Assembly: GCA_947492995.1 (NCBI GenBank)
Contig: CANLOU010000001.1
Location: 434,001-498,000 of the forward strand
Length of the DNA: 64,000 bases
Direction: 5' to 3'
Origin: an uncultured Litoreibacter sp.
Lineage (GTDB): Bacteria > Pseudomonadota > Alphaproteobacteria > Rhodobacterales > Rhodobacteraceae
Below are positions 1 through 64,000 of the stretch, piece by piece (positions within the stretch are counted from its first letter, which is position 1; each line of letters begins with the position of its first letter). The notes beneath the pieces were generated by a model. It was not told where the DNA came from and did not search any database. It worked only from the letters and a program-made list of their open reading frames with translations. The position numbers and the translations under genes were made by a program.

Positions 1-254
1 TTGTTGAACACTTTTTCGCCCTGGGCAGCGTCCGCAGAGGCCATAACAAGGGAAAAATCAATCTCTTCCTCTTCTTCCTCTTCGACATCGCTTTCCGCCA
101 CTTCAATGACGTAGCCTTGCGCATGATCTTCGCCGTCACCATGGCCTCCGCCGCCGTGATAGATCAGCTCGGCGCCCCATCCACCCAGAAGGAACAAAAG
201 CAACGCGCCGCAACCGGCGCCCAGGATCTTTGTGAATGTCATCGTATCGAACAT
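1..254 (-). CDS. cycM: Membrane-anchored cytochrome c (CycM/c552 type), N-terminal part only
   Basis: The gene runs off the left edge, so only the first 84 residues are present and the haem CXXCH motif is outside the window. What is visible begins MFDTMTFTKILGAG, followed by one hydrophobic segment (about residues 7-25) ending near a His/Gly/Glu-rich stretch, then a run of seven acidic residues and the start of a globular domain (SADAAQGEKVF), the usual opening of a class I cytochrome c domain. The uncleaved anchor followed by an acidic linker is the CycM/c552 pattern, an electron donor between the bc1 complex and aa3 oxidase. It is divergent from pheA. An internal ATG at 242 is an alternative start. 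Confidence 0.72.
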   Translation of the reverse strand, partial: MFDTMTFTKILGAGCGALLLFLLGGWGAELIYHGGGGHGDGEDHAQGYVIEVAESDVEEEEEEEIDFSLVMASADAAQGEKVFN

Positions 255-385
255 TTGTCGTCTTACCTTGGCTGGCGCGGAGGGATTCCCTGCCGCATTG
301 AGTTCGCGCGTATGTAGCGGGTTCCCCTGCCCTTTATCAAGGTGTAGAAGGCGCGACGAAACGCCCAATCTGTGAGAAAATTCCC

Positions 386-1231
386 ATGGCCTCTGACGCG
401 GCACCAAAAATCGCCTTCCAAGGGGAGCTTGGGGCCTATTCTCACGAGGCCTGCGCCGCTGCGCGGCCCAACCACACGCCTCTGCCATGCGCCACTTTTG
501 AGGACGTCATCGACGCCGTGCGTGCGGGGGACGCAGAACTTGCAATGTTGCCGGTCGAAAATACCACCTATGGCCGCGTCGCGGACATGCACCGGCTTTT
601 GCCTGACTCCGGCCTGCATATCATTGACGAGGCTTTCGTGCGGGTCCGCATCGCGCTTTTGGCCAATAAAGGCGTCACGCTCAATCAGGTCAAAACGGTC
701 AGGGCCCATCTGGTTCTTATCCCTCAATGTCGCGGCTTTCTGTCCAAACACGCAATCCGCGGGGAAGCCGCCGCCGACAACGCCGGTGCGGCCGCCGAAA
801 TTGCCGCCAGCGGCGCGACGGATACCGGTGCGCTCGCATCGCCCTTGGCTGCCAAGACCTATGGGCTGAACGTGCTCGCTGATGGCATCGAGGACAACGA
901 CACCAACACAACACGGTTCCTCGTGATGTCGCGGCAGGAGGACATGTCGCGCCGTGGCACAACGCATATGCTGACCTCCTTCGTGTTCCGCGTCCGCAAC
1001 ATTCCGGCGGCCCTCTACAAAGCCATGGGCGGGTTTGCGACCAATGGTGTGAACATGGTGAAGCTGGAAAGCTATATGGTCGATGGCGCATTCACCGCGA
1101 CGCAGTTCTATGCAGACATCACCGGCCATCCTGATGATCCCGCTGTGCAACGGGCGATGGAAGAGCTGTCCTACTTCACCACAGAGCTGAAAATTCTCGG
1201 CACCTATCCGGCGGCCTTCACACGCAGCTAG
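386..1231 (+). CDS. pheA: Prephenate dehydratase
   Basis: 281 residues. Converts prephenate to phenylpyruvate in phenylalanine synthesis. The N-terminal two thirds is a periplasmic-binding-like PDT domain: IAFQGELGAYSHEA near residues 9-22, the PVENTTYGRV loop near 56-65, and the NTTRF signature near residue 172, whose Thr is catalytic in the family. The C-terminal third is an ACT domain for phenylalanine feedback, with GVNMVKLESYMVDG where the E. coli P-protein has ESRP. There is no chorismate mutase domain, so this is the monofunctional form. It is divergent from the CycM-type cytochrome, an arrangement I recall from Rhodobacterales. Confidence 0.95.
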   Translation: MASDAAPKIAFQGELGAYSHEACAAARPNHTPLPCATFEDVIDAVRAGDAELAMLPVENTTYGRVADMHRLLPDSGLHIIDEAFVRVRIALLANKGVTLNQVKTVRAHLVLIPQCRGFLSKHAIRGEAAADNAGAAAEIAASGATDTGALASPLAAKTYGLNVLADGIEDNDTNTTRFLVMSRQEDMSRRGTTHMLTSFVFRVRNIPAALYKAMGGFATNGVNMVKLESYMVDGAFTATQFYADITGHPDDPAVQRAMEELSYFTTELKILGTYPAAFTRS

Positions 1232-1250
1232 CCTGGCTTCCCATGTTCGG

Positions 1251-1293
1251 AAATATCCCGGGGGAGGAGCGCAAGCGACGGGGGCAGAGCCCC
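1251..1293. repeat. REP-like GC-rich element downstream of pheA
   Basis: Just after the pheA stop, an AAATATCCCGGGGGAGGAGC stretch is followed by a short hairpin, GGGGC-AGA-GCCCC (1281-1293). From memory, very similar AAATATCCCGGGGG...GGGGGCAGAGCCCC elements are scattered after genes in Rhodobacteraceae. Only this copy is in the window, so the repeat status is prior knowledge. It could also act as a weak transcript-end stabiliser. Confidence 0.45.
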
Positions 1294-1339
1294 AGCCTGC
1301 GTGGCGAACGCAAAAACATCATGCGCGCGCAGCGCACAT

Positions 1340-1819
1340 TCAGGTTGTGGCGCGCAGCCCCCGCTTGTGACGGTCCTCAAGATCTTCGGCAAAATGGGCA
1401 ATCCGGGTTTTGTAGCGGCGGTTCAGGGTGTTGCGCGCCAGCTTGGCAGATTGCATCAGCAATCGTGCGGACAGGGTTTTGGGCCGCACGTCCAGTTCGG
1501 CCCGCATCCGTGTCCGGTTGCGCGACAACGCTACCAACTCCACAAGAAACGTCGCCTCCATCCCGTTGGACCGGGCGTCAAAAGTCATCTGGTTGGGCCG
1601 GTCATATTCGGACAAGGTCACGTTGAAGTCCCGCAACTTGCCCCGGAAGGTGGCCTTCACCCGCCAGCCAAGCCCGGCCCCCATGACCCCTTCGTCGCCG
1701 GTCCGGGAGATCTCGGCACCATGGCGCATGGCGGCACGTTCAAAGCCTTCAAAATCCGACAACATGTCGAATACATCGTCAATCGGGACCTCAAGGTCTT
1801 CTTTGGTCGAAAACTTCAT
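1340..1819 (-). CDS. SRPBCC-family (START-like) protein
   Basis: 159 residues, no signal peptide or membrane segment. It opens MKFSTKEDLEVPIDDVFDMLSD, the usual first strand and helix of the SRPBCC fold (polyketide cyclase/START-like), followed by beta-rich sequence and a long C-terminal helix (SARLLMQSAKLARNTLNRRY). This fold makes a hydrophobic cavity; the ligand cannot be read from the sequence. It is convergent with pheA and just downstream of nudC on the same strand (38-base gap), so the two may be co-transcribed. Confidence 0.75.
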   Translation of the reverse strand: MKFSTKEDLEVPIDDVFDMLSDFEGFERAAMRHGAEISRTGDEGVMGAGLGWRVKATFRGKLRDFNVTLSEYDRPNQMTFDARSNGMEATFLVELVALSRNRTRMRAELDVRPKTLSARLLMQSAKLARNTLNRRYKTRIAHFAEDLEDRHKRGLRATT

Positions 1820-1857
1820 ATTTTGCTGCTCTCACAAGACGTCTAACGCGTTTGAGG

Positions 1858-2823
1858 TCAGTCTAGCGTATCACGCAGCCAGTTAAGCAATATGAAATGC
1901 GCAATTGCGCCCTTTCGGGCAGGCTTCATTTTCGGATTGTTGCCCGCAAACGTCTCTAACATCTCTTCGCGGGTCACCCAGAGGGCGTCTTCGATCTCTT
2001 CGGGGTCAATTTTGATGGTCTCGGACGTCGCATGCCCGTGGCACCCCATCATCAAAGACGCAGGAAACGGCCAGGGCTGCGATGCCAAATAGTCGACCTG
2101 TCCCACCTCGATGCCGGCTTCCTCAAACGTTTCCCGCCGCACAGCCGCCTCGATGGTTTCCCCCGGCTCGATGAAGCCAGCCAATAGCGAGTACATTCCT
2201 TCAGGCCACCCCGGAGAACGCCCCATCAGAACCGAATTGCCCCGCGTAATCAGCATGATAACAACAGGGTCAGTGCGCGGAAAATGGTGCGCGCCACAGG
2301 CGGCGCAGTCGCGCTGCCATCCCGCCATCGTAATGTCGGACTTTGCGCCGCACTGCGCGCAAAAGCCATGGGTTTCATGCCAGCTCGACACAGCCTTCGC
2401 AGATGCAATCAGTTCCGCGTCCCGTGCATTCAAACCCGTCATAATCGCCCGCAGTTCTGAAAACCTGTGATCCTCTGCCAAAGCGGGGTGATGCTGCTCG
2501 GAAGGGTCCAGAAACGCCCCCAAAGTCGCCGCTTCCTCAGCAGGCTCCCAGCCGGAAATATCGCGCACAAACCGCGCCACGCCGTCGTCGATCCCCAAAA
2601 AGATCGGTGCTTCATCGGCTAATTCAAAAATCGGATGCGTGGGGGATAGCCATCCGGGCCTGTCGCGCGCCTCGCCCGCGATCAACGGCTTGCCCCGCCA
2701 GATCGGCATCACGCCAGTGCCCGGCGTCTCAAGCAGATCAATCAGCGCGACTGCGTCGCCACGCAGATGCGCCGCGCGGTCCAATCCAGAACCCCCAAAA
2801 GTCACCGTTTCCGCAAGTTTCAT
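1858..2823 (-). CDS. nudC: NAD+ diphosphatase / NADH pyrophosphatase, Nudix family
   Basis: 321 residues from the ATG at 2823, the start of MKLAETVTFGG; longer forms would run into the SRP RNA gene. Domains in order: an N-terminal NudC domain, a four-Cys zinc ribbon (FCAQCG...DCAACG), then the Nudix hydrolase domain with a complete Nudix box, GFIEPGETIEAAVRRETFEE, that holds the metal-binding glutamates. A SQPWPFP motif follows, the NADH-specific SQPWPFPxS array. The enzyme cleaves NAD(H) to NMN(H) and AMP and, in E. coli, removes NAD caps from RNA. It is divergent from the SRP RNA. Confidence 0.95.
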   Translation of the reverse strand: MKLAETVTFGGSGLDRAAHLRGDAVALIDLLETPGTGVMPIWRGKPLIAGEARDRPGWLSPTHPIFELADEAPIFLGIDDGVARFVRDISGWEPAEEAATLGAFLDPSEQHHPALAEDHRFSELRAIMTGLNARDAELIASAKAVSSWHETHGFCAQCGAKSDITMAGWQRDCAACGAHHFPRTDPVVIMLITRGNSVLMGRSPGWPEGMYSLLAGFIEPGETIEAAVRRETFEEAGIEVGQVDYLASQPWPFPASLMMGCHGHATSETIKIDPEEIEDALWVTREEMLETFAGNNPKMKPARKGAIAHFILLNWLRDTLD

Positions 2824-2893
2824 GTCACTGCCCTTCGTTTGGGCAGAGAAATGCACTGTCTTGCAAGAATGGCAAGCGCCGCCTATATCGTGA

Positions 2894-2990
2894 GTCGAGG
2901 GGTTGGCGCGGGCAAGTGCCTCGCCAACCTGGTCAGATCCGGAAGGAAGCAGCCACAACGAGCCCCACTTGGGTCGATGTCCAACCTCTC
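2894..2990 (+). ncRNA. ffs: Bacterial small signal recognition particle RNA (4.5S type)
   Basis: The conserved apical domain is plain: GGTCAGATCCGGAAGGAAGC (2931-2950), with the asymmetric-loop and GGAA-tetraloop sequences that bind Ffh and contact FtsY. The ends pair: GAGG...TTGG (2897-2906) with CCAACCTC (2981-2988). The RNA is about 97 nt, a normal 4.5S size. It targets nascent membrane proteins to SecYEG. The exact 5' end is inferred from the pairing. It runs straight into a strong terminator. Confidence 0.93.
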
Positions 2991-3031
2991 ACCAAAAAGG
3001 GCAGCCGTTGGCTGCCCTTTTTGGTGAGAGG
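2985..3031. terminator. Perfect 22-bp inverted repeat, terminator of the SRP RNA
   Basis: Bases 2985-3006 and 3010-3031 are exact reverse complements with a GTT loop. The core is GGGCAGCC-GTT-GGCTGCCC followed by TTTTT, a classic rho-independent terminator, and symmetry makes it potentially bidirectional. Its first six bases (CCTCTC) are also the 3' strand of the SRP RNA closing stem, so the two structures share bases. Confidence 0.9.
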
Positions 3032-3150
3032 TAGTGTGGCAGGTTCATTTGCGAAGCAAATTGACCGAGAGGCACCCATATCAAACTCTGATCGGCAGGT
3101 CAGTTTCAAGGAAACTTACCGAGAGGGGATCTCCTATTTTCCAAGCCCCC

Positions 3151-4029
3151 TCACTCCCCAATCACATCCCCCCAACACGCCCGGCATGCCTCGGAAAACA
3201 CGCCCACATGCCCAATCGCGTCCACGCCATACGCTTCCGGCTTCAGCACCTTCTGCGTCACGGCCGCATCACGATAGAACCCCATTGTCCGCCACACGGC
3301 CTTGGGTGGCACCAGGTCGTCATCTGACGCCACAACAATTCGCACCGGGCACCCAATCGCTTGGTAATCCGGGTAAGGCAAAGCCTCGCCAATATCGCCC
3401 GCAAAGAACCCATGCGTCGTGCACCATTGGCGCCATTGCCAATAGACCCCGCTCGGCAGGTCCGGGCCGACGCCCAACCGGCGCCCGGGCAAGTACCCCA
3501 ATAGCCGCGTCGCCAACGGCGCGGGGCCGTACCAAAACGCCGCGGCCAAAGCGCGGTATGGCCAGGGATGATCTTGCAAATGCACCGGCCCGCTGGCCAC
3601 GGTAATGACGCGTTCCAAGCCGGACACGCCGTCTTGGAACGGCAGCCCCATCCCGCCGATCGAGTGCCCCAAATGCCAGACCGGCACTCCCGGCAGCAGG
3701 CTCCAGACGTGATCGCGGACCGCAATGGGGTCATGAACCGCCCAATCCACCATCGTCGCGTGCGATGTTTTCAGGTCACGCGCCAGCGAGGCCCCAAAAT
3801 CTCGGTAGTCGTAGGTTACGCAGGCCAGATCACGGTCGACGGCCAACCATGTGGCGAAGGCCTCGTAATAACGTTGCCTCACGCCGGTGGCCCCATTGAT
3901 GATGACGACCGCTTTTGGTTTTCCCGTTGGATGAAACAGCCGTCCTGCAAGGCGGTGCACGCCCGATCTTATCTCAATGTCTTGCATGATCGGTTGGCCG
4001 GTTTGCACAGTCTCTATCCTGACATTCAT
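3151..4029 (-). CDS. Alpha/beta hydrolase (serine hydrolase)
   Basis: 292 residues from the ATG at 4029, chosen because AAGGA sits at the right distance upstream; a GTG at 4044 is in frame but touches the operator. Visible alpha/beta-hydrolase marks: strand-rich N-terminus with VVIINGATGVRQRYYEAFA (oxyanion region), the nucleophile elbow GHSIGG, an acid candidate in VASDDDLVPP, and a late His in AIGHVGVF. There is no signal peptide. It is divergent from the TetR regulator at 4106 across a paired operator, so it is the likely target and its substrate or product may be the inducer. Substrate unknown. Confidence 0.85.
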   Translation of the reverse strand: MNVRIETVQTGQPIMQDIEIRSGVHRLAGRLFHPTGKPKAVVIINGATGVRQRYYEAFATWLAVDRDLACVTYDYRDFGASLARDLKTSHATMVDWAVHDPIAVRDHVWSLLPGVPVWHLGHSIGGMGLPFQDGVSGLERVITVASGPVHLQDHPWPYRALAAAFWYGPAPLATRLLGYLPGRRLGVGPDLPSGVYWQWRQWCTTHGFFAGDIGEALPYPDYQAIGCPVRIVVASDDDLVPPKAVWRTMGFYRDAAVTQKVLKPEAYGVDAIGHVGVFSEACRACWGDVIGE

Positions 4030-4044
4030 GGTGTCATCCTTCAC

Positions 4045-4086
4045 TAGACTGATTGGTCTAATAGCAAGCCTAGACCAATCAGTCTA
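4045..4086. promoter_or_regulatory. Paired TetR-type operators between hydrolase and regulator
   Basis: Two 16-bp boxes, TAGACTGATTGGTCTA (4045-4060) and its exact reverse complement TAGACCAATCAGTCTA (4071-4086), are separated by 10 bases. Each box is itself a dyad, TAGAC-N6-GTCTA. Box centres are 26 bp apart. They fill the divergent promoter region between the hydrolase and the TetR gene, the classic place for autoregulation. The half-site resembles the NemR box TAGACC...GGTCTA of E. coli. Confidence 0.85.
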
Positions 4087-4105
4087 GCCCAGATATGTTG
4101 CTGCA

Positions 4106-4669
4106 ATGACCAAACACCACAGCACCAAAGACAAACTCGCTTGGACCGCATCAAAGCTGTTTCAGGAAAAGGGCTACGAGGGCGTCGGCCTGTCCGAGAT
4201 ATTGTCCAATGCCAAACTGCCCAAGGGGTCGCTCTACCATCATTTCCAAAAGGGCAAATCGGATCTGGCCATGGCGGCGGCCAGCTACGCGTCGCGCGAA
4301 ATGTTACGCATCATCGACGATGCTTTCGTGCCTGCCAAAACCTATGATGACGGCATGACCACACTGTTTTTCAAGTGCGCAAAGCTGTTCGACCTGATGG
4401 GCAAATGGAACGGCTGCCCTATCTCTGGCACGCTGCTCAGCGGTCCGCGCAATCCGGCGTTCCGCGACCTGTCCAATCAGATATTTGAGACATGGATCAA
4501 GCGCATCGCGGACCATGCGCAAAAGCTGGGCATTGGGACGGCAGAGGCGCATGATCGCGCAACCCACCTGTTCGTGGCGCTGCAGGGCGGCTGGACGCTG
4601 GCCCGCGCCCAGCAATCGTCTGACGTGCTGCGTCAAATGCCAAAATTTCTGAAAGGCACACCCGCGTGA
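4106..4669 (+). CDS. TetR/AcrR family transcriptional regulator
   Basis: 187 residues. The N-terminal helix-turn-helix is typical: TKDKLAWTASKLFQEKGYEG, then GLSEILSNAKLPKGSLYHHF, with the SLYHHF recognition-helix end. The C-terminal ligand domain includes MGKWNGCPISGTLLSG, as in the LmrA/YxaF-like group; the Cys in NGCPISG is a candidate redox or electrophile sensor, by analogy only. It probably binds the two boxes just upstream and controls the divergent hydrolase and itself. The DUF202 gene overlaps its stop by 4 bases. Confidence 0.93.
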   Translation: MTKHHSTKDKLAWTASKLFQEKGYEGVGLSEILSNAKLPKGSLYHHFQKGKSDLAMAAASYASREMLRIIDDAFVPAKTYDDGMTTLFFKCAKLFDLMGKWNGCPISGTLLSGPRNPAFRDLSNQIFETWIKRIADHAQKLGIGTAEAHDRATHLFVALQGGWTLARAQQSSDVLRQMPKFLKGTPA

Positions 4670-5031
4670 CCAAAGACAATAACGAGCTCGCAGATCAACG
4701 CACCAAATGGGCCGAAGATCGCACTCTCATGGCCAATGAACGCACATTCTCCAGCTGGATGGGCACCGGCCTTGGGGCCGTCGGGGTGGCTATCGGCCTG
4801 AAGGCCGTCTTCGGCGACTTTGACCCGACCTGGGCCGCCAAGCTGGTCGCGTCCATCTTCATTGTTGCGGCCATTGCCATCTTCTGGACCGCGCGCCATC
4901 AGGCGATCAAAACCTTCAAACGCCTTCATGACAACGACGCCAATGCGCAACCCAGCAAGAATTATACCATCCTCGCTGGCATCATGACGTTTGCCGCATG
5001 CGCAACGGGCGCAATTCTGTGGAGTCTCTAG
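4666..5031 (+). CDS. DUF202 (YidH-like) small inner-membrane protein
   Basis: 121 residues, GTG start overlapping the TetR stop (GTGA). Begins with a charged cytoplasmic segment containing RTLMANERTFSSWMGTG, the DUF202 signature, followed by three hydrophobic segments (about residues 28-46, 56-76 and 101-119). DUF202/YidH proteins have no settled biochemical role. Overlap with the regulator implies co-transcription and so possible control by the same operator. Confidence 0.85.
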   Translation: MTKDNNELADQRTKWAEDRTLMANERTFSSWMGTGLGAVGVAIGLKAVFGDFDPTWAAKLVASIFIVAAIAIFWTARHQAIKTFKRLHDNDANAQPSKNYTILAGIMTFAACATGAILWSL

Positions 5032-5087
5032 TGGACCTCCCCCGCCCCACCGCTTAGCCTTGATAAGCGGCGAATCTTGAGGGGCAC

Positions 5088-6854
5088 ATGAGCGAGACCG
5101 AGCAAACACCAGCAGCGTCCTCCGAAGAAACAGGCGGCTATCAGGTTCTGGCGCGCAAGTACCGCCCAGCCACCTTTGCTGACCTCATCGGTCAGGACGC
5201 CATGGTCCGCACCCTCAAAAACGCCTTTGACGCGGGCCGCATTGCGCAAGCCTTCATCATGACCGGCATCCGCGGCACCGGCAAAACCACCACCGCGCGG
5301 ATCATCGCCAAAGGCATGAACTGCATCGGGGCGGATGGCCGAGGCCAGCCCACCACGGAACCTTGCGGCGTGTGCGAGCATTGCGTGGCCATCGCCGAGG
5401 GCCGCCATGTTGATGTGATGGAGATGGACGCCGCGTCCCGCACCGGCGTCGGCGACATTCGCGAAATCATCGATTCCGTGCATTACCGCGCGGCGTCTGC
5501 CCGCTACAAAATCTACATCATTGACGAGGTGCACATGCTGTCCACCTCCGCCTTCAACGCGCTTTTGAAGACGCTTGAAGAGCCGCCTGAGCACGTCAAA
5601 TTCATCTTCGCGACCACCGAGATTCGCAAGGTTCCCGTCACCGTCCTGTCCCGTTGCCAGCGTTTCGATCTGCGCCGCATCGAACCTGAGGTGATGATCG
5701 CCCACCTCGCCGCCGTCGCAGGCAAGGAAAACGCCGAAATCGCCGAGGACGCCCTCGCCCTCATCACCCGCGCCGCCGAAGGCTCGGTCCGTGATGCGAT
5801 GTCGCTGATGGATCAGGCGATCAGCCACGGAGCAGGTGAAACGACAGCGCCGCAAGTCCGTGCCATGCTGGGGCTGGCCGATCGCGGCCGCGTGCTGGAC
5901 CTGTTCGACCTTATCATGAAGGGCGATGCGGCAGGTGCGTTGCAGGAACTCAGCTCCCAATATGCCGACGGGGCCGACCCGATGGCCGTGCTGCGCGATC
6001 TGGCGGAAATCACCCATTGGGTCTCTGTCATCAAAATCACGCCCGAGGCCGCAGACGACCCAACGGTCAGTCCTGATGAACGCACGCGGGGGCAGTTGAT
6101 GGCCGAACAGCTTCCAATGCGCGCCATGTCGCGCATGTGGCAGTTGCTGCTCAAAGCCCTCGAAGAGGTCGCCGCCGCCCCCAACGCCATGATGGCCGCG
6201 GAGATGGCGATCATCCGCCTGACCCATATGGCCGATCTGCCGTCGCCCGAAGAATTGGTGCGCAAGCTGCAGGACACGCCCCCGCCCACGCCACCCGCTG
6301 GCGGCCAGGCCCCGCAAGGTGGCGCAGGGATGACCACGGCACGTGCCACCACGTCCATGGGCCATGTCCAAGGCTCGGGCGCCGCCACCGCGCTCGCCAC
6401 CAATCCCGAGGACGCGCTGGCCCGCTATGCCCGTTTCGACCAGGTGGTCGACCTGATCCGCACCAACCGCGATGTAAAGCTGCTGGTCGAGGTCGAAACC
6501 ACGCTGCAGCTCGCCAGCTACGCGCCGGGGCGTATCGAGTTTGTACCCACCGAAAACGCGCCGCGCGATCTGGCCTCCAAACTGGGCGCGCGGCTGCAAC
6601 AATGGACCGGCAACCGCTGGGCCGTCACAGTGGTCAACGAGGGCGGCGCGCAGACAATCGCCGATGTGCGCGACGCCGCCGAAAACGCGTTGAAGGCGGA
6701 AGCCGCAGAGCATCCGATGTTCAAAGCCACCTTGCAGGCGTTCCCGGGCGCAAAGATCGTCGAAATCCGAACTGCGGCGGACCTAATTCAGGAAGCGGCC
6801 GTCGAGGCGCTGCCAGAAGTTGAAGATGAGTGGGATCCCTTTGAAGATGGTTGA
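5088..6854 (+). CDS. dnaX: DNA polymerase III subunits gamma/tau
   Basis: 588 residues; the clamp-loader ATPase that assembles the beta clamp and organises the replisome. Walker A GIRGTGKTT at residues 60-68, zinc module C79/C93/C96/C99, Walker B YIIDEVHM at 143-150, sensor-1 FATTE near 174 and the SRC arginine-finger motif at 188-190. A Pro/Gly-rich linker near 390-415 precedes the tau-specific C-terminal domain. No A-rich slippery sequence is evident near the end of the ATPase part, so I see no sign of frameshift-made gamma. It heads the usual dnaX-ybaB-recR cluster, here split by two further genes. Confidence 0.97.
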   Translation: MSETEQTPAASSEETGGYQVLARKYRPATFADLIGQDAMVRTLKNAFDAGRIAQAFIMTGIRGTGKTTTARIIAKGMNCIGADGRGQPTTEPCGVCEHCVAIAEGRHVDVMEMDAASRTGVGDIREIIDSVHYRAASARYKIYIIDEVHMLSTSAFNALLKTLEEPPEHVKFIFATTEIRKVPVTVLSRCQRFDLRRIEPEVMIAHLAAVAGKENAEIAEDALALITRAAEGSVRDAMSLMDQAISHGAGETTAPQVRAMLGLADRGRVLDLFDLIMKGDAAGALQELSSQYADGADPMAVLRDLAEITHWVSVIKITPEAADDPTVSPDERTRGQLMAEQLPMRAMSRMWQLLLKALEEVAAAPNAMMAAEMAIIRLTHMADLPSPEELVRKLQDTPPPTPPAGGQAPQGGAGMTTARATTSMGHVQGSGAATALATNPEDALARYARFDQVVDLIRTNRDVKLLVEVETTLQLASYAPGRIEFVPTENAPRDLASKLGARLQQWTGNRWAVTVVNEGGAQTIADVRDAAENALKAEAAEHPMFKATLQAFPGAKIVEIRTAADLIQEAAVEALPEVEDEWDPFEDG

Positions 6855-6891
6855 GCCGCGCAGCGGATCAGCCAAGTGTGGTGTGTCGAGA

Positions 6892-7305
6892 ATGCGCAAA
6901 ATTCTGGCGGGCCGGCACCCATCAGCTGGTCTGGGCGCTCTCTTCCTCCTCCACCCAACCGCGGCCCTCGCCGAAGTCTGCGAAAAGATCCGCCCGAACT
7001 GGGAACCCGGAACCCCCGCCACCGCCCTTGGCGAGGCGCTTTATCTCTTCACGACCCTGCCTGCGATCATCTTGCTGATAGCCAGCGTGTTGGCGGTTCT
7101 CAAGCGCAGCCAATGGGGCACCCTCGGGCTTGTTGTGCTTTGGACGGGTTTGGTCAGCATAGTCACATTCGTGGATGACCCTTTTGTTGATGCCCAAGCC
7201 CTAGCAGAGGGCTGCGTCGGCGCGCCCTCCTTGTTCATCGGCGCGGTCGCTGCAATATGTATTGCAATGATCTTATTCACCATGCCGCGCGACACGCGGC
7301 TCTGA
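6892..7305 (+). CDS. Small membrane protein with signal peptide, unknown function
   Basis: 137 residues from the ATG at 6892 (MRKILAGRHPSAGLGALFLL); an upstream in-frame ATG at 6820 would overlap dnaX. A signal peptide ends near ALAEVC, then there are three hydrophobic segments (roughly 47-66, 70-93 and 109-130). Two Cys (in AEVCEKIRP and AEGCVGAPS) flank the first two segments on the predicted periplasmic side and could form a disulfide. It sits between dnaX and ybaB, probably in the same operon. I do not recognise the family. Confidence 0.65.
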   Translation: MRKILAGRHPSAGLGALFLLHPTAALAEVCEKIRPNWEPGTPATALGEALYLFTTLPAIILLIASVLAVLKRSQWGTLGLVVLWTGLVSIVTFVDDPFVDAQALAEGCVGAPSLFIGAVAAICIAMILFTMPRDTRL

Positions 7306-7320
7306 CAGAAGGGGACTTTT

Positions 7321-7665
7321 ATGCTCAAAGGATTAGGCGGCCTCGGCGACATGGCCGGGATGATGAAAAAAGCGCAGGAAATGCAGACCAAAATGGCCGA
7401 CATGCAGGCCGAGATGGAAAACCTGACCGTGGAAGGCGAAAGCGGCGCGGGGCTGGTCAAGGCCACGTCGACCGGCAAAGGCGTCATCACCGCGCTGGAT
7501 ATCGACCCGTCGATTTTCCACCCCGACGAGAAAGAGGTTGTCGAAGACCTTATCCTCGCCGCCATCAAGGACGCGCAAAACAAGGCGCAGGACAAGATGC
7601 AGGAAGAAATGGGCAAGATGACCGAAGGTCTGGGCCTGCCCGCCGGAATGAAACTCCCCTTTTGA
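7321..7665 (+). CDS. ybaB: YbaB/EbfC family nucleoid-associated protein
   Basis: 114 residues. Starts MLKGLGGLGDMAGMMKKAQEMQ and continues as a long charged helix, then KATSTGKGVITALDIDPS and the C-terminal helix AAIKDAQNKAQDKMQEEMGKM, the complete YbaB layout. These dimeric DNA-binding proteins are commonly encoded between dnaX and recR; EbfC affects nucleoid structure and repair in other bacteria. Its stop overlaps the next start (TGATG). A clear AGAAGGGG ribosome site precedes it. Confidence 0.95.
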   Translation: MLKGLGGLGDMAGMMKKAQEMQTKMADMQAEMENLTVEGESGAGLVKATSTGKGVITALDIDPSIFHPDEKEVVEDLILAAIKDAQNKAQDKMQEEMGKMTEGLGLPAGMKLPF

Positions 7666-8744
7666 TGCAGGTGGTAAAAATTTTCGATCGAAAATTTTTC
7701 GCCCCTCACAAAACGGCGGCGCTGCTTGTGGCGCTTTGCCTGACATCAACCCCTGTTGTGGCCCAACATTGGGCCACAGCCGACGCTTGCCGCATCGAAG
7801 ACCCGCGCATCATTGAAAGCGCCTTCGGCCCCGACCTCGCCTTCATTAACCAAATGGCCGCGCAAGAGATCAATGGCATCGGTCGTCTTTGGAAAATCAC
7901 CTCCACTGAGGGTGCCGTGTCCCATCTGTGGGGCACCTACCATTCAAACGACCCAACCATCCTGGACCTGCCGCCCGAAATGGACCCGGTGCTGTCACAG
8001 GCCAAGGTTGTCGCCACCGAGTACAACCCGATCCCCACCTCCCGCCGCATCATTGAACGCCAGTATTCCGACGAACGGCTCTGGCGGTCGCTCAGGACCT
8101 CTCACAGGTTTTCGCTGCCCAACAAAGACGTCGAAGGCTGGGTCAAAACCCGCGCAAGGGCGCTTGGGTACAGCGAAAGGTCGCTCGACACGCTGTCCAA
8201 CCTCGGCATCGCCGAGGCCCTGCTGGGCGATCCGTGCAACGATTTCCTCAATGGCATCTTCCCTATCCAAGACGACCGCATCTTGCTGCTTGGTGCGGAT
8301 GCGGGCGCGGAACTCACAGGGCTAGAGCCCTATGACGCCTTCCGCACCACCCTCAGCCGCCGCGACTACCAAGACGTGGCCCGCGCCATGATCGAGGTCT
8401 ACGGCGCCTACCTCAACCCCGAGAACGCCAAGGACGGCCGATCCACCAGCTACGCGCTGTATCAGCGTGGTGAGCTCGGCGTCATGCGCGCCTGGGACAC
8501 CGCCTACATCACCCGCATCTACGGCCAAGACCGCGGGGCGGAGCTGCTCGCGCTTGTCGATGGCTACCTTGTGGTCGAGCGCAACCAAACCTTCCTGCAA
8601 ACCGCCCTTCCGCTCATCAATGACGGCGGCGCAGTGTTTGCTGTTGGCGCCTTCCACCTGCCCGGCCCAAGCGGCATGATCGAGCTGATCCGAAACGCAG
8701 GCCACACCGTTGAACGGGTGGTGACCACCGGCGAAATCCCCTAG
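7665..8744 (+). CDS. TraB/GumN family secreted protein
   Basis: 359 residues. An N-terminal signal peptide (hydrophobic TAALLVALCLTSTPVVAQ) is followed by a TraB/PrgY/GumN domain: GRLWKITSTEGAVSHLWGTYH, with the conserved GT.H motif, and the C-terminal GGAVFAVGAFHLPGPSG carrying GxxH. These residues are proposed metal/hydrolase positions in the Tiki/TraB superfamily. Its first codons include a 24-bp perfect palindrome encoding KIFDRKFF, an odd n-region for a signal peptide, so the start is less certain than the domain. It lies between ybaB (overlapping) and recR. Confidence 0.85.
   Translation: MQVVKIFDRKFFAPHKTAALLVALCLTSTPVVAQHWATADACRIEDPRIIESAFGPDLAFINQMAAQEINGIGRLWKITSTEGAVSHLWGTYHSNDPTILDLPPEMDPVLSQAKVVATEYNPIPTSRRIIERQYSDERLWRSLRTSHRFSLPNKDVEGWVKTRARALGYSERSLDTLSNLGIAEALLGDPCNDFLNGIFPIQDDRILLLGADAGAELTGLEPYDAFRTTLSRRDYQDVARAMIEVYGAYLNPENAKDGRSTSYALYQRGELGVMRAWDTAYITRIYGQDRGAELLALVDGYLVVERNQTFLQTALPLINDGGAVFAVGAFHLPGPSGMIELIRNAGHTVERVVTTGEIP
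7676..7699. repeat. 24-bp perfect palindrome in the start of the TraB/GumN gene
   Basis: The sequence reads AAAAATTTTCGA then its exact complement, centred between 7687 and 7688. A shorter relative (TTTTTCGACGAAAAA core) follows recR at 9351. Both could form hairpins with U-tracts. Palindromes with this TTTTCG/CGAAAA core recur in Rhodobacteraceae to my knowledge, but the window only shows two. Confidence 0.8.
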
Positions 8745-8753
8745 ACAAACGCC

Positions 8754-9347
8754 ATGAGCAACACCGACCTCGACCACCTCATCGAAATGATGGCGAAGCT
8801 GCCGGGCCTTGGCCCGCGGTCGGCCCGCCGCGCGGTGCTGCACATGATTAAGAAGCGCGCGCTGTTGATGACGCCCCTGTCCGACACGCTGCAAAAGGTC
8901 GCCGCCACCGCGCGGGAATGCATCACCTGCGGCAATATCGGCACTACGGACCTCTGCGACATCTGCGAGAGCCCGAAACGCGCCAATTCGGAAATTTGCG
9001 TGGTCGAGGATGTGGCCGACCTTTGGGCGATGGAGCGCAGCCAAGTCTTCAAAGGCCGCTACCATGTGCTGGGCGGCACGCTGTCGGCGCTTGACGCCAT
9101 CGGCCCCGAGGAGCTGCGCATCCCCAAGCTTTTGGACCGCGTCACGTCCGAAGGCGTGACCGAGGTTATCCTTGCCCTCAACGCCACCATCGACGGCCAA
9201 ACCACCGCGCATTACATCGCCGGCGAGCTGGAAAAGCGGGGCGTCAAAGTCACCTCGCTCGCCCAAGGCGTGCCCATCGGCGGCGAACTGGACTACCTCG
9301 ATGACGGCACCATCAGCGCGGCCCTGAAGGCCCGCAAAGAGATGTAG
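8754..9347 (+). CDS. recR: Recombination mediator protein RecR
   Basis: 197 residues, full length. Helix-hairpin-helix [12 protein letters not shown] near 16-27, zinc finger C56/C59/C68/C71 (ECITCG...CDIC), then a Toprim domain with [12 protein letters not shown] and the [13 protein letters not shown] segment. With RecF and RecO it loads RecA on SSB-coated gaps. Only 9 bases follow the TraB-like gene, so it is in the dnaX operon. Confidence 0.97.
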
Positions 9348-9350
9348 CCT

Positions 9351-9369
9351 GATTTTTCGACGAAAAATC
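9351..9369. repeat. 19-base palindrome after recR
   Basis: GATTTTTCG-A-CGAAAAATC, a perfect 9-bp dyad around one base, lies 3 bases after the recR stop and before the convergent DMT gene. It shares the TTTTCGA/CGAAAA core with the palindrome at 7676. Its place suggests a bidirectional transcript end, but the trailing T-run of a standard terminator is missing. Confidence 0.7.
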
Positions 9370-9377
9370 GCGCCCCC

Positions 9378-10247
9378 TCAGGACTGTCGGTCCCGCCACA
9401 TCGCGTAAATTCCCGACGCCACGATCAACGCGGCCCCTGCCAACGTCAAAACCCCAGGCCGTTCCCCAAAGACCACCACCCCCGCGATCAGCAAAAAGAT
9501 CAGCCGCGAATACCGGTACGGGCTGACCACCGACACCGGCGCCGCACGGATCGAGGCAATCAGAAGCAGGTACCCAACCGCCCCGAACCCGACCATGCCG
9601 AACACCAGCACCCAATCGGGCGACGCCGGCAGCCAGGTGTCCTCCGCCAACCCGATCCACAGCAGCGCAAAGGGCAGCGCTGCGGCCATTGTATACGTCG
9701 CCAATCTTGCGCTGTTCATGCCGGGCGGGGTCACCCGCGTCGTCAGGTCCCGCAGCGCCAGCCCGGTCATGGCCAGCACTGGCCACAGCACGGTAGCGTC
9801 AAACCCCGCGCCCCCCGGCTGCACGATCATCAGCACCCCGATGAACCCCACGCCAATGGCGCTCCACCGTCGCCAGCTGACGCGTTCGCCCAGAAACAGG
9901 ATCGCGCCGACCACAACGACCAACGGCGTCGCCTGCAAGATCGCCCCGACGACCGACAGGTCCACATAGGTCAGGGACAACACGATGCCAAACGTCCCCA
10001 TGATCTCCGCGCCGTAGCGCAGTAGGTACAAGGGCCGGAACGCCTCCCATGACAGCAAGGCCTCGCCCTGCCATTTCGCCAAGGCGGCAAAGACCAGCAA
10101 CCCGCCGCCCATCAACACCAGTGTCGTGTGCGCAGGCGACATGCCGCCCGAGGCCAGCTTAATCAGCGTGTCCGCAATCGCAAACCCACCCATCGAGGCC
10201 ACCATCAGGTAAATCCCCCTCACGGGGCTTTGCGCGGTCTGAGACAT
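9378..10247 (-). CDS. DMT-superfamily (EamA) transporter
   Basis: 289 residues, ten hydrophobic segments in two EamA repeats: first from GIYLMVASMGGFAIADTLIK, second after the DLTTRVTPPG loop. Typical end-of-repeat sequences are present (SVVGAILQATPLVVVVGAIL and the FGERPGVLTLAGAALIVASG ending). The family exports small metabolites such as amino acids; substrate not predictable. It is convergent with recR, with the 9351 palindrome between them, and the HAD gene lies 30 bases upstream on the same strand. Confidence 0.9.
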   Translation of the reverse strand: MSQTAQSPVRGIYLMVASMGGFAIADTLIKLASGGMSPAHTTLVLMGGGLLVFAALAKWQGEALLSWEAFRPLYLLRYGAEIMGTFGIVLSLTYVDLSVVGAILQATPLVVVVGAILFLGERVSWRRWSAIGVGFIGVLMIVQPGGAGFDATVLWPVLAMTGLALRDLTTRVTPPGMNSARLATYTMAAALPFALLWIGLAEDTWLPASPDWVLVFGMVGFGAVGYLLLIASIRAAPVSVVSPYRYSRLIFLLIAGVVVFGERPGVLTLAGAALIVASGIYAMWRDRQS

Positions 10248-10277
10248 GGGAAAGGCTCCAGCAAGGTTACCAGCGGC

Positions 10278-10976
10278 CTAAAGCCCGCCGACCAATTCCA
10301 CAAGCCCGCCCAGATCGTCCAACACGCGGAACCTTGGGTGACCTAACGGCGCGTCGGCCTTTTCGACCTCCCACTCGTATTTGGCGGGCACATGCACGCC
10401 CCAGCCGCCCGCATCAATCGCAGGCACCACATCCGATTTCATCGAGTTGCCTACCATCATCGCGCGGTCTGGCCCGTCGCCATGGCGCATGAAGGCGCGG
10501 ATATAGGTTTGCGGATTTTTGTCCGACACAATTTCAACCGCGTCGAACATGTCGCCCAGCCCCGATTGCGCCAGCTTGCGTTCCTGATCCAGCAGGTCGC
10601 CCTTGGTAATCATCACCAGCTTGAAGTCGCCCGAAAGCGCGCTGATTGTCTCCCGAACATGCGGCAGCAAATGGATGGGATGCTCCAGCATCTCCTGACC
10701 CGCCGCGATAATTTGCGAGATCACCGACGCGGGCACGCGTTCTTCCGTCACCTCAATGGCGGTTTCGATCATCGACAGCACGAAGCCCTTGATGCCAAAC
10801 CCGTAGCGCCCAAGGTTACGCATCTCGGCTTTTAGCAGCCGCTCCGCCAGATGGTCCGCCTCCGCATAGTCGCCCAGCAGGGCGCAGAATCGGTCCTGCG
10901 TCATGCGGAAGAATTCCTCGTTCTGCCAAAGCGTGTCGTCGGCATCGAAGCCAATAGTTGTAATTGTTTGCGTCAT
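10278..10976 (-). CDS. HAD-superfamily hydrolase
   Basis: 232 residues from the ATG at 10976 (MTQTITTIGFDADDTLWQNE). Motif I is DADDT rather than the common DxDGT. Motif II is the T of VMITKGD, motif III a Lys near QERKLAQSG, and motif IV lies near MMVGNSMKSDVVPA, all in order. There is a helical cap between motifs I and II. It is a soluble phosphatase-like enzyme of unknown substrate. It is divergent from clpS. Confidence 0.88.
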   Translation of the reverse strand: MTQTITTIGFDADDTLWQNEEFFRMTQDRFCALLGDYAEADHLAERLLKAEMRNLGRYGFGIKGFVLSMIETAIEVTEERVPASVISQIIAAGQEMLEHPIHLLPHVRETISALSGDFKLVMITKGDLLDQERKLAQSGLGDMFDAVEIVSDKNPQTYIRAFMRHGDGPDRAMMVGNSMKSDVVPAIDAGGWGVHVPAKYEWEVEKADAPLGHPRFRVLDDLGGLVELVGGL

Positions 10977-11083
10977 CTTAACCTTTGGCCCCTTTTCTGC
11001 AGGGAGACCTATCCTATATAGTAACCTCTCAACAGCACTCCCGACCCGCAAGGCCGTACCTTTTGACACAGTTCGATCTGACA

Positions 11084-11413
11084 ATGGCAAACGACAATGA
11101 CGACGACCGCAATGCGGACGACGAAATTGCTGTTGTCACAAAGACTAAGCCCAAAACCAAGCGCCCTCCGATGTATAAGGTGATGCTGCTGAACGACGAC
11201 TACACGCCCATGGAATTTGTGGTGCTGGTGTTGGAGCGATTCTTTCAGATCAACCACGCCCAGTCGGTCGAGATCATGCTGACCGTCCACAAAAAGGGCC
11301 TCGCCGTGGTTGGCGTCTTCGCATTCGAGATTGCGGAAACCAAAGTGGCGCAGGTCATGGACTTCGCCCGTCGCAACCAGCACCCGCTGCAATGCACCAT
11401 GGAGAAAGAATAG
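11084..11413 (+). CDS. clpS: ATP-dependent Clp protease adaptor ClpS
   Basis: 109 residues from the ATG at 11084 ([15 protein letters not shown]). A disordered acidic N-terminus leads to the core [20 protein letters not shown], which holds the N-degron-binding residues, then [20 protein letters not shown], with H, K and GVF conserved. ClpS delivers N-end-rule substrates to ClpAP. A TATCCTATATAGT stretch upstream (about 11011-11023) is a plausible -10 region. The methyltransferase follows after 22 bases. Confidence 0.95.
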
Positions 11414-11435
11414 GCCGCCGCGCCTATCCGCCGCC

Positions 11436-12428
11436 ATGCCAGCCTCCCGCCTCCTCCTCGCCGCGCAAAGCGGTGAAATCGAAGTGCCTGAAGGCAGCGT
11501 CGCGTGGCTGAACGCCGCCCCCGAACTCGACCTCGGTATTGACGCAACCCGCATTAAGGCCGCACAGGTGTTCTTCCCCGCCCACGCGCATCTGGCCGCG
11601 CGCGGCATCGCCACAACGCCGGTGCTGGAAGACCAAACCGACCACGCGCTGATCCAGGCCCACCGCGCCAAGGCGGCGACGCTGGAACTGATCGCCACCG
11701 CCTGCGAGAACACCGCGTCGGGGGCCACCATCTACGTGGACGGCGACAAGACCGACGGCATCGAAAGCCTGCTCAAAGACATCAAGCGCCGCTTCGGCGG
11801 GGCGGACAGCTATTCCAAGGCGCATGGCAAGCTGGTCTGGTTCACACGGCCCGACACGATGCCCGACCTCGACGACTGGGCCAACGCCACTTACCAATTT
11901 CCCAACGGCTGGGTCACCCGCGCCGGCGTCTTTTCCGCCGACGGCCCTGACGCGGGCTCCAAGGCGCTGGCCGAGGCGCTTCCCGCGCTCAAAGGCAAAG
12001 TCGCCGACCTCGGTTCCGGCTGGGGCTACCTGTCAGCCGAGGCGCTGAAATCAGACGCGATCACCGAACTGCACGGGTTTGAGGCCGACTACCACGCCAC
12101 CCAATGCGCCAAACACAACGTCCAAGACCCCCGCGCCACGTTCGAATGGTGCGACGCGCTGACCCAAACCAACGCGGGCTATGACGCCGTCATCTCCAAC
12201 CCGCCCTTCCACGCGACCCGCAAGCCCGATCCGGCCTTGGGCGCGGCCTTCATCAACAAGGCCGCCGACATGCTGAAGCCCAAGGGCACGCTGTGGATGG
12301 TCGCCAACCGCAACCTGCCCTACGAGGCGACGCTGAACGACCGTTTCCGCCGCGTCGACATCGTCAGTCAGGCAGGCGGGTTCAAGGTCATCGCGGCTCA
12401 CACGCCCAAAACCACTCGCGCCAGGTAG
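11436..12428 (+). CDS. RsmC-like class I methyltransferase (16S rRNA m2G type)
   Basis: 330 residues from the ATG at 11436. The N-terminal half is a degenerate methyltransferase-like domain, as in RsmC/RlmG. The C-terminal half is catalytic: the SAM motif VADLGSGWGYLSAEAL near residues 189-204 and SNPPFH near 254-259, the NPPF motif of N2-guanine and N6-adenine methyltransferases. RsmC methylates G1207 of 16S rRNA; an RlmG-like 23S target is the alternative. Co-directional with clpS, 22 bases downstream. Confidence 0.85.
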   Translation: MPASRLLLAAQSGEIEVPEGSVAWLNAAPELDLGIDATRIKAAQVFFPAHAHLAARGIATTPVLEDQTDHALIQAHRAKAATLELIATACENTASGATIYVDGDKTDGIESLLKDIKRRFGGADSYSKAHGKLVWFTRPDTMPDLDDWANATYQFPNGWVTRAGVFSADGPDAGSKALAEALPALKGKVADLGSGWGYLSAEALKSDAITELHGFEADYHATQCAKHNVQDPRATFEWCDALTQTNAGYDAVISNPPFHATRKPDPALGAAFINKAADMLKPKGTLWMVANRNLPYEATLNDRFRRVDIVSQAGGFKVIAAHTPKTTRAR

Positions 12429-12470
12429 CCGCACCGCGTAATCTGCACCGAATCTAAGGGGGAGATCCCG

Positions 12471-13277
12471 ATGTCCTATTCAATCGCTGGCAAGACCGCC
12501 ATCGTGACCGGCGCCGCCAACGGCGTGGGCCTCGCCATCGCGCGGCACTTCATCGCCCAAGGGGCCAACGTGATGATGGCCGATCGCGACGAGGATTCCT
12601 TGCGTGCCGAACTTCCCGAGGACAAAGAGGAAGAGGGCAACTCCCGCATCTTCGCCTGCGACCTGCGCGAAAAGCTCAGCCAGTCCAACCTTATCAACGC
12701 AACGCTCGACGCCTTTGACCGCATCGACATCCTGGTGAACGGGTCCCGGCAGGTGTTGACCACCGATGCGCTGAATGTGGATGATGACAGCATCGACGTG
12801 ATGCTGCAGCAAAACCTGCTCTCCAGCCTGCGCCTCAGCCAGCAGGTGGCCAAACGCATGATAGATCAGGCCGCCGACGGCGAGCCCGGCGAAATGGCGG
12901 GCTCGATCATCAACCTGTCTTCCATCGCGTCCACGCGGTCCCGCCCGGGGCTGATGGGGTTCTCCATCGCCAATGCCGCAATGGACCAGATGACGCGCAC
13001 CATGGCGCTGGCGCTGGCGCCCGACCATATCCGCGTGAACGCCATCGCGTTCGGGTCGGTCATGTCGGCCAGCCTCAAGACCGCGCTCAAGGAAACCTCC
13101 GGCCTGCGCGAAGACATCACCAGCCACACACCCCTCGCCCGCATCGGCAGCCCCGCCGAAATCGCCGACGCCGCGCAATATCTCGCCTCTGACGGGTCCG
13201 GCTTTATGACCGGCCAGATCCTGACCATCGACGGCGGCCGCTCGCTGCTTGATCCCGTCGAGACGGCCGCGCATTGA
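12471..13277 (+). CDS. Short-chain dehydrogenase/reductase with a replaced active site
   Basis: 268 residues with an intact cofactor fold: TGAANGVG at 13-20, D39 after the second strand (suggesting NAD(H)), CDLRE near 63-67 and S150/S151 of the active site. The catalytic YxxxK is missing: the aligned segment GFSIANAAM has Phe164 for Tyr and Asn168 for Lys. The NNAG motif is also changed, to VNGS (89-92). The C-terminal GSPAEIADAAQYLASDGSGF and TGQILTIDGG are normal. Good ribosome site (AAGGGGGAG). Probably not a standard oxidoreductase; it may bind NAD(H) without catalysis or do different chemistry. Confidence 0.88.
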   Translation: MSYSIAGKTAIVTGAANGVGLAIARHFIAQGANVMMADRDEDSLRAELPEDKEEEGNSRIFACDLREKLSQSNLINATLDAFDRIDILVNGSRQVLTTDALNVDDDSIDVMLQQNLLSSLRLSQQVAKRMIDQAADGEPGEMAGSIINLSSIASTRSRPGLMGFSIANAAMDQMTRTMALALAPDHIRVNAIAFGSVMSASLKTALKETSGLREDITSHTPLARIGSPAEIADAAQYLASDGSGFMTGQILTIDGGRSLLDPVETAAH

Positions 13278-13322
13278 TGGGCGCGCCCTGTGGCATGTCT
13301 GGGGCCGTCGCTGCCAATTGAG

Positions 13323-14312
13323 ATGGGAACGCCTATAAATGCCATGCTGCTAGTCTTGTTTTGGGCGCTCGCCGCGCTTGTCTTGTTCACCACGCTGGCG
13401 CCGCTGACCGGCAGCGTGGCATGGTGGGTGCGCGGCTGGGACTTTCCCCGCATCCACATCATGGTGGTGGGGGTCGTGGTGGCGGCGCTGGGCGCCTATC
13501 TTGGCGGTCGGGTGGTCGGTGCGGCCTGCCTCGCCCTGCTGATCTGCGTCGCCTATCAGGGGTACAGGGTGTTTCCCTTCACCACGCTGGCGCGCACCGA
13601 AATTCCATACAGCCCGGCGCCTGCGGACCAGCACATCTCGATTGTCTCGGCCAATGTGTTGATGGAGAACACCGATCATGAGGCGCTCCGCGCGCTGATT
13701 GATCGGGAGGACCCCGACGTTTTGCTTCTGATGGAAACCGATGCCAAATGGATCGCGGCGTTGGAGGGGCAGCTGTCGCGCTACAGCACGGTCATCCGGC
13801 ATCCGCTGGTCAATCATTACGGCATGGTCTTTGCGACCAGGCTCAAGGCGATCAAGGCCGAAACGGTGTTTCTGGTGGATGACGAGACCCCGACCGCGCT
13901 GGCCGAATTACAAGGCCCCGGCGGTCGCTTCCTGTTCGTAGGGTTGCACCCGCGCCCGCCGGTGCCCGGAACAAGCACCAAAGATCGCGACGCGCAGATC
14001 AAACGGGCCGCGCTGCTGGCAGATCGAACCTACCTGCCCGTGGTTGCGATGGGTGACTTTAACGATGTTGCGTGGTCGTGGACCTCGGAGCGGTTCAAAG
14101 AATATGGCGGGTTTCGTGACCCGCGGGTCGGGCGCGGTACTCTGCCCAGCTTTGACGCAAAGTCATGGTATATGCGCTTCCCAATCGACCAGCTGTATCT
14201 CACCGATGAAATCGGCCTCATATCGTTTGACCGGCTCGAATCCTTCGGCTCCGACCACTTCCCGATGAAAGCCGTTATCGCCGTCCCAACCAAATCGACC
14301 GAAGGCGGCTAG
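13323..14312 (+). CDS. Endonuclease/exonuclease/phosphatase-family membrane protein
   Basis: About 329 residues. Start uncertain: ATGs at 13323 and 13344 and a GTG at 13290 are all in frame. Three N-terminal hydrophobic segments are followed by a soluble EEP domain: SIVSANVLMENTDHEAL, then LLLMETDAKW with the metal Glu, AMGDFNDVAWSW with the GDFN motif, and the catalytic SDHFP near the C-terminus. The domain therefore lies outside the cytoplasm or at the membrane. Substrate could be phospholipid or nucleic acid. It starts just after the SDR gene. Confidence 0.85.
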   Translation: MGTPINAMLLVLFWALAALVLFTTLAPLTGSVAWWVRGWDFPRIHIMVVGVVVAALGAYLGGRVVGAACLALLICVAYQGYRVFPFTTLARTEIPYSPAPADQHISIVSANVLMENTDHEALRALIDREDPDVLLLMETDAKWIAALEGQLSRYSTVIRHPLVNHYGMVFATRLKAIKAETVFLVDDETPTALAELQGPGGRFLFVGLHPRPPVPGTSTKDRDAQIKRAALLADRTYLPVVAMGDFNDVAWSWTSERFKEYGGFRDPRVGRGTLPSFDAKSWYMRFPIDQLYLTDEIGLISFDRLESFGSDHFPMKAVIAVPTKSTEGG

Positions 14313-14320
14313 ACGCGCGA

Positions 14321-14890
14321 CTATCCCGCCGCGAACTCGCACTCTGCGAACCAGTCCTCGCCTGCGGCGATCCACCCAAACTGCTGGCTGCTGTAATCCT
14401 GCGGGCCAAAGCTCACAAAATCCCAGCCCTCGTCGCTGGCGATATGGCTGCTGTTGATGATGTCGCCGCGCTCGATCTGCCCGATCACCCGCGCAGTCGC
14501 AAACGCGCCCGCGCGCACCGTGATCGGCGCGCCCAAATATCCGATGCAGCCGCTTTCCGTGTCGTCGCGAATGGGCAGGGTCTGCAATTGCCGCATGGCA
14601 TCCGCATCCGCAAACTCATGCTGCATCCGGCCCGCGTCGACCTTGCAGGACCCCCAGTCCTCGCGCTCCGTAATCAACGCAACCCGCCGCTTGTCATCGG
14701 CAGACAGGGCAGGCGATTTGGTCACGCAATCCCCGTTGTCAAAGGTCACCTGCCCCAGCAGGGACCCAAAGCAATAGCCCGCGCGGTCAAAGATCAGGTT
14801 GCGGGTGAACCACAGCTCGTCGCACCAGCTGTCGGCGGCGGCAGTCATGGGGGTCAGCGAAAGGGCGGCGGCAAATACATATCTCAACAT
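14321..14890 (-). CDS. Secreted DUF4453-type protein (YARHG plus SH3-like)
   Basis: 189 residues from the ATG at 14890. A signal peptide (MLRYVFAAALSLTPMTAAA) is followed by SWCDELWFTRNLIFDRAGYC, the DUF4453/YARHG start, which appears in secreted proteins of Rhodobacterales. The C-terminal part has an SH3-like look (APITVRAGAFATARVIGQIERGD...DEGWDFVSF). Six or more Cys could form disulfides. Convergent with the EEP gene (8-base gap). Function unknown; likely periplasmic. Confidence 0.78.
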   Translation of the reverse strand: MLRYVFAAALSLTPMTAAADSWCDELWFTRNLIFDRAGYCFGSLLGQVTFDNGDCVTKSPALSADDKRRVALITEREDWGSCKVDAGRMQHEFADADAMRQLQTLPIRDDTESGCIGYLGAPITVRAGAFATARVIGQIERGDIINSSHIASDEGWDFVSFGPQDYSSQQFGWIAAGEDWFAECEFAAG

Positions 14891-14925
14891 GCCCCAAACC
14901 CTGCGAGACGCCGCGGCACCCGTCA

Positions 14926-14960
14926 ACAAAAAAGCCGCCAACCCTGCGCAGGTCGGCGGC
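14926..14960 (-). terminator. Rho-independent terminator of trcR
   Basis: Read on the minus strand, GCCGCC...GGCGGC forms a GC-rich stem with inner CCTG/CAGG pairing, followed at once by TTTTTTG. It lies about 45 bases after the trcR stop and before the DUF4453 start, so it separates the two transcripts. Confidence 0.85.
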
Positions 14961-14972
14961 CCCGTCTCGTTG

Positions 14973-14992
14973 GGTGGGCAAATCTGCCCACC
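14973..14992. repeat. CGTAGGGTGGGC-family palindrome, copy 1
   Basis: GGTGGGCA-AATC-TGCCCACC, an 8-bp perfect stem preceded by CGTTG. Three related copies lie at 56763, 59971 and 63582, in the opposite orientation. It sits between trcR and its terminator. Confidence 0.7.
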
Positions 14993-15004
14993 AATCCCAA
15001 ACGC

Positions 15005-15802
15005 TTATTTGTCGTCCTCGGCCTCGGGCTTTTCCTCAACCTCGGGCTGGTCGTCCACATCCGGCTGGTCGCCGCTTTCTGGCAGGTTGAACAACGAATC
15101 CGCGTCAACCAGCAGGTTGTCGTCTTCGTCATCATCCTCGTCGTCAGCGCCACCCAGCGTGAAGCCCTCCAGCCCCGCAATCGCGGTCGGCAGTGCGGGT
15201 TCTTCCGGTCCGCCCAGCGACAGCTCGGTCGAGACCAGCTTGCGGCGTTCGTCGTCGCTCATGGTCTCGCCTTCTTTGGCCTTCTTGGCGTTGGCCTTTT
15301 GTACGGCGGCGTCCAGCTCGGACTGTTTGCACAGCCCCAAGGCCACAGGGTCAATCGGCTGAATGTTCTGGATGTTCCAATGCGTCCGGTCGCGGATCGC
15401 GTTGATGGTCGGTTTGGTGGTGCCCACCAGTTTGGAGATTTGCCCGTCGGTCAGCTCAGGGTGGAACTTCACCAGCCACAGAATCGAGGCCGGACGGTCC
15501 TGACGCTTCGACAGCGGGGTGTAGCGCGGCCCACGGCGCTTTTCTTCGCCCACGGCGGCGGCGTTGTGCTTCAGCTTCAGCTGGTAGCGTTTGTCGGCCT
15601 CGCCTTTGTCGATCTCTTCCTGCGTCAGCTGGTTGTTCGAAATCGGGTCAAAGCCTTTGACGCCCTGCGCCACGTCGCCATCGGCGATGCCTTGCACTTC
15701 CAGATCGTGCAGCCCGCAGAAATTGGCAATCTGTGTGAAGGTCAGCGTGGTGTTGTCGACCAGCCAAACGGCAGTCGCTTTCGCCATAATCGGTGTAGCC
15801 AT
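15005..15802 (-). CDS. trcR: Cell-cycle transcriptional regulator TrcR (DUF1013)
   Basis: 265 residues from the ATG at 15802, with AAGGAGA upstream. The N-terminal two thirds is the DUF1013 domain: PIMAKATAVWLVDNTTLTF, QIANFCGLHDLEVQGIADG, and a helix-turn-helix-like LTDGQISKLVGTTKPTINAI. The last 70 residues are a disordered, very acidic tail. TrcR is restricted to alphaproteobacteria and is tied to the CtrA cell-cycle network. Divergent from the RNase T2 gene; ends at a clear terminator. Confidence 0.9.
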   Translation of the reverse strand: MATPIMAKATAVWLVDNTTLTFTQIANFCGLHDLEVQGIADGDVAQGVKGFDPISNNQLTQEEIDKGEADKRYQLKLKHNAAAVGEEKRRGPRYTPLSKRQDRPASILWLVKFHPELTDGQISKLVGTTKPTINAIRDRTHWNIQNIQPIDPVALGLCKQSELDAAVQKANAKKAKEGETMSDDERRKLVSTELSLGGPEEPALPTAIAGLEGFTLGGADDEDDDEDDNLLVDADSLFNLPESGDQPDVDDQPEVEEKPEAEDDK

Positions 15803-15867
15803 CGGTCGTCTCCTTAGGACGTTAAACACATCTTCCCCGTCACCCGGCTTAGGGGCTGTCCCGGTTG

Positions 15868-15908
15868 GAACAAGTTCGTATTGTTGGGGAACTTGAGGCC
15901 TATATAGT
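15868..15908 (+). promoter_or_regulatory. Candidate promoter and dyad upstream of RNase T2
   Basis: TTGTTG (15881-15886), a 16-base spacer and TATAGT (15903-15908) make a fair sigma-70-like promoter 28 bases before the RNase T2 start. Overlapping it are GAACAAGTTC (15868-15877) and a CAAGTTC/GAACTTG inverted repeat (15871-15877 with 15889-15895), a possible operator. Inferred from sequence only. Confidence 0.4.
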
Positions 15909-15935
15909 GGCCACAGGTTAAAAGGGAAAGAACAA

Positions 15936-16565
15936 ATGCGGGCATTTCTGATCTGGCTTCTCATGTCCGGCGCGGCGCTGGCCGAGGGCGAAAAAGCGGG
16001 CGAGTTCGACTATTACGTTCTCGCCCTCAGCTGGTCGCCAAACTGGTGCGCTCTGGAGGGCGACGCCCGCGCATCCGATCAATGCGACCCCCGTCACGAT
16101 CACGGCTGGATCATGCACGGGCTGTGGCCTCAGTTTGAACGCGGCTGGCCGTCTTACTGCAACAGCTTTGAACGCAACCCGTCCCGCTCCGACACAAACG
16201 CCATGGCCGACATTATGGGCACGGGCGGCTTGGCGTGGCATCAATGGAAGAAACACGGGCGCTGCTCCGGCCTGTCGTCACGCGACTACTTTGCCCTGTC
16301 GCGCGAGACCTACGCCAAGATCACCCGCCCCGCGATCTTCCGCAAGCTCAAGGACCCCGTGAAGCTGCCCGCCCATGTCATAGAAGAGGCGTTCTTGCTG
16401 GAAAATGAAGGCCTCAAAACCGGCGGCATCACCATCACCTGCAAAAATCGCCACATCCAAGAGGCGCGGATTTGCCTGACCAAGGATTTGGAATTCCGCA
16501 ATTGCGGGGCCGACACGATCCGCGATTGCAAGATGGATGACGCGCTGTTCACGCCTGTCAGGTAG
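15936..16565 (+). CDS. Ribonuclease T2 family protein
   Basis: 209 residues with a short signal peptide (MRAFLIWLLMSGAALA). The first conserved active-site segment is intact: WIMHGLWPQ with H61. The second reads WHQWKKHGRC (101-110), with H102, K106 and H107 present but Gln103 where most T2 RNases have the catalytic Glu of HEWxKHG. Several Cys for disulfides (C38, C50, C75, C110) are present. It is probably a periplasmic RNase, perhaps with reduced activity. Divergent from trcR. Confidence 0.88.
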   Translation: MRAFLIWLLMSGAALAEGEKAGEFDYYVLALSWSPNWCALEGDARASDQCDPRHDHGWIMHGLWPQFERGWPSYCNSFERNPSRSDTNAMADIMGTGGLAWHQWKKHGRCSGLSSRDYFALSRETYAKITRPAIFRKLKDPVKLPAHVIEEAFLLENEGLKTGGITITCKNRHIQEARICLTKDLEFRNCGADTIRDCKMDDALFTPVR

Positions 16566-16595
16566 GGCTGCCGTTAACCTTTCGCCATGCGCATC

Positions 16596-16628
16596 AAATA
16601 CACATGAAATACATATGAAATACACATT
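16596..16628. repeat. Three tandem 11-bp units
   Basis: AAATACACATG, AAATACATATG and AAATACACATT follow one another directly (16596-16606, 16607-16617, 16618-16628). The tract lies between convergent RNase T2 and quinone oxidoreductase genes and is AT-rich against its surroundings. It may vary in copy number. Confidence 0.85.
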
Positions 16629-16649
16629 TCGAAAAACGGGGCCAAAGCC

Positions 16650-17615
16650 CTAAATCTTAAGGACAATCTTCCCGATATGGGCAGAGCTTTCCATCCGTTC
16701 ATGCGCCTGCGCCGCATCATTTAGCACAAACTCCGAATCCATCACCGGTTTGATGGTTCCCGCCTCAATCAAAGGCCACACCTTGGCCCTTAATTCATTG
16801 GCGATCCGCGCCTTGGCAAGGTCGCTTTGCGGGCGCAACGTGGACCCCGTGATGGTCAGCCGCCGCGTCATCACAAAGGCGAAATTCAGCTCGACCTTCG
16901 GGCCTTGCAGAAACGCAATCTGCACCAGCCGGCCGTCCATCGCTAAGGCTTTGATGTTGCGCGGAATATAGTCCCCGCCCACCATATCCAAAATCAGGTC
17001 AACACCACCCTCAGCCTTCATCTCGGCCACAAAATCCGCGTCGCGGTAATTGATCGCTTTCTCTGCGCCCAGGTCCAGACAGGCCTGACATTTTTCGTCT
17101 GATCCGGCAGTGGCAAAAACCCTTGCGCCAAAGGCCTTCGCCAGCTGAATGGCCGTCGTCCCGATGCCGCTGGACCCGCCATGCACAAGGAACTTTTCGC
17201 CCGCCTTCAGCCCGCCCCGCATGAACACATTTGACCACACCGTGAAGAACGTCTCCGGCAAAGCCGCAGCCTCCGCCATGCTCAGGCCCTTGGGCACAGG
17301 CAGGCAATGCGCCGCGGGCGTCACCACATACTCCGCATACCCGCCTCCCGGCAGCAACGCGCAGACCTTGTCGCCCACCGCCAAAGACACGCCCGCGCCC
17401 ACCGCGGACACGGTCCCCGCGCCCTCCAAACCGGGCAAGGGCGACGCGCCCGCAGGCGGATCATAGGCCCCCGCCCGCTGCAACGCGTCGGGGCGGTTCA
17501 CGCCCGCATAGTCCAGCTTGATAACCACCTCCCCCGCGCTCGCCTCGGGCATCGGGGCGTCCACAGGGGCCAACACGTCTGGCCCGCCGGGCTTGGTGAT
17601 CTCAACTGCGCGCAT
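16650..17615 (-). CDS. NAD(P)H:quinone oxidoreductase, zeta-crystallin/PIG3-like
   Basis: 321 residues, zinc-free MDR fold. N-terminal GroES-like domain with GVNRPDALQRAGAYDPPAGA and LPGLEGAGTV; Rossmann domain with LVHGGSSGIGTTAIQLAKAFG and the NADPH-type continuation ARVFATAGSDEKC. The structural-zinc Cys cluster is absent, as in quinone oxidoreductases. It reduces quinones or enones with NADPH. Twelve bases downstream of COQ9 on the same strand, so a shared transcript is likely. Confidence 0.92.
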   Translation of the reverse strand: MRAVEITKPGGPDVLAPVDAPMPEASAGEVVIKLDYAGVNRPDALQRAGAYDPPAGASPLPGLEGAGTVSAVGAGVSLAVGDKVCALLPGGGYAEYVVTPAAHCLPVPKGLSMAEAAALPETFFTVWSNVFMRGGLKAGEKFLVHGGSSGIGTTAIQLAKAFGARVFATAGSDEKCQACLDLGAEKAINYRDADFVAEMKAEGGVDLILDMVGGDYIPRNIKALAMDGRLVQIAFLQGPKVELNFAFVMTRRLTITGSTLRPQSDLAKARIANELRAKVWPLIEAGTIKPVMDSEFVLNDAAQAHERMESSAHIGKIVLKI

Positions 17616-17627
17616 AACGGAAAAGCC

Positions 17628-18317
17628 TTATTTTGTTGGTCGAATAGAACCCGGCAAGCCGGATCGCGGCATGGCCGATGGGGCCTTCACCTTCGACATC
17701 AGCCAATTCGGCCCCGCCATCAGCTTGGACCCCAGCGGGTGGTCCTTCACTTGGCTTTTCAGCTTCTCGAACTGCATCACATTGTCGATGCGGCGGTCCA
17801 GAAACTCCCATGTCGCGGCGTGGCCTTCGCTGTCATCGCCCAGCCAGAACAACACGGTGGACCCATAGACCCCCGACAGGATCGTGCGCTTGGAATACCA
17901 GTTAAAATCGTCCGAGCTGTCGCCCAGCGTCGTCCAAATCGCGTCCGCCGTGCCCCAGACCAGCTTGGCCCCAGTGGCTGCATTTTGGGGCAATGCAAAC
18001 AACGCCGTGCCCCGCCGCACCGCTTCTTTGTGGTCGCCCACCGCTTCCAGCCGGAACCGCACGCCAGCGGCCACGCGGTCGCGGAACCGCATCGACAACA
18101 AGTTTTCACGGGTCAACCGCGCCACCATGTCGGCGTCGCCACGCTCGTGAAAGGCCACGGCCATGTCGACAGCGGGACGCGGGAAAATTGATTTGGCAAC
18201 GGCTGCGTCAATGCCTGTATCTTGCACAGCGCTGTTAAACGCGTCATCTGACCAGCCATCGAACACAACATGGTCCAAGGCGGCATCCAAAAGGCGGTCT
18301 TTATCAGTCTCTGACAT
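17628..18317 (-). CDS. COQ9 family protein (ubiquinone biosynthesis)
   Basis: 229 residues. The N-terminus resembles a TetR fold (LLDAALDHVVFDGWSDDAF), as in eukaryotic COQ9. The domain core includes RENLLSMRFRDRVAAGVRF and the C-terminal DDSEGHAATWEFLDRRIDN. COQ9 binds lipid and assists COQ7-type hydroxylation in mitochondria; homologues are confined to alphaproteobacteria and mitochondria. Upstream of the quinone oxidoreductase on the same strand and divergent from rpsU. Confidence 0.92.
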   Translation of the reverse strand: MSETDKDRLLDAALDHVVFDGWSDDAFNSAVQDTGIDAAVAKSIFPRPAVDMAVAFHERGDADMVARLTRENLLSMRFRDRVAAGVRFRLEAVGDHKEAVRRGTALFALPQNAATGAKLVWGTADAIWTTLGDSSDDFNWYSKRTILSGVYGSTVLFWLGDDSEGHAATWEFLDRRIDNVMQFEKLKSQVKDHPLGSKLMAGPNWLMSKVKAPSAMPRSGLPGSIRPTK

Positions 18318-18422
18318 ATCGCAGGCTCCTTGTTTTCCTGTGTAGACAAGTTAGGGCGGCTTTGCTATCAGGCCACTTCCTGCAATCTTGCAAACTCTAA
18401 CTTAGGAAGGTGGTGACACCAC

Positions 18423-18629
18423 ATGCAGGTAAGCGTTCGTGACAACAATGTCGATCAGGCGTTGCGCGCTCTGAAGAAGAAACTTCAGCGCGAAGGCGTT
18501 TTTCGTGAAATGAAGCTGAAGCAACATTTCGAAAAACCGTCCGTCAAGAAAGCACGCGAGAAGGCCGAGGCCATCCGCCGCGCCCGCAAGCTGGCTCGTA
18601 AAAAAGCACAGCGCGAAGGCGGGATGTAA
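18423..18629 (+). CDS. rpsU: 30S ribosomal protein S21
   Basis: 68 residues. Begins [20 protein letters not shown], continues [18 protein letters not shown] and ends in a very basic helix, the standard S21 pattern. S21 contacts the anti-Shine-Dalgarno end of 16S rRNA. Ribosome site TAGGAAGGTGG lies close upstream. It is monocistronic, closed by a strong terminator. Confidence 0.97.
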
Positions 18630-18660
18630 ATCTCACCTCATTGCGATTGAGAAAAAACGA

Positions 18661-18694
18661 CCCCCGCAGCGCAAGCTTCGGGGGTTTGTTTTTG
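18661..18694 (+). terminator. Rho-independent terminator of rpsU
   Basis: CCCCCG-C-AGC-GCAA-GCT-T-CGGGGG (18661-18684) then TTTGTTTTTG, 31 bases after the rpsU stop. GCAA loop, clear U-tract. Confidence 0.9.
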
Positions 18695-18725
18695 TCTGGT
18701 TCACGGGGAATTGGTTAACAGCAGG

Positions 18726-19325
18726 TTAACCGTCAGCAGGCAGCTTGCTGGAGTTATCATCCGGATCGTCGTCATACACCTTGCGGGTTTTGACACCCGG
18801 CAGCTTGGCAAAGGCATCCATCGTCTTGGTCGGGAAATAGCCCACTGGGATGCTTTCAAAGCCCGGCAGTTGTGACAAAATCTTGGACGTGGATAGGGAG
18901 CATTGCGCCTTTGGCACCGCCCCATAATTGGCCGCCAGTTGCAGCGCTTGCTGCGCCACTTCGGGGCTTACTTGAATTTCCTGAATGACCGAATGATACG
19001 TCTCACGCGTATGATAATCCACGTAGACGTCAACCATGCGGTCGGTCATGCCGTAATGCAGGTCGTTGCGTTCCGGCGCGTTGGGGCTCCACCAAGTCCC
19101 GGCTGGGTCCCAGACGACCCTCTGCGAGCCGTTGATAAGAAGCCCGGTATGGCCTCCCGACCCGGATCGGTTGTTGATGACTGTAATCAGGGTCAGCGTC
19201 GATGGACCCGGCGCGCGGTAAGCCACGCGGTCGATCTCGTGCTGCTCGGACCAGATGGGTTCCGCTCCGCAGGCGGCAAGGCCGCCCATCAAGGCAAGCG
19301 CAAACAGGGACCGAGGCAACTTCAT
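18726..19325 (-). CDS. Lipoprotein, unknown function
   Basis: 199 residues. Signal peptide with lipobox LAAC, lipidated Cys at 19 (MKLPRSLFALALMGGLAAC). The mature part includes SGSGGHTGLLINGSQRVVWD, where GHTGL and the later YHTRETYH carry conserved-looking His, and a Cys in PKAQCSLSTSKIL. A His...Cys pairing would fit an NlpC/P60- or DUF4105-like peptidase fold, but I cannot confirm it. Next on the strand is the cox subunit IV gene, 16 bases away. Confidence 0.72.
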   Translation of the reverse strand: MKLPRSLFALALMGGLAACGAEPIWSEQHEIDRVAYRAPGPSTLTLITVINNRSGSGGHTGLLINGSQRVVWDPAGTWWSPNAPERNDLHYGMTDRMVDVYVDYHTRETYHSVIQEIQVSPEVAQQALQLAANYGAVPKAQCSLSTSKILSQLPGFESIPVGYFPTKTMDAFAKLPGVKTRKVYDDDPDDNSSKLPADG

Positions 19326-19341
19326 AACAACTGTGCTTTGC

Positions 19342-19482
19342 TTAGCCGTTAATCATCGCTAGCAGCACCAGAAACACCAGAATGCCGATGACGGAATAGG
19401 TGGTGAATTTCACGAAGCCTTCAAAGGTCTTTTCCTGATCTTTGTAGTCCATCGTGCCGTGTTCGTGCTCTTGCTCAGCCAT
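19342..19482 (-). CDS. aa3-type cytochrome c oxidase subunit IV
   Basis: 46 residues, very short. Sequence starts MAEQEHEHGTMDYKDQEKTF, then GFVKFTTY and one hydrophobic helix (VIGILVFLVLLAM) ending ING. This is the pattern of the small single-helix subunit IV of alphaproteobacterial aa3 oxidases (as in Paracoccus), which packs against subunits I and III. It is away from other cox genes, as is common. Upstream of, and possibly co-transcribed with, the lipoprotein. Confidence 0.88.
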   Translation of the reverse strand: MAEQEHEHGTMDYKDQEKTFEGFVKFTTYSVIGILVFLVLLAMING

Positions 19483-19571
19483 GTTGGCCTCCGTCTTTGA
19501 AGTGTTGTGCATCGCTTAGCGGATTCTCCGGCCACTGTCACGGGGCAGAAATGCCGCGCCCTTGGTTCGGG

Positions 19572-20033
19572 TCAGTCCTCTTCCAGCTGCTGCGCCAGCC
19601 GAAACCCGATGCGGTTCGGCTCTGGCTGATCCACCTCTTTTGGCAGGGCGCGCAACAGCACGTTCAGTTGGCTGACATGCTGGATTTGCTGGGTTTTGGT
19701 GCCCGTCGGGTCAGAGCCGTAGAAGGTGATGATGTCGGGCGCATAGAACCCCATCCCCTCGATGCGCATCACACCGGCGTCTCCGCCGGTGAAACCCATC
19801 GCGATTTCCTCGCCTTTATCCAACTGCTCTTCGAAATTCTTGATGTAAAGCACCAGCCGCTCATAGGCCCACTCGGCCGGGGATTTCTGCGCCACGGGCG
19901 TTTTCGCCACGCCGTCCGGCAAGGGCTCTTGTTCCGCTGTCGGCGCGGTTTGCTTTAGATGAATGGCACGCGCTTTGGGTGGCAAAGCGGCTGTTTCAAT
20001 GGCTTCCGCCGTGGTCTCGATCCGGTCGTCCAT
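19572..20033 (-). CDS. DUF6173-type conserved protein
   Basis: 153 residues, no signal or membrane segment. A variable N-terminal third is followed by AEWAYERLVLYIKNFEEQLD, EEIAMGFTGGDAGVMRIEGMGFYAPDII as the conserved core, and TFYGSDPTGTKTQQIQHVSQLNVLL. I know this as a DUF6173-like protein of Rhodobacterales with unknown role. It lies 3 bases after the MBL gene on the same strand, so it belongs to the acyl-CoA dehydrogenase-MBL operon. Confidence 0.7.
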   Translation of the reverse strand: MDDRIETTAEAIETAALPPKARAIHLKQTAPTAEQEPLPDGVAKTPVAQKSPAEWAYERLVLYIKNFEEQLDKGEEIAMGFTGGDAGVMRIEGMGFYAPDIITFYGSDPTGTKTQQIQHVSQLNVLLRALPKEVDQPEPNRIGFRLAQQLEED

Positions 20034-20036
20034 CGT

Positions 20037-21068
20037 TCAAGCCTTCGTCTGGTACAAATACGCCCCGTCTTCACGCAAGGAGCGTGTTACTTTTCCTGCC
20101 AAATACAGGTGATGGCAATGGGCCATCGCCTCCACCAGCGCCAGCCCGTATTCCCCGCCACCAATCTCGCGTTTGAACAGGATGATGAACGTCTCTCCCG
20201 CAGAATGCGGCTCGCTCAGGAAATGCTCCAGCCGCTTCAACGCGCCATGATGGTTGTCGATCAGCTGGGTCAGCCGCAAAGGCAGCCCCATAAACGGCAG
20301 TTTATGGCCCGGCAGCACCAATTGGTCGGGCGTTGCGTAGGTGCTCATCCGCTCGCAGGTCTCCAACCAGTCAGAGACAGGGTCCGCCTCAGGTTCATTC
20401 GGATAAACCCCCAGATTGGGAGAGATCGAGGGGATCAACTGATCCCCGCCAATTACAACGCCATCATCTGACCACAAGGTCGCATGTTCCGGTGCGTGGC
20501 CATTGCCGATGCGCACGTCCCAGTCACGCCCGCCAATCGTGATCCGGTCACCTTCGCGGATTCGCGTATAGCCCTGCGGCATCGCCGCGACGCAATCGGA
20601 GAAATTGAACGGGCGTTCAGTCTTGCGCTTCTCCAGAACGTCCTTTGCCATACCACCGCGCGTATAAAACGTAATTGCCTCAGCCGTCGGCACAGGTTGG
20701 TCGTCCAGCACCAGCATCCGCGCCATCAGCCATGCGGTGCGGGTGGCCACCAGCTCAGCGCCGTGCTGCGTCTGAAACCACCCGGCCATGCCAATATGGT
20801 CGGGGTGGTGATGGGTCACGATCACGCGCGTCACAGGCTTGCCGCCCAACGGCCCCGCCATCAGCGTTTCCCAAATTTTCACGCCACGTTTGGAATAGAA
20901 CCCCGTGTCCACAACAGCCCATCCATCGCCGTCGGCAATGGCGTAGACGTTCACATGGTCCAGCTTCATCGGCAGCGGCAGGCGCATCCACAAGATACCG
21001 TCAGCAACCTCAACTGCCTCTCCTTCAGCGGGGATATCCTCGAACGGGTAGGTGAGCTTTTGGCTCAA
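20037..21068 (-). CDS. Metallo-beta-lactamase fold hydrolase
   Basis: 343 residues, no signal peptide. Metal motif THHHPDHIGMAGW (HxHxDH), a downstream GHAPEHATLW His, a metal Asp in GGDQLIPSI and a final His in LPGHKLPFMG, so the binuclear site looks complete. A C-terminal extension of helices follows. Its start overlaps the acyl-CoA dehydrogenase stop by 4 bases; a thioesterase-like or glyoxalase II-like role on acyl-CoA products would fit this pairing but is inference. Confidence 0.9.
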   Translation of the reverse strand: MSQKLTYPFEDIPAEGEAVEVADGILWMRLPLPMKLDHVNVYAIADGDGWAVVDTGFYSKRGVKIWETLMAGPLGGKPVTRVIVTHHHPDHIGMAGWFQTQHGAELVATRTAWLMARMLVLDDQPVPTAEAITFYTRGGMAKDVLEKRKTERPFNFSDCVAAMPQGYTRIREGDRITIGGRDWDVRIGNGHAPEHATLWSDDGVVIGGDQLIPSISPNLGVYPNEPEADPVSDWLETCERMSTYATPDQLVLPGHKLPFMGLPLRLTQLIDNHHGALKRLEHFLSEPHSAGETFIILFKREIGGGEYGLALVEAMAHCHHLYLAGKVTRSLREDGAYLYQTKA

Positions 21069-22771
21069 GCGACCAGATCTTCTACGCTCAGCTCATACAG
21101 ATCATCCGCGCCGCACCGCACATGGTCGGCAAGCCCGCGATGTTCAGGCAACAGGCGTTGAATGTAGACACGTGCCAGCTTGGTCCGTGCGCTCCCTACC
21201 CCATCGGCGTGGCCCGCACACATGTGGTAGAACGCACCCAGAACCCGCGCAAAGAGGCGCAGATAGGCGACCGAGCCCGCAAAGCGGTCGTTCATATCCT
21301 GTTGCACCAACCATTCCGTGGTTTCGCGCAGGTTTTCGCTGGCCTCAAACAAGGCCTCAGCGGCGTAGGGTGCGATCTCTTTGCAGGCCTCGGCTTGTGC
21401 CTCGATCTCGTCGATCAACGCAAAGGCGGCTTCCCCGCCATCCATCATCTTACGGGCCACCAAATCCATGGCCTGAATGCCGTTGGTGCCCTCATAAATC
21501 GCCGTCACCCGCACGTCGCGCAGATATTGCGCGGCGCCGGTTTCCTCGATGAAGCCCATGCCGCCATGCACTTGGATGCCCTTCTGCGCGACATCAATGC
21601 CCACATCCGTGCCAAACGCCTTGGCAATCGGCGTCAGCAGCGCTGCGCGGGCTTTCCAGGCGTCATCATCCGTCGCATTGCCCATATCAATCGCCATCGC
21701 ACAAGCCGCCCCGATCGCCCGCGCCGCGAACACATCCGCCTTCATCTCCGCCAGCATGCGTCGCACATCGGCGTGGCCTATGATGGTCTCGCCCTCATGT
21801 GCGCGGCCCTGCTTGCGGTCCATCGCATAGCCCAGCGCGTGTTGATACGCGGCCTCCGCCACGGCGATGCCTTGCCCGCCGACGCCCAGCCGCGCGTTGT
21901 TCATCATCGTGAACATTGCGGCCATGCCTTTGTTTTCTTCGCCAATCAGCCAGCCTTGGGCACCGTCATATTGCATTACCGCAGTCGGCGATCCGTGCAG
22001 GCCCATCTTATGTTCCAGCGAGACCACTTTCAGCGTGTTCGCCACGCCCGGTTTGCCGTTCTCGTCCGGGATCAGTTTCGGCACCATGAACAGGGAAATG
22101 CCCTTGGTCCCGGCACCTGCATCCGGCAGGCGCGCCAGCACCAGATGGCAGACGTTTTCGGTAAAGTCATTGTCGCCCCAGCTGATATAAATCTTCTGCC
22201 CAGTGACCGCATAAGTCCCGTCGCCGTTGGGTTCCGCCTTGGTCCGCAAGGCGCCTACGTCAGACCCCGCCTGCGGTTCGGTCAGGTTCATCGTGCCCGA
22301 CCACGCGCCGGAGATGAGATTGGGCAGGTACAGCGCCTTGATCTCGTCGGATGCGTGATGTTCCAGCGCTTCAATCTGGCCTTGCGTCATCAGCGGGTTC
22401 AATTGCAGCGACAGGCACGCGCCGCCCATCATTTCATTGACCGCGTTCACAACCGATTGCGGCAGGCCCATGCCGCCAAATTCCGGATCGCCTGCCATGC
22501 CGACCCAGCCACCGTCAGCAATCGCTTTGTAGCCGTCGCCATACCCAGGCGAGGTGCGCACAACGCCATTCTCCAATACGGCAGGGTGCGTGTCGCCATT
22601 TCGCTGCAAGGGGGCCAGAACTTCGCTGGCCATCTTGGCGGCCTCTTCCAAAATGGCAGAGGTCAGGTCCGGCGTCGCTTCGGCAAACTTTTCGGTCTCC
22701 GACACTTGTGAAAATCCGACAACTTTGTCGAACAGGAACTGATACTCGCTGGCGGGGGCACGATATGGCAT
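21065..22771 (-). CDS. Acyl-CoA dehydrogenase, DmdC-like
   Basis: 568 residues from the ATG at 22771, chosen for GGAGA upstream (an ATG at 22786 is alternative). This is the long ACAD form (about 570-600 residues) with a C-terminal acetyl-CoA dehydrogenase-like extension. Visible: WSGTMNLTEPQAGSDVGALR (FAD/substrate loop), GISLFMVPKLIP, LEHKMGLHGSPTAVMQYD, and YEGTNGIQAMDL with the catalytic Glu. The group includes 3-methylmercaptopropionyl-CoA dehydrogenase of DMSP demethylation, but paralogues with other substrates are frequent in roseobacters, so DmdC is not certain. Operon with the MBL hydrolase. Confidence 0.9.
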   Translation of the reverse strand: MPYRAPASEYQFLFDKVVGFSQVSETEKFAEATPDLTSAILEEAAKMASEVLAPLQRNGDTHPAVLENGVVRTSPGYGDGYKAIADGGWVGMAGDPEFGGMGLPQSVVNAVNEMMGGACLSLQLNPLMTQGQIEALEHHASDEIKALYLPNLISGAWSGTMNLTEPQAGSDVGALRTKAEPNGDGTYAVTGQKIYISWGDNDFTENVCHLVLARLPDAGAGTKGISLFMVPKLIPDENGKPGVANTLKVVSLEHKMGLHGSPTAVMQYDGAQGWLIGEENKGMAAMFTMMNNARLGVGGQGIAVAEAAYQHALGYAMDRKQGRAHEGETIIGHADVRRMLAEMKADVFAARAIGAACAMAIDMGNATDDDAWKARAALLTPIAKAFGTDVGIDVAQKGIQVHGGMGFIEETGAAQYLRDVRVTAIYEGTNGIQAMDLVARKMMDGGEAAFALIDEIEAQAEACKEIAPYAAEALFEASENLRETTEWLVQQDMNDRFAGSVAYLRLFARVLGAFYHMCAGHADGVGSARTKLARVYIQRLLPEHRGLADHVRCGADDLYELSVEDLVA

Positions 22772-22902
22772 GACTGTCTCCGTCATTTGCGCGGCTAGGC
22801 AGCCTCGCGGGGATCGGTTAAAGGGCTTGTTGAGTTGACGATAATGTGCCGCGCGGGCGTGCCTCCATCAAGGGGGACGCAGCGTCAGAACGGGAAATCC
22901 GG

Positions 22903-23835
22903 GTGACCGAGACACTAAATGCAAGCCAACTGCATGATGCCGCACGTTTGTTGCGTGATGGGGGTCTTGTCGCATTCCCGACAGAGACGGTCTACGGGCT
23001 GGGCGCGGATGCAAGCAATGCCAAGGCCGTCGCCGCGATTTACGCAGCCAAAAACCGCCCCTCCTTCAACCCGCTGATCGTGCATCTGCCCAGCATCGGG
23101 GCCGCCCACACCTACGTCACCTTCACCGACGAGGCGCTGACACTTGCGCAGGCCTTCTGGCCCGGCCCGATGTCCTTGGTCCTGCCACTGCGCCCCGACG
23201 CCGGGCTGTCTGACTTGGTCACTGCCGGGTTAACGACCGTCGCAATTCGCATCCCCGCTCATCCTTTGGCGCGCGAGCTGCTTGAGCAAGCGGGCGTTCC
23301 CGTTGCGGCCCCATCTGCCAATCCGTCCGGGAAAATCAGCCCGACCACGGCGGCGCATGTGCTTGACGGGCTCGATGGTCGCATCGCGGCGGTGCTGGAC
23401 GGGGGGGCCTGTGGCGTCGGCCTCGAATCCTCCATCTTCGGGGGCGACCCGATCACCTTGCTCAGACCCGGCGGCATCTCGGTGGAGGCGGCATCTGCCG
23501 CATTGGGGCGAGAGGTCAAACAAGGCGGCGCGCTGTCAAAACCCAACGCGCCGGGCCAATTGGCGTCTCACTATGCCCCCGACGCTGGCGTGCGGTTGAA
23601 CGCGGCCAAAGGCGCAGCCCCGCATTTGGGGTTCGGCGCGGGGCCTTCTGATTTGAACCTGTCGCCCTCCGCCAACCTGACAGAGGCGGCGACAAACCTG
23701 TTCTCAATGCTTCGCAAAATGGACGCCCTAGCCGCAAAACAAAACGCCGGCCACTTCACGGTCGCGCCAATTCCTGCAACCGGCCTTGGCCTCGCGATCA
23801 ATGATCGGTTGACCCGCGCCGCAGCGCCCCGCTAG
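22903..23835 (+). CDS. L-threonylcarbamoyladenylate synthase (Sua5 type)
   Basis: 310 residues from the GTG at 22903 (TETLNASQLHDAARLLRDGG); a GTG at 22846 is alternative. YrdC domain: LVAFPTETVYGLGADA, KNRPSFNPLIVHL with the KR.S.NPL motif, and PSANPSGKISPTTA. The C-terminal Sua5 domain begins after the PGQLASHYAPD linker. It makes the TC-AMP used by TsaBD for t6A37 of ANN-decoding tRNAs. Its stop is shared with yqgE (CTAG). Confidence 0.94.
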   Translation: MTETLNASQLHDAARLLRDGGLVAFPTETVYGLGADASNAKAVAAIYAAKNRPSFNPLIVHLPSIGAAHTYVTFTDEALTLAQAFWPGPMSLVLPLRPDAGLSDLVTAGLTTVAIRIPAHPLARELLEQAGVPVAAPSANPSGKISPTTAAHVLDGLDGRIAAVLDGGACGVGLESSIFGGDPITLLRPGGISVEAASAALGREVKQGGALSKPNAPGQLASHYAPDAGVRLNAAKGAAPHLGFGAGPSDLNLSPSANLTEAATNLFSMLRKMDALAAKQNAGHFTVAPIPATGLGLAINDRLTRAAAPR

Positions 23836-24407
23836 GCGCGCCCGCCCTCTGCTGACAGCAGCAGCGGGTCGATGCCCATCAGCTTCAGGGCTGCCTGCCA
23901 TTTGCCCGCGTCCTCGCGGCCAAAGATCAGCCCTTCGGTGGCGTCGCCAATCAGCCAGCCATTGCGCACGATCTCGTCTTCCAGCTGCCCCGGGCCCCAG
24001 CCCGCGTAGCCCATCGCCAACAGCGCCTGATCCGGCCCGTCGCCCATCGCGATGTCTTCCAGAATGTCCAGTGTGGCGGTCATGCCAAACGTGTCACCAA
24101 CCTTCAGCGTCGCCTCGTTTTGTTCGTACTCGCCAGAGTGCAAAACAAAGCCGCGCCCAAACTCAACCGGCCCGCCAACATGGATGCGAATAGACCGCGC
24201 CGAGGGCGGGGCCTCGATCTCCAATTGCTTCAAAAGGTCTTTGAATTTCAGGTCATCGGCAGGCTTGTTCACGATCAAGCCCATCGCACCCTTCTCGGAA
24301 TGCGAGCAAATGAAGATCACGGATTGTTCAAACCGCTGATCCCCCATCGAGGGCATCGCGATCAACAACCGGCCGTTCAAATCCATGGAATCGTTTGGTT
24401 TCTCCAT
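23832..24407 (-). CDS. yqgE: YqgE/AlgH family protein (UPF0301)
   Basis: 191 residues from the ATG at 24407; an ATG at 24386 (MDLNGRLLIAMPSMGD) is possible. Core features: GRLLIAMPSMGDQRFEQSVI, HSEKGAMGLIVNKPADDL, HVGGPVEFGRGFVLHS and LLAMGYAGWGPGQLEDEI, which match the YqgE family closely. Structures are known but the function is not. Convergent with the Sua5 gene with a 4-base stop overlap; divergent from the DsbD-like gene. Confidence 0.93.
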   Translation of the reverse strand: MEKPNDSMDLNGRLLIAMPSMGDQRFEQSVIFICSHSEKGAMGLIVNKPADDLKFKDLLKQLEIEAPPSARSIRIHVGGPVEFGRGFVLHSGEYEQNEATLKVGDTFGMTATLDILEDIAMGDGPDQALLAMGYAGWGPGQLEDEIVRNGWLIGDATEGLIFGREDAGKWQAALKLMGIDPLLLSAEGGRA

Positions 24408-24539
24408 AAAACAAGGGTGCTGCGTGTGGCGCTCAGGCGCAAGGGGAACTGCCCAAAAAGAGCGACAGTGGCGCAACTGTAGCAAACTCTCGCTTAGACG
24501 TGATTTCCTGTGTGGCGGCCCCCCTCCTATGTATACAGC

Positions 24540-25337
24540 ATGAAGTTCTTCGCCGCCCTCCTTGCAGCCACCGCGCTGACCACAACTTCGGTGCCCGCGC
24601 ATGCGCAGGTGCTGGAAACCGTGGACAGCGTCGTTTCGGTGACGTTGCTTGAAGGTTGGCGCGAGCCAAACGGGGCGCATTACGCGGGCATACAGATTGA
24701 CCTTGCCCCGGGCTGGAAAACCTATTGGCGCGCGCCCGGCGATGGTGGCATCCCGACCAGCGCGGATTGGCAAGGCTCTGAAAATCTGGCCTATGCCCAG
24801 CTGTTTTGGCCGCGCCCCGAGGTGTTTCGCATCTTTGGCATGCGCTCGGTCGGCTATGCGGACAGGGTCGTGCTGCCCGTCCATGTCGAAGCCAAAGATG
24901 GCGGCGACATAGACGCGCATCTGCATCTGCGGCTCGGCGTATGTAACGAGATTTGTCTGCCTGTTGATGTCACCCTCAACGGGGTGCTGCCGGAAGAAGG
25001 CGTTGAAGGCATGGTGCCCATCAAGGCCGCCCTGATAGACCGCCCCGAAGTCGTGGACGCCAAGCTCAGCTGCACCTTGCACGACAAGGGCGACGAATAC
25101 CGGCTCGACATTGCGACCAACCTGCCGCCGCTTGAGGGCCGCGCCGAAACGGCCGTGGTCGAGATTGGCGATGAAAGCGTTTGGATCAGCGAGCCGCGTT
25201 TCATGCGCGACGAAGATTGGGTGCTATCCACCGTTCGCCTGATCCCGCAGCATGACAACACGCAGGTTGACCTGTCGACCGTGCGGGTGACGATGCTGAC
25301 GACAACCTCCGCAGTGGAGCTGCACGGCTGCGATTAG
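24540..25337 (+). CDS. Secreted DsbD N-terminal-domain-like protein
   Basis: 265 residues. A signal peptide (MKFFAALLAATALTTTSVPA) precedes a domain like the N-terminal thiol domain of DsbD: GAHYAGIQIDLAPGWKTYWR, PGDGGIPTSADW, and the redox pair region LRLGVCNEICLPVD (CNEIC, as in DsbD-alpha). There is no DsbD membrane domain, so electrons would come from a partner such as CcdA/ScsB. Periplasmic. Two further Cys lie in LSCTL and LHGCD. Convergent with the RND pump gene (4-base overlap). Confidence 0.85.
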   Translation: MKFFAALLAATALTTTSVPAHAQVLETVDSVVSVTLLEGWREPNGAHYAGIQIDLAPGWKTYWRAPGDGGIPTSADWQGSENLAYAQLFWPRPEVFRIFGMRSVGYADRVVLPVHVEAKDGGDIDAHLHLRLGVCNEICLPVDVTLNGVLPEEGVEGMVPIKAALIDRPEVVDAKLSCTLHDKGDEYRLDIATNLPPLEGRAETAVVEIGDESVWISEPRFMRDEDWVLSTVRLIPQHDNTQVDLSTVRVTMLTTTSAVELHGCD

Positions 25338-28300
25338 GCCTTTGCGGGCCTCTTTAGCAAGGTCACGACGAAGGCCCCGATCCAGTTCACGATCAGCAGG
25401 GCAATGACCCCCAACATAAACGCCCCAAAGGCCGCGACCATCGGCGAGGACGCAAGGCCCGCAAACCCGCTGCTCAGGAACGCGGGCATGGTGCCCGTCC
25501 AAATGGTCATCCCGAAGGTCGCCGCGAACAAGGCCACGACGATGGCGACATTCGCCACTGTCACCACGCGCATGCCCGTCGCCGCACGACCGGCGTTCAG
25601 GGCGCGCCTGAAAGCGCGCGTTTGCTTGGCCACGTCGGCTTGCATGGCAATCAGTGACGGGACGACCAGCAGAACCAGCAACATGCCAAAGCCCAGCCCG
25701 TAACACAGCGTGATAACGGTGGGTTTCAGGAACTGCGCGTGGCGCGAGCTTTCAAACAGCAACGGGGCAAGGCCCAGCACGGTGGTCAGGGTGGTCAGCA
25801 AGACCGGTCTTAGCCGGTCCGACGCCCCGTCGATGATGGCCGGGATCAGGCCCCGTTCCTCCGCGTATTCGTCGATGGTCGACACCAGCACAATGGAATC
25901 GTTGATGATGATCCCCGTCATCCCGATCAACCCCACCACCGTGAACATCGACAGCGGCACGTCCCATGCGTGGTGGCCGTATATGGTGCCAATCAGCCCA
26001 AACGGGATGATGGCCATAATGACCATGGGCCGCGTGAAGCTGGCAAAAACCCAGGCCAACGCCAGATAGATGCCGATCAGGCACAAGATCATGCCCAGCA
26101 AGGCGTCGTTCAGGAACGCCTGCTCCTGTTCGGCCAGCCCTGATTGTCGCGACGAGACACCAAAATCCTGCTCAATTTTTGGCAGTATTTCTTCTGCCAC
26201 CAGTCTGGTGATCTCGGTGGCGCGGGCCGGGTCGTCCTCTGAAATGTCGCCGGTGACCGACACCAGTCTGATCCCATTCTCCCGCCGCACGGTGGAAAAG
26301 CCGGTCTGGCTTTGCACTGTCACAATGTCGGCCAGCGGCACGTAGGTGCCGGACGGCGCACGCATGAAGGTGCGGTCCAGAAAATCCGCCGTCAGCTCAC
26401 CCGCAGGCAATTCAACCCTAATGGTGGCAGACCGTGGCCCGTCGGGATAGGTCGCGGCCTCAATGCCGTTCAGTCGGTTGCGCAGCACGCGGCCCAAGGC
26501 GTCAATCGTGAAGCCCAAGGCCTGGCCTTGCGCGGTCAGGTCAAGGATCAGCTCTTCCTTGTCATAGGCCAGGCTGTCCTCAACGGCGCTCACTTCGGGG
26601 AATTGAAGCATCGCCTCTTTGAACGCGTTCGATGCGTCTTTCAGTGTCTGCGCCTCCGCGCCAAACAGCTGAATATCAAGCGAGTCTCCCCCCGGCCCCG
26701 ATCGCCAGCCACGAAAGCTGATCTGCTCCACCATGGGATGCCTGCGCACCGCGTCTTGCAGCTCTCCGACGAAGGCGAAGGAGGAATAGGACCGCTGATC
26801 CGCGTCGATCAATTCAATCGCAATCGCCCCAAGCTGATCCCGGTCCTTGCTTTCCTGCCCCGACAATCCGCGCCCCGTGGTGCCGCCAATTTCGGCCAGC
26901 ACGTAATCAAGCGGGTTGCGGCCGTAGCGTTCCTCATATTCGGCGGCCAAGGCGTTGGTGGCGCGCTGCATTTCCTGCATCATCTCCAGCGTGTCGGCGC
27001 GCGTCGCGCCCGGCAGCATCGAGAAGTTGCCCGACACTGATCCCCTCTCCGGCGCGTTGAAGAACCGCCACGTGACGTCGCCCTTGATGAACAGCGCCGC
27101 CTGGCTGGCCAGCAGCAGCAGCACCAGGGCCACCATCGGGTACCGCGCCCAGATCACAAACTGCATGAACGGGCGGAACAGGCGGTCACGCACCCACGAG
27201 AAGCCCGCATTGATGGTGCTCGACACCGCGTCGACGCCGTTTTGCGACATGGCATGCAGCAGCTCGGCGCGCCGCGCGCGGCCGAACATCGCAAAGCCGC
27301 CCCAAAGTGCTGCAAACCCAATCGCGGCCACAATGCCCAGCCCGTCGAAGAACCAGATCATCAGTTCGTCACCCGACTTCATCGGGATCAGCTCAAAGCG
27401 GGTGATGAGCGCGAGCAGCCCGAAATACACAACCAGCGCCAAGGCAATCGCCACCACCGTCAGCGCCAGCGCCGCGACGCCCACCCGGAACCGGCTGAAC
27501 CCTTTGACGGGCCGTTCCTTGAGGGCATGGCTCATGTGGTTTGGCAGGATCAGGAAGCATTCCACCAGCGAGGCGATCAGCACCACAATCACGGTGAACG
27601 GGATGTCGGCAATCAGGTCGCCGAACCGCCCGCCAACGGCCACCAGTCCGAAAAAGGCGATGATGGTGGTCAAGGTGGCCGAGAACACCGGCGCCGACAT
27701 CCGCCGCGCCGCGTTTTCGGCGGCTGTCACGGGGTCTTCGCCCAAACTTCGCGCCCTGAAATCGGCGTGTTCCCCCACCACAATCGCATCGTCCACCACG
27801 ATGCCAAGCGTGATAATCAGCGCAAACAGCGACACCATGTTGATGGTCAGCCCCGCGATATACATCAGCGCAATTGCGCCCAGCATAGCCACTGGTATGC
27901 CTGCCGCCACCCAAAACGCCGTGCGCGCGTTCAGGAACAAAAACAGCAGCAATACTACCAGACCCAAGCCCACCGCGCCGTTGTCCAGCAAGATGTCCAA
28001 GCGGCCTGTGATGGCCTCGGACCGGGTCCGGATCAGGTCCACGCTGGTGCCGGCGGGCAAGGTCAATGTCAGCTCGTCGGCCACTGCCTGCACTTGCGCC
28101 TGCAATTTGATGGCGTCGCCTTGGTTGGACCGGTCCACGCGGACCGAAATGGCGGGGTTGTCACCCCTAAAATAGGCCCGTTCGCGGTCCGTGCCTTCCA
28201 CCAAAATGCTGGCCACGTCGCCAATTGTCAGGTTGGACCCGTCCGCGTTTGACCGCAGGACAATGCCTGCAATCTGGGTCGGGTCGCGCTTCGCCACGCC

Positions 28301-28996
28301 CGTGCGGACACGTGCGTTGCCACCGGATACGTCGCCTGCCGGGTCGGCTGACGCCTCGCCCCGGATGGCTTCGGCAATCTCGGCCATGGTAATATCGTAC
28401 CTAATCAAGGCCTCCGAGGGGACCTCGATGATCGTCTCGGGCGCGGCCACGCCCCGGATGGATGTTCTGGTCACGCCTGCCGCAAACAGGCGCGTGACAA
28501 ATTCGTCGGCAAACCGCCCTAACTGCTCGACCCCCACCGGCCCCGTAATCACCACATCCGTCACGCGGTCGCGCCACGCGCCGCGCCGGACCACCGGGTC
28601 CTCGGCGTCTTCGGGCAAGTCACTTATGGCGTCCACCGCCGCCTGCACTTCGTCGGCGGCGCGGCTCATGTCCCAGTTTGGTTCAAACTCCAGCGCAATC
28701 GAGGCCGACCCTTCGCGCGACTGCGACGTCGAACTTTCGACCCCCTCGACCCCCAGCAGCGCGGGTTCCAGCAACTGCACAATCGCGCGGTCCACGTCTT
28801 CGGCCCCTGCGCCCTGCCACTGCACATTGACCGACACGCTGTCGACAATCACGTCGGGGAAGAACTGGGTGCGCATACGCGGCAAGGACGCCACGCCCAC
28901 GGCAATCAAAATCACCAATAGCAGGTTGGCCGCGGTCCGGTGGCGGGTGAAATACGACAGCGCCCCGCCGGTGGTCGATTTGATCGCCTCGCGCAT
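25334..28996 (-). CDS. RND-family efflux transporter permease
   Basis: 1,220 residues, longer than a standard 1,030-1,050-residue HAE1 pump. One N-terminal TM (LLLVILIAVGVASLP) is followed by a large periplasmic porter domain. Then comes a TM bundle with GIVVDDAIVVGEHADFRARS, whose TM4 Asp pair is the proton relay, a second porter domain, and a TM bundle with IGMTGIIINDSIVLV. The extra length includes additional hydrophobic segments in the mid-section (about 500-560 and 600-640) and at the C-terminus. Its partner adaptor lies 3 bases upstream. No TolC-like outer-membrane gene is in the window. Confidence 0.93.
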   Translation of the reverse strand: MREAIKSTTGGALSYFTRHRTAANLLLVILIAVGVASLPRMRTQFFPDVIVDSVSVNVQWQGAGAEDVDRAIVQLLEPALLGVEGVESSTSQSREGSASIALEFEPNWDMSRAADEVQAAVDAISDLPEDAEDPVVRRGAWRDRVTDVVITGPVGVEQLGRFADEFVTRLFAAGVTRTSIRGVAAPETIIEVPSEALIRYDITMAEIAEAIRGEASADPAGDVSGGNARVRTGVAKRDPTQIAGIVLRSNADGSNLTIGDVASILVEGTDRERAYFRGDNPAISVRVDRSNQGDAIKLQAQVQAVADELTLTLPAGTSVDLIRTRSEAITGRLDILLDNGAVGLGLVVLLLFLFLNARTAFWVAAGIPVAMLGAIALMYIAGLTINMVSLFALIITLGIVVDDAIVVGEHADFRARSLGEDPVTAAENAARRMSAPVFSATLTTIIAFFGLVAVGGRFGDLIADIPFTVIVVLIASLVECFLILPNHMSHALKERPVKGFSRFRVGVAALALTVVAIALALVVYFGLLALITRFELIPMKSGDELMIWFFDGLGIVAAIGFAALWGGFAMFGRARRAELLHAMSQNGVDAVSSTINAGFSWVRDRLFRPFMQFVIWARYPMVALVLLLLASQAALFIKGDVTWRFFNAPERGSVSGNFSMLPGATRADTLEMMQEMQRATNALAAEYEERYGRNPLDYVLAEIGGTTGRGLSGQESKDRDQLGAIAIELIDADQRSYSSFAFVGELQDAVRRHPMVEQISFRGWRSGPGGDSLDIQLFGAEAQTLKDASNAFKEAMLQFPEVSAVEDSLAYDKEELILDLTAQGQALGFTIDALGRVLRNRLNGIEAATYPDGPRSATIRVELPAGELTADFLDRTFMRAPSGTYVPLADIVTVQSQTGFSTVRRENGIRLVSVTGDISEDDPARATEITRLVAEEILPKIEQDFGVSSRQSGLAEQEQAFLNDALLGMILCLIGIYLALAWVFASFTRPMVIMAIIPFGLIGTIYGHHAWDVPLSMFTVVGLIGMTGIIINDSIVLVSTIDEYAEERGLIPAIIDGASDRLRPVLLTTLTTVLGLAPLLFESSRHAQFLKPTVITLCYGLGFGMLLVLLVVPSLIAMQADVAKQTRAFRRALNAGRAATGMRVVTVANVAIVVALFAATFGMTIWTGTMPAFLSSGFAGLASSPMVAAFGAFMLGVIALLIVNWIGAFVVTLLKRPAKA

Positions 28997-28999
28997 CGC

Positions 29000-30460
29000 C
29001 TAGCTGCCCATCCGCTGTTCGATACGGGCCACCATTTGCGCGGGCACCTTGGCCTCCTGCAGCTGGCCCAGAAGCCGGTTGCGCACCTCGGCGGGCATGC
29101 GTTTGTTGGCCTCGACAAAGGCGATCAGCTTGGCACGGCGGTCGTCGTCCAGCTCGACCAGTTCGGGTTCCTCCGGCACGCTGGCGGCACCGCCGTCACG
29201 CAGCGGGTTCACCTTGATGCCTTCGCCCAAGACCTGGCTGCGTTCGGTCACAACTTCGCGGCCACGAAGGCCACGCGCCCTTACAATCACGTCATTGCCC
29301 TGACGCCGCAGAACTTCGACAGAGGCCAGTTCCAACCGGTCTTCCTCGCCCAACAGCAAAACGCTGCCATCCGGCGCAACCGCCGAGGCGGCCAGCTGGA
29401 CCACGCGTTGCAGCGCCGGCTCCTTCGAGATCACCGTCACAAAATCGCCGGGCCGCAGGCCGCCGGAACTGTCAATCTCGGCAAAAAGCAGACGCCCCGT
29501 CGATCCCTCAGCCACCGCAGCGCTTTCGCGGATGATGCGGCCCTGCACGGTCAGGTCCGTGCCCAGCACGTCCAGCCGCACCTCAACAGGCGCCTCAATC
29601 AGGGTGCCGGCTTCGTCAATAAGACGGGCATATTGCGCGGTGGAAACGCGGAACGACACTTCCAATGCGGTCGGGTCGACCAATTGCGCCAGCCGCTCGT
29701 TATTGGCCACCAAGCCGCCCGCCGTCGCCGCAACATCGGACAGCCGTCCATCAAAGGCCGCGTAGATTTCTGTGTCGGCCAAACGGCGCTCGGAATCGGC
29801 AAGGGCAATCTTGCGCCGCGTTATCAGCGTTTCGGCCTGAGCCTGACGTGCTTCCGCCTGCTGCAAGGCCTGCCGTCGCGACAAGATGGCCTGCTCAGCC
29901 GCGGACACCGCCAATTCAGCGGTTTCCACCGCGGCGGAGGTCCCCACATTGCGGCTGAGCAAATCCTGCTGGCGTTCGAGCGCCTTGGCGCGCAGATCGG
30001 CCTGCGTCCGCGCCGCGTTCAATTCATCTTCTGCCAATTCGATGGCGCGTTCCGCATCGAGCAAATCGGCCTCGGCTTCCAGAAGGTCGGTTTCGGCCAC
30101 CTGCACCGCCGCCTGCGCGTCGGCGGGGTCAATCACCGCCAGCAGCTGGCCTTCGCGCACCATGCCGCCATCCTGAAACCCTTCCGCCAGCTCAACCACG
30201 GCACCGCCCACAGGCGCGCGCAAATCTAGGGTGCGTCGGGACCGGATCTCCCCGAAACTCACAAGCTCGGGCACAATTTCGGTGGGTTCAATCGTCTGCA
30301 CCCGCACCGAGAACACACGTTCACGTGCCGGGCGCTGCGACGGTTCGTCTGCCCAGCGTTCTTTCAGCGCCGAATAGACCGTGTTGCCGCCCATTGCCAA
30401 AATTCCTGCGGTCAACGCCAGCAGAAACAGGCCAACAAGGCTACGACGAAAGAAACGCAT
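29000..30460 (-). CDS. RND efflux periplasmic adaptor (membrane fusion protein)
   Basis: 486 residues. One N-terminal TM anchor (LVGLFLLALTAGILAM) is followed by a split lipoyl domain (LRAPVGGAVVELAEGFQDGG and later YAAFDGRLSDVAATAGG) around a long Ala/Glu/Gln-rich alpha-helical hairpin (about 115-225). Beta-barrel and membrane-proximal domains come next, then a C-terminal helical extension (DDDRRAKLIAFVEANKRMP...) not found in short adaptors. It bridges the inner-membrane pump to an outer-membrane channel. First gene of the two-gene operon. Confidence 0.93.
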   Translation of the reverse strand: MRFFRRSLVGLFLLALTAGILAMGGNTVYSALKERWADEPSQRPARERVFSVRVQTIEPTEIVPELVSFGEIRSRRTLDLRAPVGGAVVELAEGFQDGGMVREGQLLAVIDPADAQAAVQVAETDLLEAEADLLDAERAIELAEDELNAARTQADLRAKALERQQDLLSRNVGTSAAVETAELAVSAAEQAILSRRQALQQAEARQAQAETLITRRKIALADSERRLADTEIYAAFDGRLSDVAATAGGLVANNERLAQLVDPTALEVSFRVSTAQYARLIDEAGTLIEAPVEVRLDVLGTDLTVQGRIIRESAAVAEGSTGRLLFAEIDSSGGLRPGDFVTVISKEPALQRVVQLAASAVAPDGSVLLLGEEDRLELASVEVLRRQGNDVIVRARGLRGREVVTERSQVLGEGIKVNPLRDGGAASVPEEPELVELDDDRRAKLIAFVEANKRMPAEVRNRLLGQLQEAKVPAQMVARIEQRMGS

Positions 30461-30547
30461 GGGGCGGCTGCTCCGATATAACTATGGTCGTAATGTAGAG
30501 CCTGGCCCCCAAAACGTCCAACTCTAGGGTGCAAACGCACGAAAACG

Positions 30548-31078
30548 CTACTTCCGGCGCTGATGCTCGTCCAAACGGGGCATAATCTCTACGAAATTGC
30601 AGGGTTTGTGTCGGTAATCGAGCTGTTTGACCAAAATCTCGTCCCAAGCATCCTTGCACGCGCCGGGACTGCCGGGCAGCGCAAACAGATAGGTGCCATC
30701 CGCCACGCCCCCCGTCGCGCGGCTTTGCACCGCCGACGTCCCGATCTTCGCCATGGAAATATGGGTGAACACCGTGCCGAACGCGTCGATCTCTTTCTCA
30801 TAGACGTCGCGGTGGGCTTCAACCGTCACGTCGCGCCCCGTCAGCCCCGTGCCGCCAGTGCTGAGCACCACGTCAATCCCGTCATCCGCGCACCAAGTAC
30901 GCAGCTGCGCCGCAATCTGATCCCGCTCATCGGGCAAAATCATCCGCGCGGCCAACACGTGGCCCGCGCCCTCCAGCCGCTCCACCAGAGTATTGCCGGA
31001 CTTGTCATCCGCCTCCACCCGCGTGTCGGACACCGTCAGCACGGCGATGCGCACCGGGATGAACTCACGTTCGGTCAC
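30548..31078 (-). CDS. moaB: Molybdenum cofactor biosynthesis protein MoaB
   Basis: 176 residues from the GTG at 31078, overlapping the glycosylase stop (GTGA). MogA/MoaB fold: IAVLTVSDTRVEADDKSG, STGGTGLTGRDVTVEA, the FALPGSPGACKDAW loop and a C-terminal PCNFVEIMPRL. It adenylates molybdopterin before molybdate insertion. The window also encodes moaD, moaE and a molybdenum hydroxylase (the cox cluster). Confidence 0.94.
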   Translation of the reverse strand: MTEREFIPVRIAVLTVSDTRVEADDKSGNTLVERLEGAGHVLAARMILPDERDQIAAQLRTWCADDGIDVVLSTGGTGLTGRDVTVEAHRDVYEKEIDAFGTVFTHISMAKIGTSAVQSRATGGVADGTYLFALPGSPGACKDAWDEILVKQLDYRHKPCNFVEIMPRLDEHQRRK

Positions 31079-31842
31079 CCGCGCAGCCTCGCTTGCAATG
31101 ACAACAGGTCGGCCCAGGCTTCCCGCTTGGCGCTTGGCATCCGCAACAAATAGGCCGGGTGGAACATCGGCAAAACGGGTTTGCCAAGCGCCTCCATCCA
31201 ATTGCCGCGCAGCTTGGTGATGCCTTTCTGCCCCAGAATGGCAGAGCACGAGATATTGCCCATCAGCACCAGCACTTCAGGGTTCACCAGTTCGATATGG
31301 CGCTCCACAAAGGGCAGCATCATAGCAATTTCGTCCGGCTTCGGGTCGCGGTTCTGCGGCGGGCGCCATGGCAGGATGTTGGTGATGTAGACGGGGTTAT
31401 CCGCGTGGTCGCGCCCATGGTCAATCGCCGCAAACATGGCGTCCAGCAGCTGCCCCGCCGCCCCCACAAAGGGCTTGCCCTGACGGTCCTCTTCGACGCC
31501 GGGGGCCTCGCCCACGATCATGACGCGCGCCTCAGGGTTGCCATCCGCAAACACCAAATTCCGCGCGCCTTTCTTTAATTCGCAATGCTCGAACCCGGCC
31601 ATAGCGGCCTGCAAAGCGTCCAAGTCCTGCGCGGCACCGGCGGCGGCCCGCGCCACTTGAGAGAAATCCACCTGCAGCGGCTGCATCGCCACCGGCGCCT
31701 CCGGCGCGGGGGTTTTGGGCTTGGGCTTCTGCGCAGGTTCTTCGTACCGGTTCACCGGCACTTCCCCGATCGCCTCGGTCGCGCCAAGGTCAATCTGCCA
31801 TTCCAGCATCGCTTTGGCCTGATGGTAGTCCAATGATTCCAT
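31075..31842 (-). CDS. Uracil-DNA glycosylase, family 4-like, with degenerate Fe-S site
   Basis: 255 residues with a Pro/Glu/Ala-rich N-terminal linker (about 30-55). Family 4/5 motifs: GEAPGVEED (111-119), [31 protein letters not shown], and HPAYLLR (228-234). Canonical family 4 enzymes have four Cys for a [4Fe-4S] cluster; here the CxxC position has F84...C87 and only C199 is elsewhere, so most ligands seem missing. It excises uracil from DNA. The moaB start overlaps its stop. Confidence 0.88.
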
Positions 31843-31938
31843 CTCCGCACTTTAGGCCCGCGCCCGACCCGCCACAATCGCGGCTTGTCCAAGCCCGCGC
31901 GCCTTTGCTATACCGCGTCGAACGGCGAAAGGGCTCAC

Positions 31939-32889
31939 ATGACATTCCGTGCGCAACACCTGTTGGGGATCGAGACGCTGTCCCCCGCTGACATCACCGA
32001 AATCCTTGATCTGGCGGACCAATACGTCACGCTGAACCGCTCTGACCGTAAGCATTCCGAGACGCTGGCGGGGCTGACCCAGATCAACATGTTCTTCGAG
32101 AACTCCACCCGCACGCAGGCCAGCTTTGAAATCGCGGGCAAGCGCCTTGGCGCGGATGTGATGAACATGGCGATGCAGGCCTCGTCGATCAAAAAGGGGG
32201 AAACTCTGATCGACACCGCCCTGACCCTGAACGCCATGCACCCCGACCTGCTGGTCGTGCGCCACCCGCATTCAGGCGCGGTGAACCTGCTGGCCGAAAA
32301 GGTGAACTGCGCCGTGCTGAACGCGGGCGACGGCAAGCACGAACACCCGACCCAAGCGCTGCTGGACGCGCTCACCATCCGCCGCGCCAAGGGGCGGCTG
32401 CACCGGCTGAACGTCGCCATCTGCGGCGACATTGCCCATTCCCGCGTGGCGCGGTCCAACATCTTGCTGCTTGGCAAAATGGAAAACCGCGTGCGCCTCG
32501 TCGGTCCCCCAACCCTGATGCCCTCCGAGATCGACCATTTCGGCGTCGAGGTGTTCGAGGACATGCGCGAGGGCCTTCAAGACGTCGATGTGGTGATGAT
32601 GTTGCGCCTGCAACGCGAGCGCATGGATGGCGGGTTTATCCCGTCAGAGCGCGAGTATTACCACCGCTACGGGCTGGACGCCGAGAAGCTGAGCCACGCC
32701 AAGCCGGACGCCATCGTCATGCACCCGGGCCCGATGAACCGCGGCGTGGAAATCGACGGCACCTTGGCCGACGACATCAACCGAAGCGTCATTCAGGAGC
32801 AGGTCGAAATGGGCGTCGCGGTGCGCATGGCCTGTATGGAACTGCTTGCAAACGCGCGGAAGGCCCAGCCGAAAGGCGTGATGGTGTGA
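31939..32889 (+). CDS. pyrB: Aspartate carbamoyltransferase catalytic subunit
   Basis: 316 residues from the ATG at 31939. Carbamoyl-phosphate loop [55 protein letters not shown] and the [12 protein letters not shown] end all match PyrB. First committed step of pyrimidine synthesis. No pyrI is seen; instead a PyrC'-like partner lies 2.3 kb downstream in the same run, as in dodecameric PyrB-PyrC' ATCases. The next gene overlaps its stop (GTGA). Confidence 0.97.
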
Positions 32890-33464
32890 GCGGCGGCCAT
32901 CATCCCGATTGGGACGGGATATTGGCCGCAGACGAATATCTCATTTGGCAAGGTGGCCCAAAACGTAACATGGTCCGAGAGGCGGTGTTGCTGGGGCTGG
33001 CAATTGCAAGCATGTGCTTTGTCGGGGGCAGCGTTTATTGGTTGTCGCATAAAGCGGACGGGATTTTAAGCGACTTCGCAGGTGTGCTGGCGCCTTTTGT
33101 ATTTGTCCTTACCCTTTGGGTTTGCTCCGCACTTGGGCGCGAACGGGCCAAGCGCGGCACCACTTACACGCTGACGAACAAACGCGCGTTCCTCGGCAAG
33201 CTGCCGATCTTTGGGAAGCGCAAGCTGTACCAATACCCAATTGCCCCCGAAAGCTATGTCGAATTGAAGCAAGGCGACCCGCCCTCAATAGAATTCAGCT
33301 ATCCAAAAAGGGACTTGAGCGGCACGCTTGGTCCAGAAAATCCTGATCGAGACGGACTATTGTTTGCACATGTTGAAGACGGCTTGGAGGTCTACAGGCT
33401 GATCCTGCGGGCACGACATGAAACGGCCTCAAAACAGGTTTCCACTGCTATTACAGACAGCTAG
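32886..33464 (+). CDS. Two-TM PH-like (bPH) membrane protein 1 of the pyrB-pyrC' interval
   Basis: 192 residues, GTG start overlapping the pyrB stop. Short cytoplasmic lead with [13 protein letters not shown], a W-x-G-x-P motif typical before bacterial PH-like (DUF304/bPH_2) domains. Then two hydrophobic segments (about 33-51 and 61-80) and a beta-rich domain opening with [15 protein letters not shown], the YxLTNKR signature of these domains. The two proteins after it have the same plan. Function unknown; the domain would lie at the inner membrane. GC is lower than in pyrB. Confidence 0.75.
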
Positions 33465-33473
33465 GATGTGGCG

Positions 33474-33944
33474 ATGGACAGCTTTAATGACAGCTCGGAC
33501 GAGGGCACGATCTGGCGCCCTTCTGGCAAGGTGTTCCTAAAGCGGGCGTTTCTGGCGTCGCTGATTACGGCTTTCTTCCTCAGCGGAGGCGGGCTGTTTC
33601 TAGACCTGTTCACCTTCGATCTGCGCGGCGCGTTGATCGCTTTGGCGATCTTGGCGCTGTCAGCCCTCTTCTACATGTTCATCTTCGATGAATTGCAGAA
33701 CTGGAACCGGCATCGCGGCGACGAATGGCGGCTGACCGACACAGCGATCGGGTATCGCAACACTGATGACAGCATGGTTTTCTTCGACCTGCCGCTGGTC
33801 GAGATCAAGCATATAAAACGATCCTTCTGGCGCGGCATTCGCATCCGCATGACCAACGGCCGCGCCTTTCATATGAGCTACCTGCCGAACGCAAAGGCGG
33901 TTCTGAAGCAGCTGCAGGACCAGCATGGACGGATGACCAAATGA
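33474..33944 (+). CDS. Two-TM PH-like membrane protein 2
   Basis: 156 residues from the ATG at 33474, with AGGA 7 bases upstream; a GTG at 33468 is too close to that site. Short N-terminus (GTIWRPSGKVFLKRA), two hydrophobic segments (about 26-46 and 50-70), then EWRLTDTAIGYRN and LVEIKHIKRSFWRGIRIRMT, a strand pattern like bPH domains, ending in a helix. The next gene overlaps its stop by 4 bases. Same architecture as its neighbours; function unknown. Confidence 0.72.
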   Translation: MDSFNDSSDEGTIWRPSGKVFLKRAFLASLITAFFLSGGGLFLDLFTFDLRGALIALAILALSALFYMFIFDELQNWNRHRGDEWRLTDTAIGYRNTDDSMVFFDLPLVEIKHIKRSFWRGIRIRMTNGRAFHMSYLPNAKAVLKQLQDQHGRMTK

Positions 33945-34474
33945 GCGCAGAGCTGCTTTGGGAAGGCCGACCTCATAACAAGATCCGTTGGGAATTTCGC
34001 GATAGGCGGGAATTCTGCATCTACTTGGGCCTCATCGCAGCGAGCCCAACATTCCTGCTGCTGGCAATTTACGTGTGGGGATGGTTCTTCAACTTGGCGT
34101 TTCTGACCTCGGTCTTCACGGTCATGTTCCTCCCATTCATCATATTTCGCCATCCATGGCGGGCCTTTCGGCGTCGCAAGCACAAATACAAGCTGACCTC
34201 GACCGCGGCCCATATCGAGCGGACCAACATGATGGGGATGCCAGTCTATGAAATCTACCCCATCACGCCCGAGATGAACATCCAGCTGGTCGAACGCTCC
34301 GGCCTGACCGATGTCTATTTCGGGAGACGCATCATCACCATAGAAACCACAGATAGCGGCAAAAAGCGCTACAATTGGGTGGAAGCAGGGTTCGAGTTGA
34401 TCCCCGACGGGCGGGCGGTATATCTCAAGATGTTGGAGCTACAGCTGGAGGTCGTCAGACATGGAAGACCCTAA
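33941..34474 (+). CDS. Two-TM PH-like membrane protein 3
   Basis: 177 residues, ATG overlapping the preceding stop (ATGA). AELLWEGRPHNKIRWEF again shows the W-x-G-x-P lead, followed by two hydrophobic segments (about 27-48 and 52-70), a very basic turn (RAFRRRKHKYKLTS) and a beta-rich domain with KYKLTSTAAHIERTN and YEIYPITPEMNIQL. The repeated W.G.P-TM-TM-YxLT layout in consecutive genes suggests old duplications and perhaps a hetero-oligomer. Confidence 0.72.
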   Translation: MSAELLWEGRPHNKIRWEFRDRREFCIYLGLIAASPTFLLLAIYVWGWFFNLAFLTSVFTVMFLPFIIFRHPWRAFRRRKHKYKLTSTAAHIERTNMMGMPVYEIYPITPEMNIQLVERSGLTDVYFGRRIITIETTDSGKKRYNWVEAGFELIPDGRAVYLKMLELQLEVVRHGRP

Positions 34475-34562
34475 AGACCCCCGCATGTCGGGCAAAATTG
34501 CGATGTACGCGCTGCTGCTGCTCTTTGGCTTCACCGGCTTTTTGATCTGGTTCGGCAGCTGA
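34461..34562 (+). CDS. 33-residue membrane microprotein
   Basis: Begins inside the end of the preceding gene (14-base overlap) and ends at a TGATG shared with the next start. Charged head MEDPKDPRMSGK, then one hydrophobic helix (IAMYALLLLFGFTGFLIWF) and a two-residue tail. The double coupling to its neighbours supports translation. Single-helix microproteins often bind larger membrane proteins; partners here would be the PH-like proteins. No family recognised. Confidence 0.6.
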   Translation: MEDPKDPRMSGKIAMYALLLLFGFTGFLIWFGS

Positions 34563-35098
34563 TGGCCCGCGCCCTGCTGCACGTCTTCGCCGTCAATGCA
34601 CAGATTGATGTGCGCCATACCTTCCTCAGCCGGTCCACCGGGCAAACCACCACTTTGCCCGATTTGGCGGGCTGGCTGTCGCTGCGTCAGGGCGGGTTGG
34701 ACACCGACAATATCGAGCTGTTTCCGGTGGATGATTTGGGGGATCTCAGGCTTGCCGACTATATCGCCACGGCATTTGATCCTCTGGACGCCGCCCTCAA
34801 GACAGCCGCCCCGAAATTGAACGCATTGGATGGCCATGTCCTGCTGGTGCCGCAAGCGGCCTTGGCGGGCGATTGGACGGCGGGGGCCGACCTCACCTTG
34901 GTCGACAGCCTGCCTTTGGCGGTTGCCGATCACGTCGCCGAGCCGTTGGAGACAGAGGCCGCGACCTACGGACAACCGTCGCAGGACCACATTGGCTGGC
35001 ATCAAAAGACCACGGGGCGCAGGCACAAGGCGTTTGGTGCATTTGCGGTGTTCATCGTTTTGGTCTGCGTGCTGCTCATTCTGGCGGCGATGGGGTAG
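34562..35098 (+). CDS. Tail-anchored protein of the pyrB-pyrC' interval
   Basis: 178 residues. A soluble region of about 145 residues (VFAVNAQIDVRHTFLSRSTG, LPDLAGWLSLRQGGLDTDNI) with no motif I recognise, then a basic stretch (KTTGRRHKAFG) and one C-terminal hydrophobic helix (AFAVFIVLVCVLLILAAM). The topology puts the domain in the cytoplasm with a C-terminal anchor. Translationally coupled to the microprotein. 71 bases with a small hairpin separate it from pyrC'. Confidence 0.65.
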   Translation: MARALLHVFAVNAQIDVRHTFLSRSTGQTTTLPDLAGWLSLRQGGLDTDNIELFPVDDLGDLRLADYIATAFDPLDAALKTAAPKLNALDGHVLLVPQAALAGDWTAGADLTLVDSLPLAVADHVAEPLETEAATYGQPSQDHIGWHQKTTGRRHKAFGAFAVFIVLVCVLLILAAMG

Positions 35099-35126
35099 CG
35101 CGTGATCCCATTTGCCAAACCCTGCC

Positions 35127-35145
35127 CGCCCGTGCGAAACGGGCG
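35127..35145 (+). promoter_or_regulatory. Stem-loop ahead of pyrC'
   Basis: CGCCCGT-GCGAA-ACGGGCG, a 7-bp perfect stem 24 bases before the pyrC' ATG, in the only sizeable gap (71 bases) between pyrB and DUF805-1. No U-tract follows. It could modulate processing or translation of pyrC'. Confidence 0.5.
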
Positions 35146-35169
35146 AAACGTTAAGAAAGGCCCTTGCCG

Positions 35170-36459
35170 ATGTTGCTGCTGACCAACGCCATATTGATCG
35201 ACCCCGCGCGGGGAACCGAGGAAAATGGCGTGGTGCTTATCAAGGATGGGCGGATTAACGAAATCTTACCGCAAGATGTTGATCTGTCAGACAAAAAGAG
35301 GTTCCCCGCGGGGAACCGCATCGACTGTGGCGGCAAATATCTGGCCCCCGGCATTGTCGATATAGGTGTTAAAGTTTGCGAGCCCGGCGAGCGTCACAAG
35401 GAAAGTTTCCGCACCGCCGGACAGGCCGCTGCCGCCGGTGGGGTGACCACCATGGTGACCCGCCCCGACACAATCCCGACAGTTGACACCCCCGAAACGT
35501 TGGAGTTTGCCAAACGTCGCGGAGCCGAGATGACGGATGTGCGCATTGCGCCCATGGCATCCCTGACCAAAGCCCGCGAAGGGCGCGAGATGGTCGAGAT
35601 GGGGTTCTTGCGCGACGCGGGCGCCGTGGCCTTTTCTGATGGCGACAACGTCGTCACCAACACCAAAGTGCTAAGCCGCGCGATGGTCTACGCGCGTTCG
35701 CTGGACGCGCTGGTGATGGGCCATCCGCAGGAACCGATCCTCAGCGACGGGGCCGCCGTGACATCCGGCAAGTTCGGTTCCCTGCGGGGACTTCCGGGCG
35801 TCTCGCCCTTGGCCGAGCGTATGGGGCTGGAACGCGATCTGGCCTTGGTCGAGGCCACGAAAGTGCGCTACCACGCCGACCAGATTTCCTCCGCCGCAGC
35901 TCTTCCCGCTTTGGCCCGCGCGAAACAGGCCGGATTGGATGTCACCGCTGGCGTGTCGATCCACCACCTGACGCTGAACGAATTGGACGTGGGCGACTAC
36001 CGCACCTTCTTCAAAGTGAAGCCGCCCCTGCGCAGCGAAGAGGACCGGCTTGCGATGGTCGAGGCCGTGGCAAGCGGCTTGATCGACATCATCTGTTCCA
36101 TGCACACGCCGCAAGACGAAGAAAGCAAACGCCTGCCCTATGAGCAGGCCGCGTCCGGCGCGGTCGGGCTGGAGACATTGCTGCCCGCCGCGCTGCGGCT
36201 GTTTCATGCAGGGCAGCTGGATTTGCCGACCCTGTTCCGCGCGATGTCCCTGAACCCGGCCAAGCGGCTGGGCTTGGAGGGTGGCCGCATGGAAGCAGGC
36301 GCGCCTGCTGATCTGGTGCTGTTTGATGCAGGCGCTCCGTTTGTCATGGACCGCGAGACGTTGAAGTCCAAATCCAAGAACACGCCCTTTGACGGGCAGC
36401 GCATGCAGGGGCGGGTGCTGCGCACCTTTGTTGCGGGCCAAGAGGTTTACGCGACCTGA
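35170..36459 (+). CDS. pyrC: Dihydroorotase homologue lacking metal ligands (PyrC'-like)
   Basis: 429 residues from the ATG at 35170 (AAGAAAGG upstream). Amidohydrolase fold of the dihydroorotase family, but the usual DxHxH is DIGVKVCEPG, with G66 and K68 in place of both His, and the TDHAPH motif reads SMHTPQ (310-315), with Met311 for the metal Asp. AFSDGD (154-159), the His in VMGHPQEP and the one in VRYHADQ remain. Catalysis by the normal binuclear mechanism looks impossible. Inactive PyrC' proteins in pseudomonads support PyrB assembly; the same role is inferred here. A true dihydroorotase should exist elsewhere. Usually annotated simply as pyrC. Confidence 0.9.
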   Translation: MLLLTNAILIDPARGTEENGVVLIKDGRINEILPQDVDLSDKKRFPAGNRIDCGGKYLAPGIVDIGVKVCEPGERHKESFRTAGQAAAAGGVTTMVTRPDTIPTVDTPETLEFAKRRGAEMTDVRIAPMASLTKAREGREMVEMGFLRDAGAVAFSDGDNVVTNTKVLSRAMVYARSLDALVMGHPQEPILSDGAAVTSGKFGSLRGLPGVSPLAERMGLERDLALVEATKVRYHADQISSAAALPALARAKQAGLDVTAGVSIHHLTLNELDVGDYRTFFKVKPPLRSEEDRLAMVEAVASGLIDIICSMHTPQDEESKRLPYEQAASGAVGLETLLPAALRLFHAGQLDLPTLFRAMSLNPAKRLGLEGGRMEAGAPADLVLFDAGAPFVMDRETLKSKSKNTPFDGQRMQGRVLRTFVAGQEVYAT

Positions 36460-37070
36460 TGCCCGAGATTGTGACCTCCCTGCCGTTGCTGTTGATAACG
36501 GGCGTCTTGGCCTACCTGCTGGGGTCGGTGCCCTTTGGATTGGTCATCACCAAGGCGTTCGGCTTGGGCAATCTGCGCGAGATCGGGTCGGGCAATATCG
36601 GGGCCACGAATGTGCTGCGCACCGGATCAAAGCCCGCCGCCCTTGCGACGCTGCTGCTGGATTCGGGCAAAGGCGCGATTGCGGTGCTGGCGGCCCGGTT
36701 CATGGTCGGCGAAGATGCCGCGCAATTGGCGGGGTTGATGGCGTTTCTGGGCCACCTGTTCCCGGTCTGGCTGGGCTTCAAAGGCGGCAAGGGGGTCGCG
36801 ACCTATCTTGGCACGCTTCTGGCATTGTCGTTCCCCGCGGGGATCGCGGCCTGCCTGACGTGGTTGCTGGTGGCGGCAATTTTCCGAATTTCGTCCCTGT
36901 CCGCTTTGGTCGCCGCCGTGGCGATGCCTGTGGCGTTGATCGGGCTGGGGCGGAGCGACATGGTCATGCTGGCCATCGCGCTGGGCGCGTTGATCTGGGT
37001 GCGACATGCGGGCAATATCCGGCGCATCGCAAACGGGACGGAAGCCAAGATCGGCAACAAGGGCAAGTAG
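36459..37070 (+). CDS. plsY: Glycerol-3-phosphate acyltransferase PlsY
   Basis: 203 residues, start overlapping the pyrC' stop (TGATG). Multi-pass membrane enzyme with the PlsY motifs GSVPFGLVITKAFGLGNLRE, IGSGNIGATNVLR, LLLDSGKGAIAV, GHLFPVWLGFKGGKGVATYLG. It transfers acyl groups from acyl-phosphate to glycerol-3-phosphate, the first step of phospholipid synthesis. pyrC-plsY adjacency is common in Rhodobacterales. DUF805-1 begins 2 bases later. Confidence 0.96.
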   Translation: MPEIVTSLPLLLITGVLAYLLGSVPFGLVITKAFGLGNLREIGSGNIGATNVLRTGSKPAALATLLLDSGKGAIAVLAARFMVGEDAAQLAGLMAFLGHLFPVWLGFKGGKGVATYLGTLLALSFPAGIAACLTWLLVAAIFRISSLSALVAAVAMPVALIGLGRSDMVMLAIALGALIWVRHAGNIRRIANGTEAKIGNKGK

Positions 37071-37071
37071 G

Positions 37072-37497
37072 ATGGGATTCTCGGACGCCGTTAAGACCTG
37101 CTTAACCAAATACATCACTGTGTCCGGCCGCGCGTCGCGGTCGGAATACTGGTGGTTCTTCTTGTTCTATAATTTGGCTGTCCTGGCAGCCTTCATCATC
37201 CTCATGATTACGGTGGACGAGAATGGCGAAGAGGGCACCTTTTGGCCCTTCTTCATGGTCGTTTTCGGACTGTTTTTTCCAATGCTGGCGGTAACCGCGC
37301 GGCGGTTGCATGACAAGGGGCTGACGGCTTGGGTCATCTTGATAAGCTTCGTGCCATTCGGAGCATTGGCGCTGCTGATCTTGTGCATGCTGCCCGGTGA
37401 CGAGGGTGCAAACGGCTATGGCCCACCGCCAATTTCGAACGATGAAACAGCGAATTACGCCAAATCCAACATCCCCAATGTGCGCGACGACGACTAG
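37072..37497 (+). CDS. DUF805 membrane protein 1
   Basis: 141 residues from the ATG at 37072 (GGCAAGTAGG upstream). The N-terminal amphipathic head MGFSDAVKTCLTKYITVSGR leads to the DUF805 signature ASRSEYWWFFLFYN, three or four hydrophobic segments, and the second signature ARRLHDKGLTAW. DUF805 has no known function. First of three consecutive members; only 1 base separates it from plsY. Confidence 0.88.
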   Translation: MGFSDAVKTCLTKYITVSGRASRSEYWWFFLFYNLAVLAAFIILMITVDENGEEGTFWPFFMVVFGLFFPMLAVTARRLHDKGLTAWVILISFVPFGALALLILCMLPGDEGANGYGPPPISNDETANYAKSNIPNVRDDD

Positions 37498-37600
37498 CTA
37501 ACGTTAACGTCAATTCCCGAAAATTGACCCCTTTACTGCACAGTTCTGCCTGATTTCAGAAGCATTTTGACCCTGAGTAAACTTGCTACAGGACAAAATG

Positions 37601-38230
37601 ATGGGCCCGCTTGCCGCCACAAGATCAGTGTTTCGCAACTATGCCACCATGTCGGGGCGCGCGTCGCGCTCGGAATACTGGTGGTGGGCGCTGGTTCAGG
37701 GGCTGGTCGTGGTCACGTTGTTCGCCATCGTGGCCTCAGACCCGGATGCCAGCGCTCCCAGCATGTCCGCCCTTATCGCTGGTGTGGCGCTGGGGATTTT
37801 CGCCCTCGCCACCTTCGTCCCCAACATCACGGTCATGGTAAGACGCCTGCATGACACCGGCCGATCCGGCGCGTGGTACTTCATCACGTTCGTTCCTGTT
37901 ATCGGCGGCATCTGGTTTCTGATCCTTATGCTGATCGGATCCGAGCAGCAGGCGAACCGGTTCGGTGGGCCGCCCAAATCGGACGGCTCAGCACCGTCAG
38001 GCCCGATCCGCAGCCGCGCCCCGTCAGACGACATCTATAGCCGCGAGGACGTGTCAAACGCCTATGTCGCGGCCTACACCACCGACCCAAGGGTTGCCGC
38101 CATGCGCAAAGCCGCAGCGGAAGGTGGTGAGATCGGCGGGGACTTCGCGGCGCAGCGCAAAGCTGAAATCAGCGACTATTACAAAAACAACGTGCTGGGC
38201 GGAGGTCGCTCGGCACCCAGCCCCCACTAA
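37601..38230 (+). CDS. DUF805 membrane protein 2
   Basis: 209 residues from the ATG at 37601 (AGGA 7 bases upstream; an ATG at 37598 is also possible). GRASRSEYWWWALVQG and RRLHDTGRSGAWYFI are the family signatures. It has a long soluble C-terminal tail (about 80 residues: polar, with YSREDVSNAYVAAYTTDPRV and DYYKNNVLGG), absent from its neighbours. The 5' coding region is nearly identical to that of DUF805-1 over the SEYWW segment. Confidence 0.85.
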   Translation: MGPLAATRSVFRNYATMSGRASRSEYWWWALVQGLVVVTLFAIVASDPDASAPSMSALIAGVALGIFALATFVPNITVMVRRLHDTGRSGAWYFITFVPVIGGIWFLILMLIGSEQQANRFGGPPKSDGSAPSGPIRSRAPSDDIYSREDVSNAYVAAYTTDPRVAAMRKAAAEGGEIGGDFAAQRKAEISDYYKNNVLGGGRSAPSPH

Positions 38231-38264
38231 CCTGTTTCTGAGTATCGAGTAGAGAGTTCTCCCA

Positions 38265-38675
38265 ATGATTTACGTAACGACCCATTTAGGCAACGGCGTG
38301 TTGAAGCAATTCAGCTTTGCCGGACGCACCGGCAGAGCCGAGTTCTGGACCTTTTTCGCGGCCAACCTCGTGATGTTTTTAGCCTGTCTTGGAGCGGCCA
38401 GCCTGATGTCAGGGGCTGCGGCAACAAGCCTGACCGCCATTGGCATTGTGGTGATGAGTTTCGGCAATCTGGCAAGCGGCGTCCGCCGCCTGCATGACAC
38501 CAACCGGTCGGGGTGGTGGATCGCCACGCTTATACTGCCGGTCATGGCGTTTGTGCTGCTTTACTTCTTTGCGAAGCCCGGCGTCAGCGGCCCGACCCGC
38601 TTTGACGACGCAGGCGGCATGCCGGAGCGCACGCCTGACCACTTTACCCGCGCGGGAGAGCAGCGGCTGGCTTAG
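38265..38675 (+). CDS. DUF805 membrane protein 3
   Basis: 136 residues. More divergent: FSFAGRTGRAEFWTFFAANL instead of GRASRSEYWW, three hydrophobic segments, then VRRLHDTNRSGWWIA and a short polar tail. The convergent gshA gene shares 4 bases with its stop. Probably arose by duplication with the two upstream copies. Confidence 0.85.
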   Translation: MIYVTTHLGNGVLKQFSFAGRTGRAEFWTFFAANLVMFLACLGAASLMSGAAATSLTAIGIVVMSFGNLASGVRRLHDTNRSGWWIATLILPVMAFVLLYFFAKPGVSGPTRFDDAGGMPERTPDHFTRAGEQRLA

Positions 38676-40042
38676 TACTTATAGGCGTCGTAGATTTTGC
38701 TGATGTCGCCGTCCCAATCGGTGTTGTAGCGGCGCAGCAATTCGTCAGCGGGGGTTTCACCCGACGCGATGCTGTCTTTGAGGGCGTTCAGGAAATGCGT
38801 CTCGTCAGGGACCAGCCCGCCCGCGCCGGGCTTGGCGCGGTTTTTCAGGCCTTGGTCCGCGATGTCGATCACCTCTCGGGCCAGGTCGTGCATTTTGATG
38901 CCGCCCACCTCGGCCTGCAGGCCCTGTTCGGAGGACGCGACCAGCAAGGCTTGGCGCGTTTCGGCGTCCCAGCCCTTTGCCAGATCCCATGCCGCATCGA
39001 GCGCGGTTTGGTCATAGGTCAGCCCGACCCAGAACGCGGGCAGCGCGCAAAGCCTGCGCCACGGGCCGCCATCGGCCCCGCGCATTTCGATGAACTTTTT
39101 GACGCGGGCCTCGGGAAAGACGGTGGTCAGGTGGTCGGCCCAGTCTGACAGGGTCGGCGTTTCGCCGGGCAAGGCGGGCAGCTCCCCTTTGAGGAAATCG
39201 CGGAAGGACTGGCCCAGCGCGTCGACATATTTGCCGTCGCGATAGACGAAATACATCGGCACATCGAGCACCCATTCGGCCCACGCCTCGAACCCGAAGC
39301 TTTCGTCGAAGATGAACGGGATCATGCCGGTACGCGCATTGTCGAGGCCGCGCCAGACACGGGAACGCCACGACTTGTGGCCATTGATCTTGCCCTCAAA
39401 GAAAGGCGAGTTGGCAAAGAGCGAGGTCGCGACGGGCTGTAACGCCACGGCGACGCGCATCTTTTTGACCATGTCGGCCTCGGACGAAAAATCGAGGTTC
39501 ACCTGCACCGTACAAGTGCGCCGCATCATCTGCGTGCCATGCGTCCCGACGGTGCCCATATAGGCGTCCATCAGCTTGTAGCGGCCTTTGGGCATCAGCG
39601 GCATTTGTTCGTGCGTCCATTCAGGCGCTGCGCCCAGCCCGATGAATTTCGCGCCGATGCGGTCGGCGACGGTTTGCACCTCCACCAGGTGGGTGTTCAC
39701 CTCGTCGCAGGTCTCGTGGATGGTTTCTAGGGGCGCGCCGGACAGTTCCAGCTGACCGCCCGGTTCAAGGGAAACGTTTGCACCGTCTTTGACGAGGCCC
39801 ACGATATGTTCGCCTTCGTTCACCGCGGTCCAACCGAATTCGTCGCGCAGGCCGTTGAGGATGGCCTTGATGGAGCGGTCGCCCTCATAGGGGAGCGGCA
39901 GCAGGCTGTCCTGACAGAAGCCGAATTTCTCGTGCTCCGTGCCGATGCGCCAGTCCTCCTTGGGCTTGCAGCCATCGGCCAGATAGCCCGCCAGTTGGGA
40001 ATGGTCGGTGATCGGGCCGCCGCCGGATTGTGGGATGGACAT
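38672..40042 (-). CDS. gshA: Glutamate-cysteine ligase, plant/alphaproteobacterial type
   Basis: 456 residues. RIGTEHEKFGF near the N-terminus, EPGGQLELSGAPLETIHETC, TCTVQVNLDFSSEADMVKKM and GADGGPWRRLCALPAFWVGL match the GshA/EgtA superfamily of plant-like GCLs. It makes gamma-glutamylcysteine, the rate-limiting step of glutathione synthesis. Last gene of a minus-strand run rsmE-hypothetical-hypothetical-gshA. Stop overlaps DUF805-3. Confidence 0.95.
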   Translation of the reverse strand: MSIPQSGGGPITDHSQLAGYLADGCKPKEDWRIGTEHEKFGFCQDSLLPLPYEGDRSIKAILNGLRDEFGWTAVNEGEHIVGLVKDGANVSLEPGGQLELSGAPLETIHETCDEVNTHLVEVQTVADRIGAKFIGLGAAPEWTHEQMPLMPKGRYKLMDAYMGTVGTHGTQMMRRTCTVQVNLDFSSEADMVKKMRVAVALQPVATSLFANSPFFEGKINGHKSWRSRVWRGLDNARTGMIPFIFDESFGFEAWAEWVLDVPMYFVYRDGKYVDALGQSFRDFLKGELPALPGETPTLSDWADHLTTVFPEARVKKFIEMRGADGGPWRRLCALPAFWVGLTYDQTALDAAWDLAKGWDAETRQALLVASSEQGLQAEVGGIKMHDLAREVIDIADQGLKNRAKPGAGGLVPDETHFLNALKDSIASGETPADELLRRYNTDWDGDISKIYDAYKY

Positions 40043-40098
40043 ATGTGGCTCCGATCAATGGTTTGGAGAGCTAGGGATGAAAGAGCCGCGCGGCGAAG

Positions 40099-40620
40099 TC
40101 AATGCAGCGCGGCGCGGGGTTTTGACCAAATCACGAAGCTGTCATGGCTGGTGGTGCCCATCGCCTTGGTGGCCATGGAATAATCCACCCCGTCCAATGC
40201 CGCGAACGCGTCGAACAGCTGCTCCGCGCCCGCGGCGGAATTGGGGATGGTCAGCGTGGTGCCGCCGTCTTCTTCAAGCACCCAGTGCAGGTCATCGGCC
40301 CAAGGGCCGTCATCGGTGGTTATCGCGGTGATCCGGGCGAGGGTTTCAATGGAGACCGTGCCACCCTCATAGGCAGAGAAATAGCTGATCTGGCGCTCGT
40401 CCACTTCGACCACGCCGGGGCCGATCTGGTCGGTCTTGAAGATCAGCCGGCGGAAGGCGGTGAAGGCGAGGCCCAGCCCCATGCAAGCGATAATCACGCC
40501 GATGGCGGTCCAGAACCAACCGATGCGGGTGGCCAGCCACAACCCGATCAACGCGATGATGAGGCCCGCGAAAATCTCGGAATGACGCTTGAAGAAGGCG
40601 GCAGCTTCGGGGCGGATCAT
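40099..40620 (-). CDS. Two-TM protein of unknown function
   Basis: 173 residues. Two adjacent N-terminal hydrophobic segments (LIIALIGLWLATRIGWFW and AIGVIIACMGLGLAF) then a beta-rich cytoplasmic domain (VVEVDERQISYFSAYEGGTVSI, ITAITTDDGPWADDLHWVLE, TTLTIPNSAAGAEQLFDAF), again reminiscent of small PH-like membrane proteins. Start overlaps the upstream stop by 4 bases. Confidence 0.7.
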   Translation of the reverse strand: MIRPEAAAFFKRHSEIFAGLIIALIGLWLATRIGWFWTAIGVIIACMGLGLAFTAFRRLIFKTDQIGPGVVEVDERQISYFSAYEGGTVSIETLARITAITTDDGPWADDLHWVLEEDGGTTLTIPNSAAGAEQLFDAFAALDGVDYSMATKAMGTTSHDSFVIWSKPRAALH

Positions 40621-41327
40621 GGGACGTCACCGTCGAGCGGATGCCAGCCTTCGGTAATGTTGGGTTGCGTTGGTGTGGTGTAGGGGGCCTTGATTTCTTC
40701 GAACTCCATGTCGCGGAAGTCGTTAATATATTGCAGGCTCCCGTCGCTGTTTATGTGACTAAGGCGACCTTCGGTCGTATCGTAGCGGTTAAGCGGAGTG
40801 TGGTCTTGCTGGGTATCCTCCTTGCCCAGAAGTTGTAAACGCAGCTCGCGGCTGAGAGGGACTGGTTCGCCGTTGGGCAGCCGAAGGCCTGTTTTGCAGT
40901 CTTTTGTCACCTGCCCTTGAATGGCCTGCCTTACGTTCTTGTAAGTTCCAAATGCGTCACGTGCCTGAGTGTCGCGAAGCAAGACCAGATCGTTGCTTAA
41001 AAAGGTTGGACCATATCCGTAGGTGTTGAGAAACAGCATGTGAGCCGTAAAATAGGGCGGCGTTGATATCGCCGTGAAAGAGGGGAAAGCGGCCGCGTCA
41101 GGGTGTTGGGAGACCACCGTGAACAGGAAGTGCTGACCATCAGGCGACAGCGCGCAGGCGTCTGGGTACATCTCTTTTTTCAGCCATTGGCCATAGATGA
41201 ATTTGTCGGTGTCACGGTCCCATGCGATCAGCCGATATAGTTTCTTGGCCTTACGCAGCAGGATCACTGCGCTTGCGTTTTCGGTCGCAAAGAACAGATG
41301 CAAGCGGATTTCAGGGGCGGTGTTCAT
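40617..41327 (-). CDS. Hypothetical protein
   Basis: 236 residues from the ATG at 41327, overlapping the rsmE stop. No signal peptide or membrane segment. LHLFFATENASAVILLRKAKK and ACALSPDGQHFLFTVVSQ suggest beta-propeller-like repeats, but only weakly. Base composition is clearly less GC-rich than the neighbouring rsmE and gshA, a hint of later arrival in this operon. Function unknown. Confidence 0.6.
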   Translation of the reverse strand: MNTAPEIRLHLFFATENASAVILLRKAKKLYRLIAWDRDTDKFIYGQWLKKEMYPDACALSPDGQHFLFTVVSQHPDAAAFPSFTAISTPPYFTAHMLFLNTYGYGPTFLSNDLVLLRDTQARDAFGTYKNVRQAIQGQVTKDCKTGLRLPNGEPVPLSRELRLQLLGKEDTQQDHTPLNRYDTTEGRLSHINSDGSLQYINDFRDMEFEEIKAPYTTPTQPNITEGWHPLDGDVP

Positions 41328-42049
41328 GCCCAATCCCCCAGCGCTTGCTGCCACACGGTCAACGCGGCAACTGCGGCGGTATCCGCGCGCAAGATGCGTG
41401 GGCCGAGGCTGATGGGGGTGGTTTGGGGCATGGCGTGGAGGCGGGTGCGTTCTTCGTCAGAGAAGCCGCCTTCGGGGCCGATAATTATGGCCCATTTGCC
41501 CGGCTTGGCTTTGGCGAGGGTCTCCGCCGCGCCTACGCGGGCCTCGTCGCAGAACATCAGCTGGCGGTCTTCGGGCCATGTGTCGAGGACCGTACCTAGT
41601 TTGGCGATCTCGGCGACCTCGGGGACGTAGGTGCCGCCGCATTGCTCCGCCGCTTCCATGGCGTGGGCCTGCAGCTTGTCACGGCGGATGCGGTCGGAAT
41701 TGGTGTAGCGGGTTGTGACGGGGATGATACGGGCGGCGCCCATCTCGGCGGCTTTTTCGACGATGAAATCAGTGCGCGCCTTTTTGATTGGGGCAAAGAG
41801 CAGCCAGAGGTCAGGGGGCATTTGCAGCGGCTTGGTCTGCTCTTTGACCGCCAATATGCCGCGACGTTTCCCCGCATCGGCGACCTCGGCGAGGAACTCT
41901 CCATCGGTGCCGTTGAACAATAGAATATGGGCGCCCACGCCCAATCGCATGACGTTGAACAGGTAATTGGCCTGATCGCGGTCCACGGGAACCGAATTGC
42001 CGGTTGCCAATGGGTGTTCTACAAACAATCTGATCTTCGCATCCGCCAT
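41324..42049 (-). CDS. rsmE: 16S rRNA (uracil1498-N3)-methyltransferase
   Basis: 241 residues. SPOUT fold: N-terminal PUA-like barrel (IRLFVEHPLATGNSVPVDRD) and C-terminal knot with WAIIIGPEGGFSDEERTRL and SLGPRILRADTAAVAAL, the RsmE signatures. Methylates U1498 of 16S rRNA. Divergent from ubiA (11-base gap) and first of the minus-strand run that ends in gshA. Confidence 0.95.
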   Translation of the reverse strand: MADAKIRLFVEHPLATGNSVPVDRDQANYLFNVMRLGVGAHILLFNGTDGEFLAEVADAGKRRGILAVKEQTKPLQMPPDLWLLFAPIKKARTDFIVEKAAEMGAARIIPVTTRYTNSDRIRRDKLQAHAMEAAEQCGGTYVPEVAEIAKLGTVLDTWPEDRQLMFCDEARVGAAETLAKAKPGKWAIIIGPEGGFSDEERTRLHAMPQTTPISLGPRILRADTAAVAALTVWQQALGDWA

Positions 42050-42060
42050 GAGGCCAACCT

Positions 42061-43023
42061 ATGACCGAGACTGCTGAAACGCCAGAGGGGCAGGTTATTG
42101 ACGCGGTTCCCGAAAATTGGGTGGACACGCTGGCCCCGGCCTGGACCCGGCCCTATCTGCGCCTGAGCCGCGCGGACCGACCCATTGGCACATGGTTGCT
42201 GCTGCTGCCATGTTGGTGGGGCGTGTTGCTGGCGGCGGCGTCGACCTCGTTCAAGCTGTTTGATCTGTGGATCATTCTGGGCTGCGCGTTGGGGGCGTTC
42301 CTGATGCGGGGGGCGGGCTGTACGTGGAACGACATCACCGACCGCGACTTTGACGCGCAGGTGGCGCGGACCAAGTCGCGGCCGATACCGTCGGGACAGG
42401 TGACCACCAAGCAGGCTTTTGTCTGGCTGGCGGTTCAGACCGGAGTGGCGGCCTGCATTTTGTTCACCTTCAACTGGGCCACGGTGGGCTTGGGCATCTT
42501 GGCGTTGCTGCCCGTGGCGGTGTACCCGTTTGCCAAGCGGTTCACGTGGTGGCCACAGGTGTTTTTGGGACTGGCGTTCAACTGGGGCGCTTTGTTGGCA
42601 TGGACCGCCCATACCGGATCGCTGGCGTGGCCCGCGGTGGTCTTGTACGTGGCGGGGATCGCGTGGACGCTGTTTTACGACACGATTTACGCGCATCAGG
42701 ACAAGGAAGACGACGCCTTGATCGGGGTGAAATCCACCGCGCGGCTGTTTGGTGACAACTCGCTGCCATGGCTGCGCGGCTTCATGGTGGGCGCGGTGCT
42801 GCTGCTGGGGCTGGCGGTCATCATTGCGATGGTGCCCGCTCAAGCGAATGTGTTGGCGCTGGTCCTGGCCTTGGCTGGCGCATGGGGGTTTGGCTGGCAT
42901 ATGCTGTGGCAGCTGCGCCGACTGGACATTGATGATTGGGAGAACTGCTTGGCGTTATTCCGCTCAAATCGCGACGCGGGGCTGATCCCGGCGCTGTTTC
43001 TGCTTGTCGCGGCATTGCTTTGA
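42061..43023 (+). CDS. ubiA: 4-hydroxybenzoate polyprenyltransferase
   Basis: 320 residues, eight or nine hydrophobic segments. Both Asp motifs for prenyl-diphosphate/Mg binding are present: NDITDRDFDAQVARTKSRP and YAHQDKEDD. RADRPIGTWLLLLPCWWG is the family entry motif. Attaches the polyprenyl tail to 4-hydroxybenzoate for ubiquinone. Divergent from rsmE. Confidence 0.95.
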   Translation: MTETAETPEGQVIDAVPENWVDTLAPAWTRPYLRLSRADRPIGTWLLLLPCWWGVLLAAASTSFKLFDLWIILGCALGAFLMRGAGCTWNDITDRDFDAQVARTKSRPIPSGQVTTKQAFVWLAVQTGVAACILFTFNWATVGLGILALLPVAVYPFAKRFTWWPQVFLGLAFNWGALLAWTAHTGSLAWPAVVLYVAGIAWTLFYDTIYAHQDKEDDALIGVKSTARLFGDNSLPWLRGFMVGAVLLLGLAVIIAMVPAQANVLALVLALAGAWGFGWHMLWQLRRLDIDDWENCLALFRSNRDAGLIPALFLLVAALL

Positions 43024-43088
43024 TTGAAACCCGCGCCGACACCCTTTACGACCTCTTCTGGAAGCCACCACACGAAGATGCTTAAGCA

Positions 43089-44984
43089 ATGAAACCAAAG
43101 TCCATAGTTGCGTTCTTATGCGGCGGCTTGCTGTCGGTTGCCGGATCCTATCTGGCCGTCGGGTGGGTCGAGTCCCGATCCGAGGAAGCCGTGAACGCGA
43201 CCTTGATAGACGGCGGGCATGATTGGGCGGAGGTCAATGTTGACGGGTTGCAGGTTCTGCTGCGCGGCACCGCGCCGGACGAAGCCACCCGGTTCCGCGT
43301 GGAAAGCGCGGTGGGCCGGGTCGTGGACCCTGACCGCATTGTGGACGATATGGGCGTCGCAGCGTCCGAGCGGATCGAGGCCCCGACCTTCACGGTCGAG
43401 ATGCTGCGCAACGGCGACGGCGTGTCGCTGATTGGGTTGATCCCAGCGGACGCGGGCCGCGACGCTTTTACCCGCACCATTGAGCGGTTGCCGGGCATGA
43501 CGTCGGTCACCGACATGCTGGAAACCGCCAGCTTCCCGACCCCGTTGGGTTGGGAGTCGGCGATCAACTTTGCCACGCAGGCGCTGGATGATTTGCCACG
43601 GTCCAAAATCTCGGTCACGGCCGACCGGGTCATGATAACCGCGATCAGCGAGAGCCCGGAAGACAAGCGCCGGATCGAGGCGGATCTGGCCCGCAACGCC
43701 CCCGCCGGCGTGCGGTTGGTGATGAATATCACCGCGCCCCGCCCCGTTATCAGCCCCTTCACCCTCCGCTACGAGTTGGACGGGGATCAGGGATCATTTG
43801 ACGCCTGCAGCGCGGAGAGCAGCGAAAGCCGCAATGCGATCCTGCGCGCCGCCGCATCGGTGGGCACTTTGCCGGAGCGCCCCTCCTGCGCGATTGGCTT
43901 GGGTGTGCCCTCGCCGCGCTGGGCTGAAGGCGTGGGCATCGCCATGAAGGGCTTGAAGGAATTAGGGGGCGGGTCGCTGACATTCTCGGACGCGGACATC
44001 ACGCTTGTTGCACTGGACACGACCCCACAAGCGACCTTTGACCGCGTCGTAGGCGACTTGGACGCGACCCTGCCCGACATCTTCTCGCTGCATGCCGTGC
44101 TGCCCGAGAAAATCGTGCTGGACGGCACGACACCCGAATTTACCGCCACATTCAGCCCCGAAGGATCGTTGCAGATGCGGGGCCGCTTGCCCGATGACGC
44201 GGTGGAGACCATCGTTGGCTCCTACGCCCGCGCACAATTTGGCAGCGAGAAAGTCTACCTCGCGACCCGCGATGACCCCACCCTGCCCGCCGACTGGCCG
44301 GTAAAAGTTCTGGCCGGGCTGGAAGCCCTTGCGATGCTGAACAACGGGTCGGTGCTGGTTCAGGAAGACTACTTGGAACTGCGCGGCGTCAGCGGCAAGA
44401 AGACCGCGTCGGACGACGTGTCGCGGTTGCTTGCCGGCAAACTGCCCGACTTCGCCAATTTCGAAATATCGGTCCGCTACGACGAGCTGTTGGACCGCAC
44501 ATTGGACATCCCGACCCCGGAGGAATGCGTCGAGCGGATCAATTCGATCTTGGCCGCAGGCAAGATCGTGTTTGAGCCATCCTCCGTCGAGATCACCGCC
44601 ACCGCCGCCAAGACCGTTGACGCCATCGCCGACATCGCCAAGCAATGCGACCGCGTGCAGATGGAGATCGGCGGCCACACTGACAGCCAAGGCCGCGAAA
44701 TCATGAACCAAGAACTGAGCCAGCAACGGGCAGATTCGGTTCTGGCGGCCCTGCAGGCCCGCCGCGTGCGCACAGGAAACCTAAGCGCCAAAGGCTACGG
44801 CGAAACGGTTCCGATTGCCGACAACGACTCTGAGGCGGGGCGCGAAGCAAACCGCCGGATCGAGTTCAAGCTGTTGACAGACGCGCGGGCTGCCGCCACA
44901 GACGATGGCACCGACGCGGAGGCCGAAACGGGCGACGCCGCGACCACCGAAGAAGAGACCGAGGCCACAAGTGAACAGAACTGA
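43089..44984 (+). CDS. BON- and OmpA-domain envelope protein
   Basis: 631 residues. An N-terminal anchor/signal (SIVAFLCGGLLSVAGSYLAVG) is followed by repeated BON-like modules (for example VNVDGLQVLLRGTAPDEATRF and KISVTADRVMITAISESPED). The C-terminal OmpA domain has GKIVFEPSSVEITATAAKTV, IGGHTDSQGREIMNQELSQQRADSV and the SAKGYGETVPIADN...NRRIEFKL end, which bind peptidoglycan in the family. A low-complexity Glu/Thr/Ala tail closes it. The layout resembles ArfA-like BON-OmpA proteins. Overlaps the next gene by 14 bases. Confidence 0.88.
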   Translation: MKPKSIVAFLCGGLLSVAGSYLAVGWVESRSEEAVNATLIDGGHDWAEVNVDGLQVLLRGTAPDEATRFRVESAVGRVVDPDRIVDDMGVAASERIEAPTFTVEMLRNGDGVSLIGLIPADAGRDAFTRTIERLPGMTSVTDMLETASFPTPLGWESAINFATQALDDLPRSKISVTADRVMITAISESPEDKRRIEADLARNAPAGVRLVMNITAPRPVISPFTLRYELDGDQGSFDACSAESSESRNAILRAAASVGTLPERPSCAIGLGVPSPRWAEGVGIAMKGLKELGGGSLTFSDADITLVALDTTPQATFDRVVGDLDATLPDIFSLHAVLPEKIVLDGTTPEFTATFSPEGSLQMRGRLPDDAVETIVGSYARAQFGSEKVYLATRDDPTLPADWPVKVLAGLEALAMLNNGSVLVQEDYLELRGVSGKKTASDDVSRLLAGKLPDFANFEISVRYDELLDRTLDIPTPEECVERINSILAAGKIVFEPSSVEITATAAKTVDAIADIAKQCDRVQMEIGGHTDSQGREIMNQELSQQRADSVLAALQARRVRTGNLSAKGYGETVPIADNDSEAGREANRRIEFKLLTDARAAATDDGTDAEAETGDAATTEEETEATSEQN

Positions 44985-45297
44985 ATTCGTCATTGCGACC
45001 GCCATCATCCTGCTGGTTGCGTTCACGGTGGGCTACCTGATGTGCTGGCTGGTGCAGCGTTTCAGCCGGGTGTCGACCGCCGACGTGGCGGAACTGGACC
45101 AGATGTCCAAGGCGCTGCATGACGCGGAAGAAACCCGCGACCAAGCCATCACCTATTTGCAGCAACGCGAGGCGGAATTGACCAACCAGCTGTCCCAGAC
45201 GGAGGCCGAATTGCGCGCCGCCATGGACGGTTTGCGCGACGCACGCCACGAAGCCGAAGAGCTGCGCGGCTACATTGAACGGGTCAATCAGGCGTAG
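44971..45297 (+). CDS. Single-TM coiled-coil protein coupled to the BON/OmpA gene
   Basis: 108 residues from the GTG at 44971, inside the end of the preceding gene. One TM (FVIATAIILLVAFTVGYLMCWLV) then about 70 residues of heptad-rich coiled coil (ADVAELDQMSKALHDAEETR, YLQQREAELTNQLSQTEAEL). Translation coupling implies work with the OmpA-domain protein, for instance as its inner-membrane tether. The BLUF gene overlaps its 3' end by 14 bases on the other strand. Confidence 0.78.
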   Translation: MNRTEFVIATAIILLVAFTVGYLMCWLVQRFSRVSTADVAELDQMSKALHDAEETRDQAITYLQQREAELTNQLSQTEAELRAAMDGLRDARHEAEELRGYIERVNQA

Positions 45298-45619
45298 CGG
45301 CCAGCCCGTCCATCATGGTTTGAAATTCGGCCTCTTCGACGCGCAACATCGCCCAGCCGGGGAACCGTCGATCCGATACCGTGGCCTGCGCCATCACCTC
45401 GATCTGCTCATGCCGTTTGTCGTTCTTGATGGTGCCAAATGTCTTGGTGACCGCGGCGGCGTCGCCCTCCAGCAGCTGGCAGAACCTGCGCCCGTCATAG
45501 ACAAGGGCCCCGGTGATACCGACCTTGGCGTTCCCGATTTCGGCGCTGGTGAGTATCTTTTCCACCTCGGCCTCGTCGACGGCGCCGCTTGCAACGCTGG
45601 AATACACCAAACAAATCAT
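45284..45619 (-). CDS. Short BLUF-domain blue-light photoreceptor
   Basis: 111 residues, a BLUF domain and almost nothing else. The flavin-photocycle residues are present: Tyr6 (LVYSS), Asn30 (EIGNAKVGITGAL), Gln48 (RFCQLLEG), with Trp89 and Met91 in FPGWAML. Such stand-alone BLUF proteins signal through partners (PixD-, YcgF- or AppA-like logic). No output domain or adjacent partner is obvious; the divergent DMT gene starts 133 bases away. Overlaps the coiled-coil gene tail to tail. Confidence 0.92.
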   Translation of the reverse strand: MICLVYSSVASGAVDEAEVEKILTSAEIGNAKVGITGALVYDGRRFCQLLEGDAAAVTKTFGTIKNDKRHEQIEVMAQATVSDRRFPGWAMLRVEEAEFQTMMDGLAATPD

Positions 45620-45752
45620 ATGATAGCAGCCCCTCGCGACGCGTTAACCTTTTTGACTGTATCCACCAGAATTCCCGGATCAAGTTTTTCATAGCAAAGC
45701 CAGACGGCGGCGCTTACTGCTTGGATATTCGCCCAACCCGAGCCCACCAAAC

Positions 45753-46709
45753 ATGTCCCGCCTCAGCCCCGCCAGCCTTGCGCCTTTGTCCGCGTTGATC
45801 GCCGTCACCCTGTTTTCGATCAATGATGTTTTGATGAAGCTGTTCAGCGACGGCTACGCCTTGCACCAGATTGTGCTGGTCCGGTCGGTGGCGGGGCTGG
45901 TCTTGACGGTGCTGGTGATGGCGCCGCTGGCGGGCGGGTTCCACCTGCTGCGCACCAAAAGGCTTGGGATCCACATGGCCCGCGCCGGCTGCGTGTTCTT
46001 CGCCAACATGATGTTCTTCCTCGGCCTGTCGGCCCTGCCGCTGGCCGACGCGGTCGCCCTGTTTTTTGTCAGCCCCTTCATCATCACCATCTTTTCCGTC
46101 CTCTTCTTGGGGGAAGTCGTAGGCCCCCGCCGCTGGGTCGCAGTGGCGCTTGGGTTGCTAGGTGTGGTGATCGTGCTGCGGCCCGCCACCTCTGCCTTTC
46201 AGGTTGCCTCGTTGCTTCCGATTGCCGCCGCGTTCGGCTACGCGGGGCTGCACATCCTGACGCGTTACATGCGCGGGACGGAGAACGCCGTATCCATGAC
46301 GTTCTACATCCAAGTGATGTTTCTGGTGCTGTGTTGCGTGCTGGGCCTGTGGATGGGCGACGGGCGCTTCCACGATGACAGCCCCGAGGCGCTGGCCTTT
46401 CTGGTGCGCCCTTGGGTGGTGCCCGAGCTGGCGCCTTTCATCGGAATGCTGCTGCTGGGCATCCTTGCCTCGGTTGGCGGCTACTGCATCAGCCAAGCCT
46501 ACCGGCTGGGCGAAGCGGCCTTGGTCGCACCGTTCGAATATCTGGCACTGCCTTTGGGCATTTTGTGGGGGATATTGGTGTTCGGGGAATGGCCGGACGC
46601 AATGGCGTGGCTGGGGATTGCGCTTATCCTCGCGTCGGGGCTGTACACAGTCTGGCGGGAGAACAAGGTCCTAAAAGACGAGATGCAGGCCAAAAACCTG
46701 CGCACCTGA
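45753..46709 (+). CDS. DMT-superfamily (EamA) transporter
   Basis: 318 residues, ten hydrophobic segments in two EamA repeats (NDVLMKLFSDGYALHQIVLV in the first; ATSAFQVASLLPIAAAFGYAG opening the second; FEYLALPLGILWGILVFGEWP near the end). Likely exporter of small metabolites. Divergent from the BLUF gene, convergent with moaE (3-base gap). Confidence 0.9.
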   Translation: MSRLSPASLAPLSALIAVTLFSINDVLMKLFSDGYALHQIVLVRSVAGLVLTVLVMAPLAGGFHLLRTKRLGIHMARAGCVFFANMMFFLGLSALPLADAVALFFVSPFIITIFSVLFLGEVVGPRRWVAVALGLLGVVIVLRPATSAFQVASLLPIAAAFGYAGLHILTRYMRGTENAVSMTFYIQVMFLVLCCVLGLWMGDGRFHDDSPEALAFLVRPWVVPELAPFIGMLLLGILASVGGYCISQAYRLGEAALVAPFEYLALPLGILWGILVFGEWPDAMAWLGIALILASGLYTVWRENKVLKDEMQAKNLRT

Positions 46710-46712
46710 GGG

Positions 46713-47153
46713 CTACCAGCGCTTCAGCGCATCCTCGTCTTCGTCTTTTCCCGCGACCCACGCGGCCCCTTGCGCGGTGGTTTCCTTCTTCCAGAACGGC
46801 GCGCGGGATTTCAGGTAGTCCATCAGGAAATCCGCCGCCGCGAAAGCGTCTGCGCGGTGCTTGGAGGCCGTGGCGACCATCATGATCGTGTCGCCCGCCA
46901 CTAGCTTGCCATGGCGGTGGATCACCAAGCTATCTGTCAGCGCCCACCGCTTTTCGGCCTCCGCTACGATGGCCTCAATCGCGGGCCCGGTCATGGCGGG
47001 GTAATGCTCGATCTCCATCACCTCCAGCCCGCCCGCCACGTCGCGCACAAGGCCGGTGAAGCTGACCACGGCGCCGACATCGGTGCTGGTTTTGGAGAAG
47101 GCGTTGAGTTCCGCGCCTGCATCAAAAGGGTCGGATTGCACGCGAACGACCAT
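46713..47153 (-). CDS. moaE: Molybdopterin synthase large subunit
   Basis: 146 residues. VGAVVSFTGLVRDVAGGLEV, LEIEHYPAMTG-like EIEHYPAMTGPAIEAI, VIHRHGKLVAGDTIMMVATA with the conserved RHG, and AFWKKETTAQGAAWV with the catalytic Lys region. With MoaD it turns cPMP into molybdopterin. One base after moaD on the same strand. Confidence 0.95.
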   Translation of the reverse strand: MVVRVQSDPFDAGAELNAFSKTSTDVGAVVSFTGLVRDVAGGLEVMEIEHYPAMTGPAIEAIVAEAEKRWALTDSLVIHRHGKLVAGDTIMMVATASKHRADAFAAADFLMDYLKSRAPFWKKETTAQGAAWVAGKDEDEDALKRW

Positions 47154-47154
47154 C

Positions 47155-47403
47155 TTAACCGCCCGTCATAGGCGGGAAGAATGCCACTTCGCGCACATTT
47201 GTCAAAGGGGCGTTAAAGTCAGAAAGCTCTTGGTCCAGCGCCACTTTCAGCGCCGAGATGTCCGAAAATGCCAGAGCGTATCGCTCCTCGCGGGCGCGCA
47301 GTTCTTCGACCAGATCCATCACTGTCGCGGCGTCCGTGTCGATCCTTTCCTTCGGCAGGCCAATGCGTTCGCGGACCCAAGCAAAGTAGAGCACATCAAG
47401 CAT
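47155..47403 (-). CDS. moaD: Molybdopterin synthase sulfur carrier subunit
   Basis: 82 residues from the ATG at 47403, overlapping the pgsA end by 8 bases. Ubiquitin-like fold ending in MTGG, the double-Gly tail that carries the thiocarboxylate. LDVLYFAWVRERIGLPKERI and FFPPMTGG are typical. Operon pgsA-moaD-moaE. Confidence 0.94.
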   Translation of the reverse strand: MLDVLYFAWVRERIGLPKERIDTDAATVMDLVEELRAREERYALAFSDISALKVALDQELSDFNAPLTNVREVAFFPPMTGG

Positions 47404-48067
47404 TGCCATCGTCCCGCAAGAACGGCATCGCCTTGCGCAGGTAGTCAAACCCGGTCAGCAGCGTCAGGATCGCGGCCACCCAAAGCAGCGCGATGCCGCC
47501 GTAAAAGCTGGCCTCCCAGCCGGCGGCTTTCCAGCGCAGCCCAAAGACATCTTCCTCGGTCCCGGCCAGGATTGCGTCCACAATAGCGGGGTCCATGCCA
47601 AAGGTTTCCATGCCCAGGTAATGCTCGAACGCGCCCTTGGCGAACAGCACCGCAATCGCCACCATCTGCGCCGTGGTTTTCCACTTGGCCAGTTGCGTGA
47701 CCTTCAGCGTGCCCGCGGTGTCGCCCAAAAATTCGCGCAGGCCCGACACGAAGGTTTCGCGGAAAATGATGACGGTGGCGGGCAACAGGATCCACGGGTT
47801 CATGCCCGAAAACCCAGTGATGACCAGCAGGGCGATGATGACCATCGCCTTGTCGGCAATCGGGTCCAGCATCGCGCCGAATTTGCTTTCCTGCTTCCAC
47901 GCGCGGGCCAGGTAGCCGTCCACGTAGTCGGTGATCGCGGCCCCCACAAAGAGGATCAGCGCGAACCAATCCGCCCAGGGCCGCGCGAAATAGAGAAACA
48001 TGATGACGACGCCCGGGGCGGCCAGCAGGCGCAACAGGGTGAGGATGTTTGGGATGTTCCAATTCAT
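47396..48067 (-). CDS. pgsA: CDP-diacylglycerol-glycerol-3-phosphate 3-phosphatidyltransferase
   Basis: 223 residues from the ATG at 48067. CDP-alcohol phosphotransferase motif is intact: ITDYVDGYLARAWKQESKFGAMLDPIAD (DxxDGxxAR...GxxxDxxxD), catalytic Asp included. MNWNIPNILTLLRLLAAPGV is the usual N-terminus. It commits CDP-DAG to phosphatidylglycerol. Four or five TM segments. Heads the moaD-moaE operon. Confidence 0.94.
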   Translation of the reverse strand: MNWNIPNILTLLRLLAAPGVVIMFLYFARPWADWFALILFVGAAITDYVDGYLARAWKQESKFGAMLDPIADKAMVIIALLVITGFSGMNPWILLPATVIIFRETFVSGLREFLGDTAGTLKVTQLAKWKTTAQMVAIAVLFAKGAFEHYLGMETFGMDPAIVDAILAGTEEDVFGLRWKAAGWEASFYGGIALLWVAAILTLLTGFDYLRKAMPFLRDDGNA

Positions 48068-48294
48068 GCGCAATGTTTAGCGCGACCGCCGCCCCGTGGG
48101 AAGCGCGATAAATCGGCTTGGAATGCGCGCAGGCGCAGGTTTTCGCAGCGCCCGTCACATTTGACGAAATTGACTCATTTTTCTCCGCGTTTTCAGCATT
48201 TCTTCACGAATTTGACGCGGATTGCACCAGATGCTGCCAACAAATGACCGAGTTTTACGGGTAACCACGGCAGTGCCGAGAAAGGGTTCTTTGT

Positions 48295-49323
48295 ATGGCA
48301 GTATTTAACTTTACCGTGGCGCTTTATGCCTTCGACCAATGGACCGGCGCCGCGACGAACAACACGGTCAGCTACCCGAACGGGACGTCCTTCACATTGG
48401 GCGGTAGCCCGACCCTGTCGGTTTTGCAGGTTCAAGATGACGACGGCAACCCCGCCGGGTCCGCCGACAACCTGTTCTCGGACGGCTTTATCGACACACC
48501 GGGGGACGGGTCGTCGCCGTCGACCGCCAATAACGACCAGCTGCTGACGCAGCCCATCACATTGAACGGGGTGACCTATCCTGCGGGCTCGCAGGTCGAG
48601 CTTGAATTCGGGTTCACCACCACCTCCGGAGACACGTTTTGGGTAATCCGCATCGACGGCACTAATGTGGGCATCAGCGGGCCGGTGCTGCCAACGCCTG
48701 GAACAACCTACACGGTGGCGAGCTCCGCCGACGGGCAAGCGACCCCTTTCGACAACGTGCCGTGCTTCACCGACGGGGCAATGGTGAAAACCCCGCATGG
48801 CCGCGTGGCCATCGAGGAGCTGCGGGTGGGCGATATGGTCTGCACCCTCGACAGCGGAGCCCAGCCGATCCTTTGGTGGGGCATCCGTGACGTGACCCCG
48901 TTGGAGCTGCTGTTTTTCCCGATGATGCGCCCCGTCCTCATCAAGGCTGGTGCCTTTGGGCCGAACTGCCCGAACGCGGATATGGTCGTCTCGCCGCAGC
49001 ACAAAATGCTGATCCGGTCGGGCAAGGCCAGCTTGCTGTTTGGTGAGGAGGAGGTCTTTGCCACCGCCCACAGCCTGATCGACGGTGACCGCATCGACTG
49101 GGCCCGCGACAACACGACCGTCAGGTACCGCCACCTGCTGCTGCCAAAGCATGAGGTTCTGACCGTCAACGGCGCGCCGACCGAAAGCCTGTTTATCAGC
49201 GCCTATAACCGCTCCCCCCGCGAAGCGATGGAGCTGGACCTGTCGGGCACGTTGCACCCCGACGCCGCGGTCTTCGCCCGACGTGCGCTGAGGTCGTTCG
49301 AGGCCCGCCTGCTGGTCGCCTAA
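48295..49323 (+). CDS. Hint (hedgehog/intein-like) domain protein
   Basis: 342 residues. The N-terminal 150 residues are Gly/Thr/Asn/Asp-rich beta sequence, typical of secreted adhesin-like regions, with no classical signal peptide. The Hint domain starts at [20 protein letters not shown] (C about 156), with [13 protein letters not shown] and [14 protein letters not shown]. In roseobacters such proteins are thought to be type I-secreted and possibly self-processing; that is inference. Preceded by a 221-base gap without a recognisable promoter. Convergent with uvrC (4-base overlap). Confidence 0.88.
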
Positions 49324-51206
49324 CCCTTTTCGTGGAAATAGTCGTAGATGGTTTGGGCCATCGCCTCTGACACGCCTTCGACCGCCGTCAGGTCGGACAG
49401 GTTCGCCCGCCCCACGGCCTTTGCAGACCCGAAATGCTGCAGCAGCGCTTTCTTGCGCTTCGGGCCAATGCCGCCAATCTCATCCAGTGGGGACTTGATC
49501 TGCGCCTTGGCGCGTTTGGCGCGGTGGGTGCCGATGGCGAAACGGTGCGCCTCGTCCCTGAGACGTTGGACAAAATAAAGCACCGGATCGTTGTGGCGCA
49601 ACGCGAAAGGGCGTTTGCCGGTGCGGTGGAATTCTTCTTTGCCGGCATCGCGGTCAACGCCCTTTGCCACCCCGATCATGGCGACGTCTTCAACACCCAT
49701 CTCCCGCATGATTTCGCGCACAGCGGACACCTGCCCCGCACCGCCGTCGATCAGCAGCAGGTCAGGCCACATCTCTTTGTCGCGGTCGGGGTCTTCTTTC
49801 AACAGGCGAGAAAAGCGGCGCTTCAACACCTCTTTCATCATGCCGAAATCGTCGCCCGGGGTCAGTTCTTCGCCACGGATGTTGAACTTGCGGTATTGGT
49901 TGCGCATGAACCCGTCGGGGCCTGCCACGATCATGCCGCCCACAGCGTTGGTACCTTGGATGTGAGAGTTGTCGTAGACTTCGATCCGGCTGGGCGGCTC
50001 GGGCAGCTCAAACGCCTCGGCCAACCCTTTGAGCAATTTCCCTTGCGTGGCGCTTTCGCTCATCTTCCGGGCAAGGCTTTCGCGGGCGTTGCGGGTGGCG
50101 CCGGCGATCAGCTCCATCTTCTCGCCGCGTTGCGGAACCAGAATTTCGACCTTGCGGCCCGCCTTGTCGCTGAGGGCTTCGGACATCAGGTCGTCGTTCT
50201 GGATGTCGTGGCTCAGCAGGATTTGGCGGGGCGGTTCCTTGTCGCCGTAAAACTGACCCATGAAGGCTTCCATGATCTCTGCGGCCGAGGCATCGCTGGG
50301 GATCTTGGGATAATAGTCCTTGTTGCCCCAGTTCTGGTTGGCGCGGATGAAGAAGACCTGCACGCAGGCCTGCCCGTGTTCGAGATGCAGCGCGATGATG
50401 TCGGCCTCCGCCACGCCTTTGGGGTTGATGCCTTGGGCGGTCTGCACTTGCGTCAACGCGCGGATGCGGTCGCGCAGGGCGGCGGCGCGCTCGAACTCCA
50501 TGTTCTCGGACGCCTTTTGCATTTCCTTAGCCAGTACCTCCTGCACATTGGTGGACCGGCCCGACAGGAAGCGTTCCGCATCCTTGACCAACGCGCCATA
50601 GGCGTCGGGCTTGATGAAGCCGACGCAGGGGGCTGAGCAGCGTTTGATTTGGTATTGCAGGCAAGGCCGGGTGCGCGATTCAAAGTTGCTGTCGGTGCAA
50701 TCGCGCAAAAGGAAAGCGCGTTGCAGCTGGTTCAGCGTCCGATTGACCGCCCCGGCGGAGGCGAAGGGCCCGTAATAATCACCCTTCTCCTTCTTGGCGC
50801 CGCGATGCTTTTTGATCTGCGGGAAGTCGTGGTTCTTGGCGACCAGAATGTTGGGGAAGGATTTGTCGTCACGCAGCAGCACGTTGTATTTCGGCTTGAG
50901 CTGCTTGATGAGGTTTTGTTCCAGCAGCAGCGCCTCGGTTTCGGTCTTGGTGGTCAGGAACATCATTGACGCAGTGCGCGAGATCATCGTGGCGATACGC
51001 GCTGAATGACCCGACGGCTTGGCGTAGTTCGACACCCGCTTTTTCAGATTTCGAGCTTTGCCGACGTATAGAATGCGCTGCTGCTCATCGAGCATTCGGT
51101 AAACGCCCGGCGAGTTGTCGAGCGTCTTGAGATAAGCCTGCACACATTCATGCCCCCGCAATTCGGGGATATTTTGGCTGATTTCTGTTTCCGTAACGTC
51201 AGACAT
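49320..51206 (-). CDS. uvrC: Excinuclease ABC subunit C
   Basis: 628 residues from the ATG at 51206. GIY-YIG nuclease domain ([20 protein letters not shown]), UvrB-binding UVR motif ([20 protein letters not shown]), the RNase H-like second nuclease region ([32 protein letters not shown]) and C-terminal HhH pairs ([20 protein letters not shown]). Makes both incisions in nucleotide-excision repair. A 306-base AT-rich region lies upstream. Confidence 0.97.
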
Positions 51207-51512
51207 GCCGTTCTGCGTGATTCCTTCAATTTCCTGCAATGTGCCGCCTTTGCGCACAAGAGAAAAGCTGTCCACGTATCCTGTGGATAATCTTGTGGGG
51301 AAACTTCTCTCACTGCGAAATTATCGTTATTTTTCTGCGGGTATGTCTGTTTGCCTAATTTTTAGGCACATTTTAGACCATTGATTCTAAACGATATTTT
51401 TGTCGAATTTCCCAACCCACTGATAACATTAAAGTTTTGGTAACAGATTCGTGACCCCGGGGCCCAAAGTGGACAAGTCAACTGGGCCACGCAAAAAAAT
51501 ACAGCGCGTTCC
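51207..51512. other. AT-rich non-coding region upstream of uvrC
   Basis: No gene seen. It holds TGTGGATAA (51282-51290), a perfect DnaA-box complement; three GANTC (CcrM) sites at 51219, 51383 and 51446; TTAA-N7-GTAAC (51429-51444), one base off the CtrA consensus TTAA-N7-TTAAC; and a TGCCTAA-TTT-TTAGGCA hairpin (51352-51368). The stretch 51311-51450 is much more AT-rich than the window. It must contain the uvrC promoter and perhaps the end of the SDR transcript. Origin-like character is possible but unproven. Confidence 0.6.
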
Positions 51513-52298
51513 CTATTCTACGCCCTGAACATCAGGGGTCTGCCACCCAAGGTGCTGCCCCCCATCAATGCACAATAACTGCCCCGTAAGCGCCGGGGAT
51601 TTCAGTATAAACTCCATCGCGGCGACGATGTCCTCAGGGTTCGACCCACGCCCCGAAATCGTGGCTTTTCGTTGCGCATCAAAATGTTCCTCGGTCTGGC
51701 GGCCACCACGCAGCGTCGGCCCCGGCCCAATTCCGTTGACACGAATATGCGGTGTCAGCCCGCGCGCTGCAGTCTGGGTGAAGGCCCACAGCCCCATCTT
51801 GGCGATGGAGTAGGTCATGAATTCCGGCGTCAGCTTGCGCACGCGTTGATCCAGCATGTTGATGACGCAGGCCTGCGCCACAGGCTCGCCCCGGTCATCG
51901 TTCACCGCTTGCGGGGCCTGTTTGGCAAAGTCCTGTGTCAGGATGAACGGCGCTTGCAGGTTGGACCCGATTGCGCGGTCCCATGACGCCCGCGTGGCGG
52001 TTTCAATCGTGTCATGTTCAAAGATCGAGGCGTTGTTGATAAGCACTGAAAGCGGTGCGCCCAGGGCCTGCGACGCCTTGCCGACCAGCCGCTCCGTTTG
52101 ATCCATGTCCAGAAGATCTGTCTGGATGGCTACGGCTTTGCCGCCTGCTGCCTCGATCATTGCGACGGTTTCATTTGCCCCGTCCACCGAGCTGGAATAA
52201 TGCACGGCCACGTCGTGGCCCAGTTCCGCCAGCTTGATGGCCATTGCACGGCCAAGGCGGCTTCCAGCTCCGGTAACGAGGGCAGCTTTGCGAGACAT
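51513..52298 (-). CDS. SDR oxidoreductase, pteridine reductase/FolM-like
   Basis: 261 residues. TGAGSRLGRAMAIKLAELG (TGxxxRxG, NADPH-type Arg), INNASIFEHDTIETAT, and the full catalytic YSIAK in FMTYSIAKMGLWAF. The TGAGSRLGR, ML-DQRVRKLTPEF and PGPTLRG segments resemble PTR1/FolM pteridine reductases. A dihydrofolate or dihydromonapterin substrate is plausible. Last gene of the S49-ribbon-exchanger operon (3-base gap). Confidence 0.88.
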   Translation of the reverse strand: MSRKAALVTGAGSRLGRAMAIKLAELGHDVAVHYSSSVDGANETVAMIEAAGGKAVAIQTDLLDMDQTERLVGKASQALGAPLSVLINNASIFEHDTIETATRASWDRAIGSNLQAPFILTQDFAKQAPQAVNDDRGEPVAQACVINMLDQRVRKLTPEFMTYSIAKMGLWAFTQTAARGLTPHIRVNGIGPGPTLRGGRQTEEHFDAQRKATISGRGSNPEDIVAAMEFILKSPALTGQLLCIDGGQHLGWQTPDVQGVE

Positions 52299-52301
52299 AG
52301 T

Positions 52302-53264
52302 TCAGGCTCCGTTGGTCAACACCATGTAGAGGTAGGCGATATAGGCAAGGGTCAAGCCTATGCCCCACCGATAGCCCATCCGCTGCCTGCGGAATACCAC
52401 CGGGGCGATCAAAATTGAGGCACCTAGCATCACCCACAGATCAAGCGTCAGGAACGCCTGTGGCACAGGCATGGGGCCGACCAGCGCGGCGATGCCCATA
52501 ATGGCCAGCAGGTTAAAGACGTTTGAACCAATGACGTTGCCGATGGCGACATCGGCCTTTTTGCGGAAAGCGGCCATCACGGTTGTGGCCAGTTCCGGCA
52601 TCGAAGTGCCGATGGCCACAAGGGTCAGGCCGATTACTGTTGGCGAGACGCCAAAATCGGTCGCGATGATAACCGCATTGTCGACCAACAGCTTGGCCCC
52701 CAAGGGCAAACCGATCAGGCCCGCGATCAGAAAGGCCGCGATTTTCCATCCCTTCAGCGACGGGTCGGCGCCTTCGGGTTCCTCCTCATCCTTTTCGGAG
52801 CGCATGTGCCGCTTTGCGTCAATGAAGCTATCTATCAGCATCGCGGCCAATGCGCCCAGCAGGATCAAACCGTGCCACCATGTGATGGGGCCAACAAAGG
52901 CCAAACCGATGAACAAAAGCGTGCCCAGGATCATGATGATGTAGCTTTTGCGCGTGTCCGATTGCGAGGCCGACAGCCCCGCCAGCAACGCAGGGATGCC
53001 CAGAACCAGCAGCACGTTGGCCGTGTTCGACCCTACCACATTACCGATGGCCAAGCCGGGTTGGCCGTCAAGTATTGACTGCACCGAGATCAGCAATTCC
53101 GGCGCGGACGTGCCGAACGCCACGATGGTCAGCGACACGATCAGCGCGGGCACGCCCAAGCGCAGCGACAGGTTCACCGCACCTTTGACCAACGCGTCCC
53201 CCGCAAACAGCAACAGCAATAGGCCGACCGCTGCCAGCGTGAACTCGTTGATAATCAGGTGCAT
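52302..53264 (-). CDS. Calcium/sodium antiporter (CaCA family, YrbG-like)
   Basis: 320 residues, ten TM segments as two inverted repeats. Alpha-repeat signatures: GNVVGSNTANVLLVLGIPAL and GNVIGSNVFNLLAIMGIAAL, plus FGTSAPELLISVQS and IGTSMPELATTVMA, with the ion-binding Glu in each. The central loop is acidic (RSEKDEEEPEGAD). Exchanges Ca2+ for Na+ across the inner membrane. Start overlaps the microprotein stop by 1 base. Confidence 0.94.
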   Translation of the reverse strand: MHLIINEFTLAAVGLLLLLFAGDALVKGAVNLSLRLGVPALIVSLTIVAFGTSAPELLISVQSILDGQPGLAIGNVVGSNTANVLLVLGIPALLAGLSASQSDTRKSYIIMILGTLLFIGLAFVGPITWWHGLILLGALAAMLIDSFIDAKRHMRSEKDEEEPEGADPSLKGWKIAAFLIAGLIGLPLGAKLLVDNAVIIATDFGVSPTVIGLTLVAIGTSMPELATTVMAAFRKKADVAIGNVIGSNVFNLLAIMGIAALVGPMPVPQAFLTLDLWVMLGASILIAPVVFRRQRMGYRWGIGLTLAYIAYLYMVLTNGA

Positions 53265-53431
53265 CAGGATTTGTTCTTTTCACATAGGCAGGGCGACTTG
53301 CCGATTTTGAAGCTGCCGCATTTGGGGCATTTGCGGTTTTCATAGGCCTGAATTTTTGGCAAGCGCAGCTTCCCAAACATTGCCAGAACGCCCATGCCGA
53401 CCAGGAAAAGGGTGACTATTTTTAGGATCAT
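53264..53431 (-). CDS. 55-residue TM zinc-ribbon microprotein
   Basis: MILKIVTLFLVGMGVLAMFG forms one N-terminal helix. A basic linker leads to a compact Cys cluster, RKCPKCGSFKIGKSPCLCEK (CPKC...CLC), a small zinc ribbon on the cytoplasmic side. Its start abuts the S49 protease stop and its stop overlaps the antiporter start (TGATG), strong evidence that it is a real coupled gene. It could link protease and exchanger. Commonly missed by gene finders because of its length. Confidence 0.85.
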   Translation of the reverse strand: MILKIVTLFLVGMGVLAMFGKLRLPKIQAYENRKCPKCGSFKIGKSPCLCEKNKS

Positions 53432-54232
53432 CTACAGCCCAAACCGCGCCCAAAGCGCTTTATCATCTATCTGGCTTATGGCGTCGCCAATCAGCTGCGA
53501 CCCGAACCGTTGGAAGATCGACCGCTTCGGGCCGTAAACCTGAAAGCGCACCTTGTCGCCGTAGAGTTCCTTCATCTTCGGAACCACGTGCCCGACGCCG
53601 TCGACCAGACCCACCTCGATGGCGTGACCGCCAACCCAGATCTCGCCGGTGAACAGGTCCTTATCGTCGGACAACCGGTCGCCACGGCCCTTTTGGACAT
53701 GGGCAATGAAGTTGTCGTGGATTTGTTGCTGCAACGCCTTCAGCCGCTTCACATCAGCGGGCTTTTCGGGTCGGAACGGGTCCAGCATGGATTTGTCTTT
53801 GCCCGCTGTGTAGACGCGGCGCTCGATGCCTTGGCGCTCCATCAATTGGTTGAAGCCGAAGCTTGCGGAAATAACCCCGATAGAGCCCACAATCGAGCTG
53901 TCATCGACCCAAATTTCATCGGCGCTGGCAGCAAGCCAATAGCCGCCGGATGCGGCCACATCCTCAACAAATGCGAAGGTTTTGACCTCGTGCTCTCCGG
54001 CTAGTCGCTTAATGCGGGCACCGATGAGCGACGATTGCACGGGGGAGCCGCCGGGGGAATTTATGACCAGCGCGACGGCTTCGGGTTTGCCTTTGCGGAA
54101 GGCTTTTTCCAGCAACGGGGCAAGGCCTGCATCGTTGAGCGTTTGGCCGCGACCGCCGCTGGCGATGACGCCGTTCATCCGGACGACGGCGACGCAGGGA
54201 TCTTTTTTGGTAAAGGGAATAAACCGTTTCAT
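53432..54232 (-). CDS. S49 family serine peptidase (SppA/SohB-like)
   Basis: 266 residues. ClpP-like fold with INSPGGSPVQSSLIGARI, the nucleophile Ser95 in DVAASGGYWLAASADEI, GSIGVISASFGF, and the general-base Lys147 in YTAGKDKSMLDPF (aligned to SohB/SppA). No N-terminal TM, unlike SohB, so it may be cytoplasmic or peripheral. Signal-peptide-peptidase-like activity inferred. First gene of the operon with the ribbon microprotein, antiporter and SDR. Confidence 0.93.
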   Translation of the reverse strand: MKRFIPFTKKDPCVAVVRMNGVIASGGRGQTLNDAGLAPLLEKAFRKGKPEAVALVINSPGGSPVQSSLIGARIKRLAGEHEVKTFAFVEDVAASGGYWLAASADEIWVDDSSIVGSIGVISASFGFNQLMERQGIERRVYTAGKDKSMLDPFRPEKPADVKRLKALQQQIHDNFIAHVQKGRGDRLSDDKDLFTGEIWVGGHAIEVGLVDGVGHVVPKMKELYGDKVRFQVYGPKRSIFQRFGSQLIGDAISQIDDKALWARFGL

Positions 54233-54352
54233 TAGGGTGATGTAGAGACCTTGGGCCTTGCAAACAAGGGGTGCGGCGGAATGTCGGTTTCAGACTTGCG
54301 GCATTAGCGGACTTACGCGACGCTGAGCCGGAAACTGACAAGGATTTGGGCC

Positions 54353-55714
54353 ATGAAAGACGACAACTTCCTGAAGGAAAACAACGCCCGTCATATGTGG
54401 CATCCGATGGCACATGCGGGGGCGATGCAGGACCATCCGCCGCGCATTATTTCCAAGGCGGCAGGCTCGACGATCACCGACCATGACGGCAACACGGTGG
54501 TTGATGGCGTGGGCGGATTGTGGTGCGTCAACGTGGGCTATTCCTGCGACCCGCTCAAGGAAGCCATCGCCAGCCAAGTCTATGAATTACCATACTATTC
54601 TGCCTTTGGCGGCACCACCAACGAACCCGCGATCGAGCTGTCTTACGAGCTGCGTGAGATGTTCGCGCCGGACGGTATGGCGCGGGCGTTTTTCACCTCG
54701 GGCGGGTCGGACGCGGTGGAGACGGCGTTGCGGCTGGCGCGGCAGTATCACAAGATCAAAGGACAGCCGCAGCGCACCAAGTTTTTGTCTTTGAAAAAGG
54801 GCTATCACGGCACCCATTTTGGTGGCGCTTCGGTCAATGGAAACAACCGCTTCCGCATCAATTACGAGCCGCTGATGCCGGGCTGTTTCCACCTGCCGAC
54901 GCCTTATGCGTATCGCAATCCGTTCGACGAAACCGACCCTGTGAAGCTGGGTGATTTATGCGTCAAAGCGGCGATTGACGAGATCGAATTTCAGGGGCCT
55001 GACACGATTGCCTGCTTCATAATGGAGCCGATCCAGGGCGCTGGCGGGGTGATTGTGCCACCCGAGCACTACATGCCCGCAATGCGTCAAGTTACTGAAA
55101 AATATGGAATTTTGATGATCGCGGATGAGGTGATTACGGGCTTTGGCCGCTCTGGCGACTGGTCGGGGTCGCGGCATTGGGGGGTTAGGCCGGATATGAT
55201 GACGATGGCGAAGGGGATCACCTCGGGGTACTTCCCGTTCGGGGCCTGCATGGTCAGCGAGGCCGTGGCCGAGGTCTTTGAAAATGGGCCTGTCGACACA
55301 GCAAGCATTTTTCATGGCTACACCTATTCCGCGCACCCCGTTGGGGCGGCTGCGGCGCTGGCATGTATCCGCGAAAGCCAGCGGCTCAAGATCAATGAAA
55401 ACGCCGCGCCGCGCGGCACGCAATTATTCGACGGGCTGTTGAAATTAAAGGATAAATACGACGTCATCGGCGACGTCAGAGGCGGACATGGGCTGATGGC
55501 AGGGCTTGAATTTGTGACCGACAAGGCCGCAAAAACACCTGCGCCGATGGACATGTTGAAGACCGCTTTTGAGACGACATATGAGGCCGGCGCAATGGTG
55601 CGGATTGGGGGCAATAATCTGTTGATGTCCCCACCGCTTATTATCACCGAGGCGGAAACGGACACGGTTCTGGCCGCTGTCGAGGCGGGCGTGCAAGCGG
55701 TCAATTCGATGTAG
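54353..55714 (+). CDS. Class III aminotransferase (omega-transaminase type)
   Basis: 453 residues. Fold-type I PLP enzyme: MWHPMAHAGAMQ, GVGGLWCVNVGYSCDPLKEA, FFTSGGSDAVETALRLARQY, EPIQGAGGVIVPPEHYMPAM, LMIADEVITGFGRSGDW, and the PLP Lys in MTMAKGITSGYFPFGA. Closest in style to roseobacter pyruvate-dependent omega-transaminases that act on beta-alanine, taurine or amines. The exact donor is not predictable. No catabolic neighbours; paired palindromes lie just after its stop. Confidence 0.9.
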   Translation: MKDDNFLKENNARHMWHPMAHAGAMQDHPPRIISKAAGSTITDHDGNTVVDGVGGLWCVNVGYSCDPLKEAIASQVYELPYYSAFGGTTNEPAIELSYELREMFAPDGMARAFFTSGGSDAVETALRLARQYHKIKGQPQRTKFLSLKKGYHGTHFGGASVNGNNRFRINYEPLMPGCFHLPTPYAYRNPFDETDPVKLGDLCVKAAIDEIEFQGPDTIACFIMEPIQGAGGVIVPPEHYMPAMRQVTEKYGILMIADEVITGFGRSGDWSGSRHWGVRPDMMTMAKGITSGYFPFGACMVSEAVAEVFENGPVDTASIFHGYTYSAHPVGAAAALACIRESQRLKINENAAPRGTQLFDGLLKLKDKYDVIGDVRGGHGLMAGLEFVTDKAAKTPAPMDMLKTAFETTYEAGAMVRIGGNNLLMSPPLIITEAETDTVLAAVEAGVQAVNSM

Positions 55715-55768
55715 TTTTGTACAAATTGGGGATGGTTTGCAGGGGCCATAACCCATTTTGTACAAAAT
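55715..55768. promoter_or_regulatory. Two TTTTGTACAAA palindromes, 41 bp centre to centre
   Basis: TTTGTACAAA (55716-55725) and ATTTTGTACAAAAT (55755-55768), both perfect dyads, stand four helical turns apart directly after the aminotransferase stop and upstream of the VOC gene. Spacing and symmetry suggest cooperative binding of a dimeric regulator such as a GntR-type protein. The regulator is not in view. Confidence 0.65.
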
Positions 55769-55855
55769 TTCCCGCGCACGGTGGGCCGCTATTTTGATGT
55801 GCTCTTTGCGATGACGCACAAATTTTCCGTCAGATTCAGGCGTTAACAGAAACGA

Positions 55856-55881
55856 CATAGTTCGGGCTTGGCCGAACTATG
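55856..55881. promoter_or_regulatory. 10-bp inverted repeat upstream of the VOC gene
   Basis: CATAGTTCGG-GCTTGG-CCGAACTATG, a perfect 10-bp stem with a 6-base loop, 44 bases before the VOC start. No U-tract follows, so it is more likely an operator or leader hairpin than a terminator. Confidence 0.6.
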
Positions 55882-55925
55882 CGCTGCGCCTTGCGCATGG
55901 CCGCGCGGTCGGACAGGCTGTGCCC

Positions 55926-56342
55926 ATGAAACTCAAATTACACCACATAAATCTGTGCTCGACCAACGTGGCCGCAATGGACCGATTTTACCGCGACGTG
56001 CTGACAATGGGCGACGAAGACCCCGCCGAGCTGCCACCGCTGAACAAAGAAAAGGGGCTGGTCGGCGACGTATCTTTCGTGACCGATGGCGACATCCAGA
56101 TGCACCTGACCCCGCGAGACGTTTTGAATTCGTTCCGCTCAGGCCAAGTCGTGAACCCACTGGAGCGCGGCCATATCGCGTATCGGACCGATGATATCGA
56201 GGCGTTCATGGCCCATCTCGACGCGCAAGGCGTGCCCTATTCGGATTGGGGCAGCAACGCGGTGAAGGGCTGGCATCAGGTGTTCTTTTACGACCCCGAC
56301 GGGAACGTCATTGAGGTGCATCAGATTGTAGATGTGGGGTGA
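55926..56342 (+). CDS. VOC (glyoxalase/bleomycin-resistance fold) protein
   Basis: 138 residues from the ATG at 55926. KLHHINLCSTNVAAMDRFYR and GHIAYRTDDIEAFMAHLDAQ open the two beta-alpha-beta modules; a metal-type His is seen in LKLHHINL and a late Glu in GNVIEVHQIVD. Typical of glyoxalase I or ring-cleaving dioxygenase relatives. Substrate unknown. Preceded by the palindromes at 55715 and 55856. Confidence 0.88.
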   Translation: MKLKLHHINLCSTNVAAMDRFYRDVLTMGDEDPAELPPLNKEKGLVGDVSFVTDGDIQMHLTPRDVLNSFRSGQVVNPLERGHIAYRTDDIEAFMAHLDAQGVPYSDWGSNAVKGWHQVFFYDPDGNVIEVHQIVDVG

Positions 56343-56368
56343 GGGTTTGGTAACGTTGGCGCAATAGA

Positions 56369-56710
56369 ATGACGAACAGACATCAAGTTTTGGCCGACTT
56401 ACTAGAGCTCAAGCACCCTTTACCTAGGGCGATCAAGCAACTGGAAACGTTCTCCTTTGACTATGAAGGTGAACCGTACATCGTGACAAAGTCGCATATC
56501 AGAAATGCTGTAACTCAGTTTCTCAACGGATCCATTAACTCAGCCGAGTTGGAAGGTTGGGCAGAGATCGTTGAAGTCAGAGAAGACTTGGAATGTGACC
56601 CAGAACACAAAGCTCAAATCTCAAACGCCGTTTTTGATTTGGCCAACCCCATTCTTCAGGGCCAAATAACCACAGAAAGATGTGAGGACATTCTTGTATC
56701 GCTCGACTGA
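56369..56710 (+). CDS. Orphan protein with atypical composition
   Basis: 113 residues, no signal or TM. TNRHQVLADLLELKHPLPRA, FDYEGEPYIVTKSHIRNAVT and HKAQISNAVFDLANPILQGQ indicate a small all-helical or alpha/beta protein. The gene is clearly more AT-rich than its neighbours and uses codons such as ATA, TCA and AGA, rare elsewhere here, suggesting horizontal gain. It resembles small immunity-type proteins in size and charge, but I do not recognise a family. Closed by a strong terminator. Confidence 0.72.
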   Translation: MTNRHQVLADLLELKHPLPRAIKQLETFSFDYEGEPYIVTKSHIRNAVTQFLNGSINSAELEGWAEIVEVREDLECDPEHKAQISNAVFDLANPILQGQITTERCEDILVSLD

Positions 56711-56723
56711 TGTGAAAAATGCA

Positions 56724-56750
56724 AAAGGCCCCGCGATTGGCGGGGCCTTT
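56724..56750 (+). terminator. Rho-independent terminator after the orphan gene
   Basis: AAAGGCCCCGC-GATTG-GCGGGGCCTTT (56724-56750), an 11-bp stem; the T-run is part of the stem end. It may serve both the + strand orphan and the convergent coxM. Confidence 0.88.
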
Positions 56751-56762
56751 GGTTCTTAGGCT

Positions 56763-56785
56763 GGCGGGGTGAACCCCGCCCTACG
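56763..56785. repeat. CGTAGGGTGGGC-family palindrome, copy 2, overlapping the coxM stop
   Basis: GGCGGGGT-GA-ACCCCGCC then CTACG. The CTA of the tail is the coxM stop codon read on the minus strand, so the repeat supplies the end of the gene. Confidence 0.7.
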
Positions 56786-57575
56786 CCGCCGCGGCGACGG
56801 CGCGGCCGGTCATGACTTTCACGAGGTGGGCGCGGTAGTCGCCGGAGCCGTGGAGGTCGTTAATCATGCCGTCTCCGCTGGGAGCGTCGAGGGCCGCGAT
56901 TGCCTCAGTTGAGAAGTTGGCGTTCAGGGCTTCCTCGGCGGCGGTCCAGCGGTGGACGCCTTCCTCGGACGCGCCTGTCACTGCTACGCGCACGCCACCC
57001 TCGTATTTGGCGACGAACACGCCGACAAGCGCGAAGCGGGAGGCGGGCTGCACGAACTTTTGGTAGTTCGATTTTTCGGGGATCGGGAATTTGACCTCCG
57101 TGATGATCTCGCCTTCTTTCAGCGCGGTCTCGAACATGCCTTTGAAGTAGTCATCCGCCGCGATCTCGCGCGTGTTGGTGACGATGGTGGCACCGGACCC
57201 CAAAGCCGCCGCCGGGTAGCAGGCGGAGGGGTCATTGTTGGCGAGCGAGCCGCCGATGGTGCCACGGTTGCGCACGGCGGGGTCACCGATATGGGAGGCC
57301 AAGCCGGACAGCCCTGCGTAGCTGCCATCGGCAGCCACAGCGGCGTGGGTCGTGGCCCCACCGATGCAGAGGCGGCCGTCGTCGTCTTTGCAGATACCGA
57401 CCATTTCCGCCAAGCCCGACAGGCTGACCAAGGTGGAGGGACTGGCGAGGCGTTGCTTGAGCGTGGGGATGAGCGTTTGCCCACCGCCCAGCGCCTGTGC
57501 CTCGTCACCGCCGAGGGCTTTGACCGCATCCGCGATGGAGCCCGGTTTTTCGATCTCGAAATCGTACATAGTCAA
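56781..57575 (-). CDS. coxM: FAD-binding medium subunit of a form II CO dehydrogenase-like hydroxylase
   Basis: 264 residues. FAD motifs AQALGGGQTLIPTLKQRLA and NRGTIGGSLANNDPSACYPA match the CoxM/XdhB family (AGGQSLLP and TIGG). It passes electrons from the Fe-S subunit to the acceptor. Thirteen bases after coxL. Ends inside a dispersed palindrome. Confidence 0.92.
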   Translation of the reverse strand: MTMYDFEIEKPGSIADAVKALGGDEAQALGGGQTLIPTLKQRLASPSTLVSLSGLAEMVGICKDDDGRLCIGGATTHAAVAADGSYAGLSGLASHIGDPAVRNRGTIGGSLANNDPSACYPAAALGSGATIVTNTREIAADDYFKGMFETALKEGEIITEVKFPIPEKSNYQKFVQPASRFALVGVFVAKYEGGVRVAVTGASEEGVHRWTAAEEALNANFSTEAIAALDAPSGDGMINDLHGSGDYRAHLVKVMTGRAVAAAA

Positions 57576-57588
57576 TCCTTTCCGAGCT

Positions 57589-59952
57589 TCAGGAGTTCAT
57601 GGCAGCCCAGACGCGGTCCGGCGTCAGGGGCATATCAATATGGGTGACGTCGTGGCCCGCGCGTTGCAGCGCATCGACGACCGCGCTGACCAAGGCGGGG
57701 GGCGATCCGATCGCCCCCGCCTCCCCACAGCCTTTCACGCCCAACGGGTTGTGCGTGCAGGGCGTGATCGACGAATGGTCGACGTTGAACATCGGCAGAT
57801 CGTCCGCGCGGGGCATGGTGTAATCCATGTAGGACCCCGACAGAAGCTGGCCGTTTTCATCATAGGCGCAGTTTTCAACGAGCGCTTGGCCAATGCCTTG
57901 CGCCAGCCCGCCATGGACCTGCCCTTCGACGATCATCGGGTTGATGATGTTGCCGAAATCATCCGCCGCAGAGAAGCCCAGCACGGTGACCTTGCCGGTT
58001 TCTGGGTCCACCTCGACCTCGCACCCGTAGGCACCAGAGGGGTAGGTGAAGTTGGCGGGGTCGTAGAAGGCGGTTTCCTCCAACCCCGGCTCGATCTCTT
58101 CGAGCGGGTAGTTGTGAGGCACATAGGCCGCCAGCGTCACATCACCCCAAGCGACCGACTTGTCGGTGCCCGCGACGGTGAACGCACCGTCTTTGAGTTC
58201 GATGTCGCCCTCGGAGGCCTCCATCAGATGGGCCGCGATTTTCTTGGCCTTGGCGATGATCTTCTCCGTCGCGCGGACCATGGCGGAGCCGCCCACGGCA
58301 ATGGAGCGGGACCCGTAGGTGCCCATGCCCATCGGCGTTTTGGAGGTGTCGCCATGCACGATGTCGATCTGCTGCTCGTCGATGCCGATCATGTCGGCGA
58401 CGACTTGCGCGAAGCTGGTCTCGTGCCCTTGGCCGTGGGAATGGCTGCCGGTCATCACGGAGATGGAGCCGGTGGCGTTGACCCTGACGGTGGCGCTTTC
58501 GTAGAGACCGGCGCGCGCGCCGAGCTGGCCCACGAGGTTTGACGGCGCGATGCCGCAAGCCTCGATATAATGGGCGATGCCGAAGCCGCGCAGCTTGCCG
58601 TTTTTCTTGGACTCTTCGGCGCGTTTGTCGAAGCCCGCGTGGTCGGACATTTCCAACAGCTTGTCCATCGTCGCGTGGTAGTCACCGGTGTCGTATTCCA
58701 CGGCCACGGGGGTGGCGTAGGGGAATTCGGTGATGAAGTTGCGGCGGCGGATTTCAATGGGATCGATCCCCATTTCGCGCGCCGCTTTGTCCACGACGCG
58801 TTCCAGCTGGAACGTGGCTTCGGGGCGGCCCGCGCCGCGATAGGCGTCCACGGGGACGGTGTTGGTGAAGACCGCTTTGACGTTCACGTAGATCAGCGGG
58901 GTCTTGTAGTTGCCCGCCATCAACGTGCCGTGCAGCCATGTCGGGATGGAGGGCGCGAAGGTCGACAGATACGCGCCCATATTGGCGTGGGTGTCGGTGC
59001 GCAGCGCCAGGAAATGCCCGTCCTTGTCCATCGCCAATTCGATCTTGGTGACGTGGTCGCGGCCATGGGCGTCTGACATAAATGCCTCGGACCGGGAGGA
59101 CGTCCATTTGACCGGACGACCAACCTGTTTCGCTGCGAAGGTGCAGAAGGCCTCTTCGGCGTAGTGGTAGATTTTTGCGCCGAACCCGCCGCCCACATCG
59201 GGGGCCACCACGCGCAGGCGGTGTTCCGGGATGCCCAGCACGAAGGCGCCCATCAACAGGCGGATGACATGCGGGTTTTGGGAGGTGGTATAGAGGGTGT
59301 ATTCCTCGGTCGATGAGTCAAACTCGGCGACGGCCACGCGGGGTTCCATCGGGTTGGCCACCAGCCGGTTGTTCTTCAGCTCCAGCGTGGTGACGTGATG
59401 TGCGCCCTTGATGGCCTCATCGACCGCCTCGCGGTTTTCTTCGACAAAGCCCCAGTCGTAGCAAAGGTTCGACGTCAGGTCGTCATGCACCTTGGTGGCC
59501 CCGTCTTTGAGGGCGTCCTTCATGTTGAGCACCGGCTCAAGTTCGGTGATGTCGATCTCGACGGCTTCCGCGGCGTCGCGGGCCTCGGCCAGAGAGTCCG
59601 CGACCACGACGGCAATCGGGTCGCCCACATGGCGGACCTTGCCTTCGGCCAAAACGGGGTGCTTGGGTTCCTGCATGACCTCGCCGTGGCGGTCGGTCAC
59701 TTGCCAGCCGCAGGGCACGCCGCCCACGCCTTCGAAGTCCTTGGCGGTGAAGATTTGTTCCACGCCCGGCATCTTTTCAGCCGCCGAGGTGTCGATTGAG
59801 TTGATCGTCCCATGCGCCACGTCCGAGCGGATGAAATAGGCGTAGGCCTGCCCTTGCAGGTTGATGTCGTCGGTGTATTTGCCCTTGCCGGTCAGAAACC
59901 GCAGGTCCTCGCGCCGTTTGGAGCTGGCGCCGATGCCTCCATCTTTTGGCAT
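57589..59952 (-). CDS. coxL: Molybdenum hydroxylase large subunit, form II CoxL type
   Basis: 787 residues. GGGFGAK at 254-260 and the active-site loop AYRGAGR at 370-376, the form II signature; true aerobic CO dehydrogenases (form I) have AYxCSFR with the Cu-linked Cys. The moco-binding [18 protein letters not shown] near the C-terminus keeps the catalytic Glu. CO oxidation is therefore not assured; other aldehydes or heterocycles are plausible substrates. Its order after coxS and before coxM matches form II clusters. Confidence 0.95.
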
Positions 59953-59970
59953 AATTATTCCTCCCTATAC

Positions 59971-59994
59971 GGTGGGCTTAAAGCCCGCCTTACG
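59971..59994. repeat. CGTAGGGTGGGC-family palindrome, copy 3
   Basis: GGTGGGCTT-A-AAGCCCGCC then TTACG, with one G-T wobble in the stem. Lies in the 45-base gap between the small secreted protein and coxL. Confidence 0.65.
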
Positions 59995-59997
59995 TCA

Positions 59998-60312
59998 TTA
60001 AAGTCCACATTGTGCGATACGCTTGTTGCCGGAATTTGCGATTCGCAGCTTCCAGCCACGGTCAAATTTCACGCCGTCACTGCGCATCGTGTCGGAAATG
60101 GACTTGCAGATTTGCTTGGCCTCACCCGCCGTTGTGGCGATCCTGACATCCACAGAGGTGGCCTTGACACTGACGGCACATTTTCCGGTCAGCAGGTCCA
60201 AGGAATCCAGCCAACGGCACATTTGCACGGCGTTGACATAGCTGTCTTCCAAACTGGCCTGAGCCGAGAAAGGTGCGGACAGGGCGACGACCGTCGCTAA
60301 AACTAATTTCAT
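59998..60312 (-). CDS. Small secreted protein inside the cox cluster
   Basis: 104 residues. Signal peptide MKLVLATVVALSAPFSAQA, mature 85 residues with four Cys (MCRW, GKCAV, QICKS, AQCGL) that could pair as two disulfides. It lies between coxS and coxL (3- and 45-base gaps), a place where no accessory gene is usual. Could be a late insertion or a periplasmic partner; the large subunit itself is cytoplasmic. Family not recognised. Confidence 0.72.
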   Translation of the reverse strand: MKLVLATVVALSAPFSAQASLEDSYVNAVQMCRWLDSLDLLTGKCAVSVKATSVDVRIATTAGEAKQICKSISDTMRSDGVKFDRGWKLRIANSGNKRIAQCGL

Positions 60313-60315
60313 CTA

Positions 60316-60801
60316 CTATTCCGCCGCTACGGCGGGGACAGATTGCCCCGAGGCCGCCATGATTGATTTCACAATGTTGTGGTAGCCGGTGCATCGGCAC
60401 AGGTTGCCTTCGAGATATTCACGAATTTCGGCCTCGGACGGCTTGGGGTTGTCCTTCAGCAACGCCGCCGCCGACATCACCATGCCCGGTGTACAAAAGC
60501 CGCATTGCAGCCCGTGATGTTCCTGAAACGCCGCCTGAATGGTCGAGAGCGACCCGTCGGCATTGGCCATGCCTTCGATGGTTTTGACCTCTGCGCCGTC
60601 GGCCTCGGCCGCGAACATGGTGCAGGATTTGACCGCCTCGCCGTTCACATGCACCACACAGGCGCCGCATTGCGAGGTGTCGCACCCCACATGGGTGCCC
60701 GTCAGGTGCAAGTCGTCGCGCAAAAGGTTGGACAACAATGTCCGGCCTTCCACTGACTTGGAAACGGTCTTGCCGTTCACCGTCAAAGTTACTTTCGTCA
60801 T
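60316..60801 (-). CDS. coxS: [2Fe-2S] small subunit of the CoxL-type hydroxylase
   Basis: 161 residues from the ATG at 60801 (GGGAGG upstream). Plant-type cluster C40/C45/C48/C60 ([11 protein letters not shown]...SC) and second cluster C100/C103/C135/C137 (QCGFCTPGM...LCRCTGY). Transfers electrons from the molybdopterin subunit to FAD. A 20-residue tail ([10 protein letters not shown] end) is typical. Confidence 0.95.
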
Positions 60802-60823
60802 ATTTTCCTCCCTAGAAAATTGC

Positions 60824-61339
60824 TTACGAGACCAGACGTTTGAACCAGCCTTTCTTGGCGGTTTCTTCTTCCGCATCGGTCTCTTGTTCGTCGTCCTCCG
60901 GTTCTTCCAACGCGTTTTGGAACCGGGTGAAAAATTCGTCCGCCATCTTTTTGGCGAAACCGTCGATGATGCGGCTGCCCAATTGCGCCAGCTTGCCGCC
61001 GACTTTGGCCTCCACGTCATAGTGTAAGATGGTGCTGTCGCCGTCCGCTTCCAGTTTTACGTCCGCCGCGCCCTTGGCGAAACCCGCAGCACCACCTTTG
61101 CCGGCGCCCTCGATGGTCAGGCTGTTGGGCGGGTTCATGTCATTGAGGTCGACCTTGCCCTTGAAGGTCGCTTTGACGGGGCCGACCTTTTGCACCACGA
61201 CCGCCTCGAACCCCGTTTCGGGGGAGCCGGCCATCTCTTGGCAGCCGGGCACACATTCCTTCAGCACGTCGGCGTTCAACAAGGCGGACCAGACGGTGTT
61301 TATGTCGGCCTTGATGGTGCGGCTGTCGGTGAGTTGCAT
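60824..61339 (-). CDS. coxG: CoxG-type SRPBCC protein
   Basis: 171 residues. CoxG family: [48 protein letters not shown] and [22 protein letters not shown]-terminal acidic stretch ([20 protein letters not shown]) then GWFKRLVS. CoxG helps anchor CO dehydrogenase at the membrane in Oligotropha. First gene of the cox run, 22 bases before coxS. Confidence 0.92.
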
Positions 61340-61555
61340 GCAGATCTTTCCCCCAAACGCCGCCGCTGCACGGGCCCCAAAAGGGGATTCGACGCGCAGG
61401 CAGCTGGCTGTATGTTGAAAAGACTAAGAAAAAATCGGGCCACGTCCATAAGATTGTTTTCTTGACGCGGGAATCGGGGGTATGGCGCAGGCTCTCGGTC
61501 CTTTGCTGTGCAAAAGACCTGCCGCGATATGTGGGTGTGTGTGGCAATTGTTGAT

Positions 61556-61576
61556 GTTTTCCGCTTTGCGGAAAAC
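61556..61576. other. Hairpin at the tRNA 3' trailer
   Basis: GTTTTCCGC-TTT-GCGGAAAAC, a perfect 9-bp stem starting 3 bases beyond the tRNA CCA end. It is a candidate terminator or processing signal of the minus-strand tRNA transcript. The remaining coxG-tRNA gap (61340-61555) shows nothing else I can identify. Confidence 0.55.
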
Positions 61577-61579
61577 AAT

Positions 61580-61656
<77 letters not shown>

Positions 61657-61721
61657 CCAATTGCGAGCCCTGTATCTACGCAAGGGTCTGCGAGTCTTCA
61701 ATAGGTAAATGCGCGGTTTTG

Positions 61722-62702
61722 TTACTTTTCTTTTACGTTTTCGGCGATCATCGAAATCATCTCGAACATCACCGCCGCGGCGACCATTGCAGTGATCTGG
61801 TTGGGGCTGTCCTTGGTGGGCATCAGGCAGACCACGTCGCCGCCGACGATGTTCATGCCGCGCACGGCGCGCAGCAGCGCGACCGCCTCGTCCATGGTGA
61901 AACCGTTCACCGCAGGTTCCAAATTCGACACGGCGGGGGCGACGGTGGGGTCGAGGCAATCAAGGTCGAAGGTGATGTAGACGGGGCGACCGTTCAGGGT
62001 CTCTTTGATTTGGGTTATCACGTCCGCCGCGCCGCGGGTGCGGTAGTCCTTCATCGTGACGACGTTGTAGCCGTAGTCATAGCTTGGCTGCAGCCAGTCG
62101 AGCGTTCTTGGGTGGCCCCTGAGCCCTATTTGCATGGAGGTTTTGGGGTCCACCTTGCCCTGATCGGCCAGATAGGCCCCCCAATGGGCGGCGGATTTTT
62201 CCGCGCCAAGGAAGTGGTCGACCTTGGTGAACACATCCGTGTGGGCGTCGAGATGCAGGAAGGACACCGGTTCGCCATTGGTGAGCGGGCTGGCGCCAAG
62301 CGCCTGCACAATGCCGCCGGTGATCGAGTGGTCACCGCCAATGGAGACGGGGCGCGCGCCAGATGTGGCGATGTCGGCGTAGAAGTCGGTGATTTTCTGG
62401 ATGCAATGTTCGTTGTCATTGGCGCGGGGGAACGGCACATCGCCAATGTCGGCGATCCGGGCGGCTTTCCATGGGTCGAGCTGGAAATCCATGTGCACGC
62501 GGCGCTGCACCGAGGACACATTGCGCACGGCGCGCGGGCCCAGATGTTGGTCCCGTTCCGTGGTGCCATTGCCGGTGGAATGGGGGACGCCTGCCAGCAC
62601 GATGTCCTGAGCGTTCAGCTTTTCATGAGGGGCACGGAAAAGCGTCGGGATGCCCCACCAATAGAGGTTCTCCATCATGCTTGCGTCGTGTTCTTGTGCC
62701 AT
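61722..62702 (-). CDS. speB: Agmatinase-family ureohydrolase
   Basis: 326 residues from the ATG at 62702; ribosome site is not ideal, and an upstream start within 60 bases is possible. Binuclear metal motifs intact: SIGGDHSITGG, FLHLDAHTDVF, YITFDLDCLDPTVAPAV, and a VGGDVVCLMP Glu-free variant before the C-terminus. The family removes urea from agmatine, guanidinobutyrate or guanidine; substrate unresolved. Confidence 0.9.
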   Translation of the reverse strand: MAQEHDASMMENLYWWGIPTLFRAPHEKLNAQDIVLAGVPHSTGNGTTERDQHLGPRAVRNVSSVQRRVHMDFQLDPWKAARIADIGDVPFPRANDNEHCIQKITDFYADIATSGARPVSIGGDHSITGGIVQALGASPLTNGEPVSFLHLDAHTDVFTKVDHFLGAEKSAAHWGAYLADQGKVDPKTSMQIGLRGHPRTLDWLQPSYDYGYNVVTMKDYRTRGAADVITQIKETLNGRPVYITFDLDCLDPTVAPAVSNLEPAVNGFTMDEAVALLRAVRGMNIVGGDVVCLMPTKDSPNQITAMVAAAVMFEMISMIAENVKEK

Positions 62703-62745
62703 CTCCCGGCCCCCCCTTTTTATCGAGGGGAGCGTGACCGATTGG

Positions 62746-63528
62746 TCAGGTTTGGGCAATGGGATGCGGGCGTTTCATGAAGGCGGCGCGGCCGGGGTAG
62801 ATCTTGATGCGGGCGGCGCTGAGCCTTGCGATGCGGTCCACGCCTTGCGCGACGGCACGGTCATAGGCGATGAGCCCCTTTTCGACGCGTTCGGCCTGAT
62901 CGGTAAAGCTTTTGAAATTCATGGACTTACCGGGGCGAAAATAGCCAAACCAAACCCAGGGGCGCTGGCACAGCGCGCTCATGAAGGGCCATGTGAAGGC
63001 CGCGAATCCTTCGTTCAGCTTTTCGGTGACGACGCGCTCCTGTTCCCACAGGAAGTGGCGGTGGTAGAGGTCGCGCAGCAGGGCGGGGTCTGGATTTGGG
63101 GATCTCATCGCCGCGTCATAGTCGCGGGCGACGTCTTCGGGGACGCCTTTGGCGATGGCGGTGTCGACGCCGAGTTCTTGGATTGTGTGGACCAGTACAT
63201 AGGTCTTAACCATCACCAGCTTGTTGATGTCTTTCAGAACCATGACATAGGCCGCGAATTGGCGGTAGCGTTTGGCGGGCGACATGCGGACGGTTGGGTC
63301 GGTGCAGGCGAAGACCATGGCGGCGAGTTTCGCGCAGATCAGGTACCAAGACGCCCAAAGCGCGCCGTTGGCGGCGACCAGCGCGAAGATGCAGACGCCG
63401 TTGGACTGGTGATAGAGGTCCAGATACCCCCGCGCACGCATGCGCAGACTGGTCAGGGGGCCGGCGGCCTGTTCGGCCTCGGCCCTGATTTGCTGGTATC
63501 TGGTTTCTGTTGCATCGGTCATGGGCAT
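62746..63528 (-). CDS. Conserved hypothetical protein with amphipathic/hydrophobic helices
   Basis: 260 residues. ARGYLDLYHQSNGVCIFALVAANGALWASWYLICAKLAAM is shown in part: NGVCIFALVAANGALWASWY forms one moderately hydrophobic helix. KLVMVKTYVLVHTIQEL and FTWPFMSALCQRPWVWFGYF add aromatic-rich helices. No family recognised; likely a membrane-associated protein. Between the repeat at 63582 and the agmatinase gene (43-base gap). Confidence 0.65.
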   Translation of the reverse strand: MPMTDATETRYQQIRAEAEQAAGPLTSLRMRARGYLDLYHQSNGVCIFALVAANGALWASWYLICAKLAAMVFACTDPTVRMSPAKRYRQFAAYVMVLKDINKLVMVKTYVLVHTIQELGVDTAIAKGVPEDVARDYDAAMRSPNPDPALLRDLYHRHFLWEQERVVTEKLNEGFAAFTWPFMSALCQRPWVWFGYFRPGKSMNFKSFTDQAERVEKGLIAYDRAVAQGVDRIARLSAARIKIYPGRAAFMKRPHPIAQT

Positions 63529-63581
63529 AGTGGGCGTCTAATCCGCCCACGTGGCAATGATGCGTTTTGTAGCAGGCAGAA

Positions 63582-63607
63582 GGTGGGCAAATGTTGCCCA
63601 CCCTACG
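63582..63607. repeat. CGTAGGGTGGGC-family palindrome, copy 4
   Basis: GGTGGGCAA-ATG-TTGCCCACC then CTACG, a 9-bp perfect stem; the best copy in the window. Between the partial gene at the edge and the hypothetical at 62746. Confidence 0.8.
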
Positions 63608-63611
63608 CGCG

Positions 63612-64000
63612 TTATTTGAGGGAGAGGCCGGCGGCGCCTTCGATGTAGCGCCAGGCGTCGTTGGCGCGCGCCTCGCGGCGTTCCTGGCCCGCGCGGACCG
63701 CGCCGACGATGATGCCGGCCACAATGTTGTCCTGCTCCAACGCGGAGTTGGCGGACGCATTGGATTCGATCAGGATCGGCTGTCTTTGAATGCCGCCGGA
63801 GACCGCGCCGTTTTGGCAGGTGATCCGCATGGCGCTTGGGCGCCCCCTGACGACCGGCAGCACGACCTGGGCGGGCGTGGTGAAATTGGCGACGATGATT
63901 TCGTTCGATTCCGCGGTGCAGGTGCTGCCGGGCAGCGCCTTTTCCCACGTCGCGATGCCCCGTTTCTGCGGAATGCTGGTCTGGATGCTGACGGTTTCGC
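63612..64000 (-). CDS. Hypothetical protein, C-terminal part only
   Basis: About 129 residues visible; the start is beyond the right edge. Reads ETVSIQTSIPQKRGIATWEK, then FTTPAQVVLPVVRGRPSAMR and ITCQNGAVSGGIQRQPILIE, with IVAGIIVGAVRAGQERREAR, a weak hydrophobic helix, near the end. Two Cys (STC, ITC) may form a disulfide, suggesting an exported protein. Family not recognised. Confidence 0.6.
   Translation of the reverse strand, partial: ETVSIQTSIPQKRGIATWEKALPGSTCTAESNEIIVANFTTPAQVVLPVVRGRPSAMRITCQNGAVSGGIQRQPILIESNASANSALEQDNIVAGIIVGAVRAGQERREARANDAWRYIEGAAGLSLK

Follow-up and report, generated by a model that had tools for sequence, protein, structure and literature searches.

YdbS and YdbT of Bacillus are bPH proteins. 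In B. subtilis, according to the part of the source drawn on here, the ydbST genes are controlled by sigma-W and their transcript runs on into acpS (PMC3498285). DdE and DdF, two PH-domain proteins, are described in the consulted section as required for the export of enterocin DD14 (PMC8657885), and PuhB is introduced, in the passage at hand, as a putative factor in the assembly of the photosynthetic reaction centre (PMC6052148). For the PyrB-PyrC' aspartate transcarbamoylase (ATCase) of P. aeruginosa, the portion consulted states that the inactive chain is needed for activity (PMC7053772).

The locus compared with these systems lies in a window of 64,000 nucleotides (the whole stretch of DNA analysed) from an uncultured Litoreibacter sp. 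of the Rhodobacteraceae (GCA_947492995.1, contig CANLOU010000001.1, positions 434,001 to 498,000). The original prediction placed an undescribed five-gene membrane module between pyrB and its pseudoenzyme partner. The sequence and the list of open reading frames show that the five genes are real and lie where they had been placed:

31939 to 32889, forward strand: pyrB, catalytic chain of aspartate carbamoyltransferase (NF002032, 412.6 bits; cut-off 263)
32886 to 33464, forward strand: ORF1, class A, two-TM PuhB-like/bPH protein of 192 aa with a GTG start (class A profile)
33474 to 33944, forward strand: ORF2, class B, two-TM bPH-like protein of 156 aa (alignment A2; profile links)
33941 to 34474, forward strand: ORF3, class A, two-TM PuhB-like/bPH protein of 177 aa (class A profile; alignment A1)
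34461 to 34562, forward strand: ORF4, class E, single-TM microprotein of 33 aa, starting MEDPKDPRMSGK (alignments A5 and A9)
34562 to 35098, forward strand: ORF5, class D, tail-anchored protein of 178 aa with a predicted alpha/beta domain (class D profile)
35170 to 36459, forward strand: pyrC', dihydroorotase-like chain without the H-x-H motif (alignment to 3d6n/6gdd)
36459 to 37070, forward strand: plsY, glycerol-3-phosphate acyltransferase, a neighbour outside the module (TIGR00023, 169.4 bits against 137.2)

For pyrB the start at 31939 was taken and a longer TTG start in the list passed over; ORF2 could also begin at a GTG at 33468, which gives 158 aa. ORF1 overlaps pyrB by 4 bp, ORF3 overlaps ORF2 by 4 bp, ORF4 overlaps ORF3 by 14 bp and ORF5 overlaps ORF4 by 1 bp; gaps of 9 bp and 71 bp separate ORF1 from ORF2 and ORF5 from pyrC'. 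The one-operon layout that such spacing had suggested recurs in the named relatives (the best 80 of the 202 listed), where, of 129 called junctions, 115 overlap or span no more than 20 bp and 70 are exact 4-bp overlaps. Genes without a called start (16 rows) were left out of this count, and some of its long gaps and overlaps arise because a few starts are misassigned. No RNA family reached its gathering threshold in 31000-38500. Between 31800 and 37100 there is one promoter-like site, on the other strand (1.3 expected by chance), and there are 11 terminator-like sites (5.6 expected); those on the coding strand are three, at 33080 in ORF1 and at 35616 and 36187 in pyrC'. Literature searches, in which subscription journals were thinly covered, brought up no paper that we recognised as describing the locus, and "undescribed" means unfound there.

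The H-x-H motif of dihydroorotase binds metal. In PyrC' the H-x-H of the dihydroorotase structure 3d6n/6gdd, which we take to be the Aquifex enzyme, aligns with G-x-K, in agreement with its predicted status as a pseudoenzyme. The protein exceeds the cut-off of TIGR00857 (300.1 bits against 279.05), and its best NCBIfam match, PRK09059, is below its own cut-off (521.8 bits against 645). Judged from these alignments, the flanks are an ATCase-pseudo-DHOase operon, pyrB with a dihydroorotase-like gene that lacks the metal motif. In one genome (G017) PyrB and PyrC' share a single reading frame, which is consistent with the two acting as a complex. In 49 of 52 loci the next gene after pyrC' is plsY; among these are the two genus members (G163 and G156) in which pyrB and pyrC' are only 6 bp apart. 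Since plsY succeeds pyrC' with or without the module, the suggested coupling of nucleotide and phospholipid synthesis through plsY was dropped; the persistence of plsY also means that genes staying together in this operon is poor evidence that they work together.

The arrangement pyrB-[module]-pyrC'-plsY is a recurrent locus of the Rhodobacteraceae, and its module genes fall into five classes: A (ORF1 and ORF3), B (ORF2), D (ORF5), E (ORF4) and C, a member of the locus family that is absent from the locus in the window. The family was sampled by 149 genomes, one per genus, drawn by tool as was the genus set. Strong A, C, D or E matches are present in 108 of the 149 genera (class B and weak A not included), their order and number vary, and up to 41 genera have none. 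As the synteny forecast had it, the classes recur between pyrB and pyrC'. All 80 class D matches lie 0-1967 bp downstream of pyrB. The 60 class C matches, three weak ones of which are probably class B, are all downstream of pyrB on the same strand. At E<=1e-20, a cut chosen after inspecting the match list, 40 of 41 class A matches are so placed as well and the other is on a contig without pyrB. Class E follows pyrB in 30 of 31 matches, the odd one being a weak match elsewhere, and the linked D and E matches share pyrB's strand. ORF2 alone, in a single-sequence search, matches 10 of the 149 genomes.

A closer comparison used 55 genomes (20 of the same genus, 21 with an ORF3 or ORF2 match and 14 without a match), counts from which are biased because the genomes were hand-picked. 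Fifty-three have pyrB; 52 of their loci were taken together with that of the source genome, and the one omitted, G028, is at a contig end. In 47 of the 53 loci, a set partly picked by ORF2 and ORF3 matches, genes of these classes lie in the interval. The B and C labels in this iterated census are soft because the two profiles merged; L082, where a single frame spans pyrB and pyrC', is missing from the list of interval ORFs, and the offsets of L053 are shifted by reading past the pyrB stop. The search for named relatives had separate seeds for B and C. Its sample is non-random because the class A query was built from pyrB-linked members and the best 80 of the 202 listed relatives were taken. 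In this sample module classes occupy the interval in all 74 named loci showing both pyrB and pyrC', in 25 arrangements with 213 module genes, none on the opposite strand; L095 and L100 have pyrC' and module genes with no pyrB detected in the 5 kb upstream. Neither the other 52 loci nor these 74 (best 80 of 202 listed) include the exact set A-B-A-E-D. Of the idea that close relatives should keep the genes together, the part about classes has stood; the five-gene set itself is missing even within the genus, and of the 18 genus members that have pyrB, 2 lack the module. In a sample of 289 genomes across the taxonomic class, class D gave five matches, four within the Rhodobacteraceae; the fifth, in another family (E 5.1e-5, with an internal stop), was taken as spurious, which leaves no convincing class D outside the family in that sample. 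In the samples examined, the module is specific to Rhodobacteraceae.

We tentatively favour the possibility that the module forms a cytoplasm-facing membrane complex which docks or tunes the PyrB-PyrC' enzyme. It is conceivable, though on balance unlikely, that the genes are passengers, a bPH envelope or lipid module for membrane homeostasis that uses the growth-linked pyr operon and is unrelated to PyrB and PyrC'. TM segments with a predicted PH-like fold, as in YdbS/YdbT, fast evolution and frequent loss would all suit passengers, and the case of plsY demonstrates that a gene can stay at this place whether or not the module is there; bPH genes with lipid genes next to them also occur away from the pyrB locus, as the ydbST-acpS transcript implies. 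What argues against passengers is that D, C, E and strong A are confined to one position in 149 genomes, with two exceptions, and that this confinement persists despite the changes in their order and copy number within the interval.

Classes A, B and C are, by their sequences, bPH/PuhB-like membrane proteins. The predicted features of ORF1-3 are in place: hydropathy gives two TM segments in each (and one C-terminal segment in ORF5), W-x-G-x-P occurs in ORF1 (WQGGP) and ORF3 (WEGRP) and is lacking in ORF2, and the hydrophobic segments are followed by YTLT in ORF1, WRLT in ORF2 and YKLT in ORF3. The AlphaFold model of ORF1 (pLDDT 85) has helices at 30-54 and 62-90 followed by a beta domain, and the top 12 Foldseek matches of this model are PH or PH-like, eight by title and the remaining four on our assumption, with probabilities up to 0.99 and a best E of only 0.027. 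ORF1 is accordingly a predicted PH fold; ORF3 would share it as a member of the same class, and ORF2 through the profile link of class B to class A (E 1.1e-5, probability 82%). The link of class B to class C is at E 1.6e-13. The class A profile scores ORF1 at E 2.7e-46 and ORF3 at E 1.2e-40, both being rows of that alignment, and a single-sequence search found ORF3 relatives at 26-34% identity. For the five module genes all Pfam and NCBIfam models stay below their cut-offs, and no Pfam model covers any of classes A-E. One of 27 class A members matches bPH_3 (E 0.022), and at E<=0.1 none of 9 class B or 16 class C members matches a Pfam bPH model. For A, B and C no Pfam bPH model attains its gathering score. 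Class A has no meaningful match among solved-structure profiles.

The PuhB model NF040894 matches ORF1 over residues 13-102 (E 3.1e-4, 20.7 bits against a cut-off of 110), gives no match to ORF2 or ORF3, and matches class A members of L084 (E 3.6e-8, residues 10-102, 33.5 bits), L062 (33.5 bits, a protein identical to that of L084) and L072 (25.9 bits). A genuine PuhB is encoded elsewhere in the source genome (243.2 bits), and the class A profile finds this puhB locus at E 9.3e-13. Profile evidence of this kind makes class A a distant relative of PuhB. Weaker class A matches elsewhere in the 149 genomes are presumably PuhB, as checked for the source genome only. Class A might then help to put together or insert a membrane complex, partnered by D and E and with the pyr operon merely as host, and the profile matches in both directions favour this; yet all class A scores are far below the 110-bit cut-off, and an unsystematic look noticed no client complex near the module, so that we consider assembly factors of this sort improbable. 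Class A is neither a PuhB equivalog at 20.7-33.5 bits nor the PuhB of a photosynthesis cluster beside puhA, its strong matches being downstream of pyrB instead in 40 of 41 cases.

Turnover within the genus is evident: class A is reduced to a 68-aa remnant in L047 and split over two frames in L036 (both fragments left out of the alignments). With the 6-bp intervals of G163 and G156, this would fit a neutral local expansion, in which dispensable, vertically inherited genes that never moved were duplicated in tandem and decayed. Such drift seems quite improbable in view of the presence of module genes in 108 of 149 genera and of purifying selection on E and, more weakly, on D. Over nine pairs, which share members and hence are not independent, pN/pS is 0.00-0.26 for class E, 0.17-0.48 for class D and 0.03-0.08 for PyrB. 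Purifying selection on class E nearly equals that on pyrB and pyrC', and class D evolves much faster than PyrB.

Sixteen of the 31 class E matches lie inside class D genes, in frame, as the tail anchor of D (read in 14 newly fetched loci and in L049 and L069), so ORF4 is apparently a free-standing form of that anchor. These fusions suggest that D and E act together. In a fold search with the ORF5 model (AlphaFold, pLDDT 81.5), neither PDB nor viral structures gave a match at E below 1; solved-structure profiles yield nothing meaningful for class D either, its best match being entry E8 (E 0.0051), in which no stretch passes alone. That the genes form a small-peptide export or immunity cassette like leaderless-bacteriocin clusters, with PH-domain proteins serving an unprocessed peptide E, is highly improbable, for although a short peptide stands beside PH-type proteins here too, E is strongly conserved (seven invariant columns in 26 sequences) and is part of D in 16 genera, the interval ORFs of 52 loci include no ABC-transporter-like gene by inspection, and PADLOC yields a single match (E 0.056) in 8 proteins. 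With that one PADLOC match, no PHROGs match in the 8 proteins and no plasmid match in tblastn with one class A member, an anti-phage defence role or a phage origin was set aside as unsupported.

Returning to the docking of ATCase, the topology suggests that the soluble parts, the PH-like domains of A, B and C and the alpha/beta domain of D, would face the cytoplasm. The TM helices of A, B or C may pack against those of D and E to give a hetero-oligomer, and D, alone or with the PH domains, could bind the PyrB-PyrC' complex. Dihydroorotate dehydrogenase is membrane-bound and quinone-linked. The PyrB-PyrC' complex would then reside at the inner membrane, perhaps near that enzyme; alternatively, its assembly or activity might depend on the membrane state. 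Module-less genomes run PyrB-PyrC' without the module, which would therefore tune the enzyme rather than enable it. The docking is favoured because the linkage to pyrB holds despite shuffled order and copy number, because the genes are closely packed, D and E occur as in-frame fusions and E is under purifying selection, and because ORF1 resembles a putative assembly factor. It is weakened by the genera (up to 41 of 149) and genus members that lack the module, by the weaker class A matches elsewhere, by L095 and L100 without a detected pyrB, and by PyrB C-terminal tails that, by eye, do not separate carriers from non-carriers. Across genera, with kinship ignored, class A is not associated with D (Fisher p 1.0) or C (p 0.56), which also weakens it; D is associated with C (p 1.7e-4) and with E (p 7.8e-6), the latter partly built in because fused E was counted. 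A partner that docks on a conserved surface would not be expected to evolve as fast as class D does beside the slow PyrB. More doubtful is a fuller version, a dedicated apparatus at the bacterial inner membrane that recruits or regulates ATCase there through swappable PH-type scaffolds and a tail-anchored adaptor with a detachable 33-residue anchor; the membrane-tethered pyrimidine pathway specific to Rhodobacteraceae that it entails is unlikely to a like degree.

The fission/fusion relation of ORF4 and ORF5, the PuhB kinship and the gene turnover go beyond the first reading. Protein classes without a model at cut-off in the searched libraries, widespread in an abundant marine family, gain one firm context, the ATCase operon, and a conserved 33-residue microprotein can be explained as a tail anchor that has come apart from the neighbouring protein. 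Should the proposed tie to PyrB be true, these bacteria would organise their de novo pyrimidine synthesis at the membrane; even if it fails, the locus offers a natural series in which PH-type membrane proteins are gained, lost, fused and split.

In sum, the module shares with the bPH (DUF304-type) systems YdbS/YdbT and DdE/DdF a TM pair followed by a predicted PH-like domain, as in ORF1, and several distinct members side by side. It differs in that its classes are tied to pyrB and accompanied by D and E, of which we know no counterpart in those systems. With PuhB, class A has detectable profile kinship in the N-terminal and TM region, but it scores far below the cut-off and sits outside the photosynthesis cluster. 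The flanks, an ATCase and a DHOase-like chain without H-x-H, resemble the PyrB-PyrC' pair of P. aeruginosa; the consulted portion of that account mentions no membrane component (PMC7053772), and set against it the module is an addition, confined to the Rhodobacteraceae in the samples examined.

In the window, five genes lie between pyrB and pyrC', the gene for a dihydroorotase-like protein, at 32886-35098 and all on one strand, as originally predicted.

Flanks of the five-gene module in the window
31939-32889: pyrB, upstream flank of the module
35170-36459: dihydroorotase-like gene (pyrC'), downstream flank of the module

Each module gene overlaps the preceding gene or starts at most 9 bp from it, and 71 bp separate the last (ORF5) from pyrC'. 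The motifs noted earlier were also found. ORF1, ORF2 and ORF3 each have two hydrophobic segments, followed by YTLT, WRLT and YKLT, respectively; the W-x-G-x-P lead is present in two of the three (WQGGP in ORF1, WEGRP in ORF3) and absent from ORF2. ORF4 is a 33-residue protein with a single transmembrane (TM) segment, and ORF5 is tail-anchored, its one TM segment being C-terminal. For comparison across genomes we use classes A (ORF1, ORF3), B (ORF2), C (absent from the window), D (ORF5) and E (ORF4). Terminator-like hairpins number 11 in 31800-37100, above the chance mean of 5.6 (sd 2.4); eight lie within coding sequence (ORF3, ORF5 and pyrC'), on the minus strand. Three DUF805 membrane proteins follow plsY in tandem (37072-38672; E 6.5e-27, 3.3e-31 and 2.6e-21).

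The locus recurs in relatives, as the original prediction required of a real module. Scanning 84,980 named species genomes with a class A profile gave a named set, the best 80 of the 202 relatives listed, labelled Rhodobacteraceae or by genus, with a few labelled just Alphaproteobacteria or Paracoccaceae; we take Shimia, Roseovarius, Thalassovita, Maritimibacter, Mameliella, Pseudooceanicola and its other genera to be Rhodobacteraceae. Both pyrB and pyrC' are present in 74 of these best 80, with module genes between them in 74/74. Contig ends cut four of the remaining six; the other two (L095 and L100) have pyrC' and module genes, with pyrB undetected within 5 kb upstream. The 74 loci hold 213 module genes in 25 arrangements, none on the opposite strand. 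D-C-A is the commonest (13 of 74); D is the most frequent leading gene (34) and A the most frequent closing one (58). The proposed packing as one unit extends to these loci: the overlap is exactly 4 bp at 70 of 129 called junctions, and the spacing is at most 20 bp at 115. At L093, the class A gene precedes pyrB, and the pyrB–pyrC' interval holds one of class B.

We also fetched pyrB with up to 5 kb from the source genome and 52 relatives, the latter partly chosen by ORF2/ORF3 matches. In this partly match-selected set, class profiles found at least one of classes A to E in 47/53 loci (16/18 of the same genus). Where pyrB and pyrC' are separate genes (52 loci), the interval is 6 to 3013 bp, and plsY, the glycerol-3-phosphate acyltransferase gene, is 3' of pyrC' in 49/52, the contig ending in two of the three exceptions. 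In one genus where no module gene was recognised, the interval encodes a 158-residue protein (L076:1396-1869) that is predicted to have two TM segments and matches nothing in Pfam; it is perhaps a further diverged class. Two genera have similar proteins of ~325-375 residues, encoded between a class A gene and pyrC' (L056:3172-4149; L064, reverse complement, 2544-3671); the former is DUF4268 (E 2e-25).

To assess confinement to pyrB, we used one whole genome from each of 149 genera of the family: 145 have pyrB (E<=1e-60), 78 have class D and 108 have strong A, C, D or E. Class D gave 80 matches, all on the strand of pyrB and 0-1967 bp downstream of it. Also downstream of pyrB and on that strand are all 60 class C matches (59 genomes; the weakest three probably belong to class B), 30 of 31 class E matches (30 genomes; the exception is weak, E 1e-4) and 40 of 41 class A matches at E<=1e-20, a cut chosen once the match list was seen. 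The remaining class A match is on a pyrB-less contig. Weaker class A matches occur also at other genome sites, and those away from pyrB are presumably PuhB. Across 289 genomes spanning Alphaproteobacteria, class D gave four matches in the family and one weak, stop-containing match in another family. One assembly (G053, C5 and C10) has two pyrB copies, with a separate class D gene after each.

None of ORF1-ORF5 matched Pfam or NCBIfam at cut-off, nor did any member of wider sets of classes A-D reach the Pfam cut-off. The best family lead was ORF1 against the PuhB model (E 3.1e-4, 20.7 bits; cut-off 110); a more typical class A relative gave E 3.6e-8. The genome's true PuhB scores 243.2 bits against that model and is matched by the class A profile at E 9.3e-13. 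From these below-cut-off scores and the latter match, we infer that class A and PuhB are distantly related and that class A is not itself PuhB. In profile comparisons, class B matches class C at E 1.6e-13 (probability 98%) and class A at E 1.1e-5 (82%); the direct A to C link covers 27 columns only (E 3.7e-4, 37%). By hydropathy, classes A and B mostly have two TM segments and class C one or two. Classes A-C are built from bPH/PuhB-type parts; for D and E, the libraries searched gave no named relative.

For ORF1, the kind of structure retrieved favours the predicted PH-like domain, though the E-values lend it weak support. The ORF1 model (pLDDT 85.0, pTM 0.75, from 95 sequences) runs from two long helices through a beta domain to a long closing helix. 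In Foldseek, all of its 12 best hits are PH or PH-like, with probability up to 0.99 and a best E of just 0.027. Eight are so by entry title; the other four we take to be such domains. The ORF5 model (pLDDT 81.5, pTM 0.65, from 58 sequences) combines a small alpha/beta domain with a tail helix by way of a linker of low confidence, with no fold match of E below 1 among PDB and viral structures.

Mean column identity is higher in the class E alignments (64-70%) than in those of classes A-D (35-54%), and 7 columns of class E are invariant among 26 sequences. Its profile has 16 matches within class D genes of 16 genera, in frame at the C-terminal end (e.g., ...PSDAAMSGRIATLALLVMALLVGLMIWVAG), and an E-type tail ends five D proteins of the named set (E 4e-10 or better). 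Where D has a separate neighbouring E (two locus sets), its own tail has no E match below E 0.1, so those anchors differ, as in the window. Class E thus looks like the class D tail anchor in detached form, and such fission/fusion is good evidence that D and E act jointly. E is near pyrB without D in three genera of the 149-genome set, and is the sole module gene between pyrB and pyrC' in two members of the genus.

By simple counting in nine same-genus pairs, with synonymous sites partly saturated, pN/pS is 0.03-0.08 for pyrB, 0.06-0.18 for pyrC', 0.00-0.26 for class E (just 33-34 codons) and, in eight pairs, 0.17-0.48 for class D. The nearest relative (pyrB 97% identical) has A-E-D as against A-B-A-E-D in the window; the A gene of that relative shares 34% identity with ORF3. 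The genus also contains one class A remnant and one class A gene broken across two frames. Together, these values, set differences and remnants indicate a module under selection where present, yet dispensable and fast-changing.

The pyrC' product aligns over almost its entire length with the 3d6n/6gdd enzyme, which we take to be that of Aquifex, and has G-x-K at the site of H-x-H. This replacement suggests a PyrC'-type pseudoenzyme, in agreement with the original prediction. In P. aeruginosa, such a chain is reported to be inactive itself, yet required for ATCase activity (PMC7053772). In L082 (G017; about 204-2531 after reverse complement), a single continuous reading frame encodes both PyrB and the pseudo-dihydroorotase, a natural fusion of 775 residues counted from the start of the pyrB match; recognised module genes are absent there.

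The membrane genes are, then, co-linear, closely packed and confined to pyrB, with a separable anchor. We infer that A/B/C with D/E would form a membrane complex facing the cytoplasm. The favoured reading, tentative and less likely than not, is that this complex binds the PyrB–PyrC' enzyme, or tunes it, at the membrane; in a bolder reading, ATCase may be tethered to the membrane. The fast evolution of D counts against a tight, fixed machine, as does the fact that class A shows no association with either D or C among the genera of the 149-genome set. Location by itself is no proof of shared function, and the plsY control is the strongest caution, since plsY persists in the operon with or without the module.

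No known system matched the module as a whole. Partial parallels are two pairs of PH-type proteins with a role in the envelope or in export, ydbS-ydbT (PMC3498285) and DdE/DdF (PMC8657885). No link of either pair to pyrB was found in these sources. A transporter such as that of the DdE/DdF export cassette was not seen by inspection among the ORFs of the module interval.
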